A DNA stretch of 58,444 nt from Nitrospirales bacterium (GTDB taxonomy: Bacteria; Nitrospirota; Nitrospiria; Nitrospirales; UBA8639), in assembly GCA_012270585.1 (NCBI GenBank), contig JAAXIB010000078.1, forward strand, positions 1 through 58,444, in the 5' to 3' direction. The notes under the pieces are model-generated. The model made no database searches and was not told where the DNA came from. It saw nothing but the letters and a program-made list of their open reading frames with translations. Below, piece by piece: positions 1 to 58,444 of this stretch (positions are counted from its first letter, which is position 1; each line of letters starts with the position of its first letter). Made by a program: the position numbers and the translations under genes.

Positions 1-30
1 CACCTTACAAATTGGCCGATTTGCAAGGTG
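1..30. repeat. 30-bp imperfect palindrome at the left edge
   Basis: The first 30 bases form an imperfect inverted repeat, arms CACCTTACAAATTGG and CCGATTTGCAAGGTG, with two mismatched pairs. It lies inside the open second frame of the transposase remnant, so it may be coincidental coding structure. No function is assigned. Confidence 0.4.
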
Positions 31-364
31 AAAGCAACATACAAGTTGACAAATCTCATAGCGCTTGACGCCTTGGCGCCGGGACAGGAGCACCGGTTGC
101 TCACTAGTCCCGTAGGTGCGGCACCGTTTCCACTTGGGGTCCCACGGCTGGGGCACCAAGGCCGGCTCCGGCCCACTCTGGCGGAACCGGGGATAATATT
201 TCAAGAAGGTCTGCCGGGGGGGTCTGAGGAACTCGGTAGAAATCGGCGACAAAGCGGACCTTGGGATGGCGTTGCTGTTTGACCAACTCGTACTCCTGGA
301 TCAGGAATTTCCACTTGCGGACATAGTTGCGGTAGAGGGTCTGGTCGTGAGTATTCTTGCGCAT
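1..364 (-). pseudogene. Frameshifted N-terminal part of an IS transposase/integrase
   Basis: From ATG at 364 the minus strand reads MRKNTHDQTLYRNYVRKWKF, then a basic stretch ending RFVADFYRV. This resembles the start of DDE integrases that normally continue with a motif like TxRQTFLKYY. Here the expected TFLKYY appears only in the next frame, after a run of seven C (plus-strand G run at about 216-222). The second frame stays open to position 1. Removing one base from the run would join both halves. The simplest reading is a +1 homopolymer frameshift, either a real inactivation or an assembly error. The rest of the gene lies outside the window. Confidence 0.55.
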
Positions 365-430
365 GGCTTCGCCTCCAGGTGAAAGGGGGGATCATCCCTT
401 CATTCTGTCAACGAATTAGTGAACATTTAC

Positions 431-466
431 AATCCCGACAGCTTTAATCGGAAATCCAGGGTCTTT
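431..466. repeat. Dispersed palindromic repeat, family B
   Basis: Copy of the 'TCCCGACA-(N)-TTTAATCGGGAATCCAG' family, directly abutting the IS end. Arms TCCCGA and TCGGAA flank a short loop, followed by a conserved CCAGxGTCTTT tail. Other copies lie at 6648, 42601, 42668, 54801 and 54886. Confidence 0.6.
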
Positions 467-544
467 GTAGCTGCGTCATCCCCCAATCAGAGCGTGTCCT
501 CGGCTCAGTCGGGGATCGAGGGCAGGCTTATGACGCTTTCTTCT

Positions 545-760
545 CTTGGCCTCACTTCAGGTCGCGGCCTGGAGAACTTGAGAAGGCCTTCGTCTTGTCG
601 ATACGGTATACATATATCCTTGTCTGGAGACCGTGCAGGGCGGTACAGCATTCGAATCAACCGGCAATGGCGGTTGTGCTTTCTTCGGCAGACGAGCACA
701 CGTCGGATTTGCAATAGAGACCACCGAGGCGACACTTCCGGACATGACGTTTCACTGACC
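545..760 (+). pseudogene. Decayed HigB-like toxin remnant
   Basis: One frame contains the stretch SLSGDRAGRYSIRINRQWRL (about 617-676). This matches the conserved core of HigB/RelE-like killer proteins, normally L-KGDR-GQYSIRIN-QWRICF. The expected N-terminal sequence and the terminal DVEIVDYH-type end are missing or out of frame, and the surrounding reading frame (419-862) includes repeat-derived sequence. I read it as a degraded toxin gene beside the intact HigB-like gene at 940. No intact antitoxin follows; a PPVT motif at about 760 could be a HigA relic. Confidence 0.45.
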
Positions 761-876
761 CCCGGTAACGTTGCCCACCTCATCAACCAACCTGAGCGTC
801 AAAGCCCCTCCTCGACGCTTGTTCACGTAGGCTTTAGCGGGGATCTATCGGGGGAGCGGTAGATTGATGCATCTGC

Positions 877-905
877 TTGTTTTTCCGCTTCTGTTCAGAT
901 AAAAT
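877..905 (+). promoter_or_regulatory. Putative sigma70 promoter of the higBA-mod locus
   Basis: TTGTTT at 877-882 and TAAAAT at 900-905 are separated by 17 bp. The predicted start site is at about 912, inside the palindrome at 907-921. Prediction from sequence only. Confidence 0.5.
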
Positions 906-906
906 G

Positions 907-921
907 TTACCTATTAGGTAA
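907..921. promoter_or_regulatory. Candidate HigA operator palindrome
   Basis: TTACCTATTAGGTAA is a perfect 15-bp inverted repeat with a single central base. It covers the predicted transcription start and sits 18 bp before the toxin start codon. HigA-type antitoxins usually repress their own promoter through such palindromes, so this is a good candidate autoregulatory operator. Confidence 0.5.
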
Positions 922-939
922 TTAAAATATACCACAAGT

Positions 940-1272
940 GTGGAAATTACCTTCCGGACCAAAAAGCTCGCCCAAACGTTCAACTTTGCCAGTGCTCTCC
1001 GGAAAGACTACGGCGACCGCATGGCGTGCACGATTATGACGCGCCTCGCAGTGCTCAGGGAGGCTTCGACGTTGTCGATGGTGCCGACCCTTCCGCCAAA
1101 CCGGCGTCATCAGCTTCATGGAAATCGTGCCGGACAGTATGCCGTTGATCTCACACATCCGTATCGGTTGATTTTTGAACCTGCCGACACCCCGGCGCGG
1201 AAAGCCGGAGGTGAAATGAACACGGATGAAGTGACCGCAATCACAATCATCGAAGTTATTGATTACCACTGA
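940..1272 (+). CDS. HigB/RelE-like toxin (type II toxin-antitoxin)
   Basis: 110 aa, GTG start. The protein opens VEITFRTKKLAQ and contains GNRAGQYAVDLTHPYRLIFEP and a C-terminal IIEVIDYH. This is the usual order in RelE/HigB-family mRNA interferases: N-terminal strand-helix, basic core with GxRxGQY, and final strand. Family members cleave translated mRNA on the ribosome. The toxin comes first and the antitoxin follows, as in higBA loci. The toxin stop (1270-1272) is 13 bp before the proposed antitoxin GTG. No clear ribosome site precedes the GTG, suggesting weak translation. The toxin family is fairly clear; activity is inferred. Confidence 0.8.
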   Translation: MEITFRTKKLAQTFNFASALRKDYGDRMACTIMTRLAVLREASTLSMVPTLPPNRRHQLHGNRAGQYAVDLTHPYRLIFEPADTPARKAGGEMNTDEVTAITIIEVIDYH

Positions 1273-1285
1273 AGGAGGAAACGAC

Positions 1286-2386
1286 GTGGCCGTCACGACC
1301 TATTCTTACGAACCCGACTACGCTGTTCCGCCCGGCTGGGTCGTAGAGGAACACTTGCAGAGTCAACGCCTCTCCCATGCAGAGTTCGCCAGGCGGTGTG
1401 GCCGTTCCGCAAAGCTCATCAGCGAGATCATCGCCGGCAAGGCTCCCATTGAACCTAGGACCGCGCTCCAATTTGAGAAAGTGCTTGGCCTTGATGCCAG
1501 CATCTGGCTGGGTATAGAAGCCCGCTATCAGCTTCACAAAGCCCGCGAGGTCGAGGCGCAAGAGACAAAAAGGGGGGCTTCCTGGATAAAAGCGTTTCCC
1601 GTTAAGGAGTTGGTGCATCGAGGCGTATTCGACAAACCCGCATCCGATGCTGAAGCGAGGTCGAAGCTGCTGGCTTTCTTCGGTGTGGGATCGGTCAACG
1701 CCTGGCATGCGAAGTACGAAGATATGAGCGTTGCCTATCGACACTCGCCCAGCTTCCAAAGCGACAAACCGGTCCTGGTAACGTGGCTCCGGCTGGGAGA
1801 GCTTGAGGCTGAACAGCAGGACTGTGCTGATTACAACGAGGCTCGCTTCAAACGGGCGTTAAAGGAAATTCGAAGACTCACGCAAACGCCGGTAGTGCGC
1901 GCTTTGGAAAAGGCGCAACAACTCTGCAATGAAGCTGGTGTGGCCTTGGTGCTGGTCAAGCCTCTCCCGAAGACTGCTCTCAGTGGCGCAGCTTGGTGGC
2001 TGACTCCTCGAAAGGCCGTGATTGAACTCAGCATCCGCCATAAGACCGACGATCATCTGTGGTTCAGCCTGTTTCACGAGGCGGCCCACCTCCTCCTGCA
2101 TAGCAAAAAGGATGTCTTTATCGACTGGATGAACCCGAATGAAGAGACCGCCGACGTCGAGTCGGAAGCCAATCAATGGGCCTCGAATTTCCTCATATCC
2201 CGTGGCGACTGGAAGTTGTTTGTCACCACTTCCTCAAACAGCGAAATAGCTGTTCGTCAATTCGCCGAGGACCAGGGAATAGCCCCGAGCATCATTATCG
2301 GTCGGCTTCAGCATGAAAACCGTCTATCCTGGCAGACGCCTTTGAATAAATTAAAAATACGCTTGGAGTGGAAGACAACACCATGA
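1286..2386 (+). CDS. HigA-type antitoxin with HTH and ImmA/IrrE-like metallopeptidase domain
   Basis: 366 aa from GTG at 1286, chosen because GGAGG (1273-1277) lies 8 nt upstream. An Xre-type helix-turn-helix spans about residues 22-75 (LSHAEFARRCGRSAKLISEI). The C-terminal half is an ImmA/IrrE-like domain with a zinc-protease motif HEAAH near residue 264 (FHEAAHLLLH) and a downstream ESEANQWASNFL helix that usually supplies the third ligand. Short HigA antitoxins lack this domain; long HigA-peptidase fusions are known. The stop TGA overlaps the mod ATG by 4 nt (ATGA at 2383-2386), so antitoxin and methyltransferase are probably translationally coupled. Likely roles are toxin neutralisation and repression at the 907-921 palindrome. 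The peptidase role is unknown. Confidence 0.8.
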   Translation: MAVTTYSYEPDYAVPPGWVVEEHLQSQRLSHAEFARRCGRSAKLISEIIAGKAPIEPRTALQFEKVLGLDASIWLGIEARYQLHKAREVEAQETKRGASWIKAFPVKELVHRGVFDKPASDAEARSKLLAFFGVGSVNAWHAKYEDMSVAYRHSPSFQSDKPVLVTWLRLGELEAEQQDCADYNEARFKRALKEIRRLTQTPVVRALEKAQQLCNEAGVALVLVKPLPKTALSGAAWWLTPRKAVIELSIRHKTDDHLWFSLFHEAAHLLLHSKKDVFIDWMNPNEETADVESEANQWASNFLISRGDWKLFVTTSSNSEIAVRQFAEDQGIAPSIIIGRLQHENRLSWQTPLNKLKIRLEWKTTP

Positions 2387-5300
2387 GCAATCCGACGGCA
2401 TCAGGAGCGGGGCCAGAAGGGATGCAGCCTGCTTCGCAAGCCACCGAAAAATTCGACCGGCTAAAGGCCATTCTGCGTGAGATGTTCCAACTCGACCGGG
2501 GCGACCTGGATTTCGGCCTGTACCGGATCATGAACCTGAAGGCAAAGGAAATCGAAGCCTTCCTCGATAACGACCTCTTGCCGCAGGTACGGACCGCGCT
2601 CGCGGGAAACATCACCGACAAGCTGGCCGGACTAGAAGAAGAACTGGCCGAGGCCCGCGGGCAGGCCAGTGAACTGGGCGTCGATCCGGAAGCCGCGCCG
2701 AAAGTCAAAGAGTTGAAGCAACAGCTTGCCGAAGCCAAGGCGGACGTCGTAGCGGAAACCGACGTCTACAACCATCTCGCCAACTTCTTCGCCCGGTATT
2801 ACGACGAGGGCGACTTCATGTCCCTGCGCCGTTATTCAGGCGGTGGCCAGCCGACCTACCTCATTCCCTACGACGGCGAGGAAGTCAAGCTCCACTGGGC
2901 CAATGCCGACCAGTACTACGTCAAGACAACCGAAAATTACTCGTCCTACGTCTTCACCGTGGGTGCGGGCGCAGAAACGCGGCGAGTGCGGTTCGAGATT
3001 GCCTCCGCGGACAACGAAAAAGACAACGTCAAGGAAGCCAGCGGCAAACAACGCCGGTTCCTGCTTGCCGGTGACAATGCAGATCCCATGAGTTGCAACG
3101 GCGCGGAGTTGGTGGTGCGCTTCGTGCACCGTCCTCTGACCGATCACGAGAAGAAAGAATTTTCCGGTAACGGCGCGAGACAGCAAGATCGGCTCAACGA
3201 GGCAACTGCAAAGCGTATCCTGCAAGCGTTGCAACCGGACTGGCAGACTCTGCTCATTGCACCCGCTCCTACGGAAAAGAACCCCGAGCGCACGATGCTG
3301 GACAAGCATCTAGCCGCCTACACTGCCAAAAACAGCTTCGACTACTTCATTCACAAGGATCTGGGCGGGTTCCTGCGCCGTGAACTGGATTTCTACCTGA
3401 AAAGCGAAGTGCTGGAGTTGGATGACCTGGCGCTGGGGGGGCACCGGGCGCTAGGACGCATGCGAGCTATCCGGCACGTGGCCGACAAGATCATCGATTT
3501 CCTGGCGCAATTGGAAAATTTTCAGAAACAACTCTGGCTGAAAAAGAAATTTATCCTGGAAACGCAGTATTGCGTCACCTTGGACCGCGTGCCGGAATCC
3601 TTGTACACGGAAATCGCCGCCAACGAATCACAGCGCGAAGAATGGGTAAAGCTGTTCGCCATTGACGAAATCAACAACGACCACGCCCCTTTTTCCCTCT
3701 CCCTTTGGGAGAGGGCCAGGGTGAGGGAAGCAAGGGTCCGCCTTATACCAACCCATTGTACCAACCCATTGACCGTGGATTTCCTCAAAGCCAACCCCTA
3801 TCTGGTGCTGGACACCCGGCATTTCGACGCGGATTTCACTGGCCGCCTGCTGGCAGGACTCTCCAACGCCGGACCTCTGGACGAGCAAATGGACGGGCTA
3901 TTGGTACACGGCGAAAATTTCCAGGCGTTGAACCTGTTGCAGGTGCGGTATCGAGGCCGAGTGAACTGTATCTATATTGATCCGCCGTATAATACCGATG
4001 CTTCCGAAATTCTCTATAAAAACGGGTATAAAAGCTCATCTTGGCTTTCGTTTTTAGAAAATAGACTCGAAGCGTCGAAGAAATTTCTTGTCAATAACGG
4101 AATCCTGTGCATCACCATCGACGATTTTGAATTTCATCGTTGCAAATCACTTTTGGAAGGCGTGTTCTCCCATGAAACGTTGCTTGGAGTGGTAGCTATA
4201 AAGAACAACCCCTCCGGACGGTCCACGGGCAAAGGGTTTTCAATTGCCCACGAATATGCCTTGTTTATTGGCAATAACGAAGATGTGACTATTGGAAGGT
4301 TGTCACATTCGGAGCAACAGCTATCGAGGTATAAATTCGACGATGAACAAGGAGCATTCGAGTGGGTCAACTTTAGAAAACACGGTGGGGCGAATGCCAA
4401 TCGGCAAGCGAGGCCCAAACTGTTCTATCCGATTTTTCTCTCAGAGAAGGACGGAGTACGATTTCCACAAGCAACATGGAACAACGCAACGAATCAATGG
4501 GATCTGGACGAAGCTCCGCGTTTGCATGAAACTATTCTGTACCCCGTCGCACCTGATGGTTCGGAGAAAACTTGGAAGTGGGGTCTGGAGACAGCAAAAG
4601 CCGTGCCCGAAGAATTTTGTGTCAAGCGAGATCAAACCAAGCAATTGGGCGTCTATCGCAAATCCAGACTGAATGAACAAGGCACTCTTCCTTTGACTGT
4701 ATGGGACAAAAGCGAGTACTCCTCAACAGAATACGGCACCAACCTTCTCCGGCGGATGTTCGGAGAATCTGAAAAGTTTTCTTTTCCTAAATCGGTTCAC
4801 GCAACCATCGATTCACTTCGTGTTTCAAAAGCATCAGAAAACGCTCACGTGATGGATTTCTTCGGTGGGTCTGGGACTACAGCACACGCGGTAATCGAGT
4901 TGAATCGAGTGGATGATGGGGACCGTCGGTTCATCGTCGTGGAAATGGGAGATTACTTCAACGAAGTGACCGTGCCTAGAGTGTTAAAGGCTGCTTATTC
5001 CAAAGCGTGGAAGGCTGGGAAGCCCATTGATCGAGAGAGCGTCAGTCTATTTACAAAGATCATTCGCCTCGAATCCTACGAAGACACCTTAGACAGTCTG
5101 GAGGTGACGCCACCGGATTCTGCGCAACAGGATTTGCTGGCAGAAAATCCCGCACTGGCTGAGGACTATCGGCTGCGCTACTCGCTGGGGGTTGAGACCG
5201 CGGTAAGCGCCTGCCTGCTTGGCAAGGACTTCACCGATCCCTTCGCCTATACCCTGTCCGTGGTACGCGACGGCATACGCCGAGAAGTGCCGGTGGATCT

Positions 5301-5613
5301 ACCCGAAACCTTCAACTACCTGCTAGGCCTGCGCGTCGAATCGCGCCGGCGGATAAATGGCGTGCTCGCCATCACCGGCACGGACGCTGAGGGGAAACAC
5401 TGCTTGATTCTCTGGCGTAACCTGAACGAGACAGACAACGCCGCATTGGGAAAATGGTTCACCCGCCACCGCGACGAATTCGCCAAATCACTCGACGTCA
5501 TCTACACCAACGGCGACCACACCCTGAATGCCCTGAAACAAAAGCACGAAAACTGGACCGCCAAAACCACCGAACCAGTTTTTCGGGAATTGATGTTTGA
5601 GGAGACACAGTGA
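2383..5613 (+). CDS. mod: Type III-like restriction-modification methyltransferase (Mod)
   Basis: 1076 aa from ATG at 2383, chosen for the 4-nt overlap with the upstream antitoxin (an in-frame GTG at 2368 is possible). The N-terminal 430 residues are an extension with coiled-coil character near residues 75-125. The beta-class N6-adenine methyltransferase core follows: motif IV DPPYN near residue 533 (CIYIDPPYNTDA) and motif I-type FFGGSGTT near residue 825, with the target-recognition region between them. The order IV before I is the Mod arrangement. A GC-rich palindromic repeat (3686-3727) is inserted in frame at about residue 435 and reads SLSLWERARVR. The next gene starts on the last base of this stop codon. 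It should methylate the site cut by Res (7184-10297). Confidence 0.88.
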   Translation: MSNPTASGAGPEGMQPASQATEKFDRLKAILREMFQLDRGDLDFGLYRIMNLKAKEIEAFLDNDLLPQVRTALAGNITDKLAGLEEELAEARGQASELGVDPEAAPKVKELKQQLAEAKADVVAETDVYNHLANFFARYYDEGDFMSLRRYSGGGQPTYLIPYDGEEVKLHWANADQYYVKTTENYSSYVFTVGAGAETRRVRFEIASADNEKDNVKEASGKQRRFLLAGDNADPMSCNGAELVVRFVHRPLTDHEKKEFSGNGARQQDRLNEATAKRILQALQPDWQTLLIAPAPTEKNPERTMLDKHLAAYTAKNSFDYFIHKDLGGFLRRELDFYLKSEVLELDDLALGGHRALGRMRAIRHVADKIIDFLAQLENFQKQLWLKKKFILETQYCVTLDRVPESLYTEIAANESQREEWVKLFAIDEINNDHAPFSLSLWERARVREARVRLIPTHCTNPLTVDFLKANPYLVLDTRHFDADFTGRLLAGLSNAGPLDEQMDGLLVHGENFQALNLLQVRYRGRVNCIYIDPPYNTDASEILYKNGYKSSSWLSFLENRLEASKKFLVNNGILCITIDDFEFHRCKSLLEGVFSHETLLGVVAIKNNPSGRSTGKGFSIAHEYALFIGNNEDVTIGRLSHSEQQLSRYKFDDEQGAFEWVNFRKHGGANANRQARPKLFYPIFLSEKDGVRFPQATWNNATNQWDLDEAPRLHETILYPVAPDGSEKTWKWGLETAKAVPEEFCVKRDQTKQLGVYRKSRLNEQGTLPLTVWDKSEYSSTEYGTNLLRRMFGESEKFSFPKSVHATIDSLRVSKASENAHVMDFFGGSGTTAHAVIELNRVDDGDRRFIVVEMGDYFNEVTVPRVLKAAYSKAWKAGKPIDRESVSLFTKIIRLESYEDTLDSLEVTPPDSAQQDLLAENPALAEDYRLRYSLGVETAVSACLLGKDFTDPFAYTLSVVRDGIRREVPVDLPETFNYLLGLRVESRRRINGVLAITGTDAEGKHCLILWRNLNETDNAALGKWFTRHRDEFAKSLDVIYTNGDHTLNALKQKHENWTAKTTEPVFRELMFEETQ
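3686..3727. repeat. Family A palindromic repeat inside the mod reading frame
   Basis: CCCTCTCCC / GGGAGAGGG arms with the family tail (C)AGGGTGAGGG, the same unit found in intergenic gaps at 12201, 14691, 25547, 40200 and elsewhere. Here it is translated in frame, adding a PFSLSLWERARVRE peptide between INNDHA and a segment with a short tandem duplication of ACCAACCCATT (about 3748-3770). Confidence 0.85.
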
Positions 5614-6494
5614 TGACTGAAAGGCAGGATACGTCCACCGATCATCTCACGTTTTCGCAACGCTACGGTTATGAGCCTTTACCGGAACCGATGCGGTTGG
5701 AAGATCTGTCTGGTGATTTGAGGCGTGAAATATGGAATGCAATTCGAGAGTTATTGAACGAAGATAGCCATAGCCTTTACAGTGACTCTTATTACTTTGG
5801 TGAGCGAACCAAGAAGTTTATTGAGCGTGTAATAGGAAAATTCCTGCGACAATCTGAAGATGAAATTTCTACTGATTACAGTCAAACGATGTTCTTTTTT
5901 GAAGATTTGGTGCACAAGGGAGAATTTAATCGGGTTCTTGATCTCGTTCAAATTATCGTCAATGAAAGGGATGAAACAGATATACTTACAGAACGAATAA
6001 AAAACTCGTTTGAACAATACGCCGCTTACTGGCTGAACACTTCACATCGTCCGTTCCAGTTTTATCCTCGGAGCAGCATAGAGCAAGGGGAGGCGACACA
6101 GAATGCCATTGAGACGATCCGCGAAAGCGGCATGGAAGGTGCGTCAACGCACCTGCGTCAAGCTACGGGACACATCAATGCGCGACGTTTCGCAGATTCA
6201 GTGAAAGAGAGCATCCATGCCGTTGAATCCGTGGCGCGTAGAATTGACCAGAAAGCGCACAGAACCCTCGATCCGGCACTCGATTCTCTTAAGGGTGCGG
6301 GGATTCTGAAACATCCGGCGCTCGCGGAGGCGTTTAAGAAGCTCTACGGTTACACAAGCGACGAGCAGGGCATCCGACATGCCCTGCTCGATAAAGAGAC
6401 CCCCGATGTTGGTTTGGACGAGGCTCTATTCATGTTCGGTGCCTGCGCGTCGTTCGCCGCGTATCTCGTGAATAAACACCGTCAGATGACCTAA
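5613..6494 (+). CDS. AbiJ-like abortive infection protein
   Basis: 293 aa. ATG at 5613 shares one base with the mod stop (TGATG), so translation is likely coupled. Residues about 14-45 (FSQRYGYEPLPEPMRLEDLS, then REIWNAI) match the pattern of the AbiJ N-terminal domain 4. The C-terminal part (about 165-290: SVKESIHAVESVARRI, then HPALAEAFKKLYGYTSDE and GIRHALLD) matches the HEPN-like helical half of AbiJ proteins. A possible HEPN RNase motif R-x5-H occurs near residue 210 (RIDQKAH). AbiJ proteins act in phage abortive infection. Its place between Mod and Res suggests a back-up response to failed restriction. Base composition in the first half is more AT-rich than in neighbouring genes. Confidence 0.7.
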   Translation: MTERQDTSTDHLTFSQRYGYEPLPEPMRLEDLSGDLRREIWNAIRELLNEDSHSLYSDSYYFGERTKKFIERVIGKFLRQSEDEISTDYSQTMFFFEDLVHKGEFNRVLDLVQIIVNERDETDILTERIKNSFEQYAAYWLNTSHRPFQFYPRSSIEQGEATQNAIETIRESGMEGASTHLRQATGHINARRFADSVKESIHAVESVARRIDQKAHRTLDPALDSLKGAGILKHPALAEAFKKLYGYTSDEQGIRHALLDKETPDVGLDEALFMFGACASFAAYLVNKHRQMT

Positions 6495-6567
6495 CAACAA
6501 GATGACGTTCAATGAAGGCTCTCCAAAACCGCCGCGTCCTGTATCGCTTTACGTGCCGAGAGTAGCC

Positions 6568-6600
6568 GTAGGTCGGGTTAGCCGAAGGCCTAACCCGACA
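6568..6600. repeat. Palindromic repeat, family C
   Basis: GTAGGTCGGGTTAGC...TAACCCGACA inverted repeat with a GAAGG-type loop. Close copies at 37510-37535 and 51648-51676. Confidence 0.7.
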
Positions 6601-6610
6601 CCGCAGCTCC

Positions 6611-6645
6611 ATGTCGGATTACGCTACGCTAATCCGACCTACGGA
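6611..6645. repeat. Palindromic repeat, family C variant
   Basis: ATGTCGGATTACGC and GCTAATCCGACCTACGG arms, directly after the previous copy, in an opposed arrangement. It ends in the family's GACCTACGG flank. Confidence 0.65.
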
Positions 6646-6647
6646 GA

Positions 6648-6680
6648 CTGGATTCCCGATTAAAACCGTCGGGAATGACA
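6648..6680. repeat. Palindromic repeat, family B (reverse orientation)
   Basis: CTGGATTCCCGAT and CGTCGGGAATGACA arms. It is followed by TTGGCTATTTTCAT (about 6694-6711), a tail also found after copies near 42700 and 48060. Together with 6568-6645 it fills the 284-bp gap between the AbiJ-like gene and the next small gene. Confidence 0.65.
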
Positions 6681-6778
6681 GTTTCGGCGCATCGTTGGCT
6701 ATTTTCATATCAAGTGATAGTCTATCCAGACAGATAAACAAATTGAACAATCGTTGAGTCTGCTATACAATCCCTCTT

Positions 6779-7018
6779 ATGGCTACCGACACGATCACAT
6801 TGGCTGAGCAATTAGAAGGGGCAGGCCTGAATCCCCAGCAGGCCAAGGGAGTCGCCCGCGCCATCCACGATCATCAGACTGAGCACTTGGCGACTAAAGC
6901 CGATTTGCTTGGGCTCAAAGCTGAGTTGGCCGGGTTTCGAGCGGAGCTGCGATTTCATCGTTGGACACTAGCACTGATCGTCGCGCTGGTCTTAGCGGTT
7001 CTGGGCAAGGTCTGGTGA
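6779..7018 (+). CDS. Small coiled-coil, tail-anchored membrane protein (DUF1640-like)
   Basis: 79 aa, ATG start. Residues 1-30 include an acidic/Gln-rich helix (LAEQLEGAGLNPQQAKGVAR). Residues 36-58 form a heptad-like segment (ATKADLLGLKAELAGFRAEL). The C terminus is one transmembrane helix, about residues 61-77 (WTLALIVALVLAVLGKVW). This matches the small DUF1640/Bdr-like coiled-coil proteins often seen beside restriction or toxin loci. It sits between the AbiJ-like and Res genes. Function is unknown; membrane anchoring is a prediction. Confidence 0.65.
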   Translation: MATDTITLAEQLEGAGLNPQQAKGVARAIHDHQTEHLATKADLLGLKAELAGFRAELRFHRWTLALIVALVLAVLGKVW

Positions 7019-7067
7019 GGCTCATGACCGTCTGCGACGAAACACTTGCCCAAACCGATTGAACATA

Positions 7068-7184
7068 ACTCGTTTTCCTTCCCGTAGCTTGGTCATCGCG
7101 TTCGACCTCACACGTGATAACGCAGAGATCAGAAAGGGCATTGTCCGCGAAATCCTGAAACTCATGCTGCCCGAGTTCCTCTGA
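7068..7184 (+). pseudogene. Short 3' remnant coupled to res
   Basis: A frame without a convincing start encodes about 38 residues ending FDLTRDNAEIRKGIVREILK plus LMLPEFL. Its TGA (7182-7184) overlaps the res ATG by one base. The overlap suggests a former gene translationally coupled to res that has lost its 5' part. The family was not recognised. Confidence 0.35.
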
Positions 7185-10100
7185 TGCCTCCACGTCGTCG
7201 CCTGGTCGGGACCTCTCTTCTCCAAAACCGCCTTGTCCTGCATCGCTTCCTTTGTCGGGAGTTTGGGTACGATGACATGCGCGCGATGCTGGACCGGCTA
7301 CGCGATGTTCCGGCCGGCCTCGATGCCGGTGGGGAGAGTGAATACGCTCGCGCGTTGTATCTTTCATCAGCCGCACAGGTCCGGGCCGAGGAACTGGCCC
7401 GATACGACGCCAACATCGTCGCGCATAGCCACAAGTTGCGCATGACTGCTGAGCAGGGACGCGCCTGGAAGCCGTATCAGTACCTCGCGCTGCTGTTCAC
7501 CGAACGTTACCTGCACCGGTATTTCCAGGACCCCAAAGCGCTCTGCGACGACTTGAACAGGGCACGGGCCGGACACTGGTTGACGCGGGACATGCCGGAT
7601 TACACGCTCGACGACCTGCGGACCATCGCGTTTCAGAGCGCGACAGGCTCCGGCAAGACCCTCCTCATGCACGCCCATATCTTGCAATACCGGCAGTATC
7701 TGGCCGCTTCGAGCGGGCGACTCAACAACGTCGTCCTGCTGACGCCCAATGAACAGATGTCGATGCAGCACGAGAAGGAATTGAGATCAAGCGGTTTGCC
7801 TGCCCGGCTGTTTTCCGCCGAGGCTGGAGCCGACCTGTTCCCACACGTTGAAATCATCGACTTGAATAAACTGGCGGAAAAGAAGGGCGTCAAGCGTATC
7901 GCCGTGGGGGATTTCGGCGACAACAATCTGGTGTTGGTGGACGAAGGACACCTGGGCGCATCGGGTAAGGTATGGCGCGAGCGACGTAAGGAACTCTCCC
8001 GTGGCGGCTTCACCTTCGAGTATTCCGCTACCTTCAACCAGATCGCGGGTAAGGACGACGCGCTACGCGACGCCTACGGGAAATGCCTGTTGTTCGATTT
8101 CTCCTATCGCTGGTTTCACGAGGACGGCTACGGCAAGGACTACGTCATTTCCAACCTGCCCCAGGGTATGGAAGACGTGAACCGCGACGTCTATCTGCTT
8201 GGCTGTCTGCTGACCTTCTATCAGCAATCCCGCATCTGGCGGGACAAGGCTGCGGTCTGGACGGATTTCAACGTCACCAGGCCACTTTGGGTCTTCCTTG
8301 GCAAGACGGTGACCGGCTCCGGCAAGGCGGACAAGGAAACGCAGTCCGACGTCGTGAGCATCCTGAAATTTCTAGCTTGGGTGTTGGCCGACGATGACGC
8401 GACACGCACCATGATTGGGAAGCTACTGAGCGGGCAGTCTGGCTTAACCGACGAAAGTGGACGGGATTATTTCAGGGATCGGTTCACGTATCTTGCCGAT
8501 CACGGGGCTGTACACAAAGCCGGCGATCTCTATACGGACCTGTGCGCCACTCTGTTTCACGGACTGGGGAAACTGCACGTCGTTTACCTGACTGCGGGTG
8601 AGGGCGAGTTGCATTTGCACGCCGGCGATGGGCCGGCCTTTGGCGTGGTCAACGTCGGTGATTCCGCGGCCCTGTATAAATTGTTGACAGAAATGGCTAA
8701 CCCGCACATTGTGGTTTCCCGGGAAGCCGGTTTTGCCGAGAGGCTTTTTGCCGATGTGGACAGACGCGATTCGCCGGTGAATATCGTCATTGGCGCGCGG
8801 CGCTTCATTGCCGGCTGGAACTCGTGGCGCGTGGCGACCATGGGATTGATGCACGTCGGCGTCGGCGAAGGGCCGGAGATCATCCAGATGTTCGGACGTG
8901 GTGTGCGCTTGAAAGGCTGGAACATGAGCCTGAAACGCCATCAGAAAAGCGGGGCGGAATTGCCGACGGGCAGCGCGGAATTGGCCCATCTGGAAACGCT
9001 GAATATCTTCGGCCTACGAGCCAACTACATGCAGACCTTTCGGGACCTTCTGGAAAAGGAAGGCGTGCGCGTCGAACGAGAGACGGTTCGTTTGCCCGTC
9101 ACTTGGAATTTCGCCAGGAAGACCGCTCCTTCGACCAAGCTCAGGACAGGTTTGAAGTTGATCCGGCTCAAGGAGGATATGCAATACGCGCATTCCACGG
9201 AGCGCCTCGTCCTGCCTGGTTCCGGTGCCGAGCAGCCCGTCGTCACCCTGGACCTGTATTCACGGTTGCAATATGTCGCGTCCTCGGAGGTCGCGTCTGA
9301 ACAGTCAGCGCCTAAAAGATCGGTCAAACTCCCACCAGGACAGGTCGCGTTTTTAGATCGAACGCGCCTGTACGACAAGCTGTTGAAGCGGAAACAGCAA
9401 CGGGGATGGCACAATCTGATGATCGAGCGTGACACGGTGGGCCGTCTTCTGGAACGCGACGATTGGTATGACCTGTATATGCCGGCGGAACGCTTGTCCA
9501 TGACCGGATTTCGACAGGTGGAGCAGTTCGAAGACGTCGCGCTTGATCTCATCACCGAATATGCCGATCAATTCTGGCGCAGGCAGCGGCGGCAATGGGA
9601 ATACGACAAGATCGAGGTGGTCACGCTGGACGAGGATGATCCGAACAATATCGGAGCCTATGAGCTATCCTTGGACGCGAACGAGAGCCGGTTGATCGAA
9701 GACGTTCGTAAATTAGCATCCAGCGTTCAGGCAGGCAATTTCCATGGCTTGACCGTCATCATGACTCAAGCTCATGCCTACGAACCATTGCTGTATGCCG
9801 GGCCGGACAGCAAAATGACGATTCAGCCGGTTCCCTTGAACAAGGATGAAAGAAACGTGGTTGAGCAACTCGCCACACTGGCGGAGCACCGCGACCCCTG
9901 CCTGCACGGCAAAGAGTTGTTTCTTATCCGCAACCTCACGCGCGGAAGGGGCGTGTCGTTCTTCGACGATTACACCTATTACCCCGACTTTATCGTCTGG
10001 TTGAAGGACGAAACCTGCCAGCACGTCATTTTTCTCGACCCCAAGGGGTTGAGCCGCTACGGACGTCGTGAAGACCGAAAGGTCAGCCTCCATCGAGACA

Positions 10101-10297
10101 TCAAAAAGATCGAAACGCAAATCTGCACCAGCGATCCCGATATGCGCCTGCACGCGTACACCCTATCCGTCACGCCACCGGCGCTGATAGCCGAGGCCGT
10201 GCGTTCCCGAGACGACTGGAAGCAGCAAGGCGTGTATTTTCTGGAAGAAGACGATTGCCTGAAGCAGATGATCGAGCACGCCTTGAAAAAAGAGTAA
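7184..10297 (+). CDS. res: Type III-like restriction enzyme subunit (Res): helicase plus nuclease
   Basis: 1037 aa, ATG at 7184. Superfamily 2 helicase signatures are clear: Walker A SATGSGKT near residue 152, motif II LVDEGH near residue 252 (a DEGH variant), motif III-like FEYSATF near 285, and a motif VI-like QMFGRGVRLKGW near 568. The C terminus carries a PD-(D/E)xK nuclease signature: YYPDFIVW near residue 933 and FLDPKG near 952. This is the domain order of Res subunits, which translocate along DNA and cleave when partnered with Mod. An in-frame repeat (9128-9150) adds APSTKLRTG near residue 650. The 2.7 kb between mod and res holds an AbiJ-like gene, a membrane protein and a remnant, unlike the usual adjacent mod-res pair. 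Confidence 0.88.
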   Translation: MPPRRRLVGTSLLQNRLVLHRFLCREFGYDDMRAMLDRLRDVPAGLDAGGESEYARALYLSSAAQVRAEELARYDANIVAHSHKLRMTAEQGRAWKPYQYLALLFTERYLHRYFQDPKALCDDLNRARAGHWLTRDMPDYTLDDLRTIAFQSATGSGKTLLMHAHILQYRQYLAASSGRLNNVVLLTPNEQMSMQHEKELRSSGLPARLFSAEAGADLFPHVEIIDLNKLAEKKGVKRIAVGDFGDNNLVLVDEGHLGASGKVWRERRKELSRGGFTFEYSATFNQIAGKDDALRDAYGKCLLFDFSYRWFHEDGYGKDYVISNLPQGMEDVNRDVYLLGCLLTFYQQSRIWRDKAAVWTDFNVTRPLWVFLGKTVTGSGKADKETQSDVVSILKFLAWVLADDDATRTMIGKLLSGQSGLTDESGRDYFRDRFTYLADHGAVHKAGDLYTDLCATLFHGLGKLHVVYLTAGEGELHLHAGDGPAFGVVNVGDSAALYKLLTEMANPHIVVSREAGFAERLFADVDRRDSPVNIVIGARRFIAGWNSWRVATMGLMHVGVGEGPEIIQMFGRGVRLKGWNMSLKRHQKSGAELPTGSAELAHLETLNIFGLRANYMQTFRDLLEKEGVRVERETVRLPVTWNFARKTAPSTKLRTGLKLIRLKEDMQYAHSTERLVLPGSGAEQPVVTLDLYSRLQYVASSEVASEQSAPKRSVKLPPGQVAFLDRTRLYDKLLKRKQQRGWHNLMIERDTVGRLLERDDWYDLYMPAERLSMTGFRQVEQFEDVALDLITEYADQFWRRQRRQWEYDKIEVVTLDEDDPNNIGAYELSLDANESRLIEDVRKLASSVQAGNFHGLTVIMTQAHAYEPLLYAGPDSKMTIQPVPLNKDERNVVEQLATLAEHRDPCLHGKELFLIRNLTRGRGVSFFDDYTYYPDFIVWLKDETCQHVIFLDPKGLSRYGRREDRKVSLHRDIKKIETQICTSDPDMRLHAYTLSVTPPALIAEAVRSRDDWKQQGVYFLEEDDCLKQMIEHALKKE
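9128..9150. repeat. Short dispersed repeat inside the res reading frame
   Basis: CCTTCGACCAAGCTCAGGACAGG matches a short repeat type known from many genomes (CCTTCGACAAGCTCAGGACAG). It is translated in frame in Res as PSTKLRTG, between NFARKTA and LKLIRLKEDM. No second copy was noticed in this window, so assignment to the family rests on general knowledge. Confidence 0.6.
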
Positions 10298-10356
10298 AAC
10301 GCCGTGTGTAAAGCTGGGTCGTGGCCCGGTACATGTCTGCTGTGGCCCGGAAAACA

Positions 10357-10375
10357 GGCGCGATAAGATCGCGCC
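10357..10375. repeat. Hairpin after res
   Basis: GGCGCGAT-AAG-ATCGCGCC is a perfect 8-bp stem with a 3-nt loop, followed by GCTAC. No T run follows, so it is more likely a REP-like unit than an intrinsic terminator. The rest of the res-sdhA gap shows an AAGGAGG (10442-10448) too far from the sdhA ATG to be its ribosome site. Confidence 0.5.
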
Positions 10376-10473
10376 GCTACAGATGGAAATGTAGTGGCAG
10401 CATCTGATCCGAGAAAAATTGATACGCATGATAGAATGAATAAGGAGGTTTTGTTCAGCGACCCGTTTGAAAC

Positions 10474-12189
10474 ATGATGACGGCTTACGAGTTTGACGTG
10501 CTTGTGATGGGGGCCGGGTTGGCCGGGCTGCGAGCGGCGTTGGCCGCGCATCAGGCCGGGGTGACTGTCGCGGTTATCACCAAGGTCCATCCCGTTCGGA
10601 GCCATTCCAATGCGGCGCAGGGCGGCATTAATGCCGCTCTGACCGACCGTGGAGACAAGTGGGAAGAGCATGCCTTTGAGACGGTCAAGGGCAGCGATTA
10701 TTTGGGGGACCAGGATGCCGTGGAAATTCTGGCGCAGGAAGCCGGGCGGGATATTCTGGCCCTGGAACACATGGGCGTGATCTTTAACCGCAACGAAGAC
10801 GGACGGTTGGGGACCCGTCGCTTCGGCGGTCAGCAACGCGCCCGGACCTTTTTCGTCTCAGACTTTACCGGACAGGCTCTGTTGCACGTCTTGTATGAGC
10901 AGGTGATGAAGGCGCGTCTTCCCGTGTTTGAGGAATGGTTCGTGACGTCGTTGGTCAAGGATGAGCATGGACAATGCGGAGGGGTCGTGGCCTTTGAAAT
11001 ACGAAGCGGGCGCGTGGCGTTGTTCAAGGCCAAGGCCGTGATCATTGCCGCCGGTGGCTTGGGGCGCGTCTTCGAGCCGAGTACCAACGCGCTGATCTGT
11101 ACGGGCGACGGCATCGCGATTGCGTATCGGGGCGGAGCCCCGCTGATGGACATGGAGATGGTGCAATATCATCCCACGACCTTACGGGGAAAAGGATTGC
11201 TTCTGAGTGAAGCGGCTCGCGGAGAAGGCGCCTATTTGCTGAATGCCGATGGTGAACGGTTTATGGAGCAGTATGCCCCGAACATGATGGAGTTGGCTTC
11301 ACGTGACGTGGTGTCTCGCGCCGAGCAAATCGAGATCAACGAAGGCCGGGGGAGCAACGGTTGCGTGTTGCTCGATTGCCGGCACTTGGGTAAAGCGGTC
11401 ATCCGGGAGCGCCTCAGCCAGATTCTCGAGGAGGCGAAGTCGTTTGCCAATATCGATTTGACCGAAGAACCGGTTCCCGTGTGCCCGGGCATGCACTACA
11501 TCATGGGTGGGATGAAGACGGACGTCGAGGGCCGCTGCTGGGATCCTGCAGGCAGGTGGCAAGGCGTCCCCGGCCTGTTTGCGGCCGGAGAAGTCGCGTG
11601 TCTGAGTCTCCATGGCGGGAATCGGCTCGGAGCGAATTCCCTGTTGGATACCGTGGTGTTCGGGCGCCGGGCGGGCCGTTGTGCGGGAGAGTACGCGAAA
11701 ACCCGTCCTCACCCCCGTATCGGCGACGCCGTAGTGAAGGATGAGGAACACGGCATCAAGAGGATCTTGGCCCGGCCCGGGACCGACGATACCGTCGCCC
11801 GTATCAGGCACGAGATGGGGCGCACCATGACGGAGAGCTTGGGCCTGTTTCGCGATCAGGAAGGAATGACCCTTGCTCAACGCACAATCGCCGGTCTCCG
11901 GGAACGGTGGAATCGCGTGGCTATTCATGATAAAGGTCAGGTGTTCAATACGAGTCTCGTTCGTGCGTTGGAACTCGACTTCATGTTGGATTGTGCCGAG
12001 ACCATCACGTTGGGCGGCCTGACGCGAACAGAAAGCCGCGGCGCCCATTTTCGAACGGATTGCCTCGATCGTGACGACGAACATTGGTTGAAACACGTTC
12101 TGATGTATCATCGTCCCGACGGGCCGCCTCGCCTCGATTTTCTGCCCGTTCGGGTTACCCGATGGGAACCGCAAGTTCGCGTGTATTGA
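10474..12189 (+). CDS. sdhA: Succinate dehydrogenase/fumarate reductase flavoprotein subunit
   Basis: 571 aa, start at the first of two tandem ATGs (a stop lies just upstream in frame). The FAD dinucleotide site is [15 protein letters not shown] at residues 11-25. The covalent-FAD histidine is probably His44 in [10 protein letters not shown]. Substrate-site signatures include [26 protein letters not shown], and [21 protein letters not shown]. It oxidises succinate or reduces fumarate, passing electrons to the SdhB iron-sulfur chain. The downstream sdhB and HdrB-like genes make this an SdhE-type complex rather than one with SdhC/D anchors. Direction in vivo (oxidative or reductive TCA) cannot be read from sequence. 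Confidence 0.93.
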
Positions 12190-12200
12190 TGCCTGATGTT

Positions 12201-12244
12201 CCCTCTCCCCACTTGCGGGAGAGGGCTGGGGTGAGGGGGGGAGG
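12201..12244. repeat. Palindromic repeat, family A
   Basis: CCCTCTCCCC-acttgc-GGGAGAGGGCTGGGGTGAGGGGG between sdhA and sdhB. It splits an otherwise compact operon. Confidence 0.75.
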
Positions 12245-12314
12245 CTCGTCAACGAATAAATGAGGACGTGGAATCCCTGCGCGTGAGCGTCTTGCCTCGT
12301 GCGTTGAGAACGTT

Positions 12315-13286
12315 GTGAATGACTCCATGCTGACCACGTTTCGCATTCGCCGCTTCAATCCGGAATCGGAATCGCCACAACCCTATTTCGAAGACTACGC
12401 ATTGGTTACGGAGCGGTCGGATACGGTTCTCGACGCGTTGATCAGGATCCGGGAAACCGTGGATGAATCGCTCACCCTGCGCTGTTCGTGCCGTGGCGCC
12501 ATCTGCGGGTCCTGTGGGATGCGCATCAATGGGCATGCCACCCTGGCGTGCAAAACCAAAGTGGCGGCCCTGGCGTCGTCGGGTGAGACGATCCACGTGG
12601 AACCCATGAACAATATGCCGGTGATTAAGGATCTGGTCACGGACATGGCCGGGTTTTGGGAGAAGATCCGCCACGTTCAGCCCTGGCTCCAGCCGACAGG
12701 CCCCGAACCGGAAGGCGAATATCTCGCGTCCCCGGACGCCATGAATCATTTGACGGGCGTCATGGGTTGCATCATGTGCGGGGCTTGCGTGTCGGACTGT
12801 GCGGCCCTGGAAGTGAATCCGGATTTTGTCGGCCCGGCGGCGTTGGCCAAAGCTTACCGATTTGTGGCCGATCCGAGGGATGGGAGCGGTTCGTCGAGGT
12901 TGACGGCGCTCAATAATCCCAACGGCATGTGGGATTGCACGCGGTGTATGGAGTGTATTGAAGTGTGCCCCAAAGGGGTGGGGGCCATGGATCGCATCAT
13001 GACGCTTCGTGCCAAGGGGATCGAGCAGGGCGTGCCGTCTACCTCCGGCTCGCGGCATACCGAAGCCTTTGCGGAAATTATCGAACGCAAAGGGCGACTG
13101 GATGAACCGATGTTGGCCGTTCGCACGTTTGGACTCACCAATTTCAAGCAGATGTTCTCCTTTCTGCCGATGGTCCTTCGAGCATTCGTCCGAGGCAAAC
13201 TTCCCAAATCCGGCCCCTTGTTTCGGCCGATCCCGGGGGCTGATCGAATCCGCCGGTTGTTTCGGCGAGCGAAGGAGCGACCATGA
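12315..13286 (+). CDS. sdhB: Succinate dehydrogenase/fumarate reductase iron-sulfur subunit
   Basis: 323 aa from GTG at 12315 (ATG at 12327 is equally possible; no strong ribosome site for either). The N-terminal [2Fe-2S] domain has Cys59, Cys64, Cys67 and Cys79 (CRGAICGSCG...LAC). The C-terminal domain has two cluster motifs, CIMCGACVSDC and CTRCMECIEVCPKG, for the [4Fe-4S] and [3Fe-4S]-type centres. A long tail (FSFLPMVLRAFVRGKLP) continues to the end. The ATGA overlap (13283-13286) with the next gene shows translational coupling. It carries electrons from SdhA toward the quinone-reacting third subunit. Confidence 0.92.
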   Translation: MNDSMLTTFRIRRFNPESESPQPYFEDYALVTERSDTVLDALIRIRETVDESLTLRCSCRGAICGSCGMRINGHATLACKTKVAALASSGETIHVEPMNNMPVIKDLVTDMAGFWEKIRHVQPWLQPTGPEPEGEYLASPDAMNHLTGVMGCIMCGACVSDCAALEVNPDFVGPAALAKAYRFVADPRDGSGSSRLTALNNPNGMWDCTRCMECIEVCPKGVGAMDRIMTLRAKGIEQGVPSTSGSRHTEAFAEIIERKGRLDEPMLAVRTFGLTNFKQMFSFLPMVLRAFVRGKLPKSGPLFRPIPGADRIRRLFRRAKERP

Positions 13287-14164
13287 AATACGCGTTTTTC
13301 CCCGGGTGCGTGTCAAAGGGAGGCTGTCCCGAACTCTATCAATCCGTGAAACAGGTGTATCCTCGATTGGGGATCGACCTGGAGGAAATGACCACGGCGT
13401 CGTGTACGGGCGCGGGGGTGTTGCAGGAAAAAGATTTGCGCCTGGGTGATGTCCTGAACGCCCACACCTTGGCCATTGCCGAACAGCAGGGGCTCCCCAT
13501 CATGACGATTTGCAGCACGTGTCAGGGAGTGATGAGTCAGGCGAATCATCGGCTGGCGACGGATCCCGGCTATTTGGACGACATCAACCGGGTCCTGGCC
13601 GAAGAGGGGCTCACCTACCACGGCACCACCACGGTGAAACATTTTGTGTGGATTCTCCTGGAAGACGTCGGGGAGCAGAAGATCCGGCAGTCCGTGAAGA
13701 GACCGTTGACGGGATTGCGCGCGGCCCCGTTTTATGGATGCTACCTCCAACGGCCCAGTGCGGCGCTGGGGTTTGACGAACAGCCCGCGCGGGCCAAATC
13801 TTTGGAAACGGTCATGGCTCTCCTGGGCGCCGAGGTGGTGGATTTCCTCGGCAAAAGCCGGTGCTGCGGCATGCCGCTTCTCACCATTAACGAACCCGGC
13901 TCGCTGAAAATGATTGCTCATCATACGTCCGATGCCAAAGAGCATGGAGCCGACGTGATGGTGACCCCCTGCCCCTTGTGCCATCTGAACCTCGACGGGC
14001 TTCAAACCAAGGCGGCCAGGCGCGAGCGCCGGGAAATCGATCTGCCGATTCTGCATTTGCCGCAGTTGCTGGGATTGGCCATGGGGCTGGAGCCACGGGC
14101 ACTCGGCCTGAACCGCAATCTGGTGTCCACGAAATCGGTGTTGGAGACACTCAGGGTGGCGTAA
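13283..14164 (+). CDS. sdhE: HdrB-like CCG-domain subunit of SdhE-type succinate dehydrogenase
   Basis: 293 aa. Two cysteine-rich CCG repeats are visible: FFPGC...ASCTGAG...CSTCQG (residues about 6-81) and FYGCYLQRP...SRCCGMPLL...PCPLCHLNLD (about 150-240). These match subunit B of heterodisulfide reductase. In SdhE-type complexes of archaea, Campylobacterota and Nitrospira-like bacteria, such a subunit replaces the SdhC/SdhD haem anchors. There are no transmembrane segments; membrane contact would be peripheral. Gene order A-B-E and the 4-nt overlap support one complex. This SdhE is unrelated to the FAD-assembly factor of the same name. Confidence 0.87.
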   Translation: MKYAFFPGCVSKGGCPELYQSVKQVYPRLGIDLEEMTTASCTGAGVLQEKDLRLGDVLNAHTLAIAEQQGLPIMTICSTCQGVMSQANHRLATDPGYLDDINRVLAEEGLTYHGTTTVKHFVWILLEDVGEQKIRQSVKRPLTGLRAAPFYGCYLQRPSAALGFDEQPARAKSLETVMALLGAEVVDFLGKSRCCGMPLLTINEPGSLKMIAHHTSDAKEHGADVMVTPCPLCHLNLDGLQTKAARRERREIDLPILHLPQLLGLAMGLEPRALGLNRNLVSTKSVLETLRVA

Positions 14165-14182
14165 AAGCAGGAAGGCGGGCGA

Positions 14183-14572
14183 TTACGAAACTTCTTTGGA
14201 TACGGTCTTGAAGTAGGCCAGAAGGTCACGCGCTGAAAGAATGCCGACGATCTTCCCGTCATCGGTCACGGCCAGGTGACGAATACTTTTGTTCGCCATG
14301 AGATCTCTCGCATAGTGGGGCGAAAGTTTTTTCTCAACGGTCAGAATGGGGCTGGACATCACGTGAACGACTGAAGCCTCCGCCACGTCGTCTCGTTCGG
14401 CAACGGCCCGGACCACGTCGGTCTCCGTAATAATTCCGGAAAAATCGTCTCCTTTTTTGACCAACAGCGACCCAATGCGCTGGTCATGCATTTGTCCGGC
14501 AGCCTGTTTGACCGTCGTGTCCTCGGTAATCACGCTCAGATCCCTGCTCATCAATTGTCCGACGGTCGCCAT
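14183..14572 (-). CDS. CBS-domain-pair protein
   Basis: 129 aa from ATG at 14572. A longer frame upstream only translates family A/F repeats, so that start was rejected. Two CBS motifs form a Bateman module: LMSRDLSVITEDTTVKQAAG...GSLLVKKGDDFSGIITETDVVRAVAE and VMSSPILTVEKKLSPHYARDLM...RHLAVTDDGKIVGILSARDLLAYF. Stand-alone CBS pairs bind adenine nucleotides or similar ligands and sense energy state. It converges with the sdh operon; 18 bp separate the two stops. Confidence 0.85.
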   Translation of the reverse strand: MATVGQLMSRDLSVITEDTTVKQAAGQMHDQRIGSLLVKKGDDFSGIITETDVVRAVAERDDVAEASVVHVMSSPILTVEKKLSPHYARDLMANKSIRHLAVTDDGKIVGILSARDLLAYFKTVSKEVS

Positions 14573-14690
14573 CGCGTTTCTCTTTAAGAATAAGGAAAGG
14601 CTGGAAAACGATGGGTCGTATTCTAGGAAAAACCTTGAAGATGTGCAAGAAATCTGCATTCTCGCACACGCGGGGACGCAGCGTCCGACT

Positions 14691-14729
14691 CCCTCTCCCC
14701 ACCGAGGGAGAGGGCTGGGGTGAGGGGGA
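14691..14729. repeat. Palindromic repeat, family A
   Basis: CCCTCTCCCC-accga-GGGAGAGGGCTGGGGTGAGGGGG in the upstream region of the CBS gene. Confidence 0.75.
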
Positions 14730-14755
14730 GTCTCTTTGTCCTCGCGTCGTCCATT

Positions 14756-14782
14756 CGGGACGGCACGGGGGCCGTCCCCTAC
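14756..14782. repeat. Palindromic repeat, family F
   Basis: CGGGACGGCACGGGGG followed by CCGTCCCCTACC, a GC-rich inverted repeat. Related copies at 39436-39463 and, reversed, 52550-52578. The remainder of this 359-bp gap (14783-14895) shows no recognisable feature. Confidence 0.65.
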
Positions 14783-14931
14783 CCCAAGGCGTGCACGAAG
14801 CACCGACAGCAGATCATCCGGTCTTATGACCCCCGCAATCAGAGATTCATCATTTCGTGAACAATGAATGCTTTATTGATGATTTTGTCATGGAATTGAC
14901 ATGATTGATACAAGTTACTAGAGTCATTGGA

Positions 14932-15287
14932 ATGTTACGCCGCCACCTGACCGAAGCACTGAAAGCCGCTGCCGCGACCTACCCGGTCGTGACGCTCACG
15001 GCGTCTCCGAGTGGGTCAAGAACTTCGCCATGAAGCGCCGTGACCCGCCGCTGTTCTTTTGGAGAGACGCGACCAGGCATGAAATCGACATCCTGATCGA
15101 CGCCGGCGAGCGGGTCATTCCGGTGGAGGTGAAGTCGGGTCAGACCGTTGCCGGCGACGCCGTCGATACGCTCGCATGGTGGACGTCAATCCTCTCCAAT
15201 CCAAACCAGGGCGGCGTCCTGGTCCACGGCGGGGATGAGAGCTTCGACTTCAAAGGCTTCCGCGTCCTGCCCTGGTTCCTGCGCTGA
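14932..15287 (+). pseudogene. DUF4143-type AAA ATPase remnant with internal deletion
   Basis: Frame 1 from ATG 14932 reads MLRRHLTEALKAAAATYPVV then TLT, the typical N terminus just before the Walker A (GPRQxGKTT) of DUF4143-family ATPases. The Walker A and the whole middle are missing. In another frame the sequence resumes from about 15003 with WVKNFAMKRRDPPLFFWRDA, then HEIDILIDAGERVIPVEVKSG, matching the C-terminal nuclease-like end of the same family. About 300 codons appear deleted, with a frame change at the junction. A possible promoter (TTGACA 14896-14901, N17, TAGAGT 14919-14924) precedes the ATG. Non-functional as it stands. Confidence 0.7.
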
Positions 15288-15289
15288 GT

Positions 15290-15312
15290 GCAGGGCGGAC
15301 ACCGCCCCTACT
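15290..15312. repeat. Palindromic repeat, family E (short form)
   Basis: CAGGGCGGACACCGCCCCTACTG, related to the copies at 22432-22460 and 22997-23024. Nothing else is recognisable in 15313-15459. Confidence 0.45.
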
Positions 15313-15459
15313 GCATCCCGTTCAGGGAGCAGTGAGCGAATGGAATCCCCGTATGGCTCGGGAAGTCGTCTTAGGGGTGATCCGGTCGCAGTGCTTAGAC
15401 TTCTGGCTCCAGACATCGTGGTAGCGGGTCAGATGGGGGCGCGTAGCCTTGCCGGCGTC

Positions 15460-16179
15460 TTATGGCTTCCGCATTTTGGCGTATGCTATTGCGTGAGCTG
15501 TTAACGAGGCTACAAACGTTGCAAAACTGAATTCCTGATTTGGCTCGGTGAATTTCCCTTTCAGGCCGCCCTTTCTGTCTGACAAAATCAGACACGTTCC
15601 ATCATACAAGCGCTCCCGCATCAGGCGTTCGCAAAACAGTTCGTAGCGTTTGGCATATGACGTCGTCTTGAACTCGGAGAATACCTCAAAATGCGGCTCA
15701 TCTACTTTAACTGGTGACGTGGATTTCGGCGTGTCTTCCAAAAGCATTAACTACCCGAGCCACGGCTTCTGTGACGGCTTGAATTTACCTTCCCGGTATG
15801 CGATTAGCAGATCCGTTGAGTTGCCCAGCGCTTCTTCTACGCGATTGTTGAAGTTGTTACCAAAAGACGGCCCGATATGGGCTTTGAATTCAATCGATGC
15901 TAAAAGTCGGTCGTCTACGACCACCAGTAAATCCCAATTTTTGGTGGGCCTGAAATAGCCAGGCAGCGTAGTCGTTCTGGTATGGATCGTGGAATCAGGC
16001 AGCCCTACCTCTGACAGCAAGCCGGTCAAAAGCTTTATGAACCCGTCAAGATGTTTGCCGCCAGTGACGGCACTTCGGTTGCCGGCATCCTTTTTCCCTG
16101 TGGATCCCCCTTGCTTTTTGTGCTGATGACTTCTTGCCTTCCAAAAATATTGAATGGCTTTCGCCAGCCGGTCTTGCAT
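15460..16179 (-). pseudogene. PaeR7I/XhoI-like type II restriction endonuclease, split by one amber codon
   Basis: Two consecutive frames in the same phase, 16179-15751 and 15747-15460, are separated only by TAG at 15748-15750. The first half has VTGGKHLDGF, GYFRPTKNWDLLVVVDD, IEFKAHIGPSFGNNFNNRVEEA and AYREGKFKPSQKPWLG. The second continues LMLLEDTPKSTSPVKVDEPHF, SYAKRYELFCERLM and CLILSDRKGG. These are in the order and spacing of PaeR7I-family enzymes (about 240 aa), where a tyrosine is expected at the stop position (WLGYL). A single substitution TAT/TAC to TAG explains the break. It starts 3 bp after the methyltransferase stop. Readthrough or a sequencing error are alternatives to a true pseudogene. 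Confidence 0.82.
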
Positions 16180-16182
16180 AAT

Positions 16183-17304
16183 CTATTTCTTTTTTATTTC
16201 CATTTTTATTTCGGCGCAAGAGAACAATGAACCCGTTGCGTGGCGAATCCGTTTCTCTGCGATGTCACAATAAGAGGGGCCGATCTCCACGCCAATGGAG
16301 TTGCGTCCCCACTTGGCCGCGGCAACCGTGGTGGTCCCCGTTCCCATGAACGGATCCAGCACTGTGTCCCCTACGAAGGAGAACATCCGGATCAACCGTG
16401 CCGCTAATTCTTCGGGGTACGGGGCGGGGTGCAGTCGGGTCGATGCGCCGGTTAAGCCGGACCAAATGGGCTGAAACCATTGTTTGTGGTTTTGGTCAGA
16501 TATGACGGATAGGATCCGCATTGCGACCGTTGGGTTCCGGTATCCACCCGGTTTGCGTTGCATCAGGACGAACTCAATGTCGTTCTTGATGACGGCATTG
16601 GGTTCATACGGTTTTCCTAAGAACCCGGCACCATTTCCCGATACCTCAAACACGGCATTGGCAATCTTGTGCCAGATGATGGGTGCCAGGTTGGCATACC
16701 CGAGTTTTCTACAGTGGTCCTGAATAGAGGCATGAAGCGGAACGACCGTGTGTCTCCCGTCGTTCTTTCTTCGTGCCAGACAGACGTCGCCGACCACACA
16801 AATCAGGCGCCCTCCCGGGACCAACACGCGATGACAATGCGACCAGACCTTATCGAGTTCACGGAGAAATTTTTCATAGTCTTTGATGTCCCCAAGCTGG
16901 TCCGTGTGATCTTTGTATTTTTTTAAGATCCAATACGGTGGGGAGGTAACCACCAAATGAATGGATTCATCTTCGAGAAACGTCAGTTCGCGTGCATCTC
17001 CCTGGATTAATCGGTGTGTTGTCGGGATTTGCTGGACGGCCGCTTCTATCTGCTTGAGGAGCCGTTTGTCCTTTGCAATACGGGGAATATCGGTTTGCGG
17101 GTTTTTCAGATCGGCGACGGAACAAGGCAGATAGCGATGGTAATTAGAAAGAACTCTTGTTGCCATGGCGATTACGTCATTAATGTGGCCTGAATTGTGG
17201 AAAATTTCCCGTACACGATACGGTACGAATTTTGTCTGGCCGACCGGTGGAGTGCGATTTTTCAGTTCCGCAGTATAAGCCCTTTCAAATTGTCTGACAA
17301 TCAA
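16183..17304 (-). CDS. Type II DNA methyltransferase partnered with the XhoI-like nuclease
   Basis: 373 aa from TTG at 17304, chosen because GGGAGAAGG lies 6 nt upstream; a longer frame to 17394 lacks such a site. Motif IV TSPPYW is near residue 120 and motif I LDPFMGTGTTTVAA near residue 330, with WGRNSIGVEIGPSYCDIAEKR after it. The order IV before I and the SPPYW signature indicate a beta-class amino-methyltransferase (N4-cytosine or N6-adenine). It forms a two-gene operon with the downstream nuclease. If the nuclease is dead, this would be an orphan methylase. PaeR7I itself is paired with a gamma-class adenine methylase, so the pairing here is atypical, as far as I can judge. Confidence 0.85.
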   Translation of the reverse strand: MIVRQFERAYTAELKNRTPPVGQTKFVPYRVREIFHNSGHINDVIAMATRVLSNYHRYLPCSVADLKNPQTDIPRIAKDKRLLKQIEAAVQQIPTTHRLIQGDARELTFLEDESIHLVVTSPPYWILKKYKDHTDQLGDIKDYEKFLRELDKVWSHCHRVLVPGGRLICVVGDVCLARRKNDGRHTVVPLHASIQDHCRKLGYANLAPIIWHKIANAVFEVSGNGAGFLGKPYEPNAVIKNDIEFVLMQRKPGGYRNPTVAMRILSVISDQNHKQWFQPIWSGLTGASTRLHPAPYPEELAARLIRMFSFVGDTVLDPFMGTGTTTVAAAKWGRNSIGVEIGPSYCDIAEKRIRHATGSLFSCAEIKMEIKKK

Positions 17305-17473
17305 TGGCGGCCTTCTCCCATCCCCGCGGTTTTCTCTCTTGCAAGGTTTCACCTTGTGCGTTAGCCTGATAGGTGGCAGGGCCGTGGAGCACACACGTGC
17401 GAGCTTGCCTTCTTTTTCTTACCCGTAGGTGACAAGCAGATAGTTTCCCAAAGGAAATTTTGAGTCGCACCCC

Positions 17474-18199
17474 ATGACCCAATCCGTGATGAATCTCGAA
17501 CGAGTCGTCAGTGGCATGCAGGAACCGATAAAGCGGTTTATTGATCGAGTGCAGGCGCTCGGCGGGGCAAACTGTTTGGCGGTGATCGGGGTCGGCGCCA
17601 TTGTCACGTCCGGCTTTGATCCGTCACGGCATATCGCACGCAGCGTCCTGGTCCTGGAAACGATTGATCTCGCCATGCTCCGGGAACTGGCCAAAGACGG
17701 GGTCAAACTCGGAAAAGCCAAAATCGCCGCTCCCCTCATCATGACGCCCGTCTACATTGCCGGATCCCTGGATACTTTCCCGTTGGAGTTTCTGGAGATT
17801 CAGCAATGCCACGTGTGTTTTGCCGGCACCGACTATTTTGCGGATCTTTCGTTTGAGGAGCGTCACGTTCGGCTGCAATGTGAGCGCGAGTTGAAAACCA
17901 TCCTGATCGGCATGCGTCAGGGCCTCCTTGCGGCCGCGGGTCGTGAAAAATTCTTTGGGAACATGGAAGGCGATATTGCCGAGCGGTTGATCCGCACGCT
18001 TCGCGGGCTACTGTGGCTTCACGGACAATACGACTATCTGTCGGCGATTGAAGTCGTGGGCCGGATCGAGCAGGAAACCGATCGATCCCTTCCCGGCATT
18101 CGTGCGGCGCTGCAAGAAAACCGCCGGCATGACTGGAATGACTTTACGCGGCTTTATGATGAAATCGACGGCTTAAAAACCGTGGCTGATCGCTGGTAA
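17474..18199 (+). CDS. Uncharacterised nucleotidyltransferase-like protein
   Basis: 241 aa, ATG at 17474. Residues 30-115 follow the pattern of a degenerate nucleotidyltransferase fold: GVGAIVTSGFDPSRHIARSV, APLIMTPVYIAGSLDTFPLE, FLEIQQCHVCFAGTDYFADL. The C-terminal half is helical (LQCERELKTILIGMRQGLLAAAG). The classical GS-x-DxD catalytic motif is not evident, so catalysis is doubtful. It is 5 bp upstream of the TPM-domain gene and probably in one transcript with it and lemA. The family assignment is by pattern memory only. Confidence 0.55.
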   Translation: MTQSVMNLERVVSGMQEPIKRFIDRVQALGGANCLAVIGVGAIVTSGFDPSRHIARSVLVLETIDLAMLRELAKDGVKLGKAKIAAPLIMTPVYIAGSLDTFPLEFLEIQQCHVCFAGTDYFADLSFEERHVRLQCERELKTILIGMRQGLLAAAGREKFFGNMEGDIAERLIRTLRGLLWLHGQYDYLSAIEVVGRIEQETDRSLPGIRAALQENRRHDWNDFTRLYDEIDGLKTVADRW

Positions 18200-18204
18200 C
18201 AAAC

Positions 18205-19020
18205 ATGGGCGGGAAATTCTGGCTAACCGTCGCGGTTCTGCTGGTCCTGCCCGCTTTGAGTTGGGGTGAGGTCTCTGTCCCGGACCCCGGCACCTACGTC
18301 GTGGACAGCGCCGGCATCATCGACCCCGGAACCGAACGGCAGTTGGAGGGCTGGCTTCGCGAACTCGAACAGAAGACCACGGCTCAGGTGAAAGTGCTGA
18401 CCGTGGAGTCGACCCAGGGCGAACCGTTTTTCAGCTTTGTCCAACGGCACGCGGAAGCATGGAAACTTGGCCGGAAGGGTCAGGACAACGGCGCTTTGAT
18501 CGCGTTGGCCCTCAAAGAGCGAAAGGTCCGAATCCATACGGGGTATGGATTGGAGGGTGCGTTGCCCGATTCATGGGCGGGCTCGGCTTCCCGTGCGGTC
18601 GCCTCCCGGTTCTTTAAACAGGCCCAATATTCCCAGGGTCTTTTCCAATTGGCGGTCGTGACGGCCAACCAGGTTGCGGACTCCCAACGAGTCAAGCTCA
18701 CCGGCATTCCCCAACACCGGTATCGGCCAGGCCGGGGCGGCGGAGGGGGCGGTTCGGTTCTGGGATCGTTGCTCGTCCCGTTATTTTTTCTTTTCGTGTT
18801 GTTCTCCAACATGCGGCGCCGTCGCCGGTATTATTCCACGTGGGGCGGCGGAGGATTAGTCGGCGGTATGTTGCTGGGCAGCGCCTTGGGTGGCGTCGCG
18901 GGGAGAAGCCCGTGGGGCGTGTCAAGCGGTGGTTTTGGCGGCGGATTCGGGGGCGGCTTCGGCGGATCGTTCGGCGGGGGTGGAGGTTTCGGTGGTGGCG
19001 GGGGCGGTGCGAGTTGGTAG
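18205..19020 (+). CDS. TPM-domain membrane protein (YgcG-like)
   Basis: 271 aa. A signal peptide (FWLTVAVLLVLPALSWG) precedes a TPM domain of about 120 residues (YVVDSAGIIDPGTERQLEGW, FSFVQRHAEAWKLGRKGQDN, HTGYGLEGALPDSWAG). A transmembrane helix follows at about residues 190-205 (LGSLLVPLFFLFVLF), then a Gly/Ser/Phe-rich tail (GGGFGGGFGGSFGGGGGF). This is the usual architecture of periplasmic TPM proteins. TPM-domain genes are frequently adjacent to lemA, as here. Proposed roles are in membrane protein or photosystem maintenance and phosphatase-like activity; the exact role is unknown. Confidence 0.82.
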   Translation: MGGKFWLTVAVLLVLPALSWGEVSVPDPGTYVVDSAGIIDPGTERQLEGWLRELEQKTTAQVKVLTVESTQGEPFFSFVQRHAEAWKLGRKGQDNGALIALALKERKVRIHTGYGLEGALPDSWAGSASRAVASRFFKQAQYSQGLFQLAVVTANQVADSQRVKLTGIPQHRYRPGRGGGGGGSVLGSLLVPLFFLFVLFSNMRRRRRYYSTWGGGGLVGGMLLGSALGGVAGRSPWGVSSGGFGGGFGGGFGGSFGGGGGFGGGGGGASW

Positions 19021-19070
19021 CGAGCGGTTGCCCGGGTGGAATACGGCATAAGTAACGGAGGAAAACAATC

Positions 19071-19643
19071 ATGAGCGCTGGACGCATCTTACTCATGGTC
19101 TTCGGCGGGTTGCTCATCCTGATCCTGATGCTCGGTGGCTGTGTCTATTCCGGATATAACCAGGTCATTGAGATGGATGAAGCGGTGAAGAGCCAATGGG
19201 CACAGGTCGAAAATCAATTGCAGCGGCGGTTTGAATTGATCCCCAATCTGGTCAATACCGTCAAAGGCGTGGCGAGCCAGGAAGAAAAGATTTATCTGGG
19301 AGTCGCCGAAGCGCGCAAAGCCTATTTTCAGGCGCAATCGGTCAATGAGAAAGCCCGCGCGGCGAGCGGGTTCGAGTCGGCGCTCTCACGGCTGTTGGTC
19401 TTGCGGGAAACCTATCCTCAACTCAAATCCGATCAATCGTTTTTAAAGCTCCAGGACCAACTGGAGGGAACGGAGAATCGATTGGCGGTCGAACGCAAAC
19501 GGTATAACGATAGCGTTCGGGTCCTGAACACTTTTATCCGGAAATTGCTGGGGCGGTTCTACGCTGGGCTGGCCGGCGTCGGACAAGCCGAATACTTCGA
19601 AATAGGAGAAGAAGCCCGAGCCACGCCCAAGGTGGAATTTTAG
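19071..19643 (+). CDS. lemA: LemA family protein
   Basis: 190 aa, ATG at 19071 preceded by GGAGG (19056-19061). One N-terminal transmembrane helix (ILLMVFGGLLILILMLGGC) is followed by the conserved LemA helical domain (YNQVIEMDEAVKSQWAQVEN, RRFELIPNLVNTVKGVASQE) and the C-terminal YNDSVRVLNTFIRKLLGRFY. LemA proteins are membrane-anchored helical bundles. Co-occurrence with the TPM-domain gene 50 bp upstream is the common arrangement. Confidence 0.9.
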   Translation: MSAGRILLMVFGGLLILILMLGGCVYSGYNQVIEMDEAVKSQWAQVENQLQRRFELIPNLVNTVKGVASQEEKIYLGVAEARKAYFQAQSVNEKARAASGFESALSRLLVLRETYPQLKSDQSFLKLQDQLEGTENRLAVERKRYNDSVRVLNTFIRKLLGRFYAGLAGVGQAEYFEIGEEARATPKVEF

Positions 19644-19646
19644 GAT

Positions 19647-19715
19647 CACTCCCCTCCCTTGAGGGGGAGTCGGGGAGCCAAGGGCGTAGCCCGCAGGCGA
19701 ACCGGTGGGGGGAAG
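19647..19715. repeat. Palindromic repeat, family D
   Basis: CTCCCTTGAGGGGGAGTCGGGGAGCCAAGGGCG then AGCCCGC...GAACCGGTGGGGGGAAG. Near-identical copies at 47834-47902 and 51689-51760. Confidence 0.7.
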
Positions 19716-19758
19716 TCGAACGATGGCAAACGGTTGAACACTCTTCTTCTACGCATTT

Positions 19759-20229
19759 ATGCCTGATTACCTGATTACCTGGATTCACCTCGCCGCGGCC
19801 ATCGCCCTCATCGGTGGATTGATGTTTTCCCAATTCGTGCTCACTCCGGTGGCACGGAACACTCCATCCGATTCAAGAGCCAGTGAAATCGTTCGCCTGT
19901 CAGGCCGTCGTTTTCGAACCATCGCGTGGGTGAGTCTCATTGTCCTGATCCTGACCGGCGCGTATCAGATGTTGAACGAGAGCGGAGCAGCGCGGATAGA
20001 AACCACCTGGGGCGTGGTGCTGATGCTGAAGCTGTTCCTGTTCGTCATCGCCTTCGGGCTTCTCCTCATTCACGACTTCATTATCGATCCGTATGCTCCG
20101 TCGTCTCGGGATGCCCCGCCGTCGGCCTCTTCACCAACCGTCCCCGCCCGCGCCGATACCCTGCAAAAAGCCGTCATCGTGATGACCCTGGCCGTGCTTC
20201 TCGTGGCTTCGTATCTGGCGGAGATTTAA
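19759..20229 (+). CDS. CopD-like integral membrane protein
   Basis: 156 aa with four predicted transmembrane helices (YLITWIHLAAAIALIGGLMF, TIAWVSLIVLILTGAYQML, VVLMLKLFLFVIAFGLLLIH, AVIVMTLAVLLVASYLAEI). Conserved His residues in the first (WIHL) and third-helix end (LIHDFII) resemble the CopD/DUF4149 class of membrane proteins, possibly haem- or copper-related. A Pro/Ser-rich cytoplasmic or periplasmic loop precedes the last helix. Function unproven. Confidence 0.6.
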   Translation: MPDYLITWIHLAAAIALIGGLMFSQFVLTPVARNTPSDSRASEIVRLSGRRFRTIAWVSLIVLILTGAYQMLNESGAARIETTWGVVLMLKLFLFVIAFGLLLIHDFIIDPYAPSSRDAPPSASSPTVPARADTLQKAVIVMTLAVLLVASYLAEI

Positions 20230-20292
20230 TGAGGCTTCGCGGGCAGGCTGAATGTGCTCGCCATGTTTCAATCAGTGGAGGCCTTGCACGGA

Positions 20293-21213
20293 CTAAAACG
20301 GCGTCTCGCCGTTACGCAATTTGGCGAGAGCTTGTTTGACGAATTCGGCATCCTGGCTGCCGGGATCCAGGTTCTTGTACGCGGTAGCCCAAAATTCCTC
20401 GGTTTCCCGATACCGCTTCAAATACCATAAGGCCAACCCTTTATACCAATTCACCCCGGGCGCGTTGGGACGATCGACCAACACGAGGTCGAAATGCTTG
20501 AGCGCGGCTTCAAAGACCTTGGGATCGTCGAATTTTCGTTCTTCGATCATGATGACGCCCAGGTTGTAATGCGCTTCATGATTGCGGGGATCCAGTGCCA
20601 GGACCTTCTCGTAGGCGTTCTTCGCGTCATCCGTGCGTTCCAGGACCATGTAGGAGCGACCGGCCATCATCTGGCCTTGCACGTCATCGGGGTTTTCTTT
20701 GAGCCTGGCTTCCAACCGTGCGACCATTTCTCGTGGATCGGGTAGTTGGGCGGCCCTGTCGGTCTGGATGCCCACGAGCCGGTTGATGGTGCGCCATTGC
20801 AGAAAGCTGTAGATTCCGACCGACAACGTGACCACCACCAGGCTGACCGCAATCGCCGATCCCCAGGCACTCCCGGGTTTCCCGGCTTGCTTGGAGGATG
20901 ACGAAGGGCGGCTGGTGACGGCAAGGGTTTCGAGTCGATCCAGGACGCCCAACAGGCGCTGCTCGTCGGTGGCTTTCAAGCGCTCATAATCCTCCTGTTC
21001 CAACCGGCCTTGCGCCAATTCGACATCGAGTTCCTGGATTGACTGGAGAAGGACCTCGCGCTCGACGGAAAGATCGGCCCGTTCCTGATCTTCCTCGGCT
21101 TCCTGACGAATCAACTCGGACGCCGTGGGGTCCTTCCGCCAAAAAGGAGCAGAAATCCCGGCGATCACCCCGATGAGGATCGTGAGACAGACAATGAAGA
21201 AGATGGTCGACAT
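20293..21213 (-). CDS. ccmI: Cytochrome c biogenesis protein CcmI-like (TPR)
   Basis: 306 aa. An N-terminal transmembrane helix (FFIVCLTILIGVIAGISAPF) is followed by an acidic coiled-coil segment (EEDQERADLSVEREVLLQSI, QELDVELAQGRLEQEDYERL) typical of CcmI, a second transmembrane helix (AIAVSLVVVTLSVGIYSFLQ) and a C-terminal TPR domain (DDVQGQMMAGRSYMVLERTD, DPRNHEAHYNLGVIMIEERK). CcmI holds apocytochrome c for the CcmF/H haem ligase. It lies on the same strand as ccmA-H but is separated from ccmH by the divergent hicAB pair. Confidence 0.83.
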   Translation of the reverse strand: MSTIFFIVCLTILIGVIAGISAPFWRKDPTASELIRQEAEEDQERADLSVEREVLLQSIQELDVELAQGRLEQEDYERLKATDEQRLLGVLDRLETLAVTSRPSSSSKQAGKPGSAWGSAIAVSLVVVTLSVGIYSFLQWRTINRLVGIQTDRAAQLPDPREMVARLEARLKENPDDVQGQMMAGRSYMVLERTDDAKNAYEKVLALDPRNHEAHYNLGVIMIEERKFDDPKVFEAALKHFDLVLVDRPNAPGVNWYKGLALWYLKRYRETEEFWATAYKNLDPGSQDAEFVKQALAKLRNGETPF

Positions 21214-21292
21214 GATGTGTTTCCAAGAAACGTGTGGCGCGCGGAACGGCTAATGGGAAGTCATTTTGGTAAAAGGCCTGCCCCTAAACACA

Positions 21293-21320
21293 TTGAATCT
21301 TTTTCCCGATCGTGTATATA
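21293..21320 (+). promoter_or_regulatory. Putative hicAB promoter
   Basis: TTGAAT (21293-21298), 16-bp spacer, TATATA (21315-21320). The predicted start site falls at about 21327, so the ATG at 21328 would give a leaderless or near-leaderless hicA mRNA. Confidence 0.45.
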
Positions 21321-21327
21321 TATGCAC

Positions 21328-21516
21328 ATGGAAACGAAAACTGAGAAAATCAAGCACAGGCTGGAACAGGACGGGTGGTTTTTGACGCGCCATGGTTCCG
21401 GTCATGATATTTACCGGCATCCCCACATCAAGGGCATTATTACCCTGCCCAGACACAAAACGGTATCGCTTGGTGTCGCCCGCTCCATTGCAGGGAAAGC
21501 GGGGTGGCCTGAGTAG
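21328..21516 (+). CDS. hicA: HicA family toxin
   Basis: 62 aa from ATG at 21328 (ATG at 21322 is possible). The sequence KIKHRLEQDGWFLTRHGSGH then DIYRHP...ITLPRHKTVSLGVARSIAGKAG fits the HicA dsRBD-like fold; the His of GSGH corresponds to the catalytic histidine. HicA toxins cleave mRNA. No ribosome site precedes the start. The gene precedes hicB by 26 bp and lies inside the ccm cluster on the opposite strand. Confidence 0.85.
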   Translation: METKTEKIKHRLEQDGWFLTRHGSGHDIYRHPHIKGIITLPRHKTVSLGVARSIAGKAGWPE

Positions 21517-21542
21517 CCACCATGAAAAAGGAGAAGAATCTC

Positions 21543-21926
21543 ATGAGGTATCCCGCAGTGATTGACGGCAAAAAAGGCGCCTATGGCGTGACGTTTCCTG
21601 ACCTGCCCGGTATCGTCGCCATGGGGAAAACTCTTGACGAAGCGCTGGTGAACGCCGAGGAAGCGTTGCGTGATTACGTGGTAGAGACGGAACAGGACGG
21701 GGAGCCGGTCGCGCCGCCTAGTGCGCTCGAACAAGTGAAAATCCCCGACGTGTGTCTGTTGGTATCCATTCCGTTGCTCCGTCTCTCGGGTCGGAGCGTG
21801 CGTGCGAACATGTTGTTGGATGAGGGCGTGGCCGCCTTCATCGCCAGCGAGGCACGACGGCGTGGCATGACCCGGACGACCTACGTGGAATGGATGACGC
21901 GGCGCATTGCGCAAATGGGTGGATAG
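21543..21926 (+). CDS. hicB: HicB family antitoxin
   Basis: 127 aa from ATG at 21543, preceded by AAGGAG; an in-frame ATG at 21522 lacks one. The N-terminal HicB domain (YPAVIDGKKGAYGVTFPDLP, GKTLDEALVNAEEAL) is a degraded RNase H-like fold that covers HicA. The C-terminal ribbon-helix-helix (RSVRANMLLDEGVAAFIASE then RRRGMTRTTYVEWM) would bind the operator. The gene converges with ccmH, with 26 bp between stops. Confidence 0.87.
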   Translation: MRYPAVIDGKKGAYGVTFPDLPGIVAMGKTLDEALVNAEEALRDYVVETEQDGEPVAPPSALEQVKIPDVCLLVSIPLLRLSGRSVRANMLLDEGVAAFIASEARRRGMTRTTYVEWMTRRIAQMGG

Positions 21927-21952
21927 GAGCAACCAGTCGTCGTTGGGTGTCG

Positions 21953-22417
21953 TCATGTATTCCGGTGCAATTCCCGTTCGATTCGGCGTCGGGAGGCTTC
22001 ATCGAGGGTGGGGGGCGGCTGAGACGCGGGAGTTTGCGTCACCCATCCTTTGACTTCTCTCCAGAGCAGGACTCCACCGCCGAACAGCAAAAGAAACGGC
22101 GCCAACCAGATCAGCCAATTGATGCCCTGTTTCGGTGGTTCCATCATGATGTAATTGCCGTAGCGGCTGTGAAAGTACGCTCGGATTTCCTCGGCGGATT
22201 GGTCTTGCATCACGCGTTCACGAATGGCTTCCCGCATCTGATGGGCCAAGGGCGCGCCCGATTCCCAAATATTCTCGGTCTGGCAAACGGCGCATCGAAG
22301 CGTTTTGGCAATCTCGCGCACCTTTTGATCAATCTCCGTTTCATCCACGACTTTGGCCAAGCCGTCGATGGGGGAGACGAAACACAGAAGGATCAGAATG
22401 GGGGAAAAACGCAACAT
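21953..22417 (-). CDS. ccmH: Cytochrome c maturation protein CcmH
   Basis: 154 aa. Signal peptide (FSPILILLCFVSPIDGLA), the redox motif LRCAVCQ with Cys42 and Cys45 (family LRCxxCQ), the helical bundle EEIRAYFHSRYGNYIMMEPP, and a C-terminal transmembrane helix (INWLIWLAPFLLLFGGGVLL). CcmH reduces or holds the apocytochrome CXXCH thiols in the haem ligation complex. Its ATG abuts the ccmG stop directly (22417/22418). Confidence 0.92.
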   Translation of the reverse strand: MLRFSPILILLCFVSPIDGLAKVVDETEIDQKVREIAKTLRCAVCQTENIWESGAPLAHQMREAIRERVMQDQSAEEIRAYFHSRYGNYIMMEPPKQGINWLIWLAPFLLLFGGGVLLWREVKGWVTQTPASQPPPTLDEASRRRIERELHRNT

Positions 22418-22993
22418 TCAGGTCGAGGGCTCGTAGGAGCGGACCTGCGTGTCCGCCTTTTGTAATAATGGGGTCAGAACGTTTTGCGTCAGATTGGTAT
22501 ACACGTCATCCACGATCGGGCCGATCCATTTGTGGCGGATAATACCTTGTTTGTCGATGACGAACGTTTCCGGCACTCCGTAGACGCCGAAATTAATGGC
22601 TAACGTGCCTTTGACGTCTTCCATATGCGGGAAACTCGACCCGTAGCGTTGTAAATACGCACGCGCCTTGGGTCTCTCGTCCTGGTAGTTGATCCCCAGC
22701 ATCACAAATTCGGGGTGATCTTTAAACTCATCGTACAGTCTCAGCAGGTTCTCGTGCTCGACCTTACATTCCTGACACCAGGAGGCCCAAAAGTTCACGA
22801 CGATGACTTTGCCTTTGTACCGTTTGGAGGACAACGGGTCGCCGGATTCCACGTCGGGGCCCTCGAACACGGGAGCGCGGGTATTCACCAGGACCGTCGG
22901 GATATGCCGGGGATCGCCCCACAGCCCTTGGTAAAACAACGAAAGCAGGGCCAAGAGCACGACGAGAATGGTGATCTGCGTGGTACGAGTCAT
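22418..22993 (-). CDS. ccmG: CcmG/DsbE thioredoxin-like protein
   Basis: 191 aa. N-terminal membrane anchor (ITILVVLLALLSLFYQGLW), then a thioredoxin fold with WCQEC (Cys73/Cys76) and a cis-Pro segment YGVPETFVIDKQGIIRHKWI characteristic of CcmG. It keeps apocytochrome c or CcmH thiols reduced, drawing electrons from CcdA/DsbD. The last residues (about 180-191, ADTQVRSYEPST) are encoded by a family E palindromic repeat (22432-22460), so the original C terminus has been replaced or extended. Confidence 0.9.
   Translation of the reverse strand: MTRTTQITILVVLLALLSLFYQGLWGDPRHIPTVLVNTRAPVFEGPDVESGDPLSSKRYKGKVIVVNFWASWCQECKVEHENLLRLYDEFKDHPEFVMLGINYQDERPKARAYLQRYGSSFPHMEDVKGTLAINFGVYGVPETFVIDKQGIIRHKWIGPIVDDVYTNLTQNVLTPLLQKADTQVRSYEPST
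22432..22460. repeat. Family E palindromic repeat within the 3' end of ccmG
   Basis: CGTAGGAGCGGACCTGCGTG then TCCGCCTTT; nearly identical to the non-coding copy at 22997-23024 (GTAGGGGCGGACCTGCGTGT...). It encodes KADTQVRSY in CcmG. Confidence 0.7.
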
Positions 22994-22996
22994 GAG

Positions 22997-23024
22997 CGTA
23001 GGGGCGGACCTGCGTGTCCGCCCT
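22997..23024. repeat. Palindromic repeat, family E
   Basis: GCGTAGGGGCGGACCTGCGT then GTCCGCCC, in the 87-bp gap between ccmF and ccmG. Its arms GGGCGGAC and GTCCGCCC pair perfectly. The short GC-rich inverted repeat TGGCCTCCCC...GGGGAGG follows. Confidence 0.7.
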
Positions 23025-23080
23025 TGGTCCTCTACCCCACCTGGCCTCCCCTTACAAAGGGGAGGAATAATAAGGGAGCC

Positions 23081-25030
23081 CTATTCATCCCGTTTCCGTG
23101 GCCGGAAGATGTTGAGCAAGACCCCGAGCCCCATGATGCCGCCGCCGCCCCACACCCAGAGAATCAGGGGATTGATCACGCCCCGGGCGACCGCCACGCC
23201 GTCCGCTGATACGTCCGGCATGGTAAGAAAAATATGCCCCATGTTTTTTGCGTAAATGGCGGATTCGGTCGTCGGGGTCTGCGAAGCATCGTACACGCGC
23301 TTCTGGGGGCGTAGTTTGGTGAGCAGCGTGTCGCCTTCATACAGCTCAAACACGCCTTCCTGCGCGCTCCAGTTTTTGCCCCGTACGCCATGAATCCGTT
23401 CGAGTTTCACCCGATAGTCGTCAATGACGAACTCATCCCCGACGCGTAACGACACCACCTTTTCGGTTTGATACACGGTCGAAGCAATAATGCCGATGAC
23501 CAGGACCAGCACGCCGACGTGAGTCACGAGACCCGCGTAGCGCCGTTGATTGGCGGTAAAAGCCGACAGAAATCCCTTCAGCAGATTGACGGACTCCCTG
23601 CGAGCGTACAGCGAGGAAATTTTGCCGACGTCGATAAAGATGGCGACGCCCGAAAATCCCACGACGAACGCGCCGGTCAAGGCAAAAAGACTGCGGATGC
23701 CCATGGCGAACAACACGACGGTGGAGACCACTCCCACGACGACGGGGATCAGAAAGTTTTTCTTCAAACTGGCGCGGGACGCCTTGCGCCACGGAATGTA
23801 GGGACCGACTCCCATCAGGAACAGAAGCCCGAGTGCGATCGGCATAAACACCGTGTTGTAATACGGCGGTCCCACGGTAACCTTCGCCCCTTTCCAGGTT
23901 TCGATCATTAACGGATACAGGGTGCCGAGAAAGACGGTGGCCGCCGCCACCAGGAAGAATAAATTATTAAAGAGAAACACCGATTCCCGTGAAACCATGG
24001 AATCCATTTCGATCGGACTTTTCAGTTTGTGGGCTCTCAACATCAGGGTGCCAAAGGCAATGCCAATGATCGCGGTCACAAAAATCAGGATGTAGAGCCC
24101 TCGTTCCGGATCGGTGGCAAACGTATGGACCGACGTGAGGACCCCGCTTCGAACCAGAAACGTGCCGATCAGCGAAAGCGAAAACGTGACGATAATGAGG
24201 AACAGATTCCAGACCTTGAACATCTTCCGCTTTTCCTGAACCATCACGGAATGCAGGAAGGCGGTTCCGACCAGCCACGGCATAAACGAGGCATTTTCCA
24301 CCGGGTCCCATCCCCAGTAGCCGCCCCAGCCCAATTCATAATAGGCCCAGTAGCCGCCCAGGAGGATTCCCGTGGTCAGACACACCCAGGCGAAGATCGT
24401 CCACCGTTGGGTGACTTTGATCCATTCCTCGCCCAGCCGACCGGAGAGCAACGCCGCCATGGCAAAGGAAAAGGGAATCGAAAACCCGACGTAGCCCATG
24501 TACAGCATCGGCGGGTGCATGACCATGGCCGGATCCTGGAGCAACGGATTCAAGTCCTTGCCGTCCGGCGGGGCGGGGATCAGCCGGTCGAAGGGGCTCG
24601 AGAGAAAGAGAATCAGGAGAAGGAACCCCAGGATGACCAGGCATTCCATGCCGATGAGGTACGGCATGATGGCCGGCTGGGTTCGCCAATGGAGCCACAC
24701 GGCAATCGTGCTGAACGCAGACAGAATGAAGACCCACAACAGCAGTGAGCCTTCATGGCCGCCCCAGACTGCCGCGATGGTGTAAAACAACGGGAGTTGT
24801 GAATTCGAATTGGTGGCGACGTAGTGAACGGAAAAGTCGCGAGCGAGAAACGAATAGATCAACGCGGCCATGCCCAGGGACAGGAGTACGAAGATGAGCG
24901 TCAAGGCCATGCGCCCGACGCGGACCCAGTCCGCCTCGCGCGTCCGAAGCGCCAGACCGGACGAAACGATACCGAACACGGAGAGCACTAACGCGATGAC
25001 GACGGAAAAATGTCCGATTTCAATTATCAT
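23081..25030 (-). CDS. ccmF: Haem lyase CcmF
   Basis: 649 aa, strongly hydrophobic with about 14-15 predicted transmembrane segments. The periplasmic haem-handling WWD motif is WGGYWGWDPVENASFMPW. GGHEGSLLLWVFILS and HPPMLYMGYVGFSIPFSFA supply conserved histidines. A large periplasmic domain follows near the C terminus (VSLRVGDEFVIDDYRVKLER). CcmF ligates haem from holo-CcmE to apocytochrome c together with CcmH and CcmI. It belongs to the minus-strand ccm operon, 30 bp downstream of ccmE. Confidence 0.95.
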   Translation of the reverse strand: MIIEIGHFSVVIALVLSVFGIVSSGLALRTREADWVRVGRMALTLIFVLLSLGMAALIYSFLARDFSVHYVATNSNSQLPLFYTIAAVWGGHEGSLLLWVFILSAFSTIAVWLHWRTQPAIMPYLIGMECLVILGFLLLILFLSSPFDRLIPAPPDGKDLNPLLQDPAMVMHPPMLYMGYVGFSIPFSFAMAALLSGRLGEEWIKVTQRWTIFAWVCLTTGILLGGYWAYYELGWGGYWGWDPVENASFMPWLVGTAFLHSVMVQEKRKMFKVWNLFLIIVTFSLSLIGTFLVRSGVLTSVHTFATDPERGLYILIFVTAIIGIAFGTLMLRAHKLKSPIEMDSMVSRESVFLFNNLFFLVAAATVFLGTLYPLMIETWKGAKVTVGPPYYNTVFMPIALGLLFLMGVGPYIPWRKASRASLKKNFLIPVVVGVVSTVVLFAMGIRSLFALTGAFVVGFSGVAIFIDVGKISSLYARRESVNLLKGFLSAFTANQRRYAGLVTHVGVLVLVIGIIASTVYQTEKVVSLRVGDEFVIDDYRVKLERIHGVRGKNWSAQEGVFELYEGDTLLTKLRPQKRVYDASQTPTTESAIYAKNMGHIFLTMPDVSADGVAVARGVINPLILWVWGGGGIMGLGVLLNIFRPRKRDE

Positions 25031-25060
25031 GAGATGCTTTTACACGGGAGTGTGGTGGTT

Positions 25061-25516
25061 TTATTCCACCAACGATTTCATGAAATCCTTGCGGGGCAGT
25101 TCCACGCCCGCGCGTTTCAATTCAATGGGCATGTAGTCTTCGGAATGTTTGGCCATGATCAGGTTGGATTCGAATCGATGTTTGCCGGTCCAATACCCTT
25201 CGACCACGGCGCCTTGGCCTTCTTTAAAAAGATCCGGTGGGATGCCTTCAAAGGCCACGGGAATCGTGGCCGCCCCATCGGTCAACTGAAAGGTCAACCC
25301 CAGTCGATCGGGATAGGTTTGCATGCTCCCTTCGACGACCATGCCACCCACGCGCACCTTCTTTTGATAGTAGTCGGGGGAAAAGGCTTTCACTTCGGAG
25401 GGGGTAAAAAAGTATACCACGTTCTCCCCGAAGTTCCCCAGGGCGAGGTAGGCCAAGGCTCCACCCACCAGAAGAATGCTGACCATCATCCCGAGTTTTT
25501 TCTTTGCAACCATCAT
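25061..25516 (-). CDS. ccmE: Haem chaperone CcmE
   Basis: 151 aa; tandem ATGs at the start, with AAAGGA just upstream. One N-terminal transmembrane helix (LGMMVSILLVGGALAYLALG), then the OB-fold (VRVGGMVVEGSMQTYPDRLG, FQLTDGAATIPVAFEGIPPD) ending in AKHSEDYMP. His124 is the covalent haem-binding residue and Tyr128 the expected partner (HxxxY). It receives haem from CcmABCD and passes it to CcmF. Confidence 0.95.
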   Translation of the reverse strand: MMVAKKKLGMMVSILLVGGALAYLALGNFGENVVYFFTPSEVKAFSPDYYQKKVRVGGMVVEGSMQTYPDRLGLTFQLTDGAATIPVAFEGIPPDLFKEGQGAVVEGYWTGKHRFESNLIMAKHSEDYMPIELKRAGVELPRKDFMKSLVE

Positions 25517-25546
25517 TTCCTTTTTGCACTCTCTCCCTTCTTCAAA

Positions 25547-25583
25547 TCCCCTCTCCCTTGACGGGAGAGGGCTGGGGTGAGGG
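25547..25583. repeat. Palindromic repeat, family A
   Basis: TCCCCTCTCCCTTGACGGGA then GAGGGCTGGGGTGAGGG between ccmE and the OB/CcmD-like gene, inside the operon. Confidence 0.75.
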
Positions 25584-25609
25584 TCGCCACTCTTTTTTCC
25601 CCCGAGGCG

Positions 25610-26092
25610 TCATTCTTCCTCATACAGTTTGGAGGCTTTAATTTCTTCATACAAGAAGTTGACTCGTCGAGTCATGGCAAACAGGAAGAGAGCCAGCGGC
25701 AAGAGGCCCAGGAGATAAGCGCCGGCGATAAATCCATAGTTCGGGACGATCCCGATATCACGGGCCTCGAAGACCTGCGTGGCCGCGTTCCACGTCCCGA
25801 TCAGGATCAGGATTTTCAATTCCCGGAGATTATCTGGTGGTGGTCCTTGATAGTGAACGGGAAGCGTGGCGCTTTTCCCAAGGAGGGTGAACGTGGCTTC
25901 TCCGGCGTCACGAGTTTTGAGCGTTCCGCCTTGAACCATACCCAAAACCCGGATTTCGCCCGTGGGAGCCTCCTTCCTGACCTCTTGGGGGACAAGACTG
26001 GCCAGGTTGTCCCGATAGTGGTGATAGGTGAGCACGATTAACACGGTCGTGACAATGAGCAAGCCGCCCCATCGGATGTACAAATTTGTCAT
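25610..26092 (-). CDS. OB-fold (CcmE-like, no haem histidine) fused to a CcmD-like membrane tail
   Basis: 160 aa from ATG at 26092, overlapping the ccmC stop by 4 nt. Residues 7-24 form a transmembrane helix. Residues 46-112 (EIRVLGMVQGGTLKTRDAGE, ATFTLLGKSATLPVHYQGPP, then RELKILILIGTW) align by eye with the OB-fold of the CcmE encoded just downstream. The haem-binding HxxxY is replaced by ARDIGIVPNYG. The C-terminal 40 residues (YGFIAGAYLLGLLPLALFLF then AMTRRVNFLYEEI) look like CcmD, a single-helix protein normally encoded exactly here between ccmC and ccmE. No separate ccmD was found. I infer a CcmE-paralogue/CcmD fusion that stabilises CcmC-CcmE. Confidence 0.65.
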   Translation of the reverse strand: MTNLYIRWGGLLIVTTVLIVLTYHHYRDNLASLVPQEVRKEAPTGEIRVLGMVQGGTLKTRDAGEATFTLLGKSATLPVHYQGPPPDNLRELKILILIGTWNAATQVFEARDIGIVPNYGFIAGAYLLGLLPLALFLFAMTRRVNFLYEEIKASKLYEEE

Positions 26093-26817
26093 GAATCGGA
26101 TTTCGACAGATGAAACTGACTCAAGAGGCGTCCCTTTTTCGCGTGAAGCAAGCGGTCGAGATAGAGTAACTGCGTGCGGACCATTAACATATACGAGAAG
26201 AGTAAGGACATGCCGACGCTCATAAACAACAGGGGCACCAGGAGGCCTGAAGAAATGCTCACCCCGCGCATGGAAATGGATTGCGGTTGGTGCAGGGTTC
26301 GCCACCATTCCACTGAAAAATGAATGATCGGGAGATCGACGAACCCGACAATGGCCAGGATGGCGCCATAACGGGCTTCCTTTTCGGGATCGTCCACAAA
26401 GGTTCGCAGCATGAGATAGCCGATCAAAATCAACAATAACACCGTAAAGGAGGTCAGACGGGCGTCCCACGTCCACCAGGTGTCCCACGTGGGTTTGCCC
26501 CAAATCATCCCGGTTCCCAGCGCAAGCGCGGTAAAGACGGCGGTGAGGGCGGCCACGGCCTGGCACATGTTGTCTACGATCGGGTCTCGTTTCCACAAGT
26601 ACCAGAGGCTTCCCAGTGCCAGCACGGTATACCCGAGCAGGGACGTATGGGCGAGGGGCACGTGAATATACATGATCCGCACCACTTCGCCCTGATAGTA
26701 ATCCGGGGGCGACCCGATGAGTCCCAGGTAGAGTCCGACCATGAGACACAGGGCGGCTCCGCCCCCAAACCAGCCTTGAAACCGTTGGACTTTTCGGATA
26801 ACCCGATGAATGGTCAT
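26089..26817 (-). CDS. ccmC: Haem transporter/handling protein CcmC
   Basis: 242 aa, six predicted transmembrane helices. The WWD haem motif is WGKPTWDTWWTWDARLTS, flanked by periplasmic-loop histidines in YIHVPLAHTS and in HFSVEWWRTLHQ. CcmC places haem onto CcmE. It sits 6 bp after ccmB and overlaps the next gene by 4 nt. Confidence 0.95.
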   Translation of the reverse strand: MTIHRVIRKVQRFQGWFGGGAALCLMVGLYLGLIGSPPDYYQGEVVRIMYIHVPLAHTSLLGYTVLALGSLWYLWKRDPIVDNMCQAVAALTAVFTALALGTGMIWGKPTWDTWWTWDARLTSFTVLLLILIGYLMLRTFVDDPEKEARYGAILAIVGFVDLPIIHFSVEWWRTLHQPQSISMRGVSISSGLLVPLLFMSVGMSLLFSYMLMVRTQLLYLDRLLHAKKGRLLSQFHLSKSDS

Positions 26818-26823
26818 CGTGGC

Positions 26824-27501
26824 TTATGAATCCATCACCAATTCAAACATCCAAAACGACACGACCGTAAACACCACGTCGTAGACCGCCAAAAGTTCCA
26901 GCCACTGTCCGTACAGGGCCAGCGGATCACCGTTGAGGGCTCCTTTTGTGGCTTCGACCGCGGCGATCATGACGGGGACCACTAGGGGAAGGAGGAGGAT
27001 CGGGAGCATGACTTCACGTGCCCGAATCTGCACCGTCAGAGCCGAAAACAGCGTCCCTATGGCGGAAAGTCCCACGGTTGCCAATAAAAATATTAACAGA
27101 AGGAGCGAAATCTCTTCAACGACTTCCAAATTGAAAAGGATCACAAACATCGGAAATAAAAGGATTTCCACCACGAACATGAAAGCGAAATTCGCCGCGA
27201 CCTTTCCGAGGTAAATCGCTCCCTTGGCCTCCGGCACCATCTGCAAGGCCTCCAGGCAATCATTCTGCAACTCGGTGGAAAACGACTTTCCCAACCCGAT
27301 AATACCGGTAAAGGCAAAGGCGACCCACATGATTCCCGCAATAACTTCCCGCGCGGCCTGTTGGTCCATGGAAAAGCTGAAGCTGAAAATAAGGATGACG
27401 ATGAGAGCAAAAAACACCATGGAGGAGATCGTCTCTCGGCTTCGCAACTCGGTGACGAAATCTTTCCACACGATCCAGCGGATGACGTTAAACGAGGTCA
27501 T
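26824..27501 (-). CDS. ccmB: Haem exporter permease CcmB
   Basis: 225 aa with six predicted transmembrane helices, opening FNVIRWIVWKDFVTELRSRE, the conserved cytoplasmic N-terminal segment of CcmB, and including AFTGIIGLGKSFSTELQNDC. It forms the CcmAB ABC complex that drives release of holo-CcmE from CcmC. Its start overlaps the ccmA stop by 14 bp. Confidence 0.93.
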   Translation of the reverse strand: MTSFNVIRWIVWKDFVTELRSRETISSMVFFALIVILIFSFSFSMDQQAAREVIAGIMWVAFAFTGIIGLGKSFSTELQNDCLEALQMVPEAKGAIYLGKVAANFAFMFVVEILLFPMFVILFNLEVVEEISLLLLIFLLATVGLSAIGTLFSALTVQIRAREVMLPILLLPLVVPVMIAAVEATKGALNGDPLALYGQWLELLAVYDVVFTVVSFWMFELVMDS

Positions 27502-28156
27502 CTGACTTCAGGCCCTCGACGGCAACCTCCTGTAACGTCCCCTGCCGCAGGATGCCGGCCCGGCTGGCGATGGGACGCGTTTTGTCGTGATCGTGCGTGG
27601 AAAGGAGCACGGTACCGTTTTCCGAGAGTCGTTCCCGAACGTACGCTCGCAGGATCTCGGTCCCGGCCGTATCCAGTGCGGTAAAGGGCTCGTCCAACAA
27701 CAAGACGTTGGGTTTCGCCAACATGGCTTTGGCCAGCGCCAACCGTTTCTTCATCCCGGCGGAAAAGTGCCGGATCTTCATGTCGGCAAAGGCGCCGATG
27801 GCAACGCGGTCCAATACCTGCTTCACGTCGCGGTCCGTGGGGCGATGTCCTCGCAGGGCAAGGGCAAACGCCAAATTCTCCTTGGCATTCAATTCATCGT
27901 ACAAATGCGTGCCGTGGGCTAAAAAAACGAGGTTGGCTCGAATGGTATCTTTGTCCTTGAGCCCATGCATGCCGAGAATTTCATAGTATCCCGTACTGGG
28001 CCGTTGAAGCGTGGCCAGTATGTTCAACAACGTGGTTTTGCCTGCGCCGTTGGGTCCGAACAGGGCGAAACATTCACCCTCCGCGATGCTGAGGTTTACA
28101 TCGTGTAATACCTGGAAATGCCCGTAGGATTTGCCGATAGCGTGACAAGCAATCAT
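27488..28156 (-). CDS. ccmA: Haem exporter ATPase CcmA
   Basis: 222 aa ABC ATPase: Walker A GPNGAGKTT (residues 34-42), Q/H-loop region near VFLAHGTHLYDELNAKENL, signature FSAGMKKRL, Walker B LLLDEPFTALD and switch histidine STHDHD. First gene of the minus-strand ccm operon A-B-C-(OB/D)-E-F-G-H. The 275-bp region upstream (28157-28431) shows no repeat and no other gene. Confidence 0.94.
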   Translation of the reverse strand: MIACHAIGKSYGHFQVLHDVNLSIAEGECFALFGPNGAGKTTLLNILATLQRPSTGYYEILGMHGLKDKDTIRANLVFLAHGTHLYDELNAKENLAFALALRGHRPTDRDVKQVLDRVAIGAFADMKIRHFSAGMKKRLALAKAMLAKPNVLLLDEPFTALDTAGTEILRAYVRERLSENGTVLLSTHDHDKTRPIASRAGILRQGTLQEVAVEGLKSDDLV

Positions 28157-28431
28157 GGAAAGGGAGTACGCTGTTGATGCCGGTTACGGGAAAATCAGGG
28201 AAAGGATGTACCCAGTCGGCCGGTTAAACTGACCGTCGTATGCCCCAGTTGTCTCAACGAAACACTATACTGGACGGTCACGCACGTGTCCACTTACAAG
28301 ATGTTCCCCAAGCCCACAAGCAGGCCACGTTTGCCCTTGCCGGTTGACGGTCTCAGGAATTCCTGAATAAGATGAAATCCGGTCGGGCAGACGTGCTTGT
28401 GAATGAAACGGCAGTGTATAATAGTTGGGGA

Positions 28432-29031
28432 ATGGTGACGGCATGGATCAATAAAGGGTACGAAAGGAAAGCGCTTTCCTGGGAATTGGTTCGCTGCCTG
28501 GGGACGTTGGTTGTCCTGTCAGGGGTAGCTTGTGATTCAGGATATTCGGATCAAAAAGAATTCTCGGGAAACGCCGTCGCCGTTCGGCAGGCCCCACCGG
28601 CCATGGGGTCGCCGGCTCCTGATTTTCAACTCATTGACTTGCAGGGGAACCGGCAGGCGCTTCCGGACTACCACGGCAAGGTGGTGCTCCTGAACTTTTG
28701 GGCGACGTGGTGTGGCCCGTGCCGCGTCGAAATGCCGAGCATGGAAATCCTGTATCAGGATCTCAAGGAGGAAGACTTTGCGGTCCTTGCGATCTCTTCC
28801 GATCCGCAAGGGAGTATCGTGACTCGACCGTTTGTCGCATCCCGAGGGCTGACCTTTCCGATCTTACATGATTCGGATTACCGGGTGAGCGGGAGTTATG
28901 GCGTCCGAACGCTTCCCATGAGCTTTTTAATCGATCGAAACGGCACGTTGACCCATCGGGTGTTCGGGGCGCGGGACTGGAACAGTCTGGCGGCTCGTGA
29001 ACTGATTCACGGCCTTCTGCGGGAGTCGTAA
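28432..29031 (+). CDS. TlpA/ResA-like thioredoxin, membrane- or lipid-anchored
   Basis: 199 aa from ATG at 28432; an in-frame ATG at 28372 would read through a good -10 box (TATAAT, 28417-28422), so the shorter form is preferred and may be leaderless. An N-terminal hydrophobic segment (CLGTLVVLSGVAC, Cys34) may be a signal anchor or weak lipobox. The thioredoxin fold has WCGPC (Cys94/Cys97) and a cis-Pro at TLPMSFLIDRNG. It ends 4 bp before ccdA, which would supply its electrons. Likely role: thiol reduction for cytochrome c maturation or periplasmic repair, alongside CcmG. Confidence 0.82.
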   Translation: MVTAWINKGYERKALSWELVRCLGTLVVLSGVACDSGYSDQKEFSGNAVAVRQAPPAMGSPAPDFQLIDLQGNRQALPDYHGKVVLLNFWATWCGPCRVEMPSMEILYQDLKEEDFAVLAISSDPQGSIVTRPFVASRGLTFPILHDSDYRVSGSYGVRTLPMSFLIDRNGTLTHRVFGARDWNSLAARELIHGLLRES

Positions 29032-29035
29032 CGCG

Positions 29036-29785
29036 ATGATCGACGCCATGAGTCACGTCTCCCTGTTTGCAGCCTTCAGTGCGGGCTTCCTCTCCTTCAT
29101 CTCGCCCTGCGTGTTACCGTTGGTTCCTTCCTACGTCTCCTATATTACCGGGCTCTCCTTGGAGCAGTTGGTGGATGTGTCGGAGCGGCAGCGTTTTCGG
29201 AAAGCCATCATCCTGAATTCGCTCTTGTTCGTGACGGGATTTTCTTCCGTGTTCATTGCGTTTGGCGCCTCCGCCAGTTTCGTGGGGCAGGTGCTGTATG
29301 AATATCAGGACCTCGTTCGAAAAATCGGAGCCGTATTGATTATTGTCTTCGGGCTCTACCTGTTGGGTTTGATAAAGTGGAGCGTGGTGATGACCGAGCG
29401 CCGACTCTTCTCGTTCGGCAGTCGGCCGGTGGGGTACGTCGGATCGTTTCTGATCGGGACGGCCTTCGCCGCCGCGTGGACGCCCTGTGTCGGGCCTATT
29501 CTGGGCGCGATCCTGGCCTATGCCAGTACCACGGAATCCATGCAGTTGGGCATTCTGCTCCTGGCGTCCTATTCCTTGGGGTTGGGGCTGCCGTTTCTTT
29601 TAACCGCCTTCAGCGTCGATCGCTTCCTCAACTATTTTCAAAAGGCCCGGCTCTACCTCCACGGAGTTTCCCTGGCCAGTGGCGTCTGCCTGGTCCTGGT
29701 CGGCGTAATGATTTACGTCGATTCCCTGGCACGCCTGACCAGTCTTCTCGAACGCAACGGGATTGGCTGGTATATCGGACAGTAG
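29036..29785 (+). CDS. ccdA: Cytochrome c biogenesis/thiol transporter CcdA
   Basis: 249 aa, six predicted transmembrane helices. The two redox cysteines lie in the conserved motifs SPCVLPLVPSY (Cys25) and TPCVGPILGAIL (Cys151). CcdA carries electrons from cytoplasmic thioredoxin to periplasmic TlpA/CcmG. The start could be ATG 29036 or ATG 29048. Confidence 0.93.
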   Translation: MIDAMSHVSLFAAFSAGFLSFISPCVLPLVPSYVSYITGLSLEQLVDVSERQRFRKAIILNSLLFVTGFSSVFIAFGASASFVGQVLYEYQDLVRKIGAVLIIVFGLYLLGLIKWSVVMTERRLFSFGSRPVGYVGSFLIGTAFAAAWTPCVGPILGAILAYASTTESMQLGILLLASYSLGLGLPFLLTAFSVDRFLNYFQKARLYLHGVSLASGVCLVLVGVMIYVDSLARLTSLLERNGIGWYIGQ

Positions 29786-29807
29786 TCCGTGTGTAAGGGG
29801 AGGAGCC

Positions 29808-30809
29808 TTATTGGCACCAGGTCCCGGGGCGACAGGTCACGGATGGGGGAACGCGAGGATTATTTGGTGCAAAGGCACTGGAGAGGGACATGCCCGTTTC
29901 TCCACACCAGGATCCCAGTTGGCAATCAGTGACGGCTGAAGCGGGTTGCGGGACCTGTGTAGGGGCTCCATTGATGGCGGCCGTTGCGGGCGTCGCGGGG
30001 AAGAAAGCGGGCCTCCGCACGTTTTGGTTTACGGAAGCACGAGGTTGTAAGGCACCACGAGGTCGGGACGCCATCATAACGTTGGGTTTTTCTTTTTCAA
30101 TCGCCGCCAGCAACTTGAGCCCGTCCTCCCGTAGTTGATGTCGGGGATGTTGTTGAACCAAGTTCACCGCCCACTCGCGTGCCCATGCCAGCGCCCCTAA
30201 CTTCTGGTAGGTTCTTGCCAATTGCAGCTTGGCCTCAACGGCTTCCTCCATGGAGGGGTAGACGTCGATAATTTTCTCGAACCGTCTGGCCGCGGCCAAG
30301 TACTGTTCTTTTCGATAATAGAACGTTCCCACGAGCAAATAGTTTTGGGCGAGAAGGCGTTGGCATTCTCTAATTTTGACCCGTGCCTCCGCTTCGTACT
30401 GGCTCGCAGGGAACCCGTTAATGAGTGCCCGAAATTCTTCCTGAGCCTTTTTGACGGGAGTCATGTCACGGTCAATCGTTTCAATCATTTTAAAATGACT
30501 GAGGGCCAACCGGTATTGCGCGTACGGCGCGAGGATGTGATTGCGATGCAGGTCCAAAAAATGTTGATATTCAACGATCGCTTCCACATATCCCTCTTTT
30601 TCATGAAACGATTCCGCTCGTTTCAGAATGACGTTGGGATCATAGTTCATTTCGATGGTGTCCCCGACAAAAATCTGGGCATCGGTTCTTTCGGCACCCG
30701 CGGCAGGGGAAGGCGCCTCGTTGTCCGAGAACATGGAGCAGCCCAGGGTGAGGGAACTGGTCACGGCCAGGAGCAACGTCGTGACCGGATGGCGAAACAC
30801 GTGCGGCAT
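29808..30809 (-). CDS. bamD: BamD-like outer-membrane lipoprotein (TPR)
   Basis: 333 aa. Lipobox LTLGC (Cys24) after a hydrophobic signal, then BamD-type TPRs: ERTDAQIFVGDTIEMNYDPN, RAESFHEKEGYVEAIVEYQH, RKEQYLAAARRFEKIIDVYP. BamD belongs to the beta-barrel assembly machine. After about residue 235 the protein continues with an unusual 95-residue, Pro/Ala-rich, low-complexity tail ending in two similar cysteine motifs, QLGSWCGE and RPGTWCQ. Family members normally end near 250-270 aa. The tail is likely a periplasmic extension. Confidence 0.8.
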   Translation of the reverse strand: MPHVFRHPVTTLLLAVTSSLTLGCSMFSDNEAPSPAAGAERTDAQIFVGDTIEMNYDPNVILKRAESFHEKEGYVEAIVEYQHFLDLHRNHILAPYAQYRLALSHFKMIETIDRDMTPVKKAQEEFRALINGFPASQYEAEARVKIRECQRLLAQNYLLVGTFYYRKEQYLAAARRFEKIIDVYPSMEEAVEAKLQLARTYQKLGALAWAREWAVNLVQQHPRHQLREDGLKLLAAIEKEKPNVMMASRPRGALQPRASVNQNVRRPAFFPATPATAAINGAPTQVPQPASAVTDCQLGSWCGETGMSLSSAFAPNNPRVPPSVTCRPGTWCQ

Positions 30810-30970
30810 CTGCGATGAAATCCTTAGAAAGTTCTATCTAATCTGAAAACAGTAATCCAGCATAGCAGAGTTCCGACCATTAAGACAAGATTGACGGCTT
30901 GAAAAATACGGGCGCTCGTTTTCCGTGCGCCAACCTGAAAACCAGGGGTCCCCCGAACGGATCATAGTCA

Positions 30971-31984
30971 ATGGCTCATTCCTATACCAGTCGAATCTCC
31001 GGGACCGGTTCGTACGTTCCGGAACGTCGAGTGACCAATGAGGAGGTGGCAACGAAATTTGCCCTCCACGGCCAGGACGTCTTTCGGGTCACGGGAATAC
31101 GGGCCCGGCATTGGAGCCAGGACAACGAACCCTGTTCGCACTTGGCCGAGCGTGCGGCTCGACAAGCCTTGGAGGCCTCGGGTCTGTCGAATGAAGCAGT
31201 GGATGCCATCCTGGTGTCGACCACTTCACCGGATACCCCGTTTCCATCCACGGCGTGTGCGCTTCAGAAACGGCTGGGCGCGCGCCGCGTTGCGGCCTTT
31301 GATCTTGCGGCATCGTGCAGTGGATTTCTGTACGGCTTATCCATGGCCGATGCCTTTATCCGGTCGGGACAGTTTCGAAACTGTTTGGTGGTTGCGGCCG
31401 AGGTTAAATCGCGATATCTCCATGTGTCCCAGCCTGCGAGTGGAATACTTTTTGGCGATGGGGCCGGGGCGGCGGTGGTGATCCGGGAAGAATCGTCGAG
31501 TCGCAATCCGGCTGCGAACCCGAAGGGGATCATGAAGATTCGACTCTATTCGGAGGGAGCCCACCATGATCTGATCACGATTCCGGCGGGAGGGTCGAGG
31601 CACCCCACGAGTCAGGAAACGATTCGCAGTCATCAACACAGTATTCGCTTGCAGGGAGGGGCGGTCTATCGCGTGGCAGTCAAACGGTTGACGGAGGCGA
31701 TCGAAGCGATCCTGCGTGAGACCCGCACAAGCTTGTCCGAGGTGAAGCAAGTGATTACGCACCAGGCCAATGGCCGAATGCTGTACACCATTGCGAAACG
31801 GGTGGGCGCGCGCGAGGACCAAATGATCTCCATCGTGGACCAGGTCGGCAACACGTCGTCGGCCTCTTTGCCGATGGCCTTGGATTGGGCGTACCGGCAG
31901 GGAAAATTTCGGGAAGGCGATCTTATCCTTCTTGGAGCGTTTGGCGGAGGATTAACGTGGGGCACGGCCTTGATTCGATGGTAG
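30971..31984 (+). CDS. fabH: 3-oxoacyl-ACP synthase III family protein (FabH-like)
   Basis: 337 aa. The catalytic triad is visible: Cys116 in DLAASCSGFLYGL, His264 in VITHQANGRM and Asn294 in QVGNTSSASLP. KAS III condenses acetyl-CoA or another acyl-CoA with malonyl-ACP to start fatty acid synthesis. No other fab genes lie nearby, so it may serve a specialised acyl pathway. Length is standard. Confidence 0.9.
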   Translation: MAHSYTSRISGTGSYVPERRVTNEEVATKFALHGQDVFRVTGIRARHWSQDNEPCSHLAERAARQALEASGLSNEAVDAILVSTTSPDTPFPSTACALQKRLGARRVAAFDLAASCSGFLYGLSMADAFIRSGQFRNCLVVAAEVKSRYLHVSQPASGILFGDGAGAAVVIREESSSRNPAANPKGIMKIRLYSEGAHHDLITIPAGGSRHPTSQETIRSHQHSIRLQGGAVYRVAVKRLTEAIEAILRETRTSLSEVKQVITHQANGRMLYTIAKRVGAREDQMISIVDQVGNTSSASLPMALDWAYRQGKFREGDLILLGAFGGGLTWGTALIRW

Positions 31985-32015
31985 GGAGTGTTGACGGGGC
32001 AGGACCATTACTGAG

Positions 32016-32043
32016 TTGACGAATCCTCAATTTGTGTCATAAT
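32016..32043 (+). promoter_or_regulatory. Putative promoter of ispH
   Basis: TTGACG (32016-32021), 16-bp spacer, CATAAT (32038-32043), about 70 bp upstream of the GTG start. Confidence 0.55.
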
Positions 32044-32115
32044 GTTTGGCGTGCCGTTTGAGGAGATAAAAATCCTCCACAGCCCGATTTTCCACGGACA
32101 CCTGAAGGGGGCGGA

Positions 32116-33075
32116 GTGAAAAAAATTTATCTAGCCAATCCACGGGGATTTTGCGCCGGCGTTGACCGAGCCATTGAGATCGTGGAATTGTCGCTGAAAC
32201 GTTACGGTACTCCGATTTACGTGCGACATGAAATCGTACACAGCCGGCACGTCGTCAATTCTCTTCGCAAACGAGGAGCGGTTTTCGTAGAGGAACTGGA
32301 TGAAGTCCCGGACGGCGCGCTGGTGATTTTCAGTGCCCATGGGGTGGCCCGGCGGGTGTGGGAAGATGCGCGGCGGCGCAATCTGAAAGTCATCGATGCG
32401 ACGTGCCCCTTGGTGATCAAAGTTCACAATGAAGTCAATCGCGATTACAACAATAATTACGAGCTCATTCTCATCGGTCATGCCGACCATCCCGAAGTGG
32501 TCGGTACACTGGGACAGGTTCCGGATAAATTTCATCTGGTGTCTTCAGTAGAAGACGTGGAAAAGCTCGAGGTTGAAGATAGAGAACACCTGTCCTACGT
32601 CACACAAACGACGTTGAGTGTGGATGAATGCAGTGAAATCGTAAAAGCGCTCAACCGGCGATTTCCGGAAATCAAAGGTCCGCATCAGGAAGATATTTGT
32701 TATGCCACGCAAAATCGGCAGAATGCCGTAAAAGAACTGGCCAAATTCGTCGATTTGATCCTGGTCATCGGGTCTCCCAATAGTTCAAACTCCAATAGAC
32801 TTCGTGAATTAGCCGAACGATTTGCAGTCCCCGCCTATCTCATTGATTCCTATCAGGACATCCGGCTTGAGTGGCTCAAGGACGTGGAAGCCATAGGAGT
32901 CACGGCCGGCGCCTCTGCCCCGGAGATTCTCGTCAGTGAAGTGGTGGCGTACCTCAAAGGAGTCGGGGCCGAGGAAGTCGAAGATCTTACGGTCGTTGAA
33001 GAAGACATCGAATTTCTGCTGCCCAGAGAATTGATGATGGCCGGACAAAAGCGAAAGCAAAGGGCTCTCGTCTAG
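32116..33075 (+). CDS. ispH: 4-hydroxy-3-methylbut-2-enyl diphosphate reductase (IspH)
   Basis: 319 aa, GTG start with GGGGGCGGA upstream. The three [4Fe-4S] cysteines are Cys13 ([11 protein letters not shown]), Cys97 (IDATCPLV) and Cys195 ([11 protein letters not shown]). Substrate histidines appear in [13 protein letters not shown] and FSAHGVAR. It makes IPP and DMAPP in the last step of the MEP isoprenoid pathway. Standard length, monocistronic by appearance. Confidence 0.95.
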
Positions 33076-33165
33076 TCCGGATTCCAGCCGGTTTCCGCTT
33101 CTACAGGAAACCCACAATATATACACAGCTTTTCCATCAATACCACATCATTTAGTATATTTTCC

Positions 33166-33193
33166 TTGATTTTTTTATCTTCTGTGGTACAGT
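33166..33193 (+). promoter_or_regulatory. Possible promoter of smc
   Basis: TTGATT (33166-33171), 16-bp spacer, TACAGT (33188-33193), 50 bp before the SMC ATG. Moderate match only. Confidence 0.4.
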
Positions 33194-33243
33194 TGCGCAC
33201 GAGTCCGTTTGCCCCATCACCCACCTCTCTCTGAGAGTTTCTC

Positions 33244-36200
33244 ATGAAGTTGAAATCCCTCCTGGTTTCCGGATTCAAATCCTTTCCCGAAGCTCGACTC
33301 GACTTTCCTCAAGGCATTACCGCGGTGGTGGGGCCTAACGGGGTTGGAAAAAGCAACATCGTGGATGCCATTTTATGGGTTCTGGGTGAGCAGAGCACCA
33401 AAACGCTGCGAAGCGAACGCATGGAAGACGTCATTTTCAATGGGACGGAATCCCGTAAGCCATTGGGTATGGCGGAAGTCTCGCTGGTCGTCAGTGACGT
33501 GACGAATCAGGAACTCGAGTCCCTGGCCGGCGTGATGGAGGCGTTGCCGGGAAATAACGAGTTAATGGTCACACGCCGGTTGTACCGTGACGGGGAAAGC
33601 GAATATTCCATCAATAAAATCCCTTGCCGTCTGAAAGATATACGCGGCCTGTTTTTGGAAGCGAGGGCCGGCACCAAGGGACATACGGTTATCGAACAGG
33701 GCAATATCGATCAAATCCTCTCCGGGTCTCCCCAGGATCGCCGGACGTTTATAGAGGAAACGGCGGGAATCGGTCGCTTCAAAAAACAAAAGACGGAAGC
33801 GCTGAACAAACTCAAAACCACGCAACAGAACCTGACTCGAGTCCGAGACATTATTGCCGAGGTGCAAAAACAGTTGCGGACCCTGAAACGCCAGGCGCAA
33901 CAGGCCGAACACTATCGGAAGCTGAAGGACGAATCGCGCGCCCTCGAAATCCGGCTCCTGAAACACGATTTTGAAAACCTGCGTCAGCAGCGGACACACG
34001 TGGAATCCGACCTCGCCCGGTTGGAGTTGCGGGAGACTGAACTCATGGCCGAGGAAGCCCGCCTGACAGCGTCGTATGAGGAAGCCAAGGCGGCACTTCT
34101 CCGTGACGGGGAACTCATCGGACACATGCAGGAAGAGCTTCGACAATTGGAACATGGCATCGGGCAGGCGCTCACGACCATGGAAGTTGAGCGGAATCGC
34201 GCCGACTTGTTTGACCAGCAACGAACGCAGGCGCTGGAAGAACAGGCTCGTCTCGTCTCGGTTTCCGAGCAAGCCGCGACGAGCATCGGGAGCCTTGAGG
34301 AGCAGGTTCAGCGCTCTGAAGGAGACAGGGCTCAGGTGACCGGACAATTGACGGAACTGGAGACGGAAGAGCAACAGCGAGGTGAACACCGGACTGCGTT
34401 ACAAACCCGGACCGAGAAAAGCCGGCAACGCCTGTTCGACCTTGCCGTCGAGCGTTCGCAAACCGAAACTCGATTGACCAATCTCGATGCCAAACAACGG
34501 GAACTGGTGAGCCGCCTCCAGGAAATTCAAGACGATCAAACCCATTGCCGGCAGGAACGCTCCAACGCCGAGGCGGCCATGGCCGAGCAGCACGTTCTCT
34601 TACAACAAGTCACCCAACACTTGGCCGTCGATCGTGAAAAGCACGAAACCCTGTCAGCCGCGAGGTCGGAACTCGAAGCACGGCTTCAAGAGGTCGATCA
34701 GCAACGGATTCAGGAACAAACCAACCGTGCGGCAGCCGAATCGCGGCTACAAGCACTACAAGCCGTGCTTCAGGAGGAGTTGGGATATCGGCAAGGCCGG
34801 GAAGAAAACGACCCCTCCTTGCGACGGGTGTGTCAGGGGGTCAAGGAAGTGTTCGCTGAACGGTTGAAGGTTCCGCAAGAATATGAAGTCGCCATCGAGG
34901 CGGCATTAGGAGAGCATATTCGTGCCTGGGTCGTGCACGGGGTTGAAGACGTTTTGCAAGCGCTTGTGTTTGTCACGGAACATGGTTGGGGGCGTGGGAC
35001 CTTTGTGACCGCGCAGCCCCCTGGTTCCTCGGCCGGGCCGTTCCTTGAGTCGTGGCCTGCCTTGGGAAAGGTGCAAGGGGTGTTGGGCAGGGTGGTCGAT
35101 CTGGTTGTCGTCCCCGAAGATCTGCAAGGGGTGTTGCATCGTCTTTTGGGTCGGGTGGTGCTGGTGGATACGCTCGAACACGGTCTGTCGGCGATCAATC
35201 ACGTCTCTCAAGGCGATCTTGGGTCCTTGCTGCTGGTGACGAGAACCGGAGAAGTCATTGATCCCCGTGGCATCGTGACCGGCGGTTCCTCGGGTGAGGC
35301 AAGCGGGCTGCTTCAACGACGGCGCGAAGTGCATTCGTTGGAGCAGGAACTGTCCTCGATGAACCAACGCATTGCCGGGTTTGACGGTCAACGTCGGACG
35401 GTGCAGGAACAATTCGAAACGTACAAGCAACAACTCCACGTCCTTGAAGCCTCCCTGAAAGAGTCCGAAATGAGGCGACTCGTGGTCGAGCAGGAACGAT
35501 CCGCTCTTACGAGTCGCCTGCAGGACGTGGAGCAACGGTTGAATGCGAATCAAACGGAACTTGATGCGTGTCAGGAAGAACTCGCTCGGGTTCGAGAGCA
35601 CGAACGCCAGGCTCGAGCGCGGCTCGAAGAGATCGCGCAACAACACGGTGAAGAAGAACAGGGGCTGGGGGAATTGACCACGCAACTTCAGGAAGCGGAC
35701 GAAGCCATACGGGTGCTTTATGACCGGTTGACGGAGACGCGGCTGGCCCTGGCCACGTATCGGGAACGTCATGAACGGGCACGGGCGGATCTGGACCGGT
35801 TACAGGGGGAGGCCCGCAGCCGGCGGGCGCGGCTACAGAGTCTTGCCGAGCAAATCGAGTCCCTTCAGATGCAAGCCGGGCAGAGCCGGGAGGAACGCCG
35901 GCGAGCGGATTCGGTGTTTCAGGAATTGGATGCCGGGAAGGTGCGCCTGCAGGGTGAGCTTCGTGAAGTCGAAGAGCGACATGCGAACGGCCTTGAACGG
36001 ACTCGGGAATATGAACGCGGTCTCAATGAAAATCGAAAACAGTGTTCCTCGATCAGGGAAACGCGGCGGGAATCGGACGTCCAGCTTGCTGAAATCCGGA
36101 CGCGGATGCAAACCATCGAGGAAGCCCTCACCGGCACTTACGGGGAGTCCACGGATGAAAGTGGAGAAGGAACACCGCAGGCGGACGCAGGGACCGGGGG

Positions 36201-36888
36201 TGAAGGGCCTGAAGTCTGGAGGGAACGGTTGCAGACCATTCGGACCAGGATGGATCGCATGGGGGCGTTGAACTTGGCCGCGGTCGACGAGCATCGGGAA
36301 TTGGAAGAGCGCTATCGGTTTCTCCACGAACAGGAAGAGGATTTGTCGGAATCGATACGCTCGCTTCAGGAAATCATCGAGCGCCTCAATCGAACGACGA
36401 ATCGAATGTTCCAGCAGACCTTTGAATCTCTCCAGGAAAAGTTCGGGGAAGTCTTTTCGGCCTTTTTTGCCGGAGGACAGGCGGAGTTGGTATTGGTCCA
36501 GCCGGACCCAGAAGACGAGGAGGAAAAGATGGGGCTGGAGCCCGGCGTCGATATTATTGCGCAGCCTCCCGGAAAACGTCTCAGAAACCTGACGATGTTA
36601 TCCGGTGGGGAAAAAGCCTTGACCGTGTTGGCTTTGCTGTTTGCCAGTTTCCTGACGAAGCCGTCGCCGTTTTGTATTTTGGACGAGGTCGATGCGCCGT
36701 TGGATGAACCGAACGTGGTCCGGTTCGCTCGATTCTTGCCTCAGCTAACCCCGCTGTCGCAGTTTCTCGTGATCACGCATAATAAACGCACGATGGAAGT
36801 CGCCGATTCCCTGTTTGGGGTGACCATGGAAGAGCCCGGCGTCTCAAAGTTTGTTTCCGTGCGAATCGCGGATTTCGAGACAGTGTAG
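33244..36888 (+). CDS. smc: Chromosome segregation protein SMC
   Basis: 1214 aa. The N-terminal ATPase half has Walker A GPNGVGKSN (about residues 30-38). Two long coiled-coil arms (Glu/Gln/Arg-rich, about residues 170-510 and 680-1000) flank a hinge near residues 520-650 (VCQGVKEVFAERLKVPQEYE, VTGGSSGEASGLLQRRREV). The C-terminal half has signature LSGGEKALTVLALLFA and Walker B PFCILDEVDAPLDEPNV. SMC forms the condensin ring with ScpA/ScpB (not in this window). Standard length. It ends at the bidirectional terminator 36926-36965. Confidence 0.96.
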   Translation: MKLKSLLVSGFKSFPEARLDFPQGITAVVGPNGVGKSNIVDAILWVLGEQSTKTLRSERMEDVIFNGTESRKPLGMAEVSLVVSDVTNQELESLAGVMEALPGNNELMVTRRLYRDGESEYSINKIPCRLKDIRGLFLEARAGTKGHTVIEQGNIDQILSGSPQDRRTFIEETAGIGRFKKQKTEALNKLKTTQQNLTRVRDIIAEVQKQLRTLKRQAQQAEHYRKLKDESRALEIRLLKHDFENLRQQRTHVESDLARLELRETELMAEEARLTASYEEAKAALLRDGELIGHMQEELRQLEHGIGQALTTMEVERNRADLFDQQRTQALEEQARLVSVSEQAATSIGSLEEQVQRSEGDRAQVTGQLTELETEEQQRGEHRTALQTRTEKSRQRLFDLAVERSQTETRLTNLDAKQRELVSRLQEIQDDQTHCRQERSNAEAAMAEQHVLLQQVTQHLAVDREKHETLSAARSELEARLQEVDQQRIQEQTNRAAAESRLQALQAVLQEELGYRQGREENDPSLRRVCQGVKEVFAERLKVPQEYEVAIEAALGEHIRAWVVHGVEDVLQALVFVTEHGWGRGTFVTAQPPGSSAGPFLESWPALGKVQGVLGRVVDLVVVPEDLQGVLHRLLGRVVLVDTLEHGLSAINHVSQGDLGSLLLVTRTGEVIDPRGIVTGGSSGEASGLLQRRREVHSLEQELSSMNQRIAGFDGQRRTVQEQFETYKQQLHVLEASLKESEMRRLVVEQERSALTSRLQDVEQRLNANQTELDACQEELARVREHERQARARLEEIAQQHGEEEQGLGELTTQLQEADEAIRVLYDRLTETRLALATYRERHERARADLDRLQGEARSRRARLQSLAEQIESLQMQAGQSREERRRADSVFQELDAGKVRLQGELREVEERHANGLERTREYERGLNENRKQCSSIRETRRESDVQLAEIRTRMQTIEEALTGTYGESTDESGEGTPQADAGTGGEGPEVWRERLQTIRTRMDRMGALNLAAVDEHRELEERYRFLHEQEEDLSESIRSLQEIIERLNRTTNRMFQQTFESLQEKFGEVFSAFFAGGQAELVLVQPDPEDEEEKMGLEPGVDIIAQPPGKRLRNLTMLSGGEKALTVLALLFASFLTKPSPFCILDEVDAPLDEPNVVRFARFLPQLTPLSQFLVITHNKRTMEVADSLFGVTMEEPGVSKFVSVRIADFETV

Positions 36889-36925
36889 TGGCAGGAGGCC
36901 GGAAGACTTGGAAGATCTTGAGGGG

Positions 36926-36965
36926 AAAAACGCAACGCCCCTTCTTCAATGAAGACGGGGCGTTG
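36926..36965. terminator. Bidirectional intrinsic terminator between smc and ferredoxin
   Basis: A 15-bp stem with one mismatch (CAACGCCCC at 36933-36941 pairing with GGGGCGTTG at 36957-36965, extended by TTCTTC/GAAGA), 3-nt loop. An A5 run at 36926-36930 gives a U tract for minus-strand transcripts, so it is strongest for the ferredoxin gene. It separates two convergent genes. Confidence 0.8.
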
Positions 36966-36970
36966 TCAAC

Positions 36971-37318
36971 TTAGTTTCGTACGCCGCTCCAGACCTTCTC
37001 AGGGTCGATTTCTTTATCAGGGTTCAAGGTTCTCGCTTTTTCGAGTAAGACCTCGGTGGTTTCAGGAACTTCCGGGTCAGAGATGCAACAGTCATCGACC
37101 GGGCATACGGCCGCACATTGCGGTTCATCAAAATGCCCGACGCATTCGGTGCAGCGTTGATGGGTAATCACGTACACCGTATCACCCTCGCCTTGTCCTT
37201 CACCCACCTCATACCCTTTTTCTTCCGCGGCACTCCGAGTTTCGAAGATGGCCTCATTGGGGCATTCCGGCAGACATGCTCCGCAATTAATACATTCTTC
37301 CGTTATCAATAACGCCAT
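36971..37318 (-). CDS. Ferredoxin with two iron-sulfur cluster motifs
   Basis: 115 aa from ATG at 37318, preceded by AAAGGAGGAAGGT; an upstream ATG at 37336 would place that site inside the gene. First motif CINCGACLPECPNEAI; second CTECVGHFDEPQCAAVCPVD with an inserted loop, followed by DCC. This is the YfhL-like/2[4Fe-4S] dicluster type, with an acidic C-terminal helix. It carries low-potential electrons; the partner is not indicated by its neighbours. Confidence 0.9.
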   Translation of the reverse strand: MALLITEECINCGACLPECPNEAIFETRSAAEEKGYEVGEGQGEGDTVYVITHQRCTECVGHFDEPQCAAVCPVDDCCISDPEVPETTEVLLEKARTLNPDKEIDPEKVWSGVRN

Positions 37319-37509
37319 ACCTTCCTCCTTTATCAAACCAGCAAGAGTCTCTGGCCCCCTCAGTAATGTAGGCTATACATTCTAGGCACCCGTGAATAGC
37401 GAGTCAACGGGACAGAAGGCCTATAGCCATAAGCCATTTGGCCGGTGTGATACCTTCGTGACGTGCGTCGACTCCGCCCCTTTCGCTGAACGGAGATGAG
37501 TCGCTGGAA

Positions 37510-37535
37510 GTCGGGTTAGCGAAGCGTAACCCGAC
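37510..37535. repeat. Palindromic repeat, family C
   Basis: GTCGGGTTAGC-GAAGC-GTAACCCGAC, the cleanest copy in the window. It sits 24 bp before the end of the Sfp-like gene. The rest of 37319-37509 shows no feature. Confidence 0.75.
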
Positions 37536-37558
37536 AGCTTCGCCTTTCCAACGGCCCG

Positions 37559-38389
37559 TCAATCGTCGAGGTGATAGTCCCAGCCCTGGATACGTGATGG
37601 CTTCCCCGCGACCGCCAATGCGCCCCAGAACCCCTGTCCCAAGGGGAGGTTAAAAAGAGACCAATCACCAGGGGGATGTCCCTGCGAGCCTGTCTCCGAC
37701 GGCTCCCCGATTAAAAATGTCGGGGACAGGCTTAACCGGGGATTGAGGATTTGGGGCGGTTCGTCGGTGGTAAAGGAAACCCGCACATTTTTCAAAGGAA
37801 AAGAGAATCCCTTTCCCATGGCTTTGACAAAAGCCTCTTTTCGGGTCCAACAACGGAAGAATGCCGCCAGTTGTTCGGCCTGGGAGAGCTTCTGGAAAGT
37901 CGCGAGTTCCTCGGGGCTGCAAATGCGTTCGGCAAGCCTCGCATAATCCAAGGAGTTTCTGTCTCCCTCAAGATCAATGCCGACTTCAAAGTCGCGGGAA
38001 ATCGCGTAGACGGCCAACTGTTGCGAATGAGCCACGTTAAAATGAAGAGGGTGACCCACGGGGTCTTGCAAAAGCGGCTTTCCAAAGGGACCCGATTGAA
38101 AACGGATTTCCCCGGGAGAGGTCCGGAGGTAGCGAGCGAGAATATGCCGCAGGATTCCCCGTGCCGCCGCAAAGCGTCGTCGGTGTGTGGAGTTCTTAAA
38201 GCGTTGCGCGCGTGCCCGTTCGTCCGGGCTCAGGGTCTCCTGATATACTTGAAGGCGGGCGACGGGTATGTCTACAATCGCGCGCCACACGTGGATATGG
38301 CCCTCCGGAAGAAAGTTCCCGCCTTCGGGAACGTTCCCAAAGAAAGAAGATGGGGAGAACGATGGGGACGGGGAATGATTGTCACTCAT
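37559..38389 (-). CDS. 4'-phosphopantetheinyl transferase, Sfp type
   Basis: 276 aa from ATG at 38389; a longer frame to 38509 overlaps the divergent gene and was rejected. Conserved motifs: RRRFAAARGILRHILARYL, FGKPLL...LHFNVAHSQQLAVYAI, VGIDLEGDR (Mg-binding Asp/Glu) and FRCWTRKEAFVKAMGKGF. It activates carrier proteins by transferring phosphopantetheine from CoA. No polyketide or NRPS gene is nearby, so the target may be fatty-acid or secondary carrier proteins elsewhere. Confidence 0.88.
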   Translation of the reverse strand: MSDNHSPSPSFSPSSFFGNVPEGGNFLPEGHIHVWRAIVDIPVARLQVYQETLSPDERARAQRFKNSTHRRRFAAARGILRHILARYLRTSPGEIRFQSGPFGKPLLQDPVGHPLHFNVAHSQQLAVYAISRDFEVGIDLEGDRNSLDYARLAERICSPEELATFQKLSQAEQLAAFFRCWTRKEAFVKAMGKGFSFPLKNVRVSFTTDEPPQILNPRLSLSPTFLIGEPSETGSQGHPPGDWSLFNLPLGQGFWGALAVAGKPSRIQGWDYHLDD

Positions 38390-38479
38390 GCCTGATTCAT
38401 AGGAAGAGCACGGGAAACATTGTCCGGCTGCCTGCTCGATCGAAGCAGGCTGAGAAATATTGTACAGAGAAACGCATCC

Positions 38480-39388
38480 ATGAGGCGAGCGTTGAATAGG
38501 CCCCCGCAAGCAGCGGCTTATGCCGCATTAATCACCGCCTCGGTCGTGTGGGGCGGGTCGGTGGTGGCCCAGAAAGTGGCGTTGGATGCCTTCTCCGCCG
38601 TGGAAGTGTCGGTGTTTCGCGGCCTCGGCGCGTTGGGTATTCTTGTGCCGTTGTGGTGGTGGCAGGAGCAGTCCAAGACGCGTTTGACCGTGCGGGATCT
38701 CGGGGTGCTCACGGCTTTGGGGTTCGCCGTGCTCGGAAATCACCTTCTGATATTGTATGGGCTTCAGCACATCGGGGCCGGGTCGGCCGGCGTGATTATC
38801 GGGGCCAGCCCGGCCATTACGGCCTTTCTTTCCTCCTTGATGCTGCACGACGTCCCCTTTCGTCGGGTTTGGGTCGGGTGTGCGGTGTCGTTCATCGGAG
38901 TGGCCCTGGTATCGGGTGGCGATGCAACCGCGGATGGCGGAGCGAACCCCATGCTGGGTGGCGGGTTGGTCGTCCTGGCTTTGATAAGCTGGGCTCTATA
39001 CACCATCGGGAGCCGCTGGATGATGGAAGGGCTGTCGCCGCTGACGGTGAATTGGACGACGCTCTTCATCTCCATCGTCTTTCAAGTTCCCTTGCTGTGG
39101 GTAGACCCCCAAGTATTGGAGGCGGGTATCGGGAGTATTTCCCCCTCCGGTTGGGCGGCGTTGGTATACGTCATCGTGTTTGCCACCGCACTCGGCCAGC
39201 AAGCCTGGCTCTATGGGGTATCCGGTATCGGACCTTCACGTGCCGGGGTGTTTACCAATTTGATTCCCGTGTCCGCGCTTGTCTTGTCTTTTGTCATCCT
39301 CGGTGAATCCCTGGACCTGATCAAAGTGCTTGGCATCGGATTCGTTTTGGGCGGCGTCTGGTTGGTGAACCGGTCTTCAGAGACCTGA
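38480..39388 (+). CDS. EamA/DMT family transporter
   Basis: 302 aa from ATG at 38480; an earlier in-frame ATG (38420) has no support. Ten predicted transmembrane helices in two EamA repeats (AALITASVVWGGSVVAQKVA... and LVVLALISWALYTIGSRWMM...). Typical internal motifs: GAGSAGVIIGASPAITAFLS, and GIGPSRAGVFTNLIPVSALV near the end. Substrate unknown (amino acids, drugs or metabolites). It diverges from the Sfp-like gene with about 90 bp between starts. Confidence 0.85.
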   Translation: MRRALNRPPQAAAYAALITASVVWGGSVVAQKVALDAFSAVEVSVFRGLGALGILVPLWWWQEQSKTRLTVRDLGVLTALGFAVLGNHLLILYGLQHIGAGSAGVIIGASPAITAFLSSLMLHDVPFRRVWVGCAVSFIGVALVSGGDATADGGANPMLGGGLVVLALISWALYTIGSRWMMEGLSPLTVNWTTLFISIVFQVPLLWVDPQVLEAGIGSISPSGWAALVYVIVFATALGQQAWLYGVSGIGPSRAGVFTNLIPVSALVLSFVILGESLDLIKVLGIGFVLGGVWLVNRSSET

Positions 39389-39435
39389 GGGGGCTTGGAG
39401 TTGCTCAAACATCGCTTGAGTGGAATGATGATTTT

Positions 39436-39463
39436 CGGGACGGCACGGGGGCCATGTCCTCCC
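39436..39463. repeat. Palindromic repeat, family F (degenerate)
   Basis: GGGACGGCACGGGGG then CCATGTCCTCCC, related to 14756-14782. Confidence 0.5.
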
Positions 39464-39505
39464 TGAATGCGGAACGTTTTGAATCGCGAAGAAAGGTAGA
39501 ACCGA

Positions 39506-39898
39506 ATGCTGAAAGAGCGAATCGAGGAAGTGACGTTGGCCAACGAGGCGTTTTATCGGGCCTTTGAGAGTCTGGACATCGGGGAAATGGATAAGGTATG
39601 GGCGCACCAGGAATACGTAACGTGCATCCATCCGGGTTGGAGTATGAGGGTCGGCTGGCCGATGGTTCGGGATTCATGGGTCGTGATTTTTAATAACGTG
39701 TTTTCCATGGGGTTTTCCCTCACGGAATTACAGATCCAGGTCGCCGGTGACGTGGCCTGGGTGATTTGTACGGAAAATATTACGAGCCGGCACGCGGATA
39801 CCACCCAAAACAGCCGAGTCGTGGCGACCAATCTGTATGAGCACATGGATGAAGGCTGGAAAATCATCCACCATCACGGCTCCTTGTTGATGGAATAG
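39506..39898 (+). CDS. SnoaL-like/NTF2-fold protein
   Basis: 130 aa. N-terminal helix (LANEAFYRAFESLDIGEMDK) then the cone-shaped fold strands (VWAHQEYVTCIHPGWSMRVG, DVAWVICTENITS, VVATNLYEHMDEGWKIIHHH). This pattern matches the SnoaL_3/DUF4440-type NTF2 superfamily. Members are small enzymes or ligand-binding modules; the reaction here is unknown. Candidate active-site residues are the conserved His/Asp in AHQEYV and the terminal HHHG. Confidence 0.75.
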   Translation: MLKERIEEVTLANEAFYRAFESLDIGEMDKVWAHQEYVTCIHPGWSMRVGWPMVRDSWVVIFNNVFSMGFSLTELQIQVAGDVAWVICTENITSRHADTTQNSRVVATNLYEHMDEGWKIIHHHGSLLME

Positions 39899-39967
39899 GC
39901 AATTGGGGTCAAGGTTTGAACCAATTTCCTGCAGGGGCGACCCTATGTGTTCGCCCTGCTCTACGGT

Positions 39968-40183
39968 TTAGTGCGGAATGGCGAGGGTGGACCGCCACTC
40001 TTCGACAATCGTATCCCGTTCCACCATCGTCATGCCGTTATATTTGCGGAACATTCCTTTCCCCCCCCTTCTTCGCCGCCAGGTCACAAAATCGGAAAAA
40101 TGGTCCTTGCACACGGTGCCCGTTCCGGCCGGGGCATAGCCTTGGTTCGCGCATCCTTCGATCATACAGGATTGAACATTCAT
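39968..40183 (-). CDS. Small cysteine/histidine-rich protein, possible zinc-binding
   Basis: 71 aa from ATG at 40183, preceded by CGGAG; the longer frame upstream is family A repeat translated as PSPSRGEG and was rejected. It opens MNVQSCMIEGCANQGYAPAG and continues TGTVCKDHFSDFVTWRRRRGG. The arrangement Cys-x4-Cys...Cys-x2-His suggests a small metal site followed by a basic helix. Unrecognised beyond that. It is transcribed opposite to its neighbours. Confidence 0.55.
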   Translation of the reverse strand: MNVQSCMIEGCANQGYAPAGTGTVCKDHFSDFVTWRRRRGGKGMFRKYNGMTMVERDTIVEEWRSTLAIPH

Positions 40184-40199
40184 GCCGTTGACTCCGTTT

Positions 40200-40236
40200 C
40201 CCTCTCCCCTTGAGGGAGAGGGTTGGGGTGAGGGGT
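40200..40236. repeat. Palindromic repeat, family A
   Basis: CCCTCTCCCCTTGAGGGAGA then GGGTTGGGGTGAGGGG, upstream of the small Cys/His protein. Confidence 0.75.
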
Positions 40237-40342
40237 CTCTTCCTTCTTCTGCTGACTCCTTCGTGATCTGGGCAGACACGCAGATCTGTCCCTACGATCC
40301 AGTATGCCCAACCGTCACGCAGCCGCGCAACGATGCGCCGAT

Positions 40343-40370
40343 GTAGGGAACAACGATCGTTGTTCCCTAC
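40343..40370. repeat. Perfect 28-bp palindrome, family G, copy 1
   Basis: Half-site GTAGGGAACAACGA followed by its exact reverse complement, no loop. An identical copy lies at 40954-40981; the two flank the gene 40463-40933. Confidence 0.85.
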
Positions 40371-40462
40371 TTGCATTCTTGTTGACGGTCTGGCTATCGT
40401 AGCCGCCGAGTTGATTCGTGTGAAAACCCCATTCTGAACGGACTGAGAAAGGAGAGTGACTT

Positions 40463-40933
40463 GTGGCAACAGCGAAAGAAGTCTTTGAACAGGTAAAAGC
40501 GACGGCCTTGGCGGCGACCGGACCGGATGAGCGAGCCTTGCAAATCGATTACGACGCCTTGGAGAAGAAAATGGCATCGGCCCTGGGGACCAGAACCATC
40601 GCCCTCTTGCACATCAACCAATATTTACCGGAAGGGTATGAAGACCAGGGCCACTTCAATGCGATCGCCGTGACGGAAGGCAACGTGGTCTATGACATGG
40701 TCATCGGCGACCAATATTTTCGCTATGATATTTTTTCCGCTGCCGATCTCACCAAATTTCAAACTATCGACGGCATCTATAAAGACGAGGAAAAACGCGA
40801 AGAAATTTCCTTTTTGAGCGTGCGACTCCAGCATGGAGACGAAGCCCATATTCTGTTGGGATTGAATGAAGACCAGCGCGCCAGCGTCCTGGCCATCGGT
40901 GAAAAACTGTCGTCAGCCCGCCATCCGGAATAA
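40463..40933 (+). CDS. Conserved hypothetical protein flanked by palindromes
   Basis: 156 aa, GTG start with AAAGGAGAG upstream. Soluble alpha/beta protein with no recognised motif: EQVKATALAATGPDERALQI, TRTIALLHINQYLPEGYEDQ, EGNVVYDMVIGDQYFRYDIF, then RLQHGDEAHILLGLNEDQRA. No signal peptide or membrane segment. Identical 28-bp palindromes sit 92 bp before and 20 bp after it, which may mean the segment moves or is regulated as a unit. Function unknown. Confidence 0.75.
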   Translation: MATAKEVFEQVKATALAATGPDERALQIDYDALEKKMASALGTRTIALLHINQYLPEGYEDQGHFNAIAVTEGNVVYDMVIGDQYFRYDIFSAADLTKFQTIDGIYKDEEKREEISFLSVRLQHGDEAHILLGLNEDQRASVLAIGEKLSSARHPE

Positions 40934-40953
40934 GCGTCATCAACGGTTCTTTC

Positions 40954-40981
40954 GTAGGGAACAACGATCGTTGTTCCCTAC
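40954..40981. repeat. Perfect 28-bp palindrome, family G, copy 2
   Basis: Identical to 40343-40370. It lies between the convergent ends of the hypothetical gene and ygfZ, and could form a hairpin near both stops; no strong T run follows (CTCTT). Confidence 0.85.
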
Positions 40982-40983
40982 TC

Positions 40984-42075
40984 TTAACGTGCGTGATAAA
41001 ACGGAAGGGCCTGCACAACGCAGGGATGGCGTTGTCCGTTGACGTCCACGTGCAAGGCGGTGCCCGGAGCGGTAAAGTCCCGCAACGGAAACGCGAAAGC
41101 AAGGGTTTTGTTCAGGGTCGGGGAGTGAATCGCACTGCTGACCCACCCGACCTCTCGCTCTTCGCTGAACACTTTGGCATCGGGGAGGGGGATTGTTTTC
41201 GAATCAATCACCAGACCCACCAGCCGCCGCTTGACCGTGCCGTACGTGTCCATGCGCGCGACGACTTCCTGCCCGGGATAGCACCCCTTACTCAGGCTGA
41301 AGGCTTTCCCTTCGAGGTTGGCTTCGGGCGGCACGATCCGATCATTCAAATCCGGTCCCAATTTGGGAATACCCGCTTCGATGCGGAGGGATTCCCGTGC
41401 TTCCGTGCCGATGGCCCGTAGGGCAACGGTTTCACCGGCCTCCCACAATCGGCTCCAGGCCTGGTTCATGGCGTCATTCGGCATCAGAATTTCAACGTCG
41501 CGTTCACCGGTTTCCTGGGTGGCGGCAATCAGGACCGACTGCCCATTCAGGTCGTGGGTCAGGAAGGATCCCGGTTTCAGGTCGGTCACGTCGATCTCCA
41601 ACGCTTGCCGGATAAGGAGTGAGGCCTTGGGGCCGCTGACCAGAATAATGCTCCAGGTGTCCTCACAGTTCTTCATTCTGGCTTTAGTGCCGTAGAGAAG
41701 AAATTTGCGAAAGGTTTCATAGGTGACGGCCCCTGATTCACCCACATCTTCCACAAGCAGATATTCCTCAAGCCGATAGACCCGAAAATAGCTCAGCATC
41801 TTGCCTTTGTGCGACATGAAACTCGAATACAACCAGTCTCCGGACTGGAGCGGCAGGATGTCGTTACTGATAATACTTTGCAACCAGGTCACGCGATCCT
41901 CTCCCGTGACGAGCAGTGTTCCGCGATGGGAGAGATCGGCAATCCCCACGCCCTTCCTGACTGCGTGATGTTCGGCGACGGGGTCGCCATAATGGATTGG
42001 CATTTCCCACTCTCCGGCAGGACCGAAGTGGGCCCCCAGTTGATGATGGGTGGTATGAAGGGAAGACTGCTTCAT
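40984..42075 (-). CDS. ygfZ: Folate-binding YgfZ/GcvT-family protein
   Basis: 363 aa. GcvT-like folate-binding domain opening HHQLGAHFGPAGEWEMPIHY and ADLSHRGTLLVTGEDRVTWL. The YgfZ signature KGCYPGQEVVARMDTYGTVK is present with its cysteine. YgfZ (IbaG/GcvT-like) helps maintain or repair certain iron-sulfur enzymes in a folate-dependent way. That fits a genome region with IspH, NadA, ThiC and SdhB. Its start overlaps the upstream pseudo-receiver stop by 4 nt (42072-42075). Confidence 0.88.
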   Translation of the reverse strand: MKQSSLHTTHHQLGAHFGPAGEWEMPIHYGDPVAEHHAVRKGVGIADLSHRGTLLVTGEDRVTWLQSIISNDILPLQSGDWLYSSFMSHKGKMLSYFRVYRLEEYLLVEDVGESGAVTYETFRKFLLYGTKARMKNCEDTWSIILVSGPKASLLIRQALEIDVTDLKPGSFLTHDLNGQSVLIAATQETGERDVEILMPNDAMNQAWSRLWEAGETVALRAIGTEARESLRIEAGIPKLGPDLNDRIVPPEANLEGKAFSLSKGCYPGQEVVARMDTYGTVKRRLVGLVIDSKTIPLPDAKVFSEEREVGWVSSAIHSPTLNKTLAFAFPLRDFTAPGTALHVDVNGQRHPCVVQALPFYHAR

Positions 42076-42455
42076 GCCGGATCGGGTTGGGTCACTTCCT
42101 GGAGGAGGGCCAGGGTCCTGGCGGAAAATTCATTGCGTGAGACAATTTTGTCGATGCCGAGTTCCTTGGCCTGACGCCACGTGTCGACTTCTTCGTGATT
42201 GGCAAACGCCAGGACCGGAATGTGGTTCAAGGCCGCCTCGCGTTTAGCGGTCTTCAGCATGGTGGCGGCATCGAGCCCGGGGTCGTTCATGTTCAGCACA
42301 ATGGCCGTCGGGGCATGGGCCTTGGCCTTTTCAAGGATATCATCGGGAGACGTAATGCGCTTAAGTCCATAGCCGGCCGGTTTAAAGGCATCACGAATCT
42401 TCGTATAGAAAAAAATATCGGTCACACCCACGAGAACGATTTTTTCGTGTTCCAC
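42072..42455 (-). CDS. Degenerate response-regulator receiver (pseudo-receiver)
   Basis: 127 aa, the length of one CheY-like domain, with the right strand/helix pattern (KIVLVGVTDIFFYTKIRDAF, PTAIVLNMNDPGLDAATMLK, HIPVLAFANHEEVDTWRQAK). The phospho-acceptor aspartate appears replaced by Asn in IVLNMNDPG (family IVLLDLNMPG). The N-terminal acidic pair is reduced to one Asp, and the expected Lys after strand 5 is missing (IVSRNEF). It probably works by protein contact, not phosphorylation. Translationally coupled to ygfZ. Confidence 0.75.
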   Translation of the reverse strand: MEHEKIVLVGVTDIFFYTKIRDAFKPAGYGLKRITSPDDILEKAKAHAPTAIVLNMNDPGLDAATMLKTAKREAALNHIPVLAFANHEEVDTWRQAKELGIDKIVSRNEFSARTLALLQEVTQPDPA

Positions 42456-42600
42456 GAGTTACGCCTTTCTTGTGAAAACCGGTTAGCGAACAACGATCAG
42501 GAATCTCCCATGCAGACTGCCGTCTGCGCCCCAAGCGATGAAAAGGGGATGCTTCTCTCCAATTTACCTGTTCTCTCTTTTCGTCCCAATGCCCCCTTCC

Positions 42601-42640
42601 GTCATTCCCGACAGTTTTAATCGGGAATCCAGAGCCTTTT
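42601..42640. repeat. Palindromic repeat, family B
   Basis: GTCATTCCCGACAGTTTTAA then TCGGGAATCCAGAGCCTTTT, the best-preserved copy. Confidence 0.75.
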
Positions 42641-42667
42641 CCTTTTCCTCTGTTCCCGAGGAGACGG

Positions 42668-42699
42668 ACTCTGGATTCCTGCTTCCGCAGGAATGACCG
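42668..42699. repeat. Palindromic repeat, family B (reverse)
   Basis: ACTCTGGATTCCTGC-TTCC-GCAGGAATGACC, opposite to the previous copy, followed by the shared tail GGCTATTTTCATGCCAA (to about 42732). It forms a head-to-head pair with 42601-42640. Together they fill the gap between the pseudo-receiver and the TPR gene. Confidence 0.7.
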
Positions 42700-42734
42700 A
42701 TTGGGGGATGTCGCTGGCTATTTTCATGCCAATT

Positions 42735-43250
42735 TCAGTTCATTAAGGTAATGAGCCGCATCATCGCGCGCTTCGCAGGCGTATAGTTGGCATTGAGCGT
42801 CACGGCGGTTTTGTACGATTCGATGGCGCTCGCCCAGTCGCCTTTTCGTTCATAGATGCGCCCCAGGTTCATGTGCGGAAAGGCCGGACTTTCGTATCGT
42901 TTGGCTTTGGTGGCGCGTTCGAGCCAGGGGATCGCCTCATCCAACTGGTTCAATTGAATGAGATACGCCCCAATGTCATTATACGGATTTCCAAAGTCCG
43001 GATCCGTCCGGATGGCCCGATGACATTCTGCGATGGCTTCGTCCAATTGACCCATAAAGCTGTAGGTCCACCCGAGGAAGGTATACGCTTCGGCCGTCGG
43101 AAAGAAGTCAATGGAGTTCTGGTACAATTTGACGGCATCATCCAGCTTGCCGTTCATCTGGCATTCGTAGGCCTGCTGGAATAAATCCCACGCGGTCAGC
43201 TTGTCCTCTTCCCGCCCTTCACCCTGTTGAATAAAATTCTGTTGGTTCAT
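42735..43250 (-). CDS. TPR-repeat protein
   Basis: 171 aa, soluble, with at least three tandem tetratricopeptide repeats: AYECQMNGKLDDAVKLYQNS, AYTFLGWTYSFMGQLDEAIA and NPYNDIGAYLIQLNQLDEAI, then MNLGRIYERKGDWASAIESY. No signal peptide. A protein-interaction scaffold; partner unknown. It follows thi4 by 33 bp on the same strand and may be co-transcribed. Confidence 0.85.
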   Translation of the reverse strand: MNQQNFIQQGEGREEDKLTAWDLFQQAYECQMNGKLDDAVKLYQNSIDFFPTAEAYTFLGWTYSFMGQLDEAIAECHRAIRTDPDFGNPYNDIGAYLIQLNQLDEAIPWLERATKAKRYESPAFPHMNLGRIYERKGDWASAIESYKTAVTLNANYTPAKRAMMRLITLMN

Positions 43251-43283
43251 CGACTCCGGAAGTTGCGCGGTGAATGAAAACCC

Positions 43284-44084
43284 CTAATCGCCTTTCAGTT
43301 TGTGACGAACGAGGTCGGCTGCGCGTCTTCCCGACAACAGCATCGACCCGAACGCCGGGCCCATGCGGGGAGAACCATCGACGGCAGCCACGGCCAAACC
43401 GGTGACGAAACAGTTCGGGAAGACCTCACGGGTATTTTCTATAACCATGGCCTCGGAGCGTGCAACCCACATCGCCCCGTTGCCCGGGACCGTCTGATGC
43501 AGCCCGCGTTGGTTGAGCAATCCGACAATGACCGCGTCATGTCCGGTGGCATCGATCACGACTTTCGACTCAAGGGCGATCGGATCGACGTGGATAATAT
43601 CGTGTCCGGCCATCTCCACCGTCGTATTATTGACCACGACGCCTTCGAGCACGCCCTCGCCGCGAAGGATCAGGTCCACCACCCTGGTCAGGTTCAGCAC
43701 TTTCGCCCCGGCTTCGTACGCCGAGGCAATGAGGCGGGCAGTGGCATGGGGAGGGTCCACGATCCGCATGCCCGCGCAGTCCTTAACGGGTTTACATGGG
43801 ACGCCCATGCTCTCAAGGATGGCGTGGGCAGGTTCACACAGGGTGGCTTTATTCATGAGGTACCCGCCGGACCAGAACCCGCCGCCGAGCGCGAGACTCT
43901 GTTCGAGCAAGAGGGTTCGAAATCCTTGTGTCGCCAGGTCATGGGCGCAGACCAGACCGGACGGCCCACCGCCCACGATGATCACGTCACTTTCAATGAG
44001 TTGATCAAACTCTTTATAGAATTCGCGCGCGATGTGGCGAGTCACGTCCCGTTCACGAAGTGGCGCTGGCTGGAGATTGTCCAT
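43284..44084 (-). CDS. thi4: Thi4-type thiazole synthase (sulfide-using type)
   Basis: 266 aa from ATG at 44084, with AGGAA upstream. NAD/FAD-type nucleotide site VIIVGGGPSGLVCAHDLA, then GGGFWSGGYLMNKATLCEP, and the C-terminal GSPRMGPAFGSMLLSGRRAA. At the position of the sacrificial Cys of yeast THI4 there is His (DIIHVDPIAL). Family knowledge links this to the catalytic, sulfide-dependent archaeal-type enzyme. It makes the thiazole half of thiamine from NAD, glycine and sulfide. Downstream of thiC, so both halves of thiamine are made from one riboswitch-controlled region. Confidence 0.88.
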   Translation of the reverse strand: MDNLQPAPLRERDVTRHIAREFYKEFDQLIESDVIIVGGGPSGLVCAHDLATQGFRTLLLEQSLALGGGFWSGGYLMNKATLCEPAHAILESMGVPCKPVKDCAGMRIVDPPHATARLIASAYEAGAKVLNLTRVVDLILRGEGVLEGVVVNNTTVEMAGHDIIHVDPIALESKVVIDATGHDAVIVGLLNQRGLHQTVPGNGAMWVARSEAMVIENTREVFPNCFVTGLAVAAVDGSPRMGPAFGSMLLSGRRAADLVRHKLKGD

Positions 44085-44104
44085 GGCAGAAATTCCTATG
44101 TTGT

Positions 44105-44160
44105 CCTCTCCCTCACTTCTCCCCTCTCCCACCAAGGGAGAGGGGAGAAGTGAGGGGGGA
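44105..44160. repeat. Long perfect hairpin between thiC and thi4 (family A related)
   Basis: A perfect 21-bp inverted repeat (arms 44110-44130 and 44136-44156) with a 5-nt loop ACCAA. The core CCCTCTCCC/GGGAGAGGG is family A. As mRNA it would form a very stable hairpin between two genes of one operon, possibly lowering thi4 expression relative to thiC or protecting one transcript end. Confidence 0.75.
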
Positions 44161-44195
44161 TAAGAGACCGGGTCAAAGTGATAGCACTCCGTTGG

Positions 44196-46260
<2,065 letters not shown>

Positions 46261-46278
46261 CTATTGGTTGAGAAAAGA

Positions 46279-46307
46279 AATATACACCTTGCCTGTTTTC
46301 TTGTCAA
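46279..46307 (-). promoter_or_regulatory. Promoter of the thiC riboswitch transcript
   Basis: On the minus strand TTGACA (46307-46302), 17-bp spacer, TATATT (46284-46279). A near-consensus sigma70 promoter placed just upstream of the aptamer. Confidence 0.75.
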
Positions 46308-46315
46308 TCAACCTA

Positions 46316-46390
46316 TTGCGCAGGGCCTCGCCTCCAGGTGAAAGGGTGGATCATCCCTTCATTCTGTCAACGAATTAGTGAACATTTACA
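46316..46390. repeat. Solo IS end, second copy of 357-431
   Basis: 75 bp differing from 357-431 at three positions, in the same orientation. One difference changes the transposase ATG (CAT on the plus strand) to CAG, so no transposase can start here. Only the terminus plus about three codons remain. It lies between the thiC promoter and nadA. Confidence 0.8.
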
Positions 46391-46596
46391 GGGATGACAA
46401 GAAAAAACGCAAATACCAGGCGCCCAGTGGCCTCTCCGCAGTTGTAGCAGCGGCAAAGCCCGGGAGATGAGGCCTGAGCCGTCTGGAGAGGCCGTCATGA
46501 GAAGAAGGCGTCATGAGGCATATCCCAGCTTCTGAGTGGAGTTCCCACAGCGACCAAGCCCGTCAACTATTGTTGATAATTCACACAGGGGAACTG
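46391..46596. other. Intergenic stretch without a recognised feature
   Basis: Contains the interrupted inverted repeat GGCCTCTCC (46430-46438) / GGAGAGGCC (46482-46490), about 60 bp end to end, and the tandem-like GCGTCATGAG/CCGTCATGAG. No convincing gene. It may be other debris of the element whose end is at 46316-46390. Confidence 0.3.
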
Positions 46597-46624
46597 TTGC
46601 AGGATGTTTCATATCTGCTATAAT
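46597..46624 (+). promoter_or_regulatory. Promoter of nadA
   Basis: TTGCAG (46597-46602), 16-bp spacer, TATAAT (46619-46624) with an upstream TGC extended -10. Predicted 5' leader of about 75 nt. Confidence 0.65.
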
Positions 46625-46707
46625 TAAAAGTTTAGACCCGATATATACTTGACCATCGAGTGAAGAGGGCAGGCCATTGAGAATGATTGAGTCACGGAGG
46701 TGCGTGC

Positions 46708-47811
46708 GTGAATTCCGTTGAAACCGGGGCATTTCCCATCACCGATTATGAGTCGGTCCCGGCCGAAGAACTCTTTGACCGGACCAGGGCCGCCAAGAAG
46801 TCACTCGACGATCAGGTGCTGATCCTGGGGCACAACTACCAGCGGGACGAAGTCATCGTGCATGCCGACCTCAGGGGGGACTCCTTGTTGCTGTCCAAGT
46901 TGGCGGCGAAACGGTCGCAGCACCCCTACGTGGTCTTTTGCGGCGTCCACTTCATGGCGGAAACCGCCGATATTCTGAGCCGATCGAACCAGACCGTCAT
47001 TTTACCGGATTTGGCCGCGGGGTGTTCCATGGCGGATATGGCGGCCATTGAGCAGGTGGATCAGTGTTGGGAAGAACTGGGGCGCGTGCTGTCCGTGGAG
47101 GAGGACGTCATGCCGGCGGTGTACGTGAACTCTGCCGCGACCCTCAAAGCCTTTTGCGGGGAGCATGGGGGCATTACCTGTACGTCGTCCAATGCCAGGG
47201 CCGTCATGGAATGGTGCTGGGCGCGGAGAGAAAAAATCCTGTTCTTCCCGGACGAGCACCTTGGGCGTAACGTGGCCAATACCATGGGGTTTCTGCGAGA
47301 GCACATGATCGTCTGGGACCCGTACCTGCCTTACGGGGGGAACACGAAAGAGGCGATCCGAAAAGCCCGCCTGATTTTATGGAAGGGCCACTGCAGCGTC
47401 CATCAGATGTTTCAACCCGCACATGTGGAGTATTTTCGCAAGACCTATCCGGGCATTCGGGTCATCGTGCATCCGGAATGCCACGAAGACGTGGTCGGGC
47501 AAGCCGATGCGGTGGGGTCCACCGAGTCTATTATTCGGACGGTCAAACAGGCTCAACCGGGGACCCTGTGGGCCGTGGGGACGGAGTTGAATCTGGTCAA
47601 CCGGCTGAAACATGAAGAAACCGACAAGCAGGTGTTTTTCCTGTCCCCCACCGTGTGCCGTTGCGCGACCATGTTTCGGATCGATGCCCCTCACCTGTGT
47701 TGGAGCATGGAGAACCTCGCGCAAGGCTGTGTGGTGAATCAGATTTCCGTGCCGGTCGATGATAAGGTCCTGGCTCGGATTGCGCTCGATCGAATGATGG
47801 CGGTCAGCTAA
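46708..47811 (+). CDS. nadA: Quinolinate synthase NadA
   Basis: 367 aa from GTG at 46708, placed 7 nt after GGAGG. Three repeated Rossmann-like domains with cluster cysteines in DLAAGCSMADMA, VHPECHEDV and TVCRCATMFRIDA. Other signatures: ILGHNYQRDEVIVHADLRGD, VVFCGVHFMAETADIL, VYVNSAATLKAF, FFPDEHLGRNVANTMG. It condenses iminoaspartate with DHAP to quinolinate for NAD synthesis, using an oxygen-sensitive [4Fe-4S] cluster. NadB and NadC are not in the window. NAD is also the Thi4 substrate. Confidence 0.95.
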   Translation: MNSVETGAFPITDYESVPAEELFDRTRAAKKSLDDQVLILGHNYQRDEVIVHADLRGDSLLLSKLAAKRSQHPYVVFCGVHFMAETADILSRSNQTVILPDLAAGCSMADMAAIEQVDQCWEELGRVLSVEEDVMPAVYVNSAATLKAFCGEHGGITCTSSNARAVMEWCWARREKILFFPDEHLGRNVANTMGFLREHMIVWDPYLPYGGNTKEAIRKARLILWKGHCSVHQMFQPAHVEYFRKTYPGIRVIVHPECHEDVVGQADAVGSTESIIRTVKQAQPGTLWAVGTELNLVNRLKHEETDKQVFFLSPTVCRCATMFRIDAPHLCWSMENLAQGCVVNQISVPVDDKVLARIALDRMMAVS

Positions 47812-47833
47812 CGACCGGAGCTTGTCCGGGAAC

Positions 47834-47902
47834 TCACTCCCCCCTTGAGGGGGAGTCGGGGAGTCAAGGGCGCAGCCCGCCGACGAAGCGGTGGGGGGAA
47901 GA
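47834..47902. repeat. Palindromic repeat, family D
   Basis: CTCCCCCCTTGAGGGGGAGT CGGGGAGTCAAGGGCGCAGC, then CCGCCGACGAAGCGGTGGGG. Copy of 19647-19715. Confidence 0.75.
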
Positions 47903-48003
47903 AGCGAGAAGTCACGCCCACCCACCAGCGGGTGCTTGCTCGGACACGGCGGCTTCGGTCCTGCAAATTTTCTCCCCCGGATCAAGTCCGGGGCAAGTCT
48001 CAT

Positions 48004-48042
48004 GCCCCCTCACCCCAGCCCTCTCCCACGATGGGGAGAGGG
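48004..48042. repeat. Palindromic repeat, family A (reverse)
   Basis: CCCCCTCACCCCAGCCCTCT then CCCACGATGGGGAGAGGGG. It is followed by GGGAATGACCAATTCGGGGT and the tail GGCTATTTTCATGCCAA shared with family B loci at 6694 and 42714. Families A and B thus travel together here and at 54931-55000. Confidence 0.75.
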
Positions 48043-48106
48043 GGAATCGGGAATGACCAATTCGGGGTGTTGCGGGCTATTTTCATGCCAATGACAGAAG
48101 AAGACG

Positions 48107-50947
48107 ATGGACTATAAATCAACACTCAACCTGCCCCGGACGGCGTTTCCCATGAAAGGGAACCTGCCGAACCGCGAGCCGGAGTTCGTCGCCCGGTGGG
48201 TGAAGCAGGGGCTCTATCAACGCATTCAGGCATCACGGGCAGGCAAGCCGCTGTACGTCCTGCATGATGGCCCCCCGTATGCCAACGGCCATATTCACAT
48301 CGGCCACGCGCTCAATAAAATTCTCAAGGACATCATCGTCAAGTCCCGCACCATGGAAGGCATGCGGGTGCCCTACGTGCCGGGCTGGGATTGCCACGGG
48401 TTGCCCATCGAACACCAGGTCACGAAGCAACTCGGCGAGAAGAAGAAGGACATGAGCGCCACGGAATTGCGCCGGCAATGTCGCGAGTACGCGGACAAAT
48501 TCTGGAACATCCAGCGGGACGAGTTTCAACGGTTGGGCGTCCTGGGTGATTGGGAACGTCCCTACCTCACAATGGACAAAGCCTACGAGGCGACCATCAT
48601 TCGAGAGTTCGGAAAATTCGTGGAGCAGGGCGGGGTGTACAAAGGTCTGAAACCGGTGTTGTGGTGCACGCAGGATCAGACCGCCTTGGCCGAGGCCGAG
48701 GTGGAATACATGGACCACGTCTCTCCCTCCGTCTATGTGAAATTTCCGCTCGATGCGCCTGCCGGGGAACGGCGCGGCCTTGCCGGCCTCGAAGGACAGG
48801 TCTCCATCGTCATTTGGACGACGACGCCTTGGACGCTTCCGGCGAATCAGGCCGTCGCGATTCATCCCGAAATCGAGTATGCGTTCGTACGCGTTGGCGA
48901 CGAAGTCCTGGTCATGGCGGAAAAGCTGGTCGAGAAGGTGGGCAAAGACTGTGAGTTGAAAGATCCTGAGATCCTCGCCCGAAAAAAAGGCCATGACGGA
49001 TTCGAGGGCCTGCGCTGTCAACGACCCTTGAGCGACGGGCTTTCGCCGGTTCTGCTGGGTGACTTCGTGACCCTGGAACAGGGAACGGGGTGCGTACATA
49101 TCGCGCCGGGTCATGGGATGGACGACTATCTGATGGCATCGAAATATAACGCGCCCGGGCAGCGGCAGGTGCTCACGGAACCCCTGCAGGTCCTGGTGCC
49201 GGTCGATGATGACGGACGTTTTACAAACGAGGTCCGGACGTTTGCCGGGCAGCACGTCTTCAAAGCCGACCCGGCGATCGTGGAAACACTTCAGCAGATG
49301 GGCGTGTTGGTCGGCCACGGCTCATTGACCCATTCGTATCCTCATTGCTGGCGCTGCAAGAAGCCGGTGATCTTTCGCGCCACGCAGCAATGGTTCGTCT
49401 CCATGGACAAGGGCCGGTTGCGCGAGCGGGCGCTCGAAGAAATCGACCGCGTGCAATGGATCCCGGAGCGAGGACGCGACCGTATCTACGGCATGATCGA
49501 GAACCGGCCGGACTGGTGTTTGTCCCGTCAACGGATTTGGGGAACGCCGATTCCCGGATTCACCTGTGCGCAATGCCAGACCCCGTTGATCAACGCGCAG
49601 GTCATCGACCGGATTGCCGGCCTGGTGAGTGAGCATGGCTCGGACGTGTGGTTCCAACGGTCGGCGCGGGAATTACTCCCTGACGGAACAACCTGTGCGA
49701 CATGCGGAGCCACCGGATTCAACAAGGAACAGGATATCCTGGACGTGTGGTTGGAGTCGGGCGTAAGTCATGCCGCTGTGGTGAAACAGCAGGGCGAAGA
49801 CTGGTGGCCGGCGAGCTTGTACCTGGAAGGGTCGGACCAACACCGGGGTTGGTTCCACAGCGCGCTCCTGTCATCCGTGACCACGGACGGACGAGCGCCC
49901 TATCGGGCCGTACTCACCCACGGGTTCGTGGTCGATGGCCAGGGCAAGAAGATGTCCAAGTCAGCCGGGAACGTCGTGGCGCCGCAGGACGTGATCAAAC
50001 AGCACGGTGCGGAAATCCTGCGTTTGTGGGTCGCAGCCCAGGATTACCAGGAAGACCTGCGCATTTCATCGCAGATCCTCAAGCAATTGGTCGAGGCCTA
50101 CCGGAAAATCCGGAATACCTGCCGATACCTGCTCGGCAACATCTATGACTTCGACCCGCACAACCCGGCGCATCAGGTTGAGATCCCCCGATTGCCCGAG
50201 TTGGACCGGTGGGCCCTGCTGCGATTCAACAACCTCATCCGTCACGTCCGGCAAGGCTACGAGGAATTCGATTTCCGGCAGATCGTGCACGAACTGGACT
50301 ACTTCTGTTCCGTGGACATGAGTGCGACCTACCTGGATATTTTGAAGGACCGGCTCTACACCTTTCGAGCGGACTCACCCCTGCGACGGGGCTCGCAAAT
50401 GGTCCTGTTTCACATCGTCACGGGCCTGGCCCGACTCATGGCCCCCATCCTGAGCTTTACCGCGGAAGACGTGTGGGACGTCGTGCCGGGCAGAGAAACG
50501 TCCCCGGAGGACTCGGTCCACCTCTCGACCTTTCCCGAGCCCGTGGCATTACCCGACGAAGCGGAACTGGAAGCCAAATGGAAACAATTACTGGCCATAC
50601 GGACCGTGGTCCTTTCGGCGCTGGAACAGCAGCGACGGGAAAAAGTGATCGGCTCGTCGCTGGAAGCTCGCGTGGTACTGAACGCGGTCCCGGCCTTGCA
50701 CGGGTTTCTGCAAGCCCATGAAGAAGAGTTGCCGACCTTGTTCATCGTGTCCCAGGTTATCATCCGTCCCACTGAAAATCCGTCCGGTGAGAGACATCTG
50801 GAGAGTGATGAAGCGTTGGGCATGAGCGTGAACGTCGTCAAGGCGGAGGGAGAAAAATGTGAGCGCTGTTGGAATTATCGTGCCGCCGTGGGCGGCGTAC
50901 CCGAGCATCCGACGCTCTGTGTCCGGTGCATCGAGGCCGTGACGTGA
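48107..50947 (+). CDS. ileS: Isoleucyl-tRNA synthetase
   Basis: 946 aa. Class I signatures HIGH (GHIHIGHALNKILKD, near residue 61) and KMSKS (GKKMSKSAGN, near residue 614), with an editing domain between (VIWTTTPWTLPANQAVAIHP, HIAPGHGMDDY). The C-terminal zinc finger is CERCWNYRA...CVRCIEAV. Charges tRNA-Ile. The stop overlaps the lspA GTG (GTGA, 50944-50947); ileS-lspA is a classic pairing. Confidence 0.97.
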   Translation: MDYKSTLNLPRTAFPMKGNLPNREPEFVARWVKQGLYQRIQASRAGKPLYVLHDGPPYANGHIHIGHALNKILKDIIVKSRTMEGMRVPYVPGWDCHGLPIEHQVTKQLGEKKKDMSATELRRQCREYADKFWNIQRDEFQRLGVLGDWERPYLTMDKAYEATIIREFGKFVEQGGVYKGLKPVLWCTQDQTALAEAEVEYMDHVSPSVYVKFPLDAPAGERRGLAGLEGQVSIVIWTTTPWTLPANQAVAIHPEIEYAFVRVGDEVLVMAEKLVEKVGKDCELKDPEILARKKGHDGFEGLRCQRPLSDGLSPVLLGDFVTLEQGTGCVHIAPGHGMDDYLMASKYNAPGQRQVLTEPLQVLVPVDDDGRFTNEVRTFAGQHVFKADPAIVETLQQMGVLVGHGSLTHSYPHCWRCKKPVIFRATQQWFVSMDKGRLRERALEEIDRVQWIPERGRDRIYGMIENRPDWCLSRQRIWGTPIPGFTCAQCQTPLINAQVIDRIAGLVSEHGSDVWFQRSARELLPDGTTCATCGATGFNKEQDILDVWLESGVSHAAVVKQQGEDWWPASLYLEGSDQHRGWFHSALLSSVTTDGRAPYRAVLTHGFVVDGQGKKMSKSAGNVVAPQDVIKQHGAEILRLWVAAQDYQEDLRISSQILKQLVEAYRKIRNTCRYLLGNIYDFDPHNPAHQVEIPRLPELDRWALLRFNNLIRHVRQGYEEFDFRQIVHELDYFCSVDMSATYLDILKDRLYTFRADSPLRRGSQMVLFHIVTGLARLMAPILSFTAEDVWDVVPGRETSPEDSVHLSTFPEPVALPDEAELEAKWKQLLAIRTVVLSALEQQRREKVIGSSLEARVVLNAVPALHGFLQAHEEELPTLFIVSQVIIRPTENPSGERHLESDEALGMSVNVVKAEGEKCERCWNYRAAVGGVPEHPTLCVRCIEAVT

Positions 50948-51486
50948 ACCACGGATTCCAGCGGTGGGGCATCCTGCTTGGCGTGGGTTTCGTCATCGTG
51001 ATCCTGGATCAAATCACCAAGACCCTCGTCATGCACACCATGCACTTGCATGAATCGATCCCCGTCATCGCCGGGTTTTTCAATCTGACCTATATTCGGA
51101 ACCCCGGCGCGGCCTTCGGCATGTTTGCCACGACCAACAGCGCATTCCGGCTCATCTTTTTCGTGGGGACGTCCATCTTCGCCCTGGGGCTGTTGGGGAC
51201 GATTTTTTATCGCATGCACCCGGCGGACGTGTGGGGCCAATTGAGCGTCTCCGGCATTTTGGGAGGGGCGATCGGGAACCTTCTCGACCGGCTGCAATAC
51301 GGGGAAGTCGTGGACTTTCTCGACTTTTACATGGGAGGCTACCACTGGCCGGCATTCAACGTGGCGGACAGTGCCATCAGCGTGGGTGTCGTATCCCTGC
51401 TGATCCTGTTTGCGATGGATAAAAAAAGCGAACGTCCTGCTCCCGACGCGCCGGCAGAAGAAAGTACCCCGACCGGCAAAGAGTAA
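50944..51486 (+). CDS. lspA: Lipoprotein signal peptidase II
   Basis: 180 aa from GTG at 50944. Four predicted transmembrane helices; conserved YIRNPGAAFGMF, GGAIGNLLDRLQYGEVVDFL and FNVADSAI. The catalytic aspartates are Asp124 and Asp142. It cleaves prolipoprotein signals such as that of the BamD-like protein at 29808-30809. A short polar C-terminal tail (KKSERPAPDAPAEE) extends beyond the last helix. Confidence 0.95.
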   Translation: MNHGFQRWGILLGVGFVIVILDQITKTLVMHTMHLHESIPVIAGFFNLTYIRNPGAAFGMFATTNSAFRLIFFVGTSIFALGLLGTIFYRMHPADVWGQLSVSGILGGAIGNLLDRLQYGEVVDFLDFYMGGYHWPAFNVADSAISVGVVSLLILFAMDKKSERPAPDAPAEESTPTGKE

Positions 51487-51496
51487 GGGACAAGCC

Positions 51497-51640
51497 ATGA
51501 TCTGCGATCGCTGTGGCGAAATCACCGAAACCTACATGACCGAAGAACACGGCGAAATCTGCGAAGCCTGCCTGCAAGCCATCCAACAGGAAAACCGCCA
51601 GCAGTTCGGCCGCGCCCGCCCGCAGGGCCAGGACGGGTAA
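51497..51640 (+). CDS. Small zinc-ribbon protein
   Basis: 47 aa from ATG at 51497 with AAGGGA upstream, 10 bp after lspA. Two CxxC knuckles, MICDRCGEI and EICEACLQAI, form a likely zinc site, followed by a basic Gln/Arg-rich tail. Probably the last gene of the ileS-lspA operon. Function unknown. Confidence 0.7.
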   Translation: MICDRCGEITETYMTEEHGEICEACLQAIQQENRQQFGRARPQGQDG

Positions 51641-51647
51641 GCCCCAT

Positions 51648-51676
51648 AGGTCGGGTTAGCGAAGCGTAACCCGACA
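51648..51676. repeat. Palindromic repeat, family C
   Basis: AGGTCGGGTTAGCGAAGCG then TAACCCGAC; same as 37510-37535. Confidence 0.75.
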
Positions 51677-51688
51677 CCCTCCTGACTC

Positions 51689-51760
51689 ACTTCCCCCTTG
51701 AGGGGGAGTCGGAGAGCCAAGGGCGCTGCCCGTGCCCGCGGGCGAACCGATGGAGGGTAG
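51689..51760. repeat. Palindromic repeat, family D
   Basis: CTTCCCCCTTGAGGGGGAGT CGGAGAGCCAAGGGCGCTGC, then CGAACCGATGGAGGGTAG. A further CTCCCCCTCAAGGGGGGAGT hairpin lies at about 51910-51930. The remaining 51761-51962 has an open frame (51790-52050) that I do not trust. Confidence 0.7.
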
Positions 51761-51962
51761 AGGTGAGTGGGTAAAGCCTTTCTCATGGCGTGGCCATGCG
51801 CTACAATGCGCCATTCCAGTTCCCGGAGTCCAAGATGATGGCACGAAAACCGAAGAAACCTGTAGAGGCCTCGGCAACAAAGTCCGCTGAAAGAGAGTCG
51901 TCAGCCATCACTCCCCCTCAAGGGGGGAGTGATCTTAGGACAGGCAGGACAACCACGGGGGC

Positions 51963-52490
51963 CTACTTTCCAACGGGGTTGTCCTGGAATCGGTCGAGGT
52001 GTTGGCAGAGCATTTCTGCGACCTTGTTCAGATCGAAGGGCCAGGCGTAGGTCAGGGTTACGTCGGGATGTTTCCGGCGGAGTTCGGCCATTTCCTCGGG
52101 AATTTCATATTCCGAGTGCGAGCCGCCCGGGGTGAACATGGTGGAGATCACGGTAATGTCGTTGGCTCCGTCGGCGATCTGTTGTTCAATGGCTTCGCCG
52201 AGCGTGGGGGTGCAAAACTCGTTATAGGCCGTGGAAAACCGCGCGCCGTGCAGGAGGGGCTTGAGGCGGGTGGCCAACAATTCAAGCCCGGCCTGATAGG
52301 GGTCGGTTTCCGGGGTTCGGGGCCACCGCCGGATTTTTTGGTCGAGTTCATATTCTTCGTGGGACATCGGAACGCCCGCGGCGCGTCGTTGAGCTTCCAG
52401 CCGCTTGAGTTTCGTGACCAGTTCCCCTGGGTAATCTTTGGGAATACCCCCATGCCCGACGAGCACCACACCTTTTGTTGAATCACTCAT
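51963..52490 (-). CDS. CbiX-like sirohydrochlorin chelatase
   Basis: 175 aa. His13 in VVLVGHGG and His125 in FTPGGSHSEYEIP are the usual metal/substrate histidines of single-domain CbiX/SirB chelatases. The middle carries an inserted segment (MSHEEYELDQKIRRWPRTPE). It would insert Co or Fe into sirohydrochlorin for cobalamin or sirohaem; neighbours do not decide which. Confidence 0.82.
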   Translation of the reverse strand: MSDSTKGVVLVGHGGIPKDYPGELVTKLKRLEAQRRAAGVPMSHEEYELDQKIRRWPRTPETDPYQAGLELLATRLKPLLHGARFSTAYNEFCTPTLGEAIEQQIADGANDITVISTMFTPGGSHSEYEIPEEMAELRRKHPDVTLTYAWPFDLNKVAEMLCQHLDRFQDNPVGK

Positions 52491-52549
52491 GGTGATCTCT
52501 CCTTAATTGACGGACAACCACAGGGGATTGTCCCTGCATCATTGTCATT

Positions 52550-52578
52550 GTAGGGGACGGCCACCGTGCCGTCCCGGA
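52550..52578. repeat. Palindromic repeat, family F (reverse)
   Basis: GTAGGGGACGGCCACC then GTGCCGTCCCGG; reverse of 14756-14782. Confidence 0.6.
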
Positions 52579-52601
52579 TGGGTGACGCGGTGACAAAGAG
52601 A

Positions 52602-52643
52602 CTCCCCCTCACCCCAGCCCTCTCCCTCGGTGGGAAGAGGGAG
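52602..52643. repeat. Palindromic repeat, family A (reverse)
   Basis: CTCCCCCTCACCCCAGCCCT then CTCCCTCGGTGGGAAGAGGGAG. Families F and A are adjacent, as at 14691-14782. Confidence 0.75.
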
Positions 52644-52668
52644 CCAGAAAAGACAGTGGGTCCGAACG

Positions 52669-53664
52669 CTAAACATGGTTTTGCAACATGAGTTCTTTGG
52701 GATGAGGCGCAAGATACACCTGGTCCCTCAGGTACGGAACGTCCAGCACCCGGACGTAGTGCCTGATCAAGGTGACGGGGACGCTCAGCGGTACAAACCC
52801 GTTCTGATAATCATTCATCACCTCGTGAAGTTCTCCCCGCGCCGCGGAGCTGCCCTTGAAATGACCGGCCAGGTGTTGAAGCACGTTCACGTGGTTGCGA
52901 ATGGTCGTCTTGACGGCCAGGGCCTCCATAAACAGTTGGCCGTAGGCCCGGGCCAGCTCTCGATCGGAGCACTGGTTGGCATTGGCGACCAATCGACCGA
53001 GTTCCCGGTAATGGCGCTGGCTGTGGGCCAATAAGAGATATTTGTGGGCCGTATGAAACGCCACCAGCCGCCCACGGGTGGGGCGTGCGTTAAGCACTTG
53101 CCAACGGTGATAGCCGAACACGCGTTCGATAAAGTTTTCCCGAAGACCTTGATCCCGCAGTCGACCTTCTTCCTCGATGGGAGTCAGGAGAAACGTGCGT
53201 TGGAACGCATCGGCAAACAGTCCTTTCCCCGTCCCCAAAAGACGGCCGTCGCGGGTATACACTCGAACGCGCCAGGTCCCGCAACTGGGAGAATCCTTTT
53301 TGAACACGTATCCGGACAGGTTCAACGCTTGTAAGTCGCGCAAGCGTTGTTTGGCGTAACGGCGCATCCGCTCGGTGTGATCCTGACGGGAACGCACCGT
53401 GATCAGGCGCGGTTCAGCCACGTCATCGACCAAACGCATGGATTCTCTGGGCGTGCCGAATCCGGCTTCCACTTCGGGACACACCGGCACCCATTCCACG
53501 TGTTGCCCAAGCACGTCCACCAGAAAATGCTCCCGTTTATGGCCGCCGTCGTACCGGACGGGTTCACCCAACAGGCAGCGGCTGATACCCAACCGCACGG
53601 GAAGATCCGACGCGGGGCGTGGTTTTGCGGGGGGCGGGGGCTTGGGCGTGACGCGGGACGGCAT
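52669..53664 (-). CDS. DUF523 (TudS-like) plus DUF1722 protein
   Basis: 331 aa. After a Pro-rich leader, the DUF523 domain (about residues 22-165) shows ISRCLLGEPVRYDGGHKR, VPVCPEVEAGFGTPRESM and FKKDSPSCGT, with three conserved cysteines (Cys30, Cys62, Cys128). In TudS such cysteines bind a [4Fe-4S] cluster for thiouracil desulfuration. The DUF1722 domain follows (VAFHTAHKYLLLAHSQRHYR, NVLQHLAGHFKGSSA, LIRHYVRVLDVPYLRDQVYL). This fused architecture is common. A sulfur-salvage role is inferred. Confidence 0.85.
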   Translation of the reverse strand: MPSRVTPKPPPPAKPRPASDLPVRLGISRCLLGEPVRYDGGHKREHFLVDVLGQHVEWVPVCPEVEAGFGTPRESMRLVDDVAEPRLITVRSRQDHTERMRRYAKQRLRDLQALNLSGYVFKKDSPSCGTWRVRVYTRDGRLLGTGKGLFADAFQRTFLLTPIEEEGRLRDQGLRENFIERVFGYHRWQVLNARPTRGRLVAFHTAHKYLLLAHSQRHYRELGRLVANANQCSDRELARAYGQLFMEALAVKTTIRNHVNVLQHLAGHFKGSSAARGELHEVMNDYQNGFVPLSVPVTLIRHYVRVLDVPYLRDQVYLAPHPKELMLQNHV

Positions 53665-53674
53665 GAAAGGTTCC

Positions 53675-54151
53675 TCAGATCCGTTGTTCCTCTTCGGTCA
53701 ACTGCGCCTCGCTGGCGCGAATGATCGTCACTTCCTTCACGTCGGAAACGGTTTTGACGAGGAGCGTCACGGGCGTCCCGACCTCGCCCCGTATCATGGA
53801 CACGACTTCCCGGTACGTTCTGCCTTTGACTGACTGGCCATCCACGGCCAGAATTTCCTGCCCGTGCGTGAGCCCTGCTTTCACTGCCGGTCCCAGGGGA
53901 TGGGTAGCTCGGATAAACAAGCCGGCGGGATCGCCGATGCGTTCGGCAGTGAGGTGCAGCGCGACGCCGATGATGCCGGGCTGGGGCAGCATGGGGTCCG
54001 ACAGGTCACCGTGGGGATTGCCTGGTGGGGAATGCCCTTGCTGCGCGTGACCAGGCATCGGGGCCAGCAACAGGAGGGCAAACAAGACGGCAAGCAGAAA
54101 ACGGCTTTGGAAGGTCGCTTGCATCGATAACGTCGTTGCTGATGGTTGCAT
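53675..54151 (-). CDS. Secreted single-PDZ-domain protein
   Basis: 158 aa. Signal peptide (FLLAVLFALLLLAPMPGHAQ), a short Pro/Gly linker, then one PDZ domain (IIGVALHLTAERIGDPAGLF, RATHPLGPAVKAGLTHGQEI, LAVDGQSVKGRTYREVVSMI). No protease domain is attached. Likely periplasmic adaptor binding C-terminal peptides. It sits 10 bp upstream of the DUF523 gene in the same direction, and so may share its transcript. Confidence 0.8.
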   Translation of the reverse strand: MQPSATTLSMQATFQSRFLLAVLFALLLLAPMPGHAQQGHSPPGNPHGDLSDPMLPQPGIIGVALHLTAERIGDPAGLFIRATHPLGPAVKAGLTHGQEILAVDGQSVKGRTYREVVSMIRGEVGTPVTLLVKTVSDVKEVTIIRASEAQLTEEEQRI

Positions 54152-54169
54152 CCGTCTCCTCCTTCTTCG

Positions 54170-54634
54170 TTAAATCAATCCGATCAAACATAATCCCAGC
54201 ATGAGTACCACGCCGTTGAGCTGAACCGAGCGGCGATGCAGGGCATCCCGATCTTTGCGAATCGAGACAACGTTCACCCCGCGTTGCGCGGCGTCCTTGA
54301 GTTGGTCACTCAACGCATTGATGCGCGGGGTTAATGGAGAGCGACAGTAATTCTCGATTGCCAGGACGCCAAGCCAGAGCGTCGCGGCAATCAGATACGG
54401 CAGGCCGAACCCTTTGAGCAGACCGAGACTCGTTATGCTCGCCCACCCGGCGGTTGCCGCCGTCATGCCCAGTGCGTAGTAACGTGGAAAGAGCATGCGC
54501 ACCACGCGGGCAAAGGCATCAGGGTCCAGGGTTCGGGCCAGGATCGGCGCGGTGACGAACGACAGAAAAACGATTTTTCCGACCAACACGGCGACTGCCA
54601 ACAGATGGAGATAGGCTAGAATCTCGATCATCAT
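54170..54634 (-). CDS. DUF4149-like four-helix membrane protein
   Basis: 154 aa from the first of two ATGs at 54634. Four predicted transmembrane helices (LAYLHLLAVAVLVGKIVFLS, YYALGMTAATAGWASITSLG, YLIAATLWLGVLAIENYC, LNGVVLMLGLCLIGLI), with His in the first (YLHLLA). Pattern fits DUF4149/CopD-like proteins, compare 19759-20229. Function unknown. Confidence 0.65.
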   Translation of the reverse strand: MMIEILAYLHLLAVAVLVGKIVFLSFVTAPILARTLDPDAFARVVRMLFPRYYALGMTAATAGWASITSLGLLKGFGLPYLIAATLWLGVLAIENYCRSPLTPRINALSDQLKDAAQRGVNVVSIRKDRDALHRRSVQLNGVVLMLGLCLIGLI

Positions 54635-54800
54635 GTTATGAAGCGTACAGCCCCAGGATCCGTCGCGTTGCAGCCAGTACGGCGGCAAAGTCGGGCAATG
54701 GGCTTATCGGCACAATTTCACTATACCGCACGATGTTCCGTTCATCCACCACCACCGCGCTCAGTTTGTTATCCTATGTTCACTTATTCGTTGCCACTCC

Positions 54801-54862
54801 GTCATTCCCGACGATTGTCCCCGCGGTTTTTAGCGGTAATCTAGTCGGGAATCCAGTGTCTT
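54801..54862. repeat. Palindromic repeat, family B (expanded loop)
   Basis: GTCATTCCCGACGATTGTCC then CCGCGG...TCTAGTCGGGAATCCAGTGTCTT. The arms TCCCGAC/GTCGGGA are separated by a longer insert than in other copies. Confidence 0.6.
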
Positions 54863-54885
54863 TTCTTTTTCCTTCGTCTTTATCT

Positions 54886-54925
54886 GTCATCCCCGACATT
54901 TGTAATCGAGGATCCAGAGTCTTTG
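54886..54925. repeat. Palindromic repeat, family B
   Basis: GTCATCCCCGACATTTGTAA then TCGAGGATCCAGAGTCTTTG. Confidence 0.65.
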
Positions 54926-54930
54926 CTTTG

Positions 54931-54971
54931 TCCCCCCTCACCCCAGCCCTCTCCCACGATGGGGAGAGGGA
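54931..54971. repeat. Palindromic repeat, family A (reverse)
   Basis: CCCCCCTCACCCCAGCCCTC then TCCCACGATGGGGAGAGGGAG, followed by the GGGAATGACCAATTCGGGGT tail. Three repeats in tandem fill the 379-bp gap 54635-55013; no gene is seen there. Confidence 0.75.
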
Positions 54972-55013
54972 GAACCGGGAATGACCAATTCGGGGTCTTC
55001 ATACCAACGTCGA

Positions 55014-55940
55014 TCACTTGCCCGTTCCCAGGATCGCGGAAAGAGCCGATTCCAAGTCCGGATATTGGAAGGTAAATCCCAACTGTTGCGCCATGAGGGG
55101 ATTCACCGATTGCCCGTGAGTCATGAGCGTAGACAGTTCACCCAATCCGATTTGAAGAGTCCACGCCGGAACGGGAAGCCAGGACGGTTTTCCCAGGGTT
55201 CGCCCCAGTTGCAGACAAAATTCCTTCATCGTGACCGGATGGGGGGAAGCCGCATTGATCGCGCCGCTGTATGAAGGTTGTTCAAGAATGGCCGCGACGA
55301 GCCGTCCCAGATCCTCGACGTGGACCCAGCTCACGGGTTGAGTCCCCTTGCTGATGGGACCGCCGAGAAAGAGTTTGAAGGGAAGAAGCATTTTTTGCAG
55401 AGCGCCGCCGTCTTTCCCCAACACCATACTGATTCGCAGGCACGTGGTCCGAATACCGCAGGCCGTTGCCCTGAAGGCTTCACGTTCCCACTCCACGCAC
55501 AGGTCAGCCAAAAATCCGTTTTCCGGCCCCTGCATTTCATCGACGCTGTCGGAGGTCTCGAGTCCATAGAACCCGACGCCCGATGAATTGATGAAGATTT
55601 TGGGCCGAACGGGCGTGGTGAGACGGGACAAGGCCGTGACGATCGTCCGGGTGGTCTCGATCCGGCTGGCACGAAGAACGGTCTTGCGCGCCGGCGTCCA
55701 CCGGCGTTCCGCAACGGGAGCGCCCGCAAGGTTGATGACCGCGTCCTGTCCCTGAAAGGTGTGTTCCAGGGTCTGCCAATCCGACGGATCCCATTCCCGA
55801 ACGTGAACGTCGCCTCCGGCAACGGCGGAAGCCGTGCGCTGGTTTCGGGTCACAATGGTCACCGTGTGTCCGCCGCCGGCAAGAACCGGGGCAATGTTCC
55901 TTCCGATAAATCCTGTTCCTCCGACAATGACCACGTTCAT
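55014..55940 (-). CDS. NAD-dependent epimerase, TIGR01777/SDR39U1 type
   Basis: 308 aa from ATG at 55940. N-terminal Rossmann site VVIVGGTGFIGRNIAPVLAG, AVINLAGAPVAERRWTPARK, KIFINSSGVGFYG, and the C-terminal DUF1731-like GKPSWLPVPAWTLQIGLGE...MAQQLGFTFQYPDLESAL. Family members are extended SDRs (YfcH-like) of unknown substrate. The start overlaps the FGE-fold gene stop by 4 nt, so it is translated as part of that operon. Confidence 0.9.
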   Translation of the reverse strand: MNVVIVGGTGFIGRNIAPVLAGGGHTVTIVTRNQRTASAVAGGDVHVREWDPSDWQTLEHTFQGQDAVINLAGAPVAERRWTPARKTVLRASRIETTRTIVTALSRLTTPVRPKIFINSSGVGFYGLETSDSVDEMQGPENGFLADLCVEWEREAFRATACGIRTTCLRISMVLGKDGGALQKMLLPFKLFLGGPISKGTQPVSWVHVEDLGRLVAAILEQPSYSGAINAASPHPVTMKEFCLQLGRTLGKPSWLPVPAWTLQIGLGELSTLMTHGQSVNPLMAQQLGFTFQYPDLESALSAILGTGK

Positions 55941-56761
55941 CGTTGACCTCGTGCCTCCGGTTGAGGGGTTACGGTAACGTCCCTCGCACAACGGAAGCCG
56001 ATCCCATGGGTCTTCAGGGCAAACCCTCCTTTTCCACGGGCTACCGTACGAATGTCGGATTCGAAGCTGTGCCAGGATCCACCGCGTATCACTTTGAGCA
56101 ATCCGGTTTCAGGGCCCTTGGGGTTTTGATGCGGCGCGAGCTCGTAATAATCTTTCGCGTACCAGTCCTGGACCCACTCTCGCGCGTTGCCGGACATGTC
56201 GTGGACGCCGTAGGGAGAGGCTCCATCGGGTAACGATCCGACCGGCAACAGCGTTCGTGTTGCCATCCAATCACGATTGAAATTGACGTGACGGGGTGAG
56301 GGGGCCACGTCTCCCCACGGATATGGCCTCCCATCGGTGCCTCTTGCGGCTTTTTCCCATTCGGCTTCAGTCGGCAACCGTTTGCCGACCCACTGGCAAT
56401 AATCCGCGGCATCGTGCCACGTGACCTGCACCACGGGTAAGTTCTCAATACCTTTCACCTCGAATAAGGAATCCGTGCCGTACACGTTAAACGGTTCCTT
56501 ATGCCCCGTGGCTGCAATGAATTGGAGGTACTGTGCGTTGGTGACCTCATATTTATCGATCATGAAGGCGCCGAGATGGATCGTTCGACGAGGCCTCTCG
56601 TCGGTCCGCCCGGACTCCGTGCTGCTTCCTCGAATAAAACTTCCTTTTGCAATATTTATCATGGGAACGGGATCTCTTTCTCTGACGGGATGGGTTGCGA
56701 AAGCGGATCCGTTCCCCAACAGCATGCACATGGTGAGTGACGTAATCAATCGTGTGTTCAT
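55937..56761 (-). CDS. Secreted FGE-sulfatase-fold protein (non-canonical)
   Basis: 274 aa. Signal peptide (LITSLTMCMLLGNGSAFA), then an SUMF1/FGE domain: INIAKGSFIRGSS, MIDKYEVTNAQYLQFI, PVVQVTWHDAADYCQWVGKR, LPTEAEWEKAARG, NAREWVQDWYAKDYY, VIRGGSWHSFESDIRTVARG, GIGFRCARD. Formylglycine-generating enzyme needs a Cys pair in the GGSW region; here Ser/Asp occupy it. So it is probably not a sulfatase activator, but one of the many repurposed FGE-fold proteins. Confidence 0.85.
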   Translation of the reverse strand: MNTRLITSLTMCMLLGNGSAFATHPVRERDPVPMINIAKGSFIRGSSTESGRTDERPRRTIHLGAFMIDKYEVTNAQYLQFIAATGHKEPFNVYGTDSLFEVKGIENLPVVQVTWHDAADYCQWVGKRLPTEAEWEKAARGTDGRPYPWGDVAPSPRHVNFNRDWMATRTLLPVGSLPDGASPYGVHDMSGNAREWVQDWYAKDYYELAPHQNPKGPETGLLKVIRGGSWHSFESDIRTVARGKGGFALKTHGIGFRCARDVTVTPQPEARGQR

Positions 56762-57129
56762 GGTTTTCGCCTTCGACTGTTTTCTTTGATTTGCGTTGAA
56801 AGCTCCTCAATGCGTGTCGTGAGTGCGGAGACGGCACGTTTGTCGTTGCTCCGAGCGGCCTTTCGAGCATCGACTAACAGGAGTCGGGATGCATGCAAGG
56901 CTTGTTCGATCTTCGTCTGGATGGCCGGGGAGGCCAGGGTGCCTCCCAGTGCGGACTGGTGGAAGACCTCCCATGCCTCATTGACGTTCTTATCGGCCAG
57001 GTAGAGAGATTCTTGTATGGGATCCCGTGGATGAACATGGGGTCCCGTATGGCCGGCCCATACCGGACCCGTTCCCCAGGCGATAGCCCATGCCGCCAGC
57101 GTCAGGGTCAGGAAACAGAAGGTTTTCAT
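56758..57129 (-). CDS. Small secreted helical protein
   Basis: 123 aa. Signal peptide (MKTFCFLTLTLAAWAIAWGT...VWAG), a His-rich start after cleavage (HTGPHVHPRD), then a helical region (LYLADKNVNEAWEVFHQSAL, IEQALHASRLLLVDARKAAR, ALTTRIEELSTQI). It overlaps both neighbours by 4 nt. Family not recognised. The His cluster could bind metal. Confidence 0.7.
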   Translation of the reverse strand: MKTFCFLTLTLAAWAIAWGTGPVWAGHTGPHVHPRDPIQESLYLADKNVNEAWEVFHQSALGGTLASPAIQTKIEQALHASRLLLVDARKAARSNDKRAVSALTTRIEELSTQIKENSRRRKP

Positions 57130-58109
57130 GATTCGCCCTCTGAGGATCGGCCCTGTCCGAGTTCTATGTTGAGTTGCGTCCTGATGATTTTACGCGTTTG
57201 CCGATATTCCATGTTTTCGGGATCGCGTTGGATCGCCTGGTCAATGGATTGCAAGGCATCGTTCCATTGCTCTTTGCCCATGCTGACGAGGGCATGAATG
57301 AAATCATATTGCATCACGTCGCGAACGCCGTTATCCGCCGACAGGGCACATCGGAATCCAAGCCCCACCCCGTAGGAGTTGTTCTCCGGCTGATTCCAGA
57401 AACGGTGGCTGACGTGCAGGGACGTTTGGGGAGCCAGCCAGGAGCCACCTTTCAGGACCTTGACGGGACCCTGGTTGGCAAAGTTGTAGCCATCGGAAGG
57501 CCCTTGAGGATTGAGAGCCGGACTGACACGGAAATAGTTCGGGTCATACCAATCACTGACCCATTCAAAGACGTTTCCGGCCATATTGTAGACTCCAAAA
57601 TCACTCACACCTTCCGGGTAGGAATTCACGGGCATGGTTTTCCCTACGTTTTGGCCGTAGTTCGCCTTTGTGGGGTCGATGGTGTGTCCCCATGGGAAAT
57701 GGCTTCCCTCAGGTCCTTGGGCCGCGTGTTCCCATTCTGCTTCCGTGGGCAGTCGTTTACCCGTCCACTCACAGTAAGCATTCGCATCGTGCCAGTTCAC
57801 TCCAACGACGGGTTGGTCGGGTTTGTTCAAGCGTGGGTCGTCCCAGTAGGCCGGAGCCGGATGATCGGTTGCTTTCATGAAGTCCCGATATTTGCCGTTC
57901 GAAACCTCATATTTGTCGATGTAATACTCCTCGATCACGACCTGATGAGGCATTTCATCGCTGTGCTCCTTGCTGCCCATGGTGAATTCACCTTTTGGGA
58001 TCAGGACCATGTCCGTGGTGTCTGCGGCCAGTGTCGTAGACCACGAACTGAAGAGCAGGGTTAAAACCATAAAAACCCCATTGGTTGAGGTAAGAACAAG
58101 ATTGTTCAT
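57126..58109 (-). CDS. Secreted FGE-sulfatase-fold protein with C-terminal helical/TPR tail
   Basis: 327 aa. Signal peptide (VFMVLTLLFSSWSTTLAA), then FGE domain: MVLIPKGEFTMGSKEHSDEM, YIDKYEVSNGKYRDFMKAT, PVVGVNWHDANAYCEWTGKR, LPTEAEWEHAAQG, GNVFEWVSDWYDPNYF, VLKGGSWLAPQTSLHVSHRF, GLGFRCA. The catalytic Cys pair is absent. Residues about 270-320 form a TPR-like helical hairpin (HALVSMGKEQWNDALQSIDQ AIQRDPENMEYRQTRKI). First gene of a four-gene operon with 4-nt overlaps at each junction. Confidence 0.85.
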   Translation of the reverse strand: MNNLVLTSTNGVFMVLTLLFSSWSTTLAADTTDMVLIPKGEFTMGSKEHSDEMPHQVVIEEYYIDKYEVSNGKYRDFMKATDHPAPAYWDDPRLNKPDQPVVGVNWHDANAYCEWTGKRLPTEAEWEHAAQGPEGSHFPWGHTIDPTKANYGQNVGKTMPVNSYPEGVSDFGVYNMAGNVFEWVSDWYDPNYFRVSPALNPQGPSDGYNFANQGPVKVLKGGSWLAPQTSLHVSHRFWNQPENNSYGVGLGFRCALSADNGVRDVMQYDFIHALVSMGKEQWNDALQSIDQAIQRDPENMEYRQTRKIIRTQLNIELGQGRSSEGES

Positions 58110-58365
58110 GCTGTCTCTCCTTTTTTGAAGTTGTGCCGTGTTTCCACGTCGACGATTCAGAATTTTCCGTCTCTCTCGATGTTTATCAAATTACGTGCCA
58201 AATTTTGCGATGAGAATTTTCAGTTGTATTTCGAGAGGTTAGAGAAATTCACACCAAAGGCATTGGCATGCCGGCTCTCTTATGAGACAACAAGTTGTCT
58301 TATCATTTATAGATGAGACACTTTTCCACCGAGGTTTCCCCTTCTGCTATTTCTCAGGTAGTTAG

Positions 58366-58444
58366 CGGGAATCCAAGGTTCTATTCCAAGCGGGTCCGAA
58401 AAAATGGAGGAGCAGAAGAAAAAACTCTGGATCCCCGTCGGGGT
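58366..58444. repeat. Family B-like repeat sequence at the right edge
   Basis: GCGGGAATCCAAGGTTC at 58366-58382, then CTCTGGATCCCCGTCGGGGT at the very end, which looks like a second, reversed copy cut by the window boundary. The rest of 58110-58365 holds the FGE-operon upstream region; no clear promoter was chosen. Confidence 0.5.

Follow-up and report, generated by a model that had tools for sequence, protein, structure and literature searches.

A haem-less CcmE-like domain joined to a CcmD-like helix, a probable replacement for CcmD in Nitrospirota cytochrome c maturation operons

Introduction

Which gene supplies CcmD in a cytochrome c maturation (ccm) operon that carries, between ccmC and ccmE, not a small stand-alone single-helix protein but one of 160 residues with two predicted helices? 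The question is raised by a 58,444-nucleotide stretch of DNA from a Nitrospirales bacterium (contig JAAXIB010000078.1), which as a whole we call the window. Escherichia coli cannot mature cytochrome c without CcmD, whose job is still called enigmatic (PMC6204919). CcmD sits on CcmC with its N-terminus outside and Tyr17 near the WWD loop; the proposals for its role are that it aids the release of holo-CcmE or resets the WWD domain (PMC9616876, PMC10457321). A preliminary description of the gene had suggested that it may be a non-haem CcmE paralogue that has absorbed the role of CcmD. We found no earlier description of a CcmE-like/CcmD fusion in the open-access papers searched. What we describe is a new variant within the known System I, not a new system.

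Results

The System I operon runs on the minus strand in the order ccmA, ccmB, ccmC, fusion gene, ccmE, ccmF, ccmG-like, ccmH and ccmI-like (Table 1). The coordinates first given for the fusion gene, 25610-26092, are correct, the strand being minus, and the residues quoted from it, FIAGAYLLGLL...TRRVNFLYEEI, are found at 121-151 of the protein. Its placement between ccmC and ccmE likewise holds: the ccmC stop codon overlaps the fusion ATG by 4 nt, in the window as in most homologous loci, and an intact ccmE comes next, as it does at all loci where ccmE is visible.

Table 1. Genes of the ccm operon and parts of the fusion protein, in window coordinates
Feature	Position	Strand	Remarks
CcmI-like TPR protein	20293..21213	-	
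CcmH	21953..22417	-	
CcmG-like thioredoxin	22418..22993	-	
CcmF/NrfE-type haem lyase	23081..25030	-	
Canonical CcmE haem chaperone	25061..25516	-	HxxxY = AKHSEDY
CcmE-like/CcmD fusion gene, 160 aa	25610..26092	-	Stop codon 25610-25612
Putative CcmD part (residues 116-160): junction NYGF, transmembrane helix 2, basic cytoplasmic tail	25613..25747	-	Y119 corresponds to CcmD Tyr17
Predicted periplasmic OB domain (residues 31-115), CcmE-derived, without haem histidine	25748..26002	-	
D87-E91, equivalents of E. coli CcmE D101, R104, E105	25820..25834	-	Alignment; E. coli data PMC6204919
N-terminal helix	26003..26089	-	AlphaFold2 model; 8ce8_E alignment starts at model residue 1; hhalign match to CcmE N-termini is weak
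CcmC	26089..26817	-	Equivalents of D47, Q50, R55, H60 retained (PDYYQGEVVRIMYIH)
CcmB	26824..27501	-	
CcmA	27488..28156	-	

The suggestion of a CcmE-like OB fold was borne out by domain and structure comparisons alike. The Pfam CcmE model (PF03100) matched residues 35-113 of the fusion with an E-value of 6.8e-12 (46 bits, cut-off 24.6) and was matched by 27/27 fusion homologues, and the fusion stayed below the NCBIfam CcmE equivalog level (best model: 41.6 bits, cut-off 152). An AlphaFold2 model built from the 27 homologues (mean pLDDT 82.9, pTM 0.59) predicts a helix at residues 2-30, an OB barrel at 46-114 and a second helix at 119-153. Its best PDB match in Foldseek was the CcmE chain of CcmABCDE (8ce8_E, E 1.8e-5), and VIA-align gave Z-scores of 11.2, 10.9 and 10.5 to the CcmE entries 1sr3, 1j6q and 8ce8, with other OB folds scoring similarly in the same list. 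The first helix showed a weak similarity to CcmE N-termini (hhalign, E 0.001 over 39 columns).

That both haem-binding residues, His and Tyr, had been lost proved half right. No conserved His or Cys was present in the OB domain across the 27 aligned fusion homologues, so the histidine of the HxxxY motif is gone; neither HxxxY nor CxxxY was found in the fusion, the adjoining CcmE has HxxxY, and H and Y are retained in all 33 CcmE proteins that we aligned. A tyrosine, by contrast, is still there: Y119, at the junction of OB domain and second helix, is conserved in 26/27 homologues, close to the position expected for CcmE Tyr134 and aligning best with the conserved Tyr17 of CcmD. The joint alignment also suggested an H130-to-Y substitution, which we discarded as an artefact of aligning a region that has fewer residues in the fusion. 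Like CcmE/CycJ (PF03100; E. coli CcmE, 1sr3, 8ce8 chain E), the fusion has an N-terminal helix, a predicted periplasmic OB domain and equivalents of the CcmC-contact residues D101, R104 and E105, whereas it lacks the haem histidine and a free C-terminal tail, adds a second helix and a cytoplasmic tail after the OB domain, and was adjoined by a separately encoded canonical CcmE in all cases examined. With the domain match, the missing histidine and a tree branch separate from CcmE (see below), the label of a non-haem CcmE paralogue is sound.

The resemblance of the C-terminal helix to CcmD was likewise supported once profiles were compared with profiles. In hhalign, the fusion tails aligned in register from the first residues with a stand-alone Nitrospirota CcmD family, f15 (E 7.8e-8, 39 columns), and with CcmD_alt-like proteins (E 2.7e-5, 32 columns). 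As negative controls, reversed profiles and the first helices of both CcmE and the fusion gave E-values of 0.04-0.65 over 1-19 columns, mostly few. As the CcmD match is in full register and the reversed and unrelated-helix controls fail, the resemblance is not due to chance. That f15 is a genuine CcmD is shown by a score over the cut-off of TIGR04391 (CcmD_alt) and by its place directly between ccmC and ccmE; it reads SNYEFIAAAY... where the fusion has PNYGFIAGAY..., the NY motif being common to both. Compared with Nitrospiraceae CcmD alone or f10 CcmD alone, the tails gave weak matches (E 0.011 and 0.006). With the f15 profile as query against 21 whole fusion genomes, the fusion tail ranked first in 7 and was listed in 12; the window's genome is among the 7 (E 0.096, 25637-25741). 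No fusion member scored above the curated cut-off of any CcmD model (best 22.4 of 25.95 bits), and the window's own tail lies below all of these cut-offs. One divergent tail reached 1.6e-4 against TIGR03141 and another member 8.1e-4, and at an unrelated site in one genome (G081) CcmD was likewise matched below threshold, at 1.2e-4. Scans with single C-terminal tails mostly returned no match, so profiles were required.

Like CcmD (TIGR03141/PF04995) and CcmD_alt (TIGR04391/PF20077), the fusion is encoded right after ccmC, shares profile similarity with them and has a predicted outside-to-inside helix with a periplasmic Tyr and a basic cytoplasmic side. It differs in that CcmD is a small stand-alone protein, while in the fusion 115 residues of helix and OB domain replace the short periplasmic N-terminus. 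Taken from sequence profiles and the structure model, a haem-less CcmE-derived part joined to a CcmD part is almost certainly what this protein is composed of.

Across genomes, the fusion and stand-alone CcmD were never found together, in line with the suggestion that the role of CcmD had been absorbed. In a survey of the class (269 genomes), the fusion was present in 78 and CcmD over cut-off in 88, with an overlap of 0 genomes where ~25 would be expected under independence; this exclusion tracks family lines and hence does not represent many independent events. A sample of the phylum Nitrospirota (198 genomes) contained 57 genomes with a real ccmC (E up to 2e-37), among which 21 had the fusion, 27 CcmD over cut-off and 3 the f15 CcmD. 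Five of the 6 remaining carry a CcmD_alt-like gene of 46-50 residues straight after ccmC, and in the neighbourhood of the sixth (L109) no CcmD gene was assigned. All matches in a phylum-wide scan with Pfam CcmD_alt (PF20077) were below cut-off, tblastn against plasmids returned ordinary CcmE only and no fusion, and a search of the window's genome, operon included, gave no ccmD over cut-off. The fusion occupies the ccmD position, and the fusion genomes have no other recognised ccmD. On these comparative grounds, it very probably replaces CcmD.

Nearly all of the 78 genomes, which span about a dozen families, carry the fusion at full length and in its usual place. The family is ancient and has a single origin: in a midpoint-rooted tree with long branches, the fusion OB domains grouped together (support 100/100), and every CcmE from these genomes fell outside the group. 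The gene is under purifying selection: within the genus, dN/dS was 0.23 overall, 0.64 in helix 1, 0.18 in the OB domain and 0.14 in both helix 2 and the tail, compared to 0.075 for CcmE. In one genome placed in Nitrospiraceae (G227, L114), the fusion lies in an intact operon while its relatives carry stand-alone ccmD, which reflects either a binning error or a transfer. In another genome (G208), a fusion that at first looked split proved to be a 196-aa protein with an in-frame insertion in an OB-domain loop (L115 1643-2233).

To describe the CcmC-facing side of the OB domain, we number residues by sequences that we take to be those of E. coli CcmC and CcmE. At the positions in question, these sequences have the residues given in the study in which CcmE R73, D101 and E105 contact CcmC D47, Q50 and R55, and in which the pair CcmE R104/CcmC Q49 matters for holo-CcmE release (PMC6204919). 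The fusion has D/E at position 101, R at 104 and D/E at 105, each in 27/27 homologues, and the equivalent of R73 is not conserved (R/K in 9/27). On the other side, CcmC D47, Q50 and R55 are retained in all 31 fusion loci. The acidic docking residues are also invariant in CcmE, and the conserved D/R/E of the fusion may be kept for the OB fold and not for docking. In the E. coli cryo-EM structure, CcmE contacts CcmB alone and leaves CcmC free (PMC10457321), which makes even the location of docking a matter of debate. CcmC position 49, which in E. coli covaries with CcmE R104 (PMC6204919), is Tyr in 31/31 fusion loci and Q, R, K, T or F in ccmD-bearing relatives, a contrast that is confounded by phylogeny.

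Discussion

We favor the reading, at a probability of roughly 60%, that the fusion protein serves as CcmD in a variant of the haem-export complex, CcmAB-C-D, where the OB domain has a role in docking and release. The first helix would enter the membrane from the cytoplasm and place the OB domain in the periplasm, and the second would return from outside to inside, the topology of CcmD, against CcmC. As the tether between OB domain and helix 2 measures only ~4 residues, the OB domain would have to be on the periplasmic rim of CcmC, and as the fusion keeps the CcmE residues that touch CcmC, its probable place of docking is the CcmE site or a spot next to it, with no haem being taken up. The haem-less domain might then serve as a built-in stand-in for CcmE that occupies or organizes the docking site between cycles and, once holo-CcmE is charged, rebinds and helps to push it off, a mechanical version of the part that CcmD is known to play in holo-CcmE release. 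This docking-and-release mechanism falls somewhat short of an even chance in our judgment. Its full form, namely a permanent haem-less CcmE copy within the export complex that is hard-wired to CcmD, competes for CcmC and drives release of the charged chaperone, is conceivable yet doubtful; if true, it would amount to an intramolecular release factor derived from a dead paralogue of the client.

The main rival to docking is an inert anchoring role, where the protein is CcmD plus a scaffold that keeps the CcmD helix in place or makes CcmC more rigid and takes no part in CcmE turnover. CcmD function alone could explain the replacement pattern, and within the genus it is helix 2 and the tail that are most constrained. 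An inert domain would not need R104 or the acidic docking residues, however, and the retention of R104 and both acidic positions in all homologues, over a deep divergence in which positions of the haem site and of glycines did change, counts against this explanation, which we regard as unlikely. A haem relay, with the OB domain taking haem non-covalently from CcmC, for example via Tyr119, and handing it to CcmE, has in its favor that Y119 is nearly invariant at the Tyr17 position of CcmD, and that the axial ligand of CcmE is likewise a Tyr. Moreover, a Cys variant at Tyr17 of E. coli CcmD crosslinked haem (PMC12077264). Against it, the OB domain offers no conserved His or Cys to share the iron, the tyrosine is accounted for by CcmD homology alone (the NY motif being found in f15 CcmD as well), and NMR did not locate a haem site on the core of CcmE (PMC6204919); we consider a relay improbable. 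Still far less credible is a second CcmE dedicated to a special set of cytochromes, with the CcmD-like tail a coincidental membrane anchor: the protein is a genuine CcmE paralogue by domain and tree, but the haem-attachment residue is absent in every member, the tail matches CcmD in register where reversed and other helices fail, and ccmD is lacking only in genomes with the fusion. The lost haem-attachment residue could also speak for a decaying, functionless duplicate, a notion that is practically untenable for a gene that is complete and in position in nearly all 78 genomes, under purifying selection and with invariant residues.

The CcmD subunit with a docking OB domain that we prefer has partial parallels. 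The archaeal CcmABCEF system of Methanosarcina (PMC9084895) likewise has no stand-alone ccmD; there CcmD is absent and the fusion was not seen, whereas here CcmD would persist inside the fusion. E. coli ccmH, a fused CcmH-CcmI, provides a precedent for the joining of neighboring System I subunits (PMC10457321), although it belongs to another module and both of its parts are functional, while one part of the present fusion is a paralogue without its active residue. CcmD welded to the client chaperone's OB domain, with the haem ligand gone and the docking residues kept, hints at the neighbor of CcmD, and the fusion offers a ready construct, a natural way to probe the part of CcmD in cytochrome c making. 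It also poses an annotation risk in a large group of Nitrospirota, where ccmD can seem to be missing and the fusion can be mistaken for CcmE.

Genomic surroundings of the operon

A HicA/HicB-type toxin-antitoxin pair on the plus strand (21217-21513 and 21522-21923; Pfam HicA_toxin 7.6e-11, HicB_lk_antitox 1.4e-18) separates ccmI-like from ccmH in the opposite orientation to the ccm genes. Divergent from ccmA, a second thioredoxin-like gene and a CcdA/DsbD_TM gene occupy 28372-29785 on the plus strand. Dispersed REP-like palindromes (CCCTCTCCCnnnnnGGGAGAGGGCTGGGGTGAGGG) occur at positions 3692, 12202, 14691, 25548, 40199 and 44121 of the window, with related copies at 48005, 52604 and 54933, and one palindrome lies inside the fusion-ccmE spacer. 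In a close relative (L035 5573-7281), this spacer contains an IS481-like transposase and a DUF559 (nuclease-like) gene, flanked by the same REP-like palindromes as in the window.
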